From a virus: 28,220 bases of DNA. The DNA lies in IMG/VR virus record IMGVR_UViG_3300009431_000106, positions 1 to 28,220 of that record; one strand, written 5' to 3'. The position numbers and the translations under genes were made by a program. Shown one piece after another: positions 1-28,220 of the stretch (position 1 is its first letter; each line of letters begins with the position of its first letter). The notes under the pieces are model-generated. The model saw only the letters and a program-made list of their open reading frames with translations. It made no database searches and was not told where the DNA came from.

Positions 1-117
1 AAACAAAAAAAGCGTGCAAACAAAAACTACCTAAAAGGATACGCAGATGGCATGAAGTTTGGGATTATATTTGCTGTAATAGCGGTTTTATTAACTATAT
101 TAGTGTCGTATGTTTAA
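1..117 (+). CDS. Partial small membrane protein (3' end only)
   Basis: An open frame enters from the left edge and ends at TAA 115-117, so the start is outside the window. The 38 visible residues have a basic, hydrophilic first part (KQKKRANKN) followed by one strongly hydrophobic segment, about residues 20-38, ending in VSYV. This looks like a small single-span membrane protein with a cytoplasmic basic face. It lies upstream of the HTH and HNH genes and belongs to the preceding operon. No family is recognised and the true length is unknown. Confidence 0.5.
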   Translation, partial: KQKKRANKNYLKGYADGMKFGIIFAVIAVLLTILVSYV

Positions 118-215
118 AAGAAAGTGGAAACAATGTATTTGTGATTGCTAATGAAGAAAAATGGAAAAAAAACAATTTTGTTTGGATTATGGTATCTAGT
201 GGGTAAAATTTTACA

Positions 216-386
216 ATTTACACGACAAAGGAGGTCGCTGACTTTTTGAAGGTTTCGCTAATAACAGTTAAACGGTATATTGCTAGCAATAAGATTGCAT
301 CTATTAAGATTGGTGGCATAAGAAGAATTACGGGTGATGAGTTAATAAAAATATATGAAAAAAACAGACATAAAGAAGTTAGATAA
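216..386 (+). CDS. Excisionase/MerR-like helix-turn-helix protein, non-canonical start
   Basis: From TAC 219 to TAA 384-386 the frame encodes a compact HTH of the excisionase/HTH_17 type. TTKEVADFLKVSLITVKRYI matches the usual pattern T..EVA.FL.VS..TV.R.I, and the wing IKIGGIRRITGDEL matches the usual IRIGGRYRI..DEL. Proteins of this family bind DNA as small regulators or recombination directionality factors. The oddity is the start: an in-frame TAA lies at 204-206, and no ATG, GTG or TTG occurs before the HTH begins. ATT at 216 is the best-placed codon and would give a normal family N-terminus. A TTG at 246 has a good SD-like sequence (AAGGAGGT, 228-235) but would delete the first helix. The 3' end overlaps the HNH gene by 32 nt. 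The fold is fairly sure; expression and start are not. Confidence 0.6.
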   Translation: MYTTKEVADFLKVSLITVKRYIASNKIASIKIGGIRRITGDELIKIYEKNRHKEVR

Positions 387-723
387 GTTAGTAGCAAAAA
401 TGTGCAAAGAAGAAGCAAAGTTTCAATGTGAATTATGTGGTAAGAGTGGCGATGAATGTCAGCTACACCCTCATCATTATATAGGGCGTCGCAACAGGGC
501 TTTACGATGGTATTTGCCAAATTTAATAGTTTTATGTGCATCACATCATACAATGGGATTATGGTCAGCTCATCAAAATCCAGAATGGTTTAGAGGGGAA
601 ATGTTAAACAGGAGGGGTAAAGAATGGTTAAAAGACATAACACAAAAAGCTAGATTACAGTTCCGTGGCACATATCAAGAAGTTTTAGGTTATTTAGAGG
701 GGGGTGATTATTATGCTAGTTAG
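355..723 (+). CDS. HNH endonuclease, packaging-associated or NinG-like
   Basis: A 122-aa basic protein with a zinc-knuckle HNH fold. CxxC is at residues 25-28 (CELC), the paired histidines HPHHYIGRR at 38-46, N56 in LPNLIVLC, and a second ligand pair C61/H64 with H65. The ordered C-C, H-H, N, C-H-H layout is typical of HNH (His-Me finger) nucleases that use one divalent metal and cut DNA. In many phages an HNH gene sits just before the terminase genes and helps cut the packaging substrate; this gene lies about 1.2 kb upstream of the small terminase. A NinG/Rap-type recombination nuclease is an alternative because of the RxxR region and the spacing. ATG 355 is preceded by an A/T stretch with no SD. 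The 3' end overlaps the next gene by 11 nt. Confidence 0.75.
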   Translation: MKKTDIKKLDKLVAKMCKEEAKFQCELCGKSGDECQLHPHHYIGRRNRALRWYLPNLIVLCASHHTMGLWSAHQNPEWFRGEMLNRRGKEWLKDITQKARLQFRGTYQEVLGYLEGGDYYAS

Positions 724-988
724 ACCCACTAAAAAAAGGTTAAAAAATTTATTATATAAAATTGATAAACACAAGCTAAGTGTGTTTCGTAGTAATAGGC
801 GACACATATTTTTATATGGTTACAGTCATGTAAGAAACAACAATGCTTATTTAAAAGGGTTATACAACAAGGCAGACAAGGAAGCATTTAGGTTAGTCAG
901 GTATTATAGGGCTAAAGAACAAAAGAAAAAGAATTGTGAAATCAAAGATTCTGTGGATAACTATATTAAGCATTGTAAAAAACGCTAA
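713..988 (+). CDS. Small highly basic protein, unknown function
   Basis: The frame can begin at GTG 704, but ATG 713 is preferred because GGGGGGTGAT lies 5-12 nt upstream, one of the few SD-like sequences here. The 91-aa product is rich in Lys, Arg and Tyr throughout (for example TKKRLKNLLYKIDKH and YYRAKEQKKKN), with no membrane segment and no clear motif. High basicity suggests nucleic-acid binding, but this is inference. It overlaps the end of the HNH gene, so the two are probably co-translated. It is the last gene before the 989-1274 control region. Confidence 0.6.
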   Translation: MLVRPTKKRLKNLLYKIDKHKLSVFRSNRRHIFLYGYSHVRNNNAYLKGLYNKADKEAFRLVRYYRAKEQKKKNCEIKDSVDNYIKHCKKR

Positions 989-995
989 ATTTACA
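977..995 (+). repeat. Left copy of a 19-nt direct repeat flanking a 580-nt cassette
   Basis: AAAAAACGCTAAATTTACA here matches AAAAAAAGCTAAATTTACA at 1560-1578 with one mismatch. Each copy includes the stop codon TAA of a gene (986-988 and 1569-1571), with a lysine-rich C-terminus upstream. Between the copies lie the promoter, leader ORF, terminator, structured element and the 1275-1571 gene. The arrangement could mark a recombination joint or duplication, or could reflect chance in poly-Lys/A-rich ends. Confidence 0.5.
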
Positions 996-1010
996 ATAAA
1001 ATAATATGGG

Positions 1011-1039
1011 TTGTGTTTTTATTAAAAATAAGCTATAAT
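1011..1039 (+). promoter_or_regulatory. Sigma70-type promoter for the late operon or leader RNA
   Basis: A perfect -10 hexamer TATAAT lies at 1034-1039. It is preceded by TTGTGT at 1011-1016 with the ideal 17-nt spacer. The -35 matches the consensus only in TTG, so the promoter may need an activator or be moderate. Transcription would start near 1046, just before a palindrome, a leader ORF and a terminator. No comparably good promoter was seen elsewhere in the window, so this could drive the long collinear late operon. Confidence 0.6.
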
Positions 1040-1053
1040 AAAGTTAATTAAAC

Positions 1054-1074
1054 AAGGAGGTGTATGACATCCTT
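1054..1074 (+). promoter_or_regulatory. Imperfect palindrome enclosing a strong SD: operator or SD-sequestering hairpin
   Basis: AAGGA (1054-1058) pairs with TCCTT (1070-1074). A G/A mismatch follows, then GT (1060-1061) pairs with AC (1067-1068), leaving a 5-nt loop that contains the ATG at 1064. In RNA this hides the near-perfect SD AAGGAGGTG. In DNA it is a symmetric site a few bases after the predicted transcription start, where a repressor could bind. Both readings are inference. Confidence 0.4.
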
Positions 1075-1102
1075 AAATCAATTTAGTAATTGGCTAATGT
1101 AA
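1064..1102 (+). CDS. Possible 12-aa leader peptide
   Basis: ATG 1064 opens a 12-codon frame (MTSLNQFSNWLM) ending at TAA 1100-1102. It directly follows AAGGAGGTG, the best Shine-Dalgarno match in the window, though the 3-nt gap from GGAGG to ATG is shorter than usual. Its last codons and stop lie inside the left arm and loop of the following terminator, as in attenuator leaders. There is no run of one amino acid that would point to amino-acid control. It may be a real leader peptide or a chance frame. Confidence 0.35.
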   Translation: MTSLNQFSNWLM

Positions 1103-1122
1103 TTTTTGCATTAGTTTTTTTT
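1094..1122 (+). terminator. Intrinsic terminator or attenuator hairpin
   Basis: CTAATG (1094-1099) pairs perfectly with CATTAG (1109-1114) around a 9-nt loop, followed at once by eight T residues (1115-1122). The stem is short and AT-rich, but the T tract is strong. It lies about 55-75 nt after the predicted transcription start and before the late genes. It may therefore act as an attenuator, or end a short RNA from the same promoter. The T tract is also the left arm of the long helix of the next element. Confidence 0.6.
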
Positions 1123-1260
1123 GGTAGCAATTAGACAAAGAGGACAAGTAATATACAACAAAAACCATTTCTTTAGTCAGTGTTACATCTGGTTGCGACT
1201 GGATGTGGACATAGCAGGTATTAAGGTGAGGGCTTTTAGTTTAGTTGCTACCAAAGAAAA
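1115..1260 (+). ncRNA. Candidate structured RNA with a 28-position closing helix
   Basis: Positions 1115-1142 pair with 1233-1260 in 27 of 28 positions; only A1137/A1238 fails and four pairs are G-U. The core TTGGTAGCAA (1121-1130) against TTGCTACCAA (1245-1254) is perfect. Inside, 1183-1193 pairs with 1198-1208 (11 bp with G-U pairs) around a UGCG tetraloop of the UNCG type. CTTTAG (1171-1176) can pair with TTAAGG (1221-1226), enclosing that hairpin. No good ORF fills the element. It ends 14 nt before the start of the 1275 gene, so it is either a 5' leader of the late mRNA or a separate RNA. Possible roles are an RNase III processing site, translation control, or a packaging-related RNA near the terminase genes. 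A miniature inverted-repeat element is another reading. No known RNA family is recognised. Confidence 0.55.
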
Positions 1261-1274
1261 TTAACTTAAAAAGT

Positions 1275-1571
1275 ATGTCAAAAAGATTAACAAAAAAAGA
1301 GCAAGACGAATTAACACAAATTGTAAAGTTTGAGCAAGTGCAAGCACAAAAAGTAGTAGAAGCACAAACAATGCAGTTTTTTGTTACACAGTATAAGAAC
1401 AATTGGTTAAACAACAAATTAAAAGAATTAGGGTTAGATTCAAACAAACAATATAAATTAGGTGATGACGGTGAGTTTATTTTACAAAAAGAAGACCCAT
1501 CAAAAAACATAGCTGAACAAATAGCTAAGGTAGGTGAAGTCAAAAAGAAAAGTCCTAAGAAAAAAAGCTAA
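1275..1571 (+). CDS. Small charged protein preceding the terminase genes, unknown
   Basis: The frame extends back to TTG 1245, but that start would lie in the right arm of the long helix; ATG 1275 is preferred. The 98-aa product is mainly predicted helix (MSKRLTKKEQDELTQIVKFEQ...), contains a short GDDGEFILQ turn-strand region near residue 62, and ends in KKKSPKKKS. No family is recognised. Its place just before the small terminase suggests a packaging or regulatory accessory role, but this is positional inference. No SD is visible. Its stop region carries the right copy of the 19-nt direct repeat. Confidence 0.6.
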   Translation: MSKRLTKKEQDELTQIVKFEQVQAQKVVEAQTMQFFVTQYKNNWLNNKLKELGLDSNKQYKLGDDGEFILQKEDPSKNIAEQIAKVGEVKKKSPKKKS

Positions 1572-1578
1572 ATTTACA
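1560..1578 (+). repeat. Right copy of the 19-nt direct repeat
   Basis: AAAAAAAGCTAAATTTACA matches 977-995 with one mismatch and again spans a stop codon (TAA 1569-1571). See the left copy for the interpretation as a possible cassette boundary. Confidence 0.5.
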
Positions 1579-1591
1579 TAAATATCAGTAT

Positions 1592-2059
1592 ATGCCTGAT
1601 GCAACACAAAAACAAAAAAAGTTAATACAATTGCTATTGGCGAATATTGGGAACACAAAATCTACTAAAACAGGGTATGAGTTAATGAAAGAAGCAGGAT
1701 ATTCTGAATCAATGTGTAAGAACCCTAAAATGGCAATTGACAGTGATGCAGTTAAAGAGGGTGTAAAAGATTTTGTTAAGCAATTAGACGACAAAAGGAG
1801 AATGGCTATCACATATTTAACAGAAGCTAAGTTAGGTAAATCAAAAGCAAGAGACATTGCACAGATAGTGGATATACTTACGAAAAATCATCAATTGTTG
1901 AGCGGTGGAGATACTGAAAAGGTCAGCGTTTATAATTGGAACAAATATGAAGACAGTGACAATATACAGCCCAAGAAAGTGGACACAGAAGTTACACGAG
2001 GGCAAGGAGAGGTGGAAAGTGATAGTCGCTCACAGAAGATCGGGGAAAACATTTGCTAG
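1592..2059 (+). CDS. terS: Terminase small subunit
   Basis: This 155-aa protein carries the usual N-terminal HTH-like segment of phage small terminases. TKTGYELMKEAGYSESMCKNPKMA (about residues 24-47) resembles the common pattern of MREAGYS...A.NP. It is followed by a helical oligomerisation region and a C-terminal tail (GGDTEKVSVYNWNKYEDSDN) of the kind that contacts the large subunit. The protein recognises the packaging site on concatemeric DNA and regulates the motor. It overlaps the large terminase gene by 113 nt when that gene starts at 1947, a longer overlap than usual. The last 35 or so residues are therefore constrained by two frames. ATG 1592 is preceded by an A/T context (cagtATATG) without SD. 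Confidence 0.75.
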   Translation: MPDATQKQKKLIQLLLANIGNTKSTKTGYELMKEAGYSESMCKNPKMAIDSDAVKEGVKDFVKQLDDKRRMAITYLTEAKLGKSKARDIAQIVDILTKNHQLLSGGDTEKVSVYNWNKYEDSDNIQPKKVDTEVTRGQGEVESDSRSQKIGENIC

Positions 2060-3206
2060 TATCAATCATTTGATAAGAGATTGTTTAAGAACTCCTAACA
2101 GTAGGTATGCTTATATAGCTCCGACATATAGACAGGCAAAGGATATTGCATGGGACATGTTAAAGAAGTGTTGTTTAAAGATAGATGGGGTAGTGTTTAA
2201 TGAGAGTGAGTTGAGGGCAGATTTTAAGAACGGGGCTCGTATAAGGTTGTATGGAGCAGAGAATGCTGATGGGTTACGCGGGTTAGCGTTATGGGGTGTT
2301 ATCTTTGATGAGTATAGTCAGCAGCCCTCTAACATATTCACAGAGATTATACGACCTGCATTAGCTGATCATCAAGGGTATGGTATATGGATAGGGACAC
2401 CTAAGGGTAAGAACGATTTTTACAGGTTATATGAACATGCTTTAAAAGAATCTAATTGGTTAGGGATGTTATTAACAGTGGATGATTCAATGTTGTTGCC
2501 ATTAGAGGAGTTAGGAGATGCTAGGAAGATAATGGATGAAGACGAGTATCAGCAAGAGTTTTATTGTTCGTTTGAAGCAGCTATTAAGGGGGCATATTAC
2601 AGCCAACAAATACAACAAGCCAGAGAAGAGAATAGGATTACAGTGGTGCCATATGAGGAAGGACTTCCAGTGGATACTTGGTGGGATTTAGGTGTAGGAG
2701 ATTCTACAGCTATATGGTTTAGTCAATCGTTAAGAAACGAAATAAGGTTTATAGATTATTATGAAATGCAGGGTGAAGGGCTAAAACATTATGCTAAGAT
2801 ATTGCAAGACAAAGGGTATATTTACAACAAACATTATGCTCCGCACGATATTGAAGTAAGGGAGTTAGGCACAGGTAAAAGCAGGTTAGAGGTCGCACGG
2901 AAGTTAGGTATAAGGTTTCAGGTAGTTACTAAAATGAACATAGAGGACGGGATAGATGCTGTTAGAAGGATATTTAGACAATGTTGGTTTGATGCTGATA
3001 AGTGTTCGGTTGGATTAGACGCTTTGGCACATTATCATAAAGAGTGGGATGACAAGAGGGGGGAGTTTAAAGCCAGTCCATACCATGATTGGAGTTCCCA
3101 TGCAGCGGATGCATTTAGATATTTTGCTATCGGGTATAGACCAAGGTTAGGGTCAGCGATAGCAACGCCATTAAGGCAAGAAGTAGACAAATATTCAGTA
3201 ATATGA
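1947..3206 (+). CDS. terL: Terminase large subunit (ATPase and nuclease)
   Basis: Taking ATG 1947 gives 419 aa, and the first residues IYSPRKWTQKLHEG form the usual adenine-binding lead-in. An earlier ATG at 1905 would add 14 residues that are not family-like. Walker A is VAHRRSGKT at 27-35, Walker B is LWGVIFDE at 115-122, and the coupling motif IGTPKG is at 149-154. The C-terminal RNase H-like nuclease begins with DLGVGD at 247-252 and ends with the acidic motif HAADAFRY (D388). The enzyme pumps DNA into the prohead and cuts it at the end of packaging. All key residues are present and the length is normal. The stop TGA overlaps the start of the next tiny gene in ATGA. Confidence 0.95.
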   Translation: MKTVTIYSPRKWTQKLHEGKERWKVIVAHRRSGKTFASINHLIRDCLRTPNSRYAYIAPTYRQAKDIAWDMLKKCCLKIDGVVFNESELRADFKNGARIRLYGAENADGLRGLALWGVIFDEYSQQPSNIFTEIIRPALADHQGYGIWIGTPKGKNDFYRLYEHALKESNWLGMLLTVDDSMLLPLEELGDARKIMDEDEYQQEFYCSFEAAIKGAYYSQQIQQAREENRITVVPYEEGLPVDTWWDLGVGDSTAIWFSQSLRNEIRFIDYYEMQGEGLKHYAKILQDKGYIYNKHYAPHDIEVRELGTGKSRLEVARKLGIRFQVVTKMNIEDGIDAVRRIFRQCWFDADKCSVGLDALAHYHKEWDDKRGEFKASPYHDWSSHAADAFRYFAIGYRPRLGSAIATPLRQEVDKYSVI

Positions 3207-3277
3207 GCAAAGGAAAAAATAAACCTAAGAGAGAAAAGAAAAAGCCAAAGAAACGCAAGAATTTTAGTTTAAGTTAA
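3203..3277 (+). CDS. 24-aa lysine-rich peptide
   Basis: ATG 3203 overlaps the terminase stop in ATGA, and the frame ends at TAA 3275-3277. Of the 24 residues, 13 are Lys or Arg (starting MSKGKNKPKREKKKPKKR), with a short neutral FSLS end. The overlap suggests translational coupling. A similar tiny basic gene occurs at 21454-21534. Such peptides could bind DNA or RNA or neutralise packaged DNA, but no function is established from sequence. Confidence 0.5.
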   Translation: MSKGKNKPKREKKKPKKRKNFSLS

Positions 3278-3294
3278 CCGTATGCCAACGGATT

Positions 3295-5286
3295 ATGGCT
3301 GCAATAGAGCCAAGCTACAAAAAAGAACCAATAGAGTTAAGACAACCTGATTACAATGAAAAAGAGGTTAAGTATAGAGGTTTTTTAATTGAGAGAATGG
3401 AATATGCAAAGACACAGCGTGATGATAATTACATTGAGTTTGATGACATGGATTATCTGACTTATCACGAAACAAATGCTAAAGCAGGTAATAGTTATTT
3501 AAGATCTAAACAAAACGATGAGGATGTGCGTATTGTAACGGGAACAACATTAGAGAAGGAGAACACATTGTTAAGTTCGTTATTAAATTATAATTTAGAA
3601 CCTAATATTGTTGCGTTTGACAGGAACAATTTAGCTGAACACAGTTTAGGTGAGACAATGGAGGATTTAATCAAGAAGAGTCGTGAGATAGAGGATTATG
3701 ACACTAAACGGCAATTGATTTATAAGGAGGCACTAGATCAAGGGACAGTATTTGTTGAGGAGCGATGGGACGAATGGAAAGATGTGCGGAAAGAGTTAAA
3801 AGATTTAAAATGGAAAGAGGGGGCTAAAATTGATTCTATCAAATGGACAGAGAGGTTAGAAAAAGTGCAAGGAATGTGCACATCTAATTTATTGAGTGGT
3901 GTTAAAGTTTATTTAGGTAATATAAGGCAGTTTCATATACAGAAACAGCCATTTTTATTTATAGTGGATTATATTCCCTATGAAGAGATCCAAGCAGTGT
4001 TTCAAGATTGGGAGCGATGGGAGCATGTAAGTGACACATTAAATCAGACAACTAAGATAAGTGAAGACGAGACAGATTATGTAACTTGGTATGGATTAGA
4101 CAACACTAAGGATATGGTAGAGATTATTAAGTATCAGGACAAATGGAACAATGAGTTTCAGATATTTCTCAATGGAGTGATGATGTTGCCAGTAGGGTTT
4201 CCATTACAAGCTATTAGTCCGTCAGGTGAATACACAATTGCTAAGGGTGATATTGAGCCAATCAGTGGGTTGTTTGCATACAGTAAGAGTATTCCAGCTA
4301 AGACAAAGGTTGATCAAGCAGTATATGATGAGTTCCTAAGGTTGATGATATTGAAAACACAGCAGTCGTTTAAACCGCCAATGGCAAACAGCACGGGTAA
4401 TGTATTAAGTAAAAACATCTTTTTGCCAGGAACAATAACGCCAGATGTTGATGTGAAAAGTTTAGTTCCATTGATTCCTACTCCTGGCGTAACAGCACCA
4501 GAGTTTAATGCTGTGCAGTTTGTTAAAGGCATTATAGATGAAAAAAGTGTTAGTCCAGTGGTGGAGGGGCAGGCGTTGCCAGGTAAACAGACAGCCACAG
4601 AAATAGTTGAATTAAAGCGTCAAGGTATGATGAAGTTAGGGTTGGTTATAGTGGGCATAATGAATTTAGAACGTCAGTTAAGTAGGTTAAGGTTACACAA
4701 CATACTAGCTAACTGGACAGAACCAATGGATGAAAGGTTAAACGAGGTCAAAGGGCAATTAGAGAAGTTTTATCGCACAGAAACAATTGACACTACATTT
4801 GAAGAGGGTGAAACAGGCAAAAAGATAATAGATTTTACTACTGACGAGGGTAAATTGGGGTTAACATCAGACCAAGTGTTAGCTGAAGAAGAGTTAGTTA
4901 AAAGATTAACAGGTGAAAACGTGAAGAAAGTGTATATAAACCCAGATGAATTAAAAAGTTTGGATTACAATTGGTTTATCACTATTACTCCAACTGAAAA
5001 AGACAGCAACGAATTAGACAGGGTGTTATTTATGCAGAATGTGGCGCAGGGGTTGCAGATGTTTGGTCCGCAGGCATTTAATATGGAATACCTAAAAGAA
5101 CAATGGGCAATTAAAAACAAAATGGATCCAGATAAAGTGCTTATTAAGGGTGCAATGATGCCACCAATGGAGGGGCAAGCAATGGAGGGGCAAGCAACAA
5201 AAGGGGCTGGTGTGTTGTCACAGGGCATGACACAACCTATGCGTAGTCAAGTGCAACAGCCATCGGTTAATACATTAGCTAAATAA
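3295..5286 (+). CDS. Portal protein
   Basis: This 663-aa protein follows the terminase and precedes the scaffold and capsid genes, the usual portal position. The length is in the range of short-tailed phage portals (P22 about 725 aa). The sequence is mixed helix/strand with a long C-terminal helical part: ATEIVELKRQGMMKLGLVIVGIMNLERQLSRLR (about 437-469) resembles the portal stem and wing helices. A later acidic segment (EEELVKRLTGENVKKVYINPDEL) and a low-complexity Met/Gln/Gly tail follow. Twelve copies would form the ring through which terminase pumps DNA and to which the tail attaches. ATG 3295 has no SD; an out-of-frame ATG lies at 3282. The assignment rests on position, size and general character. 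Confidence 0.8.
   Translation: MAAIEPSYKKEPIELRQPDYNEKEVKYRGFLIERMEYAKTQRDDNYIEFDDMDYLTYHETNAKAGNSYLRSKQNDEDVRIVTGTTLEKENTLLSSLLNYNLEPNIVAFDRNNLAEHSLGETMEDLIKKSREIEDYDTKRQLIYKEALDQGTVFVEERWDEWKDVRKELKDLKWKEGAKIDSIKWTERLEKVQGMCTSNLLSGVKVYLGNIRQFHIQKQPFLFIVDYIPYEEIQAVFQDWERWEHVSDTLNQTTKISEDETDYVTWYGLDNTKDMVEIIKYQDKWNNEFQIFLNGVMMLPVGFPLQAISPSGEYTIAKGDIEPISGLFAYSKSIPAKTKVDQAVYDEFLRLMILKTQQSFKPPMANSTGNVLSKNIFLPGTITPDVDVKSLVPLIPTPGVTAPEFNAVQFVKGIIDEKSVSPVVEGQALPGKQTATEIVELKRQGMMKLGLVIVGIMNLERQLSRLRLHNILANWTEPMDERLNEVKGQLEKFYRTETIDTTFEEGETGKKIIDFTTDEGKLGLTSDQVLAEEELVKRLTGENVKKVYINPDELKSLDYNWFITITPTEKDSNELDRVLFMQNVAQGLQMFGPQAFNMEYLKEQWAIKNKMDPDKVLIKGAMMPPMEGQAMEGQATKGAGVLSQGMTQPMRSQVQQPSVNTLAK
5167..5196 (+). 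repeat. Two perfect 15-bp tandem repeats in the portal tail
   Basis: ATGGAGGGGCAAGCA occurs twice in a row, encoding MEGQA-MEGQA near the portal C-terminus. A related VEGQALPG occurs earlier in the protein. It is probably a slippage expansion in a flexible tail. Confidence 0.7.
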
Positions 5287-5287
5287 T

Positions 5288-5692
5288 ATGATAGATTGGT
5301 TAATACATAAATTGGGGGGTATAACTTTAAAAAGATTAAATGAAGCTGATTGGGAAAACGAATTAGATGTTGTTGATTTGGTGCGTGAACGATTAGAGGG
5401 AGTTAAATTAGATAATGTTTTGGGTAATTTGAATGAAGCGGAGACCAAAGAATACATCACAGAGATGGCTCGTGTAGCTGATAACAAATGGATGAAATTA
5501 TTGTTAAACGATTTAAAAGTTAAACAGATAATGTTCACAGTTAAGCAGGCACGGAATATGGAAGAGGTCAGTTTTGGTAGGGCTACAATCAACGGAATTT
5601 CGTTAATAGAGGAAGAATTAGTTAGAGTTAAGGCATTAGATGAAGAGTCAAAGAAACCAAAAGGAGAGTTTGATGAACATGCAATTATATGA
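5288..5692 (+). CDS. Unknown 134-aa protein between portal and scaffold
   Basis: It starts one base after the portal stop region (TAATATG, no SD) and ends with TGA overlapping the next ATG. The protein is acidic and mainly helical (for example EADWENELDVVDLVRERLEG and TISLIEEELVRVKALDEES-like segments), with a Lys/Pro/acidic tail. No catalytic motif or membrane segment is visible. The location between portal and scaffold suggests a head-assembly or internal head protein. No family is recognised. Confidence 0.75.
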   Translation: MIDWLIHKLGGITLKRLNEADWENELDVVDLVRERLEGVKLDNVLGNLNEAETKEYITEMARVADNKWMKLLLNDLKVKQIMFTVKQARNMEEVSFGRATINGISLIEEELVRVKALDEESKKPKGEFDEHAII

Positions 5693-5826
5693 CAACAGAC
5701 AGATTAGTTAAGGTGAGAGAGAATTATTTTTACAGTCCATTTTTAAAAGTGTATTATGAGAGTTATCGTGACAAGGAGACGGGTAATTGGAAAGTAAGAA
5801 AAAAGAAGAGTATGCCGCCCAAGTGA
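5689..5826 (+). CDS. Small basic protein of 45 aa, possibly extended by frameshift
   Basis: ATG 5689 overlaps the previous stop in ATGA. The product contains YFYSPFLKVYYESYRDKETG and ends KKKSMPPK at TGA 5824-5826. It is rich in aromatics and Lys. The following 111 nt have no gene in this frame, but the +1 frame is open from 5798 up to a TGA that overlaps the next start codon. The gene may thus be longer than the ORF shows, by +1 shifting near CCG CCC AAG TGA or through a sequence error. No function is recognised. Confidence 0.5.
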   Translation: MTTDRLVKVRENYFYSPFLKVYYESYRDKETGNWKVRKKKSMPPK

Positions 5827-5941
5827 GTGTTCTTGTATTTCGGGTGCTAGGCATACGGCATTTGATTGCAAGAATACTCCTTTGGGTGTTCAATTTAGGG
5901 GTCATTATCCCGTTAGAGAGGCGGGTAGAACAAATATATGA
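5813..5941 (+). other. Open +1 frame with Cys/His ligands: possible frameshift extension, or a structured spacer
   Basis: Reading from TGC 5813 gives CRPSECSCISGARHTAFDCK and about 20 further residues, ending at TGA 5939-5941. That stop overlaps ATG 5938 as ATGA, the junction style used by several real genes here. The frame has no ATG, GTG or TTG start of its own. The CxC, H and C residues could form a zinc site. Against this, another frame (TTG 5787 to TAA 5963) is also open across the gap. The DNA can also pair ATGCCG (5812-5817) with CGGCAT (5854-5859), so a structured spacer is an alternative. Confidence 0.3.
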
Positions 5942-6363
5942 CCAAATTAGACGAAGCGTTTAAAGAAGCGCAAAAAGAAGTTAATGAGAAGGAACTTAAA
6001 CAATTAAAAGGGTATTTTAAACAAGTGTTGACAGCAATTGAGGTTAAAAAGAAACAAAAGGAGAGGGTTGAGGAAGAGTTGCGGATACTGAAATTAGATT
6101 TAGAGGATTTAAAAGCTGGTAAGTTTGACAAGATTAAGGAAAGACAAAAGAAATCAGAGGTAGCCAGACAAGCAAGCCCATTAAATCTGCCTTGCGTTAC
6201 ACATGCAATAGGGTTAGTGACGGACACTGATCCTAATTGGTATAAAGGGACATATCGGGTTACTATTTGTAATACAAATGATATTACAGATGCTAGTATG
6301 CTCTATTGTTCTAGTAGTAACAAAAGTGGTTTTACGGAGCCGAACAAAACATTTTACTTTTAA
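5938..6363 (+). CDS. Coiled-coil protein with Cys-containing C-terminal domain, unknown
   Basis: Residues 1-75 form a continuous charged heptad-like helix (EAFKEAQKEVNEKELKQLKG, then KKKQKERVEEEL). After a linker RQASPLNLP comes a non-helical part of about 55 residues with three Cys, ending in NKTFYF. The linker shares the ASPLN motif and its DNA with the scaffold candidate downstream. Position and coiled coil suggest an assembly or minor head protein. No SD is seen; the start context is ATATATG. No family is recognised. Confidence 0.65.
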   Translation: MTKLDEAFKEAQKEVNEKELKQLKGYFKQVLTAIEVKKKQKERVEEELRILKLDLEDLKAGKFDKIKERQKKSEVARQASPLNLPCVTHAIGLVTDTDPNWYKGTYRVTICNTNDITDASMLYCSSSNKSGFTEPNKTFYF

Positions 6364-6468
6364 TAAATAGCCCCTTTAATTGGACACCCCAAAATAATCG
6401 CCAACGGTATGGTTGTTAGTTCATTATTCTGCAGGTAACGAATGATGAGCATATCGTGAGCAAAAACT

Positions 6469-7044
6469 ATGACAGAGTTCTTTGACGCAGACGGTAAACC
6501 TGTTGAGGCAGTTTCAACAGATGCTTTCAGGAAGCTAGAAGAAGATAAACAAGTTCTTGAAGGCAAGTTGGAAGAGCAGGTCGAGCAACTCCAAAAATTA
6601 GAAAATAAAGACCACAATTTCAGCCAGGTGCGTAACATGGTCAATGAATTGGAACAGAAAAACAAAGATTTAGAGGAAAAAATGAACCAAGAACAGGAAC
6701 GCATTAAAATTGAGCAGGAACAGAAAGCCAAAACAGCAATAGAGGAAATTCAAGTTGAGTTATTACAGGAATTAGTGGGTGAAGACCAAGAAGAAATGAA
6801 GAAAGTCATGTTTCATTATGACAGATTAGCTGATGAAGCTACCACTAAAGAGCAAATTGAGAAAAAAATGAAAGATGCTGTTAAATTGTCTAGTGCTGAA
6901 AAAGAAGCAAGCCCATTGAATCGTGTTTTAGGGTTGACTGGTGAAGCTCCAAAGAAAAAGGAATCTTCATATAGTGAAAGTGAGGATGGGCAACAGCTAG
7001 CCAAAGAAATAGGTCTTAATTATACTAAAGAGGAGAAAAAATAG
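6469..7044 (+). CDS. Capsid scaffolding protein candidate
   Basis: The 191-aa protein is highly charged and almost entirely predicted helix, with long coiled-coil stretches (about residues 20-98, rich in Glu, Gln and Lys) followed by helices to about 150. The basic, Ser-rich tail ends in TKEEKK. Scaffolding proteins of tailed phages are typically such elongated helical proteins encoded between portal and capsid genes, with a C-terminal capsid-binding segment. Here the gene sits between the portal and the capsid candidate. The start ATG has only an A/C-rich upstream (gcaaaaactATG). No head protease is evident nearby. Confidence 0.65.
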   Translation: MTEFFDADGKPVEAVSTDAFRKLEEDKQVLEGKLEEQVEQLQKLENKDHNFSQVRNMVNELEQKNKDLEEKMNQEQERIKIEQEQKAKTAIEEIQVELLQELVGEDQEEMKKVMFHYDRLADEATTKEQIEKKMKDAVKLSSAEKEASPLNRVLGLTGEAPKKKESSYSESEDGQQLAKEIGLNYTKEEKK

Positions 7045-7045
7045 T

Positions 7046-7558
7046 ATGGAAAAAAAACAGGATACCGTCAAATTAGACAAAAAAACATACGATGATTTGA
7101 TGAGCATCAAAAAGGATGTTGAGCATTTAAAACGGGGTGAAATGCCACCAGAGGATTATGAGGCAGAAGACAAAAAGTTTGTTAGGGTTTCGTTTGTTGA
7201 AAAAAAACCAGTAATAGGGTGGGAAAAGCCTTTGATTACTAAGGTTAAACGGGGCGAACAAGTAGATTATATTAAAGTTATTGTTAAGGGCAAAGAAGAA
7301 GACGAAGTCATTGAAATGAAATATTTAGATTTTGTCAGAGGTGTTGAGCGAGAACAGGAAGAATGTGAAGTGGTTGGCATAAAACAAAAGGTTCACAAAG
7401 AGTTTCAAGGTTATACCACTAAGAAGTATGTTGAAGGGTATAGAACAATTAACACTGGTATAAGAGTGCCAGTTAAGATTGAAACTTTGGAGGAGGTTTA
7501 CACAGTAAAACTTCCAAATGGTGAAACTTTAGCAATTAACACAGAATATTTGAATTAA
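7046..7558 (+). CDS. Unknown 170-aa protein in the head module
   Basis: The gene starts one base after the scaffold stop. The N-terminal 40 residues are helical and charged (TYDDLMSIKKDVEHLKRGEM). The rest is beta-rich, with repeated short strands such as KFVRVSFVEKKPVIGW and VYTVKLPNGETLAINTEYL. It has no transmembrane segment and no recognised catalytic motif. Position in the head gene block suggests a minor structural protein. GAGGAG lies about 10 nt upstream but inside the scaffold coding region, so its role as an SD is uncertain. Confidence 0.7.
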   Translation: MEKKQDTVKLDKKTYDDLMSIKKDVEHLKRGEMPPEDYEAEDKKFVRVSFVEKKPVIGWEKPLITKVKRGEQVDYIKVIVKGKEEDEVIEMKYLDFVRGVEREQEECEVVGIKQKVHKEFQGYTTKKYVEGYRTINTGIRVPVKIETLEEVYTVKLPNGETLAINTEYLN

Positions 7559-7559
7559 T

Positions 7560-7985
7560 ATGTCAAAAATTAAAAAAAGAGCAGAAAGTTGGTTTAATAA
7601 GGGTGGTGCAGATCCAACTAAATTAAGGGAAGAAAGATGTGTAGGTGTAGCAAAACAGGTTTTAAAACTGATTGCTGAATACGAGGGGTTGAAGTTGGGT
7701 GATGTCAAACAAGAAGAATTGATAAAATATTACAAAGATTTGGTGCAGGACATTAAAGCGTTATATTTAAAGGAGAACATTTTGTTATCAGATATTGCTT
7801 ATATTAAAAAATTGTTATTACAGCCAATTGAGGTAACAGATTTTCTTTTAAACCAAAACTTTAATAAGTTATTGGGTGATGTTCAAGACAAGTTGTGGGG
7901 TAAAGACAGAAATGAGGCAACAGTGGGTGATTTGGACAGATTATTAAAAGATGAAGTTGAAGAAGAATTAGAAACAGAGGAATAG
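7560..7985 (+). CDS. Unknown 141-aa helical protein in the head module
   Basis: The gene begins one base after the preceding stop (TTAATATG). The product is mostly helical, basic at the N-terminus (MSKIKKRAESWFNKGG) and strongly acidic at the C-terminus (DEVEEELETEE). There is one Cys (C27) and no known motif. It is the last gene before the methyltransferase and glycosyltransferase pair. No function can be assigned beyond membership in the head gene block. Confidence 0.7.
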   Translation: MSKIKKRAESWFNKGGADPTKLREERCVGVAKQVLKLIAEYEGLKLGDVKQEELIKYYKDLVQDIKALYLKENILLSDIAYIKKLLLQPIEVTDFLLNQNFNKLLGDVQDKLWGKDRNEATVGDLDRLLKDEVEEELETEE

Positions 7986-8032
7986 TTTATTTACATGCTT
8001 CCTTGACGGGGAGCGTGATAAGCAAATTATGT

Positions 8033-8545
8033 ATGTCAAAAATATTATTGTTAGGAGCAGGATACACAAATGATGTAGAATGGATAGTGTATCCAAGTAA
8101 AAAGCGGAAGATTGTCAAGTTAGATAATAACAAGAAATGTGCGCCTGACGTGGTGTGGGATTTAAACAAACATCCATTGCCATTTAAAGATGAAGAGTTT
8201 GATGAGGTCCATGCTTATGATGTGTTAGAACATTTGGGTAGTCAGGGGGATTATGAGTTCTTTTTTAAAGAGTTTACTGAATATTGGAGAATATTAAAAC
8301 CAAAAGGGTTGTTTGTTGCTAGTTGTCCTAAACATGACAGTATTTGGGCGTTTAGCGATCCGTCTCATAAAAGAATAATAACACCTGAGACAGTGCAGTT
8401 TTTAGATCAAAGTTATTATAAACATTTAGGAGACACTAAAATGAGTGATTATCAAAGTATTTGGAAAAAAGATTTTAGATTAGCAACAATGAATAAAGAC
8501 AACAAAGATATAAATTATTTTATATTACAAAAGTATGCCGTTTAA
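8033..8545 (+). CDS. SAM-dependent methyltransferase (class I-like)
   Basis: ATG 8033 gives 170 aa starting MSKILLLGAGYTND, a typical first strand and glycine-rich SAM loop (LLLGAG, residues 5-10). TTG 8003 would add ten unlikely residues. The motif WDLNKHPLPFKDEEFDEVHAY at about 43-63 and DVLEHL at 64-69 match the methyltransferase pattern PF.D..FD.V....VLEHL. A later WRILKPKGLFVASCPKHD (about 92-109) fits the strand-five region. The family transfers a methyl group from SAM to small molecules, sugars, proteins or nucleic acids; the substrate is unknown. It overlaps the glycosyltransferase gene by 11 nt, so it may act on the same glycan. Confidence 0.8.
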   Translation: MSKILLLGAGYTNDVEWIVYPSKKRKIVKLDNNKKCAPDVVWDLNKHPLPFKDEEFDEVHAYDVLEHLGSQGDYEFFFKEFTEYWRILKPKGLFVASCPKHDSIWAFSDPSHKRIITPETVQFLDQSYYKHLGDTKMSDYQSIWKKDFRLATMNKDNKDINYFILQKYAV

Positions 8546-9278
8546 TGTAGGGATATGTCTAGCACACAATTATCCACAGTTTGAAAGATATTTTTTAGTG
8601 AGTTTATGGAGAATGCAGCACCATTTTTATAAATGGCTTAAAGAAAAAAACAGAGAGGATACATTAAGTTTATTTATAAATGGAGGGTATCAGTTGGATA
8701 GAATGCGAAACGAAGTAGTGGGCGAAGCAATAGAAGCAGGATGTGATTTATTGCTTTTCTTAGATACTGACATGAGTTTTCCTGATAATACAATACCTAG
8801 AATGATAGAAGTTTTGGAAGCCAATTCAACATATGAAGCGGTAAGTGGGTTATACACATATAAGACACCAGATTATCATCCGCAGGTGTTTACAGATTTT
8901 AATGATAAGAAAAAGAAGTTTCACAGATTAATGGCATTCCCGTTAGATAGACCATTTGAAATAGCGGCATCAGGGGGGGGTATATTGATGGTTAAAAAAA
9001 GGGTGTTTAAAAAGAAAAAGCCACCATATTTCAAGTTTGTGTATGAAGGACAAAGCAAAGTGTTGCCAGAAGGAATGGGCGAAGATTTGTTCTTTTTTTG
9101 GAAGTTTAAACCAAAAACATTATGTGACCCAACAATAGTGTGTGGGCACCATGACACCAGACCAGTAACAATAGCAAATTATATAAGTAAAAATGGGTTG
9201 CAAGTGGTTGATAACAAGATAAAAATGACGGCAACTCAGAGAAAGAAGTTAAAATGTGCGAGGAGTAAACCTCGTTAA
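8535..9278 (+). CDS. Glycosyltransferase, GT-A fold (GT2-like)
   Basis: A 247-aa protein with the GT-A signature. MRNEVVGEAIEAGCDLLLFLDTDMSFP places the DxD metal/nucleotide-sugar motif at residues 77-79 (DTD). GGGILMVKKRVF (about 150-161) is the acceptor-site strand, and GEDLFFFWK carries the catalytic-type acidic pair. HH near the C-terminus (CGHHDT) is a likely second metal-binding position. Such enzymes transfer sugars from NDP-sugars. In the head module, overlapping the methyltransferase, it may modify a virion protein or the host surface glycan; which one cannot be told. The C-terminal basic tail ends in RSKPR, inside the first of two duplicated hairpins. Confidence 0.85.
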   Translation: MPFNVGICLAHNYPQFERYFLVSLWRMQHHFYKWLKEKNREDTLSLFINGGYQLDRMRNEVVGEAIEAGCDLLLFLDTDMSFPDNTIPRMIEVLEANSTYEAVSGLYTYKTPDYHPQVFTDFNDKKKKFHRLMAFPLDRPFEIAASGGGILMVKKRVFKKKKPPYFKFVYEGQSKVLPEGMGEDLFFFWKFKPKTLCDPTIVCGHHDTRPVTIANYISKNGLQVVDNKIKMTATQRKKLKCARSKPR

Positions 9279-9310
9279 AAAATCCTAAGTATTTCCGAGG
9301 ATAAACCTCG
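9259..9310 (+). repeat. Duplicated hairpins at the glycosyltransferase 3' end
   Basis: CGAGG-AGTAAA-CCTCG (9259-9274) and CGAGG-ATAAA-CCTCG (9296-9310) are two 5-bp perfect hairpins 37 nt apart, each followed by an A-rich tract. The first lies within the last codons of the glycosyltransferase. They lack the T tracts of a terminator. They may be mRNA processing or stability elements, or a local duplication of the gene's 3' end. Confidence 0.55.
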
Positions 9311-9376
9311 TAAAAAAGTGATGTTTAGCAGTTGTATTTTGAGAGAAATGCAGTTTTATTATTTAATTAAAGAGTT

Positions 9377-9799
9377 ATGCTACGACCTATTAAAGGAAAA
9401 TGGTTGTTAAAGAAAAACAAGGCAGATGCCTCTATTACTTTTACAGCAAACGATTTAGTTTCTTTAGTTTCTGGCGAATTGGTAACTGCAACAGATCAAT
9501 CAACAAAACATTATGGAATTATTCAGGAGGCGGTAACTTCTGGTGATTCTGATTTTGCTGATGGACGAGAATGTTTAGTTGCTATTCCAATGGACAAAAG
9601 TGCTGAATTTGAAGCTGATGTAACGGGCACCCTTGCAACAACCGATGTGGGCACACAATTTGATATGTCCACGGCTGGTCTTGTAAACAAGGGCGGCACA
9701 ACCTACAAGGTAGTAACTTGTGTTGGATTTATTAGCACTGCTAAAGGTCGGTTCACACTCAACTCAGACATGGCATACGCTGACCCTTCATGGGAATAA
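9377..9799 (+). CDS. Head decoration/stabilisation protein candidate
   Basis: A 140-aa beta-rich protein immediately before the capsid candidate, as decoration proteins often are. The order is a short basic start (MLRPIKGKWLLKK), a Thr/Ser/Ala-rich beta region with ASITFTANDLVSLVSGELV and GTLATTDVGTQFDM, and a final strand GRFTLNSDMAY. The pattern of gated small beta-sheet with few charged residues resembles capsid-stabilising proteins, but no named family is certain. The ATG has an A-rich context with no SD. It is likely co-expressed with the capsid gene, 6 nt downstream. Confidence 0.55.
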   Translation: MLRPIKGKWLLKKNKADASITFTANDLVSLVSGELVTATDQSTKHYGIIQEAVTSGDSDFADGRECLVAIPMDKSAEFEADVTGTLATTDVGTQFDMSTAGLVNKGGTTYKVVTCVGFISTAKGRFTLNSDMAYADPSWE

Positions 9800-9805
9800 T
9801 AACAT

Positions 9806-10828
9806 ATGGCTTATACAAGTTTATTAAACACAGCTACGCTGGGCGAATTTACTGACCTAGTGGCAAAGGAGTTCAAGTATTTAGACGACAAAATCCAGCC
9901 AATGGCTCAACAGTTATTTATTGTTGAGAATATTCCAGCTGGTTCAGGGGACAGCAGACGCTATGATGAAGTTGACACGGAAACTTTTGCTAAGTTGAAA
10001 AACGAGGGTGATGATGCATCCAAAGTTTCAGCTGGCGTTGGTTATACTAAAACAGTTAATGCTAAACGTGTAGCCGTAGAAATTGAAATTACATGGGAAA
10101 TGCGTAATTTTAATAAGTATCCACAAGTTACTGCAATGTTGACTAATCTAGGAACTTTTTGTCCTCAAAGATTAGAGTTAGATTTAACACACAGATTAAC
10201 TTTCTGTTCATCTACAAGTTACACAGATTTAGATGGTTCAACAGTAAGTATTACTTCTGGCGACAGTTTACAAGTAGTTTATGCAACACACACTTTAGCA
10301 AATTCATCCACTACATATCGTAATAGGGTGACTAATGACCCAGTGTTTTCACAGGGTGCGTTAGAAAGTGCTGAATCATTGATGAACACTGATGTGTATT
10401 CTAATTTCGGTGAACGAAGAGTGTTAAATTTTAACACAATTATTTCAGGCGATGACCCAACCACTAAACGGGCTATCCGCCAAGTGCTTGAAAGCACAGC
10501 AGACATTGATGCTGCGCATGCTGGTGTAATGAATTATTATGCTGGTTCATATCGGCATGTTGTATTACCTTATTTAGCTACCACTGCTACTGGAGCAAAC
10601 GATTCTACAAAGAAACGCTGGTGGTTTGTGGCTGCAACAGGCAACGGTGCTTTAGGCAGCTGGCAAGCGTATTTGGGTATTTGGGAAGCAAATAATCTAA
10701 AATCGCCTGCTACTGGTAATAATGCTGAAGATGTTCATAACGACAACTGGACTTTTGGTTCTAGGATGACTTATGGTATTGCAGTATTAGCTGGTAAAGG
10801 TTTAATTGGAAGTTTGCCTACCTCATAA
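9806..10828 (+). CDS. Major capsid protein candidate
   Basis: This 340-aa protein has the position (after scaffold and decoration candidate), length and composition of a phage major head protein. Long helices near the start (LGEFTDLVAKEFKYLDDKIQPMAQQ) are followed by mixed beta regions such as VNAKRVAVEIEITWEMRN (about 84-101) and a helix before the C-terminal strands. It has DTETFAKLKNEGDDASKV near residues 56-73. It is followed by a terminator, as highly expressed capsid genes often are. Many copies would form the HK97-fold shell around the scaffold. Mu gpT/gpF-like proteins are another possible relative; assignment is by context and size. ATG 9806 is preceded by AATAACAT with no SD. Confidence 0.8.
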   Translation: MAYTSLLNTATLGEFTDLVAKEFKYLDDKIQPMAQQLFIVENIPAGSGDSRRYDEVDTETFAKLKNEGDDASKVSAGVGYTKTVNAKRVAVEIEITWEMRNFNKYPQVTAMLTNLGTFCPQRLELDLTHRLTFCSSTSYTDLDGSTVSITSGDSLQVVYATHTLANSSTTYRNRVTNDPVFSQGALESAESLMNTDVYSNFGERRVLNFNTIISGDDPTTKRAIRQVLESTADIDAAHAGVMNYYAGSYRHVVLPYLATTATGANDSTKKRWWFVAATGNGALGSWQAYLGIWEANNLKSPATGNNAEDVHNDNWTFGSRMTYGIAVLAGKGLIGSLPTS

Positions 10829-10840
10829 GGTTAGGTTTTT
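10817..10840 (+). terminator. Terminator hairpin at the end of the capsid gene
   Basis: CCTACC (10817-10822) pairs with GGTTAGG (10829-10835) with a single-base bulge and a 6-nt loop holding the stop codon TAA, followed by TTTTT. It would reduce transcription into the fibre genes relative to the capsid. Confidence 0.5.
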
Positions 10841-10845
10841 ATTAG

Positions 10846-10884
10846 CTATGTTTTATGTCTTTTAGGGCGGTGGTGGAAACATAG
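10846..10884 (+). promoter_or_regulatory. 8-bp stem-loop in the leader of the 10901 gene
   Basis: CTATGTTT (10846-10853) is perfectly complementary to AAACATAG (10877-10884), with a 23-nt loop that contains the G-rich GGGCGGTGGTGG. It lies 16 nt before ATG 10901. It may affect mRNA stability or translation. No promoter sequence is clear. Confidence 0.4.
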
Positions 10885-10900
10885 AAATTAACAAAAGATT

Positions 10901-13198
10901 ATGAATTATAATTTAAGTTCGGGATACGGGCAGCAACAAGCATTAAACATTGATAAGTTAGGGTCTGGAAAGACATTTGTTGTAGGTGATAGTTCTACGG
11001 CTAACTTAAATATGTTAGAACAATTGTTTCGCCCAGACCCTGATGGAACATTAAGATTTTTTTCCACAATTGATGCAGCTATAAATGCTTGCACAGCAAG
11101 TGCTGGAGATAATATTTTGGTTATGCCAGGTCATACAGAAACATTATCTACTGCAAGTGCAATTACGGCAGATATTGCAGGTGTTTCAATTATAGGACTT
11201 GGTGTTGGTGCAGATAGACCTACTTTAACATTTAGTGAAACAGCAGCTACATTTGTTATTAGTGCTGCAAGTGTTAAAGTTAAAAATATCATTGTAACAT
11301 GTTCAAAGGACGCTGTAGTGAGTCCATTCGTAATTTCAGCGGCAGATTGTGAATTAGAAATTGAATCTAGGGATGCATCTACGTCTATTGAATTTACAAA
11401 CATTGTTCTTACAACTGCAGATGCTGATAATTTAAAAATTACGCTTAAACATGTTGGTTTCACTGGTGGTAGTGGAAACACTAATGCTGTTCGTTTAGTT
11501 GGCGGGACAAACACCAGAATTTACATTGATTATTTTGGACTTGCTTCAACTGCAGTAGTTGAATTTCATACTACAGCTGTAATTGATGCTTATGTTAGTG
11601 GTTACATGTATAATCATGGAACAACGGATTTTTCTAAATCTGTTGTTGACACAGTAAGTGGTTCAACTTGGTATTCAGAATTTCATGATGGTGGGGCTGG
11701 ACAATATGTAAATGGTGGTTCAGGTGACGCTTTAGCAGCAGGTGATTTGTCTGCTATGGCAAGTGCTATTGCGGTAATTGATGCTTTCCATGATGTTGGA
11801 ACTGCGGATGCAACAACTAACACAGTTATGTCAGATGTTATCGGTAATAAAACAGACGCAGCCGCTGCCACAGGAACAACAAAGTCAATTGTGGCGAATG
11901 TTAAGTATGCTTGTGATAGCTTGGACACTATTGACGCATTTCACGATGTGGCAACAGCGGACGCTGCAACAAATGCAGTAATGAGCGATGTTGTTGGTAA
12001 CAAGGCAGACGCTGCTGTTGGCGCACCAACAACAACTAAAACATTGATGGCTTACTTGAAGGGTGTTTTAGATGACACGACTGTGATAGGAACAATTGTT
12101 AATGCAGGTGGAACAGCTACTTTGGGTGCAGCGTTAGGTGATTTTGCTAATGACACTTTGGTTGCTCGGTTAGATGATATTGGAACAGATGTTGATTCAA
12201 CAACGACTGATAATATTCAGGGTAAAATCGGAACTGATGCTGAGATGGCTGATGCTTCCTTATTTGATTTGTTAGCTGGACAAGGCGTTAATGGAATGGG
12301 GACAGTTATTTTTGTAGCTGTTTCTGGCGGTGATGATGCTAACGGGGGTCTTAATCCAAAAGCCCCAAAAGCTACAGTTGCAGCGGCTATTACAGCCGCT
12401 GGTGCAGGGGGAACAGTTGTTCTTGGTCCTGGTGATCACTCTATTGATGTTTCAGCTGCTGCTATGACACCATTAGCTAACCAACGATTTGTGGCACAAC
12501 AACCATCATTTGGTGGTTATCCTACTGCTTGGATTTTGGCTGATGCAGATGATGGAACAACTACAGCCGAAGTTGATGTAAGTGGTGTATCTTTTAAAGA
12601 TATTGGATTTGCAGTTCATGCTGGCGGAACTACACACGTTATTCTTGTTGATGTAGCACAAACAACAGCTGTAAATGGTTTAGTTTTTGAAAATTGTTGG
12701 TTTGATTTTGCTGATATAGATATTTCGGGTGTAACTGCTATTAATGTTGATGATGCAACAAATGCAACAACAGGATTAGCAATTGTAAATTGTCGGTTTA
12801 CTGGTGGTTCTGCTACTACTAATCAGGCAGTATATGTTGATATTGGTGTTGGTGGTGTGCCAAAGATGCTAGCTGAACGAAATGTGTTTGAGTTGGAATC
12901 AGCAGATGGTGATGCGAAAGCATTCTTGTTTGCAGATCCAGCGGCATCTAACAAGAGTTATGGAATCACAATTCGTGATAATGACTTTATTGGTCCGCCA
13001 GATGGAGGAAATGATGCAGTGCCGATTGAGTTTAATGCAGGTATGACAGAAGACGAAATTATGGGTATTATTCGATCTAATTATTTCTCTAGTTGTTCAG
13101 CAACACCAATTACACAAGACGATGTGAATACTAGCATTGTTCGTAATTATGTTGGAGATGACGCAACAGGCGGCACATTAGTTGACCCAGGAACATAA
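10901..13198 (+). CDS. Beta-helix surface or fibre protein with FHDV repeats
   Basis: A 765-aa protein with three parts. Residues 1-270 are a beta-rich region resembling a parallel beta-helix (pectate-lyase-like), beginning after FSTIDAAINACTASAGDNILVMPGHTE (about 54-80). Residues 293-395 carry two about 51-residue repeats starting IDAFHDV (293 and 344) and ending DVIGNK or DVVGNK. From about 470, FVAVSGGDDANGGLNPKAPKATVAAA starts a second beta-helix with repeats such as VNGLVFENCWFD and LAIVNCRFTGG. Parallel beta-helix proteins of phages commonly act as receptor-binding tailspikes or capsid decorations; no catalytic acids can be proven. The product is very Ala/Thr/Asp rich and lacks a long charged domain. 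It is likely exported on the particle. Confidence 0.75.
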   Translation: MNYNLSSGYGQQQALNIDKLGSGKTFVVGDSSTANLNMLEQLFRPDPDGTLRFFSTIDAAINACTASAGDNILVMPGHTETLSTASAITADIAGVSIIGLGVGADRPTLTFSETAATFVISAASVKVKNIIVTCSKDAVVSPFVISAADCELEIESRDASTSIEFTNIVLTTADADNLKITLKHVGFTGGSGNTNAVRLVGGTNTRIYIDYFGLASTAVVEFHTTAVIDAYVSGYMYNHGTTDFSKSVVDTVSGSTWYSEFHDGGAGQYVNGGSGDALAAGDLSAMASAIAVIDAFHDVGTADATTNTVMSDVIGNKTDAAAATGTTKSIVANVKYACDSLDTIDAFHDVATADAATNAVMSDVVGNKADAAVGAPTTTKTLMAYLKGVLDDTTVIGTIVNAGGTATLGAALGDFANDTLVARLDDIGTDVDSTTTDNIQGKIGTDAEMADASLFDLLAGQGVNGMGTVIFVAVSGGDDANGGLNPKAPKATVAAAITAAGAGGTVVLGPGDHSIDVSAAAMTPLANQRFVAQQPSFGGYPTAWILADADDGTTTAEVDVSGVSFKDIGFAVHAGGTTHVILVDVAQTTAVNGLVFENCWFDFADIDISGVTAINVDDATNATTGLAIVNCRFTGGSATTNQAVYVDIGVGGVPKMLAERNVFELESADGDAKAFLFADPAASNKSYGITIRDNDFIGPPDGGNDAVPIEFNAGMTEDEIMGIIRSNYFSSCSATPITQDDVNTSIVRNYVGDDATGGTLVDPGT
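11777..12085 (+). repeat. Two protein-level FHDV...GNK repeats
   Basis: Two units of about 51 codons begin at ATT 11777 and ATT 11930. They share the pattern IDAFHDV, AD, TN, SDV, GNK and D at matching positions. The same unit occurs twice in the 15360 gene. The shared segment probably forms a connector or oligomerisation piece. Confidence 0.7.
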
Positions 13199-13219
13199 TA
13201 AACAGTAGATAGAATCTAT

Positions 13220-13453
13220 ATGCCAGAAAAAAAACGAAAACCTGGACGTCCTAAAAAGGTTGATTCTAAACCAAAGGTTGACTCTAAGGAAGAACTCAAA
13301 GTAGAAGAACTTGAGGTACCCAAAACAGAGGAATCTAAGATAGCGGAACCTAAGGAAGAAAAGGTTGAATTAGCTCCAAATGAGCGAAAAGTTATTATTA
13401 ATGGTAAAGAGTATATTGAAGTAAACACAGGACTTACTACTTACCTTAAATAA
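13220..13453 (+). CDS. Small AT-hook-like charged protein
   Basis: A 77-aa protein starting MPEKKRKPGRPKK, whose KPGRPKK matches the AT-hook core (GRP flanked by Lys/Arg) that binds the minor groove of AT-rich DNA. It is followed by an extended Lys/Glu-rich linker (VDSKPKVDSKEELKVEELEV) and a short folded end, ERKVIINGKEYIEVNTGL. It sits between two large virion genes, so it may be a DNA-associated virion component or a linker protein; the Lys/Glu region is disordered in character. The AT-hook is a short motif and could be fortuitous. ATG is in an AATCTATATG context without SD. Confidence 0.6.
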   Translation: MPEKKRKPGRPKKVDSKPKVDSKEELKVEELEVPKTEESKIAEPKEEKVELAPNERKVIINGKEYIEVNTGLTTYLK

Positions 13454-13468
13454 TGTCTTCATTTTGAG

Positions 13469-13504
13469 AGAGGGGGGGCAAGTGGAAACACTTACTCTCT
13501 CTCT
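13469..13504 (+). promoter_or_regulatory. Strong GNRA-capped hairpin before the 13524 gene
   Basis: AAGTG (13480-13484) pairs with CACTT (13489-13493) around a GAAA tetraloop. After one C/A mismatch, positions 13469-13478 pair with 13495-13504 in ten further pairs, three of them G-U. The G-rich 5' arm faces a CTCTCT 3' arm. It ends one base before an in-frame ATG (13506) and 19 nt before ATG 13524, so it may block the first start, protect the mRNA or bind a protein. Confidence 0.5.
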
Positions 13505-13523
13505 AATGGGGACAATTAAAAAT

Positions 13524-15347
13524 ATGTTATTCGGCGGATATGACGCACAATACAATATTTCCAATCGGTTACCGCTTCCAGTTGATATTTTAGCTGACAC
13601 AGCGTTTGTGAATGATATTTCAGGAGAATCTGTGGCTTTATATTATTGGAATAGTAATGTATTAACTGCAGACGCAGGACAAGCAGCTGGCACAGTTGTT
13701 ATAGCAAAGTTTAAATACACAGGTATTTTAGATGCTTTGGGCGGAATGATTGGCAATGAGGGCGACACATCTATCAGTTGGACAACAGGCACAGTTTTAA
13801 CAAGTGAACAAAGATGTGATTATTCAGCGATTGAAAATCCTAAGAATGCCACATTAGAACAAATAGCAACTCAATTAACAGCTAATTATTCTAATGGTGA
13901 ATATTGTGTGGATTACAGAAATGGAATTTTGTATGGTTTAAAAGCCACTATTGGAACAGGTGACACAGCAGCTTATAAAGTGCTTTCACAAACTACGGGT
14001 GGAGGAACCTCAATTACAGCTAGTCAAGATTTGGAAAAGATTGTTAATGTTACAATTAGTGCAAAGAATGCGGCTTTTGATGAGCCACCATTAGGAATGG
14101 GTGGAGAATATGAGTTACTTGGTTCTTTATCTACTGATGCTGGAACAGCGGGTGACAAAACACCCCTCAAGACAAGTGCAAAAGGTGTTATTTATACTAA
14201 TTTAATTAACATCGCTGGAACTAAAGAGGCAGTATTGTTAGAGGGAGCGACTCATGGTTCAGGAGATGCTGGTGTTATGTCGTTAGTAGTTAGAAATGAT
14301 ACTTTGGCTGATTTGTCTGGTGGTGACGGTAAGTATAGTGGCATACAGGTTAATGCAAAAGGAAGTGTTTATGCAGACCTTTCAAGTGTGCTTGGTTCGG
14401 ACATGAGTGCAACTAATCCTGTTATTGCAGAATTGACTGATGGTTCAGCTGTCATTTCAACTAGCAATCCATTAACAGTTAATTTGAGTGACGGCACAAA
14501 CGCAATGGTAATGAACGCTGCTTTTGCTGAAGAATTTACTGAAGCAAACAATTCTCTTAATGCATCTGCAATGATTTACGGTTTTGATTCAGAAGCAACT
14601 GCAACACATAAAATGCGTGCGGTTCAAGTCGCAGTAGACAATGCTGGAATTAGTGCCACTCCAAACGTATTAATTGGTGGAGGTATTTATAAATCAGCTT
14701 TAGACACTTATGGAGACAATGATGCTGTGCCATTTCATTTTGATGTTAATGGCAGGTTAATGACAACTTCAGAACTAATAGATTATGCAGATGACAGCAA
14801 TTTTACGGTTGCTTCAGATAAAGTTATTGCGCTGGGCGGTTACTATAGCGCAGCTGGTGACAATGTAGACGATACAGATATTGGAGTTTTGGCAATGACT
14901 ATTAACCGTCATTTAATGGTTCGGTCAGATTCTTATGATACAAGCACAACGGCTGATAAAAGTTATGAAATAGCTCCATTGAACACAAAACACACTGAAG
15001 AAACAATTGCAACAGCTACTAGTCAAGGCGATGGAACAACTTATTATTACTGGGATATGGATGGGTATAGATATTTCTCTTTGCAAATTGAAAACACTGA
15101 TGGAGCAGCAGGTGATAATACTTACACCTTAGAAGCTACTAATCAGGACGATGGAACAGCAGCAGCTTCTTGCACATACCAAGATGTAACAAATCAATGG
15201 ACAGGCGCAGCCAATTATACGGCAAGTGCTTTTCCAGAGGTTGATACACCAACAGCAGCTAAATATGTTCGTATAAAGGTTGTGCGCGCAAACGATGGTG
15301 CTAATACTGATGGTGCTTGGACATTATATTTAAAGAAAATGTTTTAA
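13524..15347 (+). CDS. Large beta-rich virion protein, unknown
   Basis: The frame extends to TTG 13464, with ATG at 13506 and 13524. ATG 13524 is preferred because AAAAATATG matches the start context of this phage and lies clear of the preceding hairpin; 13506 is nearly as likely. About 607 aa, Thr/Ala/Gly/Asp-rich and mostly beta, with few motifs. A C-terminal domain of about 110 residues (TIATATSQGDGTTYYYWDMDGYRYFSLQIEN to the end) looks like a beta-sandwich of the kind found in phage fibre or head-fibre proteins. Internal segments such as LSDGTNAMVMNAAFAEEF occur in repeats of phage baseplate or fibre proteins. It is most likely a structural, possibly receptor-contacting protein. Confidence 0.65.
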   Translation: MLFGGYDAQYNISNRLPLPVDILADTAFVNDISGESVALYYWNSNVLTADAGQAAGTVVIAKFKYTGILDALGGMIGNEGDTSISWTTGTVLTSEQRCDYSAIENPKNATLEQIATQLTANYSNGEYCVDYRNGILYGLKATIGTGDTAAYKVLSQTTGGGTSITASQDLEKIVNVTISAKNAAFDEPPLGMGGEYELLGSLSTDAGTAGDKTPLKTSAKGVIYTNLINIAGTKEAVLLEGATHGSGDAGVMSLVVRNDTLADLSGGDGKYSGIQVNAKGSVYADLSSVLGSDMSATNPVIAELTDGSAVISTSNPLTVNLSDGTNAMVMNAAFAEEFTEANNSLNASAMIYGFDSEATATHKMRAVQVAVDNAGISATPNVLIGGGIYKSALDTYGDNDAVPFHFDVNGRLMTTSELIDYADDSNFTVASDKVIALGGYYSAAGDNVDDTDIGVLAMTINRHLMVRSDSYDTSTTADKSYEIAPLNTKHTEETIATATSQGDGTTYYYWDMDGYRYFSLQIENTDGAAGDNTYTLEATNQDDGTAAASCTYQDVTNQWTGAANYTASAFPEVDTPTAAKYVRIKVVRANDGANTDGAWTLYLKKMF

Positions 15348-15359
15348 TAACTAAAAAAT

Positions 15360-16079
15360 ATGGGAAAAAAAACAGAAGCATATTTGCAAGGAACAGTTGA
15401 ACCCAAAATTGACACTATTGACGGATTCCATGATGTGCCAGCACAAGATGCGGCTACTAATAGTCAAGCTAGGGATGTTTTAGGAAATAAAACGGACACA
15501 ACAGGTGGAGATTCTTTGGTGGCTATTACAAAAGGTAATGGTGCGGCATTAACAACAATTGACGGGTTTCATGATGTGCCAAGTGCAGATAGTGTTGCAA
15601 ATTCACAAATACGTGATGTAATTGGAAATAAAACAGATACAGGCGCAGGTAACAGCATTTTTGCAAAAGTGTCAACTAATATTTATTCAGGGATAGGTTC
15701 AAGGGCAATCAAATCAGCCGATTGTACAGCTGCAACGCCAATTTCTTTGTTCACTGTTACGGGCGATGTTCAATTGCTTATTTTTGGTATTTGTAAAACA
15801 AGTTTAACTACAAGTGATGCAATTACTATTGAAGTAGGGGTAGCAGGTGATACTGCATGTTTAATAGCACAAATTGCTGATGCTACTGCATTAATTCAAA
15901 ATGAAATTTATTTAGACGCAACACCTACAACTACTGTTGAAGCCTTTGCTGTTGCTGCGCCTTTTATTGTTTCAGGTGGACAAGACATTATTCTTACTAC
16001 AACAGGCACTGTAACAGCAGGAACAATAGCATTTTATTGTTTTTGGCGTCCTTTATCCGTTGATGGTGCGGTTTCTTAA
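15360..16079 (+). CDS. FHDV-repeat structural protein with beta-sandwich C-terminus
   Basis: A 239-aa protein. Two repeats of about 47 residues start at IDGFHDV (residues 20 and 67) and end DVLGNKTD or DVIGNKTD, matching the two units in the 10901 protein. From about residue 115 a Thr/Ala-rich beta domain follows (TPISLFTVTGDVQLLIFGICKT...), ending RPLSVDGAVS. This suggests a shared connector plus a variable beta-head, possibly a receptor or decoration protein that uses the same docking partner as the 10901 product. The start is in an AAAAATATG context. It is followed by a GC-rich terminator-like hairpin. Confidence 0.65.
   Translation: MGKKTEAYLQGTVEPKIDTIDGFHDVPAQDAATNSQARDVLGNKTDTTGGDSLVAITKGNGAALTTIDGFHDVPSADSVANSQIRDVIGNKTDTGAGNSIFAKVSTNIYSGIGSRAIKSADCTAATPISLFTVTGDVQLLIFGICKTSLTTSDAITIEVGVAGDTACLIAQIADATALIQNEIYLDATPTTTVEAFAVAAPFIVSGGQDIILTTTGTVTAGTIAFYCFWRPLSVDGAVS
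15417..15698 (+). repeat. Two FHDV...GNK repeats in the 15360 gene
   Basis: Units start at ATT 15417 and ATT 15558 (141 nt apart). Both encode IDGFHDVP, then N and DV-GNKTD at matching positions, and they resemble the two units in the 10901 gene. Confidence 0.7.
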
Positions 16080-16088
16080 TAACTAAAT

Positions 16089-16113
16089 GGGGCGGTTATA
16101 TGCCGCCCCTCTT
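16089..16113 (+). terminator. GC-rich intrinsic terminator
   Basis: GGGGCGG (16089-16095) pairs perfectly with CCGCCCC (16103-16109) around a 7-nt loop, followed by TCTTT. The stem is the strongest GC hairpin in the window. The T tract is short and followed by A residues, so termination may be partial. Confidence 0.6.
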
Positions 16114-16122
16114 TAAAAAAAT

Positions 16123-16443
16123 ATGAAAGATTATACAAAAATTTGTCCTATTCTAAGCAAATACATTGCAAAAGGAATTATTGATGCTGACACATCAATA
16201 ACAGAGACGTCCATAGTATCTAAACCAAGTTTAACCAAAAAAAAGGTTGAAGATGTTTATGAATATTTAAAATGGTTAGGAATGAATTTTATTCCAGCAG
16301 AAATTGACAAAAAGTATATTGGCAAAGGAATTGGTCAAATTGCTACTGCGGTTGGATTGACAAAAGAACAAGTTCAATCATTGCACAAAGAATTTTTAGC
16401 TTATAAAAATTGGTCAAAACCAGAACCAGAAATAATAAAATAA
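16123..16443 (+). CDS. Unknown 106-aa protein between fibre genes
   Basis: A basic helical protein. The middle segment KGIGQIATAVGLTKEQVQSLHKEF (about 68-91) has the length and pattern of a helix-turn-helix, while YEYLKWLGMNFIPAEID may form another helix pair. No strong family match is evident. It starts right after the terminator hairpin (AAAAAATATG) and is the first gene of a possible sub-operon. It could be a small regulator or a chaperone for the fibre proteins; this is speculation. Confidence 0.65.
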   Translation: MKDYTKICPILSKYIAKGIIDADTSITETSIVSKPSLTKKKVEDVYEYLKWLGMNFIPAEIDKKYIGKGIGQIATAVGLTKEQVQSLHKEFLAYKNWSKPEPEIIK

Positions 16444-16447
16444 ACTT

Positions 16448-17779
16448 ATGAGGTTAACATATCCTCGTATAAAAGCAGAAGACATTATATTCAGAGAATT
16501 ATTTATTAATGCTCAATACACAGCAAATAATGGTGTTGATGTTTATAATTCGCCAACAATTGATAATGGGGTTACATTAAATGGAACAAATCAGTATGCA
16601 GATTTAGCTGATGATTGGAAATATAGTTTCGGTGATAGTGCAAGCGACAATGCTTTTAGTGTAGAAGCATGGATTATAATGACTGACGCAACTGAATTTG
16701 CAATCATATCTAAAGGTGTGTATAACACTGACGCTGAATGGAGATTATTGGTTGATTCAAGCGATAAAATAAATTGGCAATGTTTTGATGAAAGTGTGGC
16801 GGATTGTTATATTGGCAGAAAATATGATACTGCACTTACAGGAAATGAAGGGCAAGTATTACATATTATTGCTACTTACGATGGAGGAGGAACAAGTGCA
16901 GGTTGTAAAATTTATATTAACGGGTCTCAAATAGATGATACTGATGCTGAAAACAATTCAGGGTCATATGTAGCAATGGAAAAACAGGGACACAAAGTTC
17001 AGATTGGTAGAGATGACACTTTATATGCTAACGGAATAATATTGTCTTCAATGATTTATAACAGAGAACTCATAGCCGCAGAGGTCGTGGATAGGTTCAC
17101 ACAAGTTACTTTTTCGGAAGTTGATGTTTTGCAATTAGAATTTTTCTTGCCATTAAGATTGTATTATAATAATGGAACATCTGAAGTTACCCCGAATTTA
17201 GGAATTATTGGCACTGACACAATCAAATGGGGTGATGGTTCAACTGCATCTACATATCCAACCCTGTTGCCTAATAATGGCGCAAGTTTTGATGGAGGTG
17301 ATTATATTGGATTATCTGATGCTTTTGATGTCACTAGAACCGAGAGTTATACTTTTGGTTGTTTAGCAAAATATGATCAAGCAACAGATAAATTTTTGTT
17401 TGATTTTAGAAATTCTAGTAATGAAGGATTTGGATTAAAAGCACAAAATGCAGATTTTTTGTTGTTTTATGACGCAGTGTCAACGGGAGCAGATGGGGTA
17501 GGTGATTTTAGTGATGGAACTTGGCATTCGGTTATTTGCACATTAAGTCCTAGTGGTGCAAACACTATTTATTCAATTTATGTTGATGGTCTTTTGGATG
17601 TCACCAACACAACAACGTCTTTTACAGATGCAACAGTTGACGCTTTTATTGGCACTGAACGAGACATTACAGACCAATACATTGGAGATATAAAGTTTCC
17701 TTTTTTCTGGAAAATTGCATTAACACCAACCCAGATTAAATGGCAACATGAAAATTTATTTAGACAATTTAATTTATGA
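16448..17779 (+). CDS. Double LamG/concanavalin-like lectin domain protein
   Basis: A 443-aa protein with two similar lectin-like jelly-roll halves. The first (about 25-225) has VTLNGTNQYADLADDW, FSVEAWIIMTDATEFAIISK, HIIATYDGGGTSAGCKIYINGSQIDD and VQIGRDD, the characteristic strands of LamG/LamG-like 3 domains. The second (about 265-440) repeats SFDGGDYIGLSDAFDV, WHSVICTLSPSGANTIYSIYVDGLLD and AFIGTERD. These domains bind glycans or proteins, usually through calcium and loop residues. Two tandem copies fit a phage adhesin or fibre accessory. Its stop TGA overlaps the next ATG. Confidence 0.8.
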   Translation: MRLTYPRIKAEDIIFRELFINAQYTANNGVDVYNSPTIDNGVTLNGTNQYADLADDWKYSFGDSASDNAFSVEAWIIMTDATEFAIISKGVYNTDAEWRLLVDSSDKINWQCFDESVADCYIGRKYDTALTGNEGQVLHIIATYDGGGTSAGCKIYINGSQIDDTDAENNSGSYVAMEKQGHKVQIGRDDTLYANGIILSSMIYNRELIAAEVVDRFTQVTFSEVDVLQLEFFLPLRLYYNNGTSEVTPNLGIIGTDTIKWGDGSTASTYPTLLPNNGASFDGGDYIGLSDAFDVTRTESYTFGCLAKYDQATDKFLFDFRNSSNEGFGLKAQNADFLLFYDAVSTGADGVGDFSDGTWHSVICTLSPSGANTIYSIYVDGLLDVTNTTTSFTDATVDAFIGTERDITDQYIGDIKFPFFWKIALTPTQIKWQHENLFRQFNL

Positions 17780-19770
17780 TAAAAGAAAAATACAAAGCTA
17801 ATACTGTTTTTCATCATGATTACCGTATTGGTAGCACATCTGACCAATCAAGTAATGGTATAGACGGCACTTTTACTGGTGCGCCTATTTGGAAGGATTC
17901 TGATAGAGGAAGATATTTATGGTTTGACGGAACAAATGATTTAATTGATTGCGGCAATAATGGTGATTTGGGCACTGATGATTTTACAATAATGATAAGA
18001 GGCAAATTTGACGAAACAGGAACTGATCAATATTTTTTAAGTAAATATCAAGATTCTGACAATAGATGGTATATACGCAGAAGTGCTGCAGGAGAAATTT
18101 TAATGTATGGAAAAGAAAATGGTAATCAAAGATTTAATATTAGTTGTAATCAATCATTAATTGCGGGTGTTTGGTATGACATTATTCTTGTTGGTGATAG
18201 AGGCACGTCAGGATATTGTTATATTAACGGAGTTAATGATACAAATTTGAGTCAGGCAGATACTGACGATATGGACAATACAGGTAATTATGAGATTGCA
18301 AGATATGATGCAGCCGAAGCTTTGATAAATATAATGGAAATTTTGCAATTAAATGTAGCTTTATCGCCAACAGAAGTGGCAGAACTTTATACAGAATTAC
18401 GACAAGAAGCACATCTTAATAGTATTCCGCAAACAATAGGTTTGCCTCAACTAGCCGCATATAATGAATTTGAAAAAGATTCTCATTGGACAAAAGGAAC
18501 GGGCTGGACAATATCTAATGGTAAAGCGTCAAGTGATGGTAGCCAAACTGCTAATAGTGATTTGACACAAAACATAGGGGTTATTGGAAATCTTTATACG
18601 ATAGAATATTCAATCTCGGGGTATTCAGCAGGCAATATAACGGCATTAGCTGGCACAGCAGAGGGAACAGATAGAAGCGCAAATGGTGTTTATACTGAAG
18701 GTGTAACAGCAGCAGGAAGTGGTTTGCTAGGAATGCGAGCAGATTTAGATTTTGTTGGGAATATAGATTGGATAAAAATTAGTCAAGGAAGCAAAATAAT
18801 TTATTATGCTAATGGTAAAGATTGGAATGAAAGCACAGGAAATGTGACAACAGGCGGATTAGAAAATACTGGTTGGATAATACCAACTTCTGGAACCTGG
18901 CAAATAGACAATAGTTTACAAAAACTTAATAGCGGAAATGTTGTTGTAAATGGAATATTTGATACTGATACAATATGGTCAAAAGGGAGTGGCTGGACAA
19001 TTGCGAGCGGTGTAGCAACATGTGATGGGGTATCAGCAAGTAGTTATTTGTCACAAGCAGGTATTCTTACAATAGGCAAATGGTATGAAATTAATTATGA
19101 CATTACAGCATATACCTCTGGAGATATTCGGGCATTGATAGGCGCAGGTGGAGCAACTTCTTTGCAAAACGCTATAGGGACATATACTTTTATAGTTCAA
19201 TGTGCAAGTGATACTACATTATATTTACAATCACAGAATTTCAATGGTTCTATTGATAATGTTATTGTTAGAGAAATTATTTCAAGCGGAGGAAAACAAA
19301 TTACTAATATAGCTTCAGGAAATTCATTTTTGCCAATGTTGCAAGCATATGGAACATGGGAATGGGATTTTTATAAAGGAGCAGACGGGAACACATGGAG
19401 ATATAAATTTATTAGCAATAACGCACTTGCATTATCAAGTAATTTTAATGGATATGCAATTGAAATAAGCGCAACAGAAGAATTGGCTTTACGTAAACGA
19501 ACAGCAGGGGCATTAAGTGATTTATTTAGAACAACAACAGGATACATTACGAATGGACAATGGTATCGCATAAAAATAACTCGGACTGCCGCAGGAGTGT
19601 TTACAGTTTTTATTTCTGTTGACAAGGGAAATACTTGGACAACTGTTGATCCGTCAGGGGGGTCAGGAACTAATCCTATAACTGACACGACACACACAAC
19701 ATCAGCTTATAATGTGTTGGAAATAGACACAGATGATGCAATACGTAATTTTAAATTTAGCCCAATATAA
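17776..19770 (+). CDS. Multi-domain lectin-like fibre protein (LamG, two CBM-like repeats, ConA-like end)
   Basis: A 664-aa protein. Residues 1-215 are a LamG domain (YLWFDGTNDLIDCGNNGD, DFTIMIRGKFD, WYDIILVGDR, CYINGVND). Two carbohydrate-binding-like beta-sandwich repeats follow at about 230-336 and 394-497. Both begin with F...D..W.KG.GWTI..G.A and share the signature of an aromatic ladder. The last part (about 505-664) is another concanavalin-like domain ending in EIDTDDAIRNFKFSPI. Many glycan-binding modules in one chain imply avid adhesion to cell-surface polysaccharide. No hydrolase acids are obvious. It overlaps the previous gene by 4 nt and is followed by the lysis genes. Confidence 0.75.
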   Translation: MIKEKYKANTVFHHDYRIGSTSDQSSNGIDGTFTGAPIWKDSDRGRYLWFDGTNDLIDCGNNGDLGTDDFTIMIRGKFDETGTDQYFLSKYQDSDNRWYIRRSAAGEILMYGKENGNQRFNISCNQSLIAGVWYDIILVGDRGTSGYCYINGVNDTNLSQADTDDMDNTGNYEIARYDAAEALINIMEILQLNVALSPTEVAELYTELRQEAHLNSIPQTIGLPQLAAYNEFEKDSHWTKGTGWTISNGKASSDGSQTANSDLTQNIGVIGNLYTIEYSISGYSAGNITALAGTAEGTDRSANGVYTEGVTAAGSGLLGMRADLDFVGNIDWIKISQGSKIIYYANGKDWNESTGNVTTGGLENTGWIIPTSGTWQIDNSLQKLNSGNVVVNGIFDTDTIWSKGSGWTIASGVATCDGVSASSYLSQAGILTIGKWYEINYDITAYTSGDIRALIGAGGATSLQNAIGTYTFIVQCASDTTLYLQSQNFNGSIDNVIVREIISSGGKQITNIASGNSFLPMLQAYGTWEWDFYKGADGNTWRYKFISNNALALSSNFNGYAIEISATEELALRKRTAGALSDLFRTTTGYITNGQWYRIKITRTAAGVFTVFISVDKGNTWTTVDPSGGSGTNPITDTTHTTSAYNVLEIDTDDAIRNFKFSPI

Positions 19771-19772
19771 AT

Positions 19773-19988
19773 ATGGAATTTACACAGCTAATTTTACAAA
19801 TGGCACAGGAAAACGCTAAACATATTGCTATTCTTAACGACGAAACAGGACAACTTGCCGCTGATATACGAGAGATAAGAACGGACGTGTCTTGGTTAAT
19901 GCGATTCTTTTGGTTAATTGCGGCTACTTTTATCACATCAGTTTGGACTTTGTATAAAACACACAAAAACAATAAGGGGGGCAAATGA
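19773..19988 (+). CDS. XhlA-like membrane-associated lysis protein
   Basis: A 71-aa protein. Residues 1-40 form a charged, coiled-coil-prone helix (QENAKHIAILNDETGQLAADIREIRTDV), residues 41-61 are one transmembrane helix (WLMRFFWLIAATFITSVWTLY), and the end is basic (KTHKNNKGGK). This is the pattern of XhlA/haemolysin-type proteins found beside holins and endolysins, where they assist lysis at the membrane. The stop TGA overlaps the next start as ATGA. Confidence 0.65.
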   Translation: MEFTQLILQMAQENAKHIAILNDETGQLAADIREIRTDVSWLMRFFWLIAATFITSVWTLYKTHKNNKGGK

Positions 19989-20188
19989 CAAGAAAAATGC
20001 GAAGTATTCGGTGGTGTGAGAAATGCCAAGAGCTAAGCTACAAAGTAGTTAAGTGTCAACGTAGGACAAGCGAAGATTGCGGTGTTATGTTGAGATGTTC
20101 TTGTGGCACAAGCCAAATGGTCATTTTTCCTAATCAATTAAGCTGCGATGAATGTGTTATACGAAGTTTGAAAGGATTGCGGGGGTGA
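19985..20188 (+). CDS. Cysteine-rich zinc-ribbon protein
   Basis: A 67-aa basic protein with eight Cys: C11-C14, C24, C32, C38/C40 and C54-C57. CxxC at 11-14 and 54-57 fit a zinc-binding ribbon, with a second cluster in the middle. A G-rich sequence (AAGGGGGGCAAATG) just before the start is one of the few SD-like sites here. It lies inside the lysis cassette and could be regulatory or a membrane-independent accessory; the role is unknown. Confidence 0.65.
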   Translation: MTRKMRSIRWCEKCQELSYKVVKCQRRTSEDCGVMLRCSCGTSQMVIFPNQLSCDECVIRSLKGLRG

Positions 20189-20216
20189 TTCCAATGTCAT
20201 TGCAGGGAGTTTTTTA

Positions 20217-20243
20217 GCTTGTTTTCTTCACAAAAAAACAAGC
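20217..20243 (+). promoter_or_regulatory. 9-bp hairpin upstream of the peptidase gene
   Basis: GCTTGTTTT (20217-20225) pairs with AAAACAAGC (20235-20243) around a 9-nt A-rich loop. It lies 10 nt before ATG 20254 and has no T tract on its 3' side, so it is unlikely to be a terminator. It may set translation of the peptidase. Confidence 0.4.
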
Positions 20244-20253
20244 ATAAAACTAT

Positions 20254-21246
20254 ATGCAAAATCATGGTTTGATTCTTGATGACAAAGTAAATATAAAAGA
20301 TTGGAGATTTGGTGATGTTACAGGAATTATGTCAGGAGTGCGTGAACCTGACAGGAATTGGACAGAATATTTGCCATTTTTGGAAATACAGCGCAGCAAA
20401 TATTTTGATAGTATGTGTTGCACTAATTATTCATTTTTAAATACTGTTGAAACATTGTTGGGATGTATGCAGATGAATAATGAAATATCCAAAAAGAACA
20501 TGAAATGGTTAAAAGAAAGTTCAATTTTTAATAAAGGAAAATATGATTGTAGCGATAGATGGTCGGCTATTTCGTCTGGAACAACAAATAAAGGAAATTT
20601 AATGGTTAATCCAGTTAAAGCAGCACATAAATATGGGTTAGTGTCAGAAACAGAGTTTGGGTGGGATAAAGAAGAGGTTACAAAATTTAAAGATTATATT
20701 AGTGTATCTCCATTAAAGAAAAAAGCTTTAGCTGAAAAGGCAAACGAATGGAATGATAGGTTTAAGATAAATTATGAATGGGTTATCCCAACAGAAAAAG
20801 TAATCAGGGAAGCATTACTTTATAGTCCATTACAAGTGTGTGGATATGCTTGGGATAAACCCAAAAAAAATGTTTATCAGAGAACAGAAAAACAAGCAAA
20901 TCATGCTTTCATGATTTATAAAGTAGATGATTATTTCTATATTTATGATCATTATACTAAAGACAAAAAAAAGTTAGCATTAAATTATAAATTTTGGGCA
21001 GTATTAAAATATAATATAGAAGAAATTAAATCTATGCCAATTGTAACAATACCTGATAACACATTAGTTCAGGAGGTAGAAGAAAGTGGAGCTTTCGGAT
21101 TAGTGCTTAATAATAAGATTATGGTAGGTGATTTAGCCAAACTTTTAGCAACATATTTAATGCGCAATAGTAATGAAACAATGGCTCTTAAAAAAGAAGT
21201 GTGGGATTCATTCCCTAAAATTAACTTAAGAAAGGAAAACGTATGA
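20254..21246 (+). CDS. Papain-like cysteine peptidase, possible endolysin
   Basis: A 330-aa protein. The likely nucleophile is in DSMCCTNYSFLNTVE (C55 or C56, followed by a helix, as in papain CWAF/CVxxS). The histidine is in the strand ANHAFMIYKVDD (H217), followed by YIYDHY (D232) as the third residue. The order Cys-His-Asp/Asn and spacing fit the C1/papain fold. In this cassette, before a two-helix holin and after an XhlA-like protein, it may cut peptide crosslinks of the host wall; alternatively it is a structural-protein protease. The C-terminal 75 residues (from VTIPDNTLVQEVEESGAF) resemble a binding or anchoring part. The stop overlaps the holin start (ATGA). Confidence 0.7.
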   Translation: MQNHGLILDDKVNIKDWRFGDVTGIMSGVREPDRNWTEYLPFLEIQRSKYFDSMCCTNYSFLNTVETLLGCMQMNNEISKKNMKWLKESSIFNKGKYDCSDRWSAISSGTTNKGNLMVNPVKAAHKYGLVSETEFGWDKEEVTKFKDYISVSPLKKKALAEKANEWNDRFKINYEWVIPTEKVIREALLYSPLQVCGYAWDKPKKNVYQRTEKQANHAFMIYKVDDYFYIYDHYTKDKKKLALNYKFWAVLKYNIEEIKSMPIVTIPDNTLVQEVEESGAFGLVLNNKIMVGDLAKLLATYLMRNSNETMALKKEVWDSFPKINLRKENV

Positions 21247-21452
21247 AGTCACCAACAGTAGAAACATTAAAACGCGCTATACAAAGAGCGTTAATTGCAG
21301 GAATTGTAGGCGCTATTTCAGCATTTGCTATAATTCCAGTTAATTTAGAAAACGGCAGAACCTATATTTACACATTAGGGATTGCAATGTTATCTGGATT
21401 TTTAATGGGATTACAAAAATTTGTATCAGGATATTTAAAATATGACAAATAA
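21243..21452 (+). CDS. Holin, two-transmembrane type
   Basis: A 69-aa protein with a basic N-terminus (MKSPTVETLKRAIQRA), two hydrophobic segments (about 16-33, LIAGIVGAISAFAIIPV, and 40-61, YIYTLGIAMLSGFLMGLQKFV), and a basic C-terminus. This is the typical holin plan, which forms membrane holes at a set time. Its start overlaps the peptidase stop, and AAAGGAAAACGT just upstream has weak SD likeness. It lies downstream of the peptidase, the reverse of the common holin-endolysin order. Confidence 0.7.
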   Translation: MKSPTVETLKRAIQRALIAGIVGAISAFAIIPVNLENGRTYIYTLGIAMLSGFLMGLQKFVSGYLKYDK

Positions 21453-21453
21453 T

Positions 21454-21534
21454 ATGCCACAAGGAAAAAGAAGAAAAAAATGTTTAAAGACAGGCAAGAA
21501 ACCGACACATCCTCGTAAAAGAAAGAATAAATAA
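21454..21534 (+). CDS. 26-aa Lys/Arg-rich peptide
   Basis: ATG 21454 begins two bases after the holin stop and the frame runs to TAA 21532-21534, giving a peptide (MPQGKRRKKCLKTGKKPTHP...) with about half Lys/Arg residues. It resembles the tiny basic gene at 3203-3277 in size and composition, and both fill a gap between main genes with tight spacing (TAATATG on both sides). A DNA-binding or packaging-associated role is possible but not shown. Confidence 0.45.
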   Translation: MPQGKRRKKCLKTGKKPTHPRKRKNK

Positions 21535-21535
21535 T

Positions 21536-22912
21536 ATGGCAAAATATACAATTAAAGCCCTTAATTCTGATTTATTAGAAGACAGAAAAGTTGGACATTT
21601 AACGGCAGACGCTGCTAGTGGTGTTTCAACTATAACTGTTGATAACTATTCTGTTTATGCTGATGATGATTATTTATTATTGGGGAACTTTGGTGAGCCA
21701 ACAGCAGAGATAGTTCAAATTAATGATGCTTCTATTGATAATACGATAGATTTACAAAGTGCAACAATTTATGATCATTATGTTGATACGCCTGTTACGA
21801 TTGTTAAATATAATCAGGTGCAATTTTATGATTCAGCTACAGCCACAGGAACATTAGCAACTATTGGTTCAGCAATAAGTATTCATGCTGGCAGAGAATA
21901 TACGACTTTATATACAGCACCAAATACAAGTGCATTATATTGGTCTTATAAATGGTATGACGGCACAAATTATTCTGAATACCCTGAACTTAGGTTATAT
22001 ACAGGAGATGCACAAAATTCAGTGTCTGAAATTGCTAAACGGGGCAGACAACTTGCTAATGTGGAAGAATTGTCAAAGTTCGCCACCAGAGAAATCGTTA
22101 TATCAGATATTAACATGGCGCAGGATGAAATTCTGCATATTAAAGACCCACAGAGCGGGATTCCAGTTAATTGGAGCTTTGAGCTAGTGGATGATTTAAC
22201 TTCATTGACATCAACAGAAAATGAAAATAAGTATGCTTTATCAGGTTTGTCTTCTACAATGAAATATATTGACAGTAATGACGCTATTATGAATGTTAGA
22301 TTTGGTGATGCAATTTTGGACTATGTTGACCCAGACAAGTTTGATGAGAATTTTGAAAATGTCCATGAAACTACTTTGGCATCTAACATTACAGCAGGGG
22401 ATACTAGCGTAACATTAACTGACAGTTATGAGTTTGGAGAATCTGGGGCAGTGTATATTGGAGAAGACACCATTGTTTATACTTCTAATACTGAAACTAC
22501 TGGTGTTTTGGGCGGTTGCACGGGGACTGACAACAATCAAACTGCTGGAGCTTCTGTGTGGCAAGGTGTAGCCCCAGACAAGCCAACTGAATACACAATT
22601 TTTGATGGGTATATTAAATTGAACGCCCCCGTGGATACTGATTATGTGGGTTATAAGATTAAGATTAAATATTTAAAAGAAATCAGCAGGATAGACGATA
22701 TTGCTGACACTATTGTTATTCCATTTTATAATATTATGGAAAACTTTGTTGCAGCACGAATTGAGTATCGTAAAGGCAATTCAGCTGATGGCGATAGGTT
22801 GATGGCATTGTTCAGAGACGGGTTAAACCAGAATATCCGTAGATATAAATTAACTCCACGCCAACATGTCAAATATCATAAATTTGATTCAGGTGATAGT
22901 GCAAGAGCATAA
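21536..22912 (+). CDS. Head-tail connector/adaptor-like protein with beta insertions
   Basis: A 458-aa protein. Two beta modules of a type often inserted in phage tail proteins occur: GHLTADAASGVSTITVDNY (about 19-37) and LASNITAGDTSVTLTDSYEFGESG with IYIGEDTIVYTS (about 283-315). The C-terminal part (about 395-455), IPFYNIMENFVAARIEYRKGNSADGDRLMALFRDGL, resembles the helical gp4/adaptor-type connectors that sit below the portal. The next gene is a nozzle candidate, which supports this. The rest is beta-rich. Annotation is by resemblance and position. Confidence 0.55.
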   Translation: MAKYTIKALNSDLLEDRKVGHLTADAASGVSTITVDNYSVYADDDYLLLGNFGEPTAEIVQINDASIDNTIDLQSATIYDHYVDTPVTIVKYNQVQFYDSATATGTLATIGSAISIHAGREYTTLYTAPNTSALYWSYKWYDGTNYSEYPELRLYTGDAQNSVSEIAKRGRQLANVEELSKFATREIVISDINMAQDEILHIKDPQSGIPVNWSFELVDDLTSLTSTENENKYALSGLSSTMKYIDSNDAIMNVRFGDAILDYVDPDKFDENFENVHETTLASNITAGDTSVTLTDSYEFGESGAVYIGEDTIVYTSNTETTGVLGGCTGTDNNQTAGASVWQGVAPDKPTEYTIFDGYIKLNAPVDTDYVGYKIKIKYLKEISRIDDIADTIVIPFYNIMENFVAARIEYRKGNSADGDRLMALFRDGLNQNIRRYKLTPRQHVKYHKFDSGDSARA

Positions 22913-22914
22913 AT

Positions 22915-24372
22915 ATGGCTAAATTTCATTACAAAGAATTTCTCACCCCACCAAGCACTAACGTGTCCCCTTTTTTAATGGCTGATAATCAATTGCAAAT
23001 ATGTTTAGGGATTGATCCAAGTTATAAGTTGGGTGTTCTTAAAAAGGATTTGGGGTATTCGCAAATTGGGGCTGTATTGCAAGCTGACAAAGAGATTACA
23101 GGGCTACATAATTTTAGACAAACAGCTTCAACGCAAAAGATGTTAGCTACTATTGATGATTCAACTTCTGATGACACACAATTATTTTATTCTACTGGTG
23201 GTGCATGGACAGAGATTACTGCAGCAGAAACAGCTTGGGCTAACAAAGCTGGCATTAATGTTGAAATGGAAGATTTGATTACTTATTGTTTTTTTGTTGG
23301 ATATGGAGCAACTGACGGTTTTTTGCCTGTTGGTTCTTTAACAGGAACAACATTTTCTGCTACAACAAATGTGACTAATATGCCAGGAGCTAAGTTTATT
23401 AAACGGTATCGTGATAGATTGTATATAGCAAATTGTGATATTACTGGAACTACTTATCCTTATAGAGTATATTATTCGTCTGTGCCCAGCGGTGGAACTA
23501 TAAGTTGGACAGTAGCAACAGATTTTTTTGATGTGGATTATTCAGAAGAAATTAAAGGGTTAAGTCAGAATTGGGACAGGTTAATAGTATTTACGGAGTA
23601 TAGTGCTTACATGTATGACCAAATCCAAAAAAAGAAAGTGTGGGATACAGGTTGTTCTAATCACAGGACTATCAAGACACATTCAGCATATATGATTTGG
23701 GGTGATAAAGATAATGTGTGGATGTCAACAAGCGGCAGACCAGTGCCGATTGGAAATAATATTTTGGAACTGTTAAGAAACTCAACCCCAACGAGTTGGT
23801 TCGCTGAAATAGTTGACAGAGAATATCATTTGTATTTAGGTTCAACTTCTGCTAACGGGATTACATATTCAAATTGCGTGGCTATATACAATATCCAAAC
23901 AAACATGTGGAGGTGGCGAGAGTTATATGACGACATCAGTATAATGGCTAAATTTTATTCTAGCGGTCAAGACTTTTTGTGGTATGGATGTGCAGACGGA
24001 GAAGTAATGAAAAAATCTAAATATACTGATGCGACACCAGTGTATGCAGATGATGGACAGCCGATAAGTGCATGGTGGCGAACTAAAGCATATGATTTTG
24101 GTGACCCTACTATTCAAAAAGAATTAATTAAAATTATAGCGTATTGTGAAGACGGCAATGGAATAAATTTGCGGTATCGTATATTTGATAAAAATCACGA
24201 GGGGTTAATGAACTTTAAACCTATTGGAACTTTAAATAATGTAATACAAGATTTTGAAGTTAATGGTAAGGGGCATTTTATTCAGTTTGAGGGGCGTGAA
24301 TATAGTGATAAACAGGCGTTTAATTTTTATGGGTTCAGTGTTTTATTAAAACCATTTGATAGAATAAAGTAG
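22915..24372 (+). CDS. Tail nozzle/DNA stabilisation protein, P22 gp10-like
   Basis: A 485-aa beta-rich protein with the pattern of the beta-propeller nozzle proteins of short-tailed phages: KFIKRYRDRLYIANCDITG, YPYRVYYSSVPSGGTISW, DFFDVDYSEEIKGLSQNWDRLIVFTEYSAYMYD and a later KDNVWMSTSGRP. Similar strings (grLYvAg.....p.RvyyS....sW....DF.D....i.gl....d.LivFte..s.y.y) are seen in gp10-like proteins. These close the tail below the connector and hold packaged DNA in place. Start is in a CATAAATATG context; it follows the connector candidate by 2 nt. Confidence 0.7.
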   Translation: MAKFHYKEFLTPPSTNVSPFLMADNQLQICLGIDPSYKLGVLKKDLGYSQIGAVLQADKEITGLHNFRQTASTQKMLATIDDSTSDDTQLFYSTGGAWTEITAAETAWANKAGINVEMEDLITYCFFVGYGATDGFLPVGSLTGTTFSATTNVTNMPGAKFIKRYRDRLYIANCDITGTTYPYRVYYSSVPSGGTISWTVATDFFDVDYSEEIKGLSQNWDRLIVFTEYSAYMYDQIQKKKVWDTGCSNHRTIKTHSAYMIWGDKDNVWMSTSGRPVPIGNNILELLRNSTPTSWFAEIVDREYHLYLGSTSANGITYSNCVAIYNIQTNMWRWRELYDDISIMAKFYSSGQDFLWYGCADGEVMKKSKYTDATPVYADDGQPISAWWRTKAYDFGDPTIQKELIKIIAYCEDGNGINLRYRIFDKNHEGLMNFKPIGTLNNVIQDFEVNGKGHFIQFEGREYSDKQAFNFYGFSVLLKPFDRIK

Positions 24373-24373
24373 T

Positions 24374-26779
24374 ATGGCAAGAATTACAAAACTAAGTGAT
24401 TTTGGGTTTGATGAGAACGGTGAACGATTAGTATTGGATGAGTTTCCATCATTGATTCCACAGATAGTTGATTCTGAAAGCGTGTTTCCTGATACAGGTA
24501 TTAGTGGACAAAAAATTTCTGAATTGACTGTAGATAAGTTGAGGGCAGGAACTATTAATTCACAGGAAATTGTTTTGGGTGTAACGGCAACAGAAGGTGA
24601 TGTTTATCTTGGGGCAGGAACATTTGATGCTACAACTTGGACAGCAACTGGCGGTATTTTAATTGGAATGGACGACAGTGATAGTGATAAAGTGAAAGTT
24701 TATTTTGGTGATAGTGGTGGTGATTATTTTAGTTATGTTGAGGGAACAGGGGTTGTAATTTCTGGAACTTTGGTGGCTGGCAGTATTCATATACCTGACC
24801 AAGACACGACTGCTAACAGTTTTCATGTTGATACTACAGCGGATACTTGGTGGGGATGCACTAACACAAACTGGACAGCTGACCCAGACAATGCTACTGC
24901 TTATATTCTCAACACTGGTGTAGCAAAGTTTCAATCTATTACTTTATCAAGTAATGTTACAATGACAGATTTGCAATCTGGGTCAATTTTGACTATTCAA
25001 GGTTGGACATATGATGGAGCATTTACTGTTACTGACGCTGATACAGTGGCATGGGCAAGTGGAACATTAACAACTGGAAGTGGACAAACATTTGCTATTA
25101 CGGGGGCGAATACAGGCAACATGGCAGCTAAAACATATGTTTATTTTGATTCAGGTGCTAGCACAACAGTTTTTCAAACTTCTACAACTCGTTCAGATGC
25201 TTTTGGTTTAAATAAGATATTGGTTGCAGTGGCAGAGAATCAAGCAAATGAAGCAACTTTCTTTAAATTTGGTGATGAAGAGGCAAATATAGACGGAGCG
25301 AATATAATGGCTAGGTCAGTGTCAGCAACAGAGATTGTAGCGAACACAGTTACAGCTAATGAGATAGCTGCAACAACTATCACGGGTGCAGAGATTTTGA
25401 CAATGAATATAAGTGGTAAAAACGCCACTTTTGATACTGGTTCAATTGGTGGGTTTACTATGGGCGCAACTTCACTTACTGATACCGCTGGTACAATGGG
25501 TATGTCTTCTGCTGTTACGGGCGGTGATGACATAAGGTTTTGGGCAGGACATACAACGCCAGCGTCTGCGCCATTTTATGTAACTGAAGCAGGGGCGTTA
25601 GTGGCAACATCAGCTACTATTACAGGAGTAATTACAGTAGGGGCAACAAGTTCAGGAATCGCGAATTTTAGTGATGGAGGTGATTTGGTTACTGTTGATG
25701 AAGCGAATGTAGACGCTTTGAATTTGACTAATGCACCAGCAGAGGCAGGAGCTGATGTTACAGGGAGTAATACGGCAGCTGATACGGCGTTGGTAAGTGG
25801 ATTGGCGGCAGCAAATGTAGCTGGTTGGGCAGCTGGTGCTGATACAACCAAAATAGACGGAGGCGATATTTATACAAACACAATTACAGCGACATCTATT
25901 TTAACGCTATCAATGAGTGGTAAGAATTGTGTATTTGATACTGGAACAGTGGGTGGGTGGACAATGAACGCAACTGATTTATATAGTAATAATGTAAAAC
26001 TTGAATCTGATACTGAACGGATTTTAATTGGTAGTGCAACTGCTCCATTAACTGGAACAGGTGTGTTTATAGGTAAAGACGGTGCTGATTATGAGTTGCG
26101 AGTTGGTGATCCTGATACTGATTATATGCACTGGGGAGGAACATCTTTACAACAAAGCAATTCTGCTTTTGTTGAGCAATACATTACTAACATTAGAAAA
26201 GTTGGAGACCCAAGTGATATGAGCGAAAGTAAGGGGGTTGGAGCAACTATTGTATATAATTATGCAACTGTTGAAATTGAAACAAACGGAGGGGTTCAAT
26301 CATTGTTATATTCAGATGCTTTTGTTGATGCTAGTAAAGATTTTGCTCTTGGTTCAATTTTTAAATGTGTTCAAGGAAATAGCAATAGTTCTAGTGCATG
26401 TTATGTTGGGGTAGATGATGGATCAAATAATTTTCCACCTGCAGATGGTGGAAGAACAGCAGATCATGCAGCAATATATGTTTATGGTGTATGGAATGGT
26501 GGTAGCTTTGATTTTAAAAGTTATTTATCCACTGCTGACGGAACAACTCAAACAGTAACAGAATTTACTGGTATTACAGTTGCAAATTATAATTCATATA
26601 AAATTGTTAAAACAAGCTCGTCTGTAAAGTTGTATGTAAATGGTGTTTTAAAAGCAATTAACACGACTAATTTACCAGATGATACAACATCAAATATAAA
26701 ATTTTGCGCAGTTGACACTGCGGCTAATGACACGCAATTATATTTTTATAGTGACTTTGCATTCGCACAAACTTTATGA
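24374..26779 (+). CDS. Tail fibre or tip protein with C-terminal ConA-like domain
   Basis: An 801-aa protein. An N-terminal part (DEFPSLIPQIVDSESVFPDTGISGQKISELTVDKLRAGTINSQEI) carries the SELTVDKLRAGTI and later ATEIVANTVTANEIAATTITGAEIL motifs, typical of fibre and tip proteins that trimerise. A pair of similar segments, ILTMNISGKNATFDTGSIGGFTM (about 340-362) and ILTLSMSGKNCVFDTGTVGGWTM (about 510-532), shows an internal duplication. The C-terminal 190 residues from about residue 610 (YNYATVEIETNGGVQSLLYS) form a concanavalin-like domain with AIYVYGVWNGGSFDFKSYL and VKLYVNGVLKAINTT. It is likely a receptor-contacting fibre. The stop overlaps the next ATG (ATGA). Confidence 0.7.
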   Translation: MARITKLSDFGFDENGERLVLDEFPSLIPQIVDSESVFPDTGISGQKISELTVDKLRAGTINSQEIVLGVTATEGDVYLGAGTFDATTWTATGGILIGMDDSDSDKVKVYFGDSGGDYFSYVEGTGVVISGTLVAGSIHIPDQDTTANSFHVDTTADTWWGCTNTNWTADPDNATAYILNTGVAKFQSITLSSNVTMTDLQSGSILTIQGWTYDGAFTVTDADTVAWASGTLTTGSGQTFAITGANTGNMAAKTYVYFDSGASTTVFQTSTTRSDAFGLNKILVAVAENQANEATFFKFGDEEANIDGANIMARSVSATEIVANTVTANEIAATTITGAEILTMNISGKNATFDTGSIGGFTMGATSLTDTAGTMGMSSAVTGGDDIRFWAGHTTPASAPFYVTEAGALVATSATITGVITVGATSSGIANFSDGGDLVTVDEANVDALNLTNAPAEAGADVTGSNTAADTALVSGLAAANVAGWAAGADTTKIDGGDIYTNTITATSILTLSMSGKNCVFDTGTVGGWTMNATDLYSNNVKLESDTERILIGSATAPLTGTGVFIGKDGADYELRVGDPDTDYMHWGGTSLQQSNSAFVEQYITNIRKVGDPSDMSESKGVGATIVYNYATVEIETNGGVQSLLYSDAFVDASKDFALGSIFKCVQGNSNSSSACYVGVDDGSNNFPPADGGRTADHAAIYVYGVWNGGSFDFKSYLSTADGTTQTVTEFTGITVANYNSYKIVKTSSSVKLYVNGVLKAINTTNLPDDTTSNIKFCAVDTAANDTQLYFYSDFAFAQTL

Positions 26780-27003
26780 AATTTAAAATAAAAACATGGA
26801 TTTGTGAATGTGGATATAAACAGGACTTTGAACCAAATGAAAAAAATATGAATAATTATTTTCCGCATTTATTAAATAAGAAATTTTGTCCATCGTGTAA
26901 AATAAAAAAATTAAAAAAAGTAACAAAAGTTGCTGATAAAATAGAAATGACGACAATTTTAACTGGGAATAAACTACAAGAATTAAAAGATAAGTATAAA
27001 TAA
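26776..27003 (+). CDS. Small zinc-ribbon protein
   Basis: A 75-aa basic protein with CEC (C10, C12) and CPSC (C38, C41), a four-Cys zinc site separated by about 25 residues, followed by a Lys-rich helix. It resembles small phage zinc-ribbon proteins of unknown role and differs from the 8-Cys protein at 19985. It overlaps the fibre gene stop as ATGA, so it is co-translated with it. Confidence 0.65.
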   Translation: MKFKIKTWICECGYKQDFEPNEKNMNNYFPHLLNKKFCPSCKIKKLKKVTKVADKIEMTTILTGNKLQELKDKYK

Positions 27004-27004
27004 T

Positions 27005-28220
27005 ATGAAAACATTTAAAAAATCCGAGATACTAAATTTACAAGCAAATAAATTTTTTAATCCTAAAACGGGGAATGTTTATGGTTCAAGTGGGAAACTT
27101 CTAGGAAAAGTGGAAGGGATTAAAGCAGACAAAAAGTTAAAGTCAATCAAGGATTTGCCTGTTTTTTCTGACCCAGACAAGGGGAAAGCTACTGGCTCTC
27201 CATTTATTTCTGGCGATAAAATTATGATGTGGGGAGCGGTTGGGTCTGGGTTGAATACACTTGGGAATATTTCGCCTAGCGGAGTTAAGTGGTCGGAAGG
27301 GCTTTTCAAGCCAATTCAACAAAGTTCGCAGGATTTTGAGGCGGCAGGGTTTGGAACGATTAAGGAGTTTGTTGACGATCCCAAACACACATCACTATTA
27401 AAACAAACTGATTACATACAGGCATATGCTCATACACAATCATTACTTAAACAAATGGATATAGCAGAAAAGGCGGCGTGGAAACAGCAAACACAACAGC
27501 CACAAACAAAACCCGACTTAATCTACAACGGAAAGATAATCACAAGCGATTCTAGTATGTATGACATGTATAAAAAGTATGGAGCCAAAGAGATTGGCGC
27601 AGCTGAAGAAGAATTAGCTGAACCATCTATTAAAGATGACAAATTAAAAATAGCAGGAGGAAAATTTGAGAAAGGATATGAAACAGGCACTAGAGGCACT
27701 GCATTGGGTAATTTAATAATGGAGCAATATCACGCAAATCCACAAGCTAAAGCAAATATTCATTTTATTCAAGGAATGGCTAGGCATTTATATGATAGAC
27801 CAGCAACACAAGAAGAATTGGATGGATTGGTCGGTAAAACATTAGAGGAAGTTTTAAAAACTTCTGGAAGTATTGGTGGATATGAGGGTATGGCAGAGGG
27901 TTGGACATCCTTATTGGGGGGAGAAAAAGGAAAACCGAAAGAGGGGGTTCCGCAATTAGAAGAAAAATATCTATATATAAAAGACGGAAAGTATTTTGAC
28001 CAAGATAATAAATGGATTAGGTCAATGGAAGAGGTTACTGATTTAGTTGAAAATCAGGGATACAAAGATTACGGCAAAACTGGTGCACCTGACGAAAAAG
28101 AAGCTGAACCAACCAAACCCCTAGTTAGTGGTGAAAAACCCCAAATAACCCCCACAGAGGGCGTGTCAGGGGATGTTGAAGGGGGGGTTGCGGAAGAAGC
28201 TCCCAAGTCATTAGAAGATT
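27005..28220 (+). CDS. Large, incomplete protein: possible ejected/internal virion protein
   Basis: ATG 27005 follows the previous stop by 1 nt (TAATATG) and the frame has no stop to the right edge, giving at least 405 residues. The N-terminus is basic (MKTFKKSEILNLQANKF). A mid region, LIYNGKIITSDSSMYDMYKKYGAKEIG (about 175-201), and MARHLYDRPATQEELDGLVGKTLEEVLKTSG (about 258-288) resemble the short modular segments of large phage virion proteins. The visible end is Pro/Glu/Lys/Gly-rich (TPTEGVSGDVEGGVAEEA). Position after the tail genes suggests a long internal or ejection protein, but no family is certain. It is partial because the window ends. Confidence 0.65.
   Translation, partial: MKTFKKSEILNLQANKFFNPKTGNVYGSSGKLLGKVEGIKADKKLKSIKDLPVFSDPDKGKATGSPFISGDKIMMWGAVGSGLNTLGNISPSGVKWSEGLFKPIQQSSQDFEAAGFGTIKEFVDDPKHTSLLKQTDYIQAYAHTQSLLKQMDIAEKAAWKQQTQQPQTKPDLIYNGKIITSDSSMYDMYKKYGAKEIGAAEEELAEPSIKDDKLKIAGGKFEKGYETGTRGTALGNLIMEQYHANPQAKANIHFIQGMARHLYDRPATQEELDGLVGKTLEEVLKTSGSIGGYEGMAEGWTSLLGGEKGKPKEGVPQLEEKYLYIKDGKYFDQDNKWIRSMEEVTDLVENQGYKDYGKTGAPDEKEAEPTKPLVSGEKPQITPTEGVSGDVEGGVAEEAPKSLED

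Follow-up and report, generated by a model that had tools for sequence, protein, structure and literature searches.

A plus-strand-specific structured RNA at the early/late gene boundary of an uncultured tailed phage

The 146 bases at positions 1115–1260 of an uncultured virus of bacteria form a real, plus-strand-specific RNA structure, which sits at the boundary between early and late genes. The sequence analysed, hereafter the window, is a 28,220-base IMG/VR record of this one virus. The element is absent from Rfam and no described family fits it. We favour, with somewhat less than even confidence, a leader of the late operon whose closing helix serves RNase III-type processing or stabilisation.

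Genomic setting and fold of the element

Over its first 6.2 kb the window matches exactly the terminal part of a 39.5-kb IMG/VR contig of the same phage (L003, IMGVR_UViG_3300009320_000054). TerL is ~48% identical to that of HTVC010P-type pelagiphages. The portal protein has matches confined to uncultured IMG/VR contigs (27–52%) and none among the phages of the annotated collection. The phage is a member of a mosaic, uncultured group of tailed phages. Elsewhere in the 39.5-kb contig (L098, 2248–5117) lie adjoining ParB-like, radical-SAM-like and glycosyltransferase-like genes, named by sequence impression only, that are perhaps a DNA-modification set.

The gene order around the element is NinG-like HNH, gp2, element, gp3, TerS, TerL and portal, and most gene starts in the window are devoid of a Shine-Dalgarno sequence:

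355–723, plus strand: NinG/Rap-like HNH endonuclease (PHROG 5034, 2e-11), closing the presumed early region
704–988, plus strand: gp2, a small basic protein, directly 5' of the putative promoter
1275–1571, plus strand: gp3 (98 aa), first gene 3' of the element, with no Shine-Dalgarno sequence and no family found
1592–2059, plus strand: small protein (155 aa) at the terminase small-subunit (TerS) position, assigned by that position; 28–29% to a gene of L130
1905–3206, plus strand: terminase large subunit, TerL (Pfam Terminase_6N, 1.1e-12)

The element itself comprises the following parts:

1115–1142, plus strand: left arm of the closing helix, pairing with 1233–1260
1143–1164, plus strand: left side of the internal loop, A-rich and mostly unpaired
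1165–1231, plus strand: inner domain, in which short helices (CC, UU, CUUUAGU/AUUAAGG) surround the UGCG-loop hairpin
1183–1208, plus strand: inner hairpin of 10–11 bp with a UGCG (UNCG-type) loop at 1194–1197 and core pair probabilities of 0.85–1.0
1233–1260, plus strand: right arm of the closing helix; the gp3 ATG follows 14 nt later

On recount, the two arms pair in 27 of 28 positions in a single ungapped register, exactly as the original prediction had it, with 23 Watson-Crick pairs, four G-U pairs and one A-A mismatch; the mean pairing probability is 0.96 in the context 1044–1275. The minimum free energy (MFE) is -45.4 kcal/mol compared with -27.5 ± 3.5 for shuffled sequences (z = -5.15), and none of 200 shuffles equalled it. 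The reverse strand reaches -23.9 (z = -1.62), and the region 1040–1290 gives z = -5.17; overall, folding z-scores are -5 to -6 on the plus strand and -1.6 on the minus strand. The closing helix is also the top long helix of the window, scoring 64.4 (51.2 when its 28 columns alone are counted) against 41.2 for the next. The best random scores were 32.8 (400 shuffles of this region) and 43.6 (60 first-order Markov sequences of 28 kb). The helix had been called exceptional in the window, which holds for long-range pairing but not for folding energy, since 5801–5950 folds more deeply and 13401–13560 similarly (z = -5.9). The proposed inner hairpin does carry a UNCG-type loop, but its length is 10–11 bp rather than a flat 11, and the helix enclosing it has 7 bp in the MFE structure, not 6.

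Other stretches of the window are noted in their own right. Within 5689–5939, a strong hairpin (5816–5837/5867–5888) contains the end, at 5826, of a 45-codon frame; a stretch that looks coding in a different frame comes next (SCISGARHTAFDCKNTPLGVQFRGHYPVREAGRTNI). Such an arrangement might arise by recoding or bypass, from a split gene or through an error; there was no match in relatives, and tblastn of both halves returned nothing. The strong hairpin at 13401–13560 has GAGAGAGGGGGGG / CTCTCTCTCT around a gap between 13453 and 13464. At 20211–20249, directly 5' of a gene at 20254, a hairpin has two 18-nt arms that are 83% complementary, the left T-rich and the right A-rich; it is itself preceded by a hairpin and a T run.

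The deviations from Watson-Crick pairing favour a plus-strand RNA over a DNA palindrome or miniature inverted-repeat element. The helix has four G-U columns, no A-C column and one A-A column, and with its outward extension there are eight G-U against one A-C; a naive binomial gives ~0.003 for at least four of five mismatches being G-U. Because the mismatches are mostly G-U on the plus strand, it is RNA pairing that has been kept, not DNA symmetry. Together, the fold statistics, strand asymmetry and G-U bias bear out the original proposal of a structured RNA. A DNA-level palindrome, whether a cos or pac site, an origin, an operator or a miniature inverted repeat, would account for the 82% Watson-Crick symmetry, and some relatives carry true palindromes at this place (L101 3256–3497 folds nearly equally on both strands). 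In the window, by contrast, both fold and mismatches are strand-asymmetric. The arms are single-copy there and missing from the 13 kb read at the opposite end of the 39.5-kb contig, the flanks (GCATTAG / TTAACTT) show no exact duplication, and the arm pattern TGGTAGCAA-N85-115-TTGCTACCA found only itself and chance-level matches in IMG/VR. We thus regard a DNA-level role as quite unlikely, and the inverted-repeat idea raised at the outset is not borne out.

The earlier statement that the element contains no open reading frame is correct for ATG starts; a 47-codon frame beginning with TTG at 1121 and stopping at 1264 nevertheless crosses the whole element. An open plus-strand frame occurs likewise in 117 of 2000 shuffles (6%), and the frame has no PHROG match and no counterpart in relatives, where tblastn was empty.

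Upstream signals and possible roles

Three candidate signals lie 5' of the helix:

1011–1039, plus strand: putative sigma-70-type promoter TTGTGT-17-TATAAT, read from the sequence, with TATAAT at 1034–1039
1051–1074, plus strand: AAGGAGGTGTATGACATCCTT, an extended Shine-Dalgarno-like sequence and ATG within a small hairpin (from sequence and fold)
1093–1122, plus strand: terminator-like hairpin (1093–1115; 10 bp, AU-rich, -8.0 kcal/mol) followed by a U8 tract

The putative promoter has a perfect -10 and a poor -35 (3/6), was not reported by the scanner and appears weak on its own; its one source of backing is the presence of stronger promoters just 5' of the structured stretch in L101, L102 and L110. 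The small hairpin carries AAGGAGGTG-ATG, and its ATG opens a 12-codon frame (MTSLNQFSNWLM); motifs like AAGGAGGTGTATGACATCCTT are missing at most other listed gene starts. The terminator-like hairpin did not pass the scanner either. Its U8 tract is the longest T run of the plus strand and doubles as the start of the left arm, confirming that the two features overlap as first described. The further suggestion that the helix sequesters this tract, as in an attenuator, fails: polymerase reaches the right arm only ~110 nt beyond the U tract, too late for the helix to influence termination of the RNA that carries it, and hairpin and helix coexist in the MFE structure and the predicted ensemble.

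Around this structure and its position we infer a promoter, a terminator, a processing step and an effect on the late genes. From the promoter at 1011–1039 a short RNA would be made, terminating for the most part at the U8 tract, whereas read-through transcripts, whether begun there or in the early region, would form the 28-column helix. An RNase III-type enzyme, specific for double strands, could then cut the early or leader part from the late mRNA, giving the latter a defined 5' end in front of gp3, and the inner UGCG hairpin may nucleate folding of the enclosed domain. For an RNase III-type site, a helix of at least about two turns is expected on the coding-strand transcript; the predicted helix has 27 pairs (~2.5 turns), a shape compatible with such a site. 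A phage precedent exists in T7, in which RNase III cleavage at R1.1 matures and protects mRNA (PMC8708148). Support for the leader comes from the strong, plus-strand-only fold, its position between the NinG-like HNH/gp2 genes and the terminase operon, and strong folds in the same gap of relatives; counting against it are a promoter weak by consensus, an AU-rich terminator hairpin and the lack of any homologue found.

The main rival of a processed leader, which we consider possible but doubtful, is an antitermination leader of the late operon resembling lambda pR'-tR'. Transcripts would start at 1011–1039, meet a terminator at 1093–1122 and read through only with a phage protein, gp2 being placed like Q, or with a put-like RNA. 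In lambdoid phages the order is nin-Q-pR'-tR', and here a NinG-like HNH gene, a small basic protein, a putative promoter, a putative early terminator, the structure and terminase follow one another in much the same way. Arguing otherwise, comparison with PHROG (no match) and Pfam (nothing significant) did not place gp2 in a Q family, and its AlphaFold model is of low confidence (pLDDT 59), although it may be a diverged Q analogue. Moreover, the promoter is weak, and the structure stands 3' of the terminator, whereas put RNA acts ahead of terminators, as two stem-loops close to the promoter. Acting on RNA polymerase at the late promoter, Q itself confers resistance to the terminator that follows (PMC6606751).

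Alternatively, the 28-column helix might frame a mature RNA (1143–1232) that is excised, accumulates during infection and acts in trans. A long stem closing around an inner domain is as expected of precursor stems, and the UGCG hairpin fits too, but conservation of the inner domain was not found and one side is long, A-rich and unpaired, so a small RNA seems unlikely. A role in gp3 translation is very unlikely. The structure, or an extension pairing 1097–1114 with 1261–1278 in 15 of 18 columns and covering the gp3 ATG, would hide or free the gp3 start; in the ensemble, however, the terminator hairpin outcompetes the extension (most of its pairs 0.93–0.97), the gp3 start region is mostly unpaired, and Shine-Dalgarno sequences are missing from most genes anyway.

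If the leader reading is true, the element offers a tractable control point for late genes in phages lacking any close relative in culture, and the strong folds that recur before terminases of this portal family would be new ground in the search for phage RNAs. Should it be a processing stem and no more, it is an unusual but ordinary leader.

Structured gaps before the terminase genes of related phages

Homologues were sought at several levels. Against 4227 Rfam families, the element had no match at the gathering threshold and its best sub-threshold matches were unrelated, in agreement with the original impression of no known family. For the window and its relatives together, gathering and permissive thresholds yielded nothing, weak matches such as manA and SCARNA14 being at chance level. 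A single-sequence covariance model found no homologue over 135 sources (~135 loci) and 10 further records; since a model built from one sequence has little reach, this is absence of evidence. Single and profile queries with TerL, portal, gp3 and TerS in IMG/VR retrieved only the same phage and distant mosaics. L118 (genome_contigs) was rejected as a relative, as the match is short and the contig otherwise full of bacterial genes, and strong helices in L056, L057, L060, L030, L049 and L083 proved not to be the same thing. Of the two grounds for refutation first named, one is absent, the fold being more stable than shuffles, and the other is present, as no recognisable copy turned up in the collections covered.

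The gap before terminase is nevertheless strongly folded in L110 (z = -5.9), L101, L102, L103, L119/L133, L125, L128, L137, L140, L141, L012 and Rhodoferax phage P26218. Across 19 loci, 23 of 172 windows in the 1.2 kb before terminase have z ≤ -3 compared with 72 of 1518 elsewhere, a threefold enrichment (Fisher p = 4e-5) in which coding content is not controlled, more of the pre-terminase DNA is noncoding and the loci are partly related. Individual z-scores from small samples are rough, as L100 gives -12.9 (16 shuffles, one window) but -3.3 and -1.7 under other window choices.

The closest parallel in design is L110, with a TerL 65% identical and the same HNH-gene-gap order. At 2329–2449 lie a hairpin and a T7 run, inside which a 17-column helix begins, and L122 (3679–3853) repeats the hairpin/T-run/helix design. 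Their helix scores of 36–39 compare with a maximum of 28.4 among 24 random sequences of 28 kb; one other match, scoring 38, is on the L143 minus strand. The late genes of L110 begin 1.7 kb further on, so its structure is not a direct leader. Near-consensus promoters immediately precede the structure in L101 (TTGACA-17-TACAAT), L102 (TTGACA-17-TATTAT) and L110 (TTGACA-15-TATAAT).

Covariation between L101 and L102 is weak, their best consensus containing a single compensatory pair. The structure peculiar to L119 and L133 shows one clear compensatory change (A-U to C-G) from one contig to the other. Structures in L101, L102, L119/L133, L137 and L141 differ from the design in the window. Because sequences and shapes vary between phages, the claim is one of common position and design, not homology. 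It is a long shot that these RNAs, some with pseudoknots, make up a fast-evolving class between late promoter and terminase genes that keeps position and role but not sequence, with the window element as one member; its role could be, for example, protein-free processive antitermination or packaging control.

A packaging RNA acting with terminase in the manner of pRNA had been suggested by position alone. The element does adjoin TerS and TerL, and this mosaic group often has strong folds ahead of its terminases. Yet the structures there are mutually unrelated even among phages with 65–75% identical TerL, pelagiphages (~48% identical TerL) have weaker structure in the gap, and the TerL of the window is an ordinary Terminase_6N, all of which makes this role highly improbable.

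Several gaps have features of their own. L133 (1680–2120) and L119 (150–590) each have ~430 nt densely packed with multi-domain RNA structure, 3' of a TATAAT promoter and small HNH gene. Crossing helices in L137 (3385–3482), GUACAAGGAC/GUCCUUGUAC across AAGGCUGUAUU..CACCUAG, suggest a pre-terminase pseudoknot, as do UAACUACCACG/CGUGGUAGUUA across a 16-bp helix in L141 (3364–3468), where a long minus-strand frame overlaps. In Rhodoferax phage P26218 (L183), a cultured and hence experimentally accessible phage, the 512-nt gap before the terminase genes (2434–2945) is highly folded (z = -6.9) with a repeated CTGCTACAACTGCTACTT.

Comparison with known phage RNAs

The element resembles phi29 prohead RNA in length and in nearness to packaging genes, a likeness of position only; it differs in having no pRNA-like junction in its MFE structure, no Rfam match, an ordinary TerL type and no conservation among relatives. 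With the HK022 put RNAs it shares the character of a structured phage leader RNA, but no put-type pair of stem-loops was recognised in the window. The likeness to the lambdoid pR'-tR'/Q leader lies in a putative promoter, a putative early terminator and late genes behind NinG-like and small-protein genes. By contrast, the window has no recognised Q homologue, its structure lies behind the terminator, and its late genes begin with gp3-TerS rather than lysis genes. RNase III sites of T7-like and lambda mRNAs (R1.1; the N leader) are likewise long imperfect helices between early and later phage genes. Whereas those contain a small internal bubble, the helix in the window encloses ~90 nt of further structure and starts in the terminator U tract; by analogy, it would work like these known leader helices.
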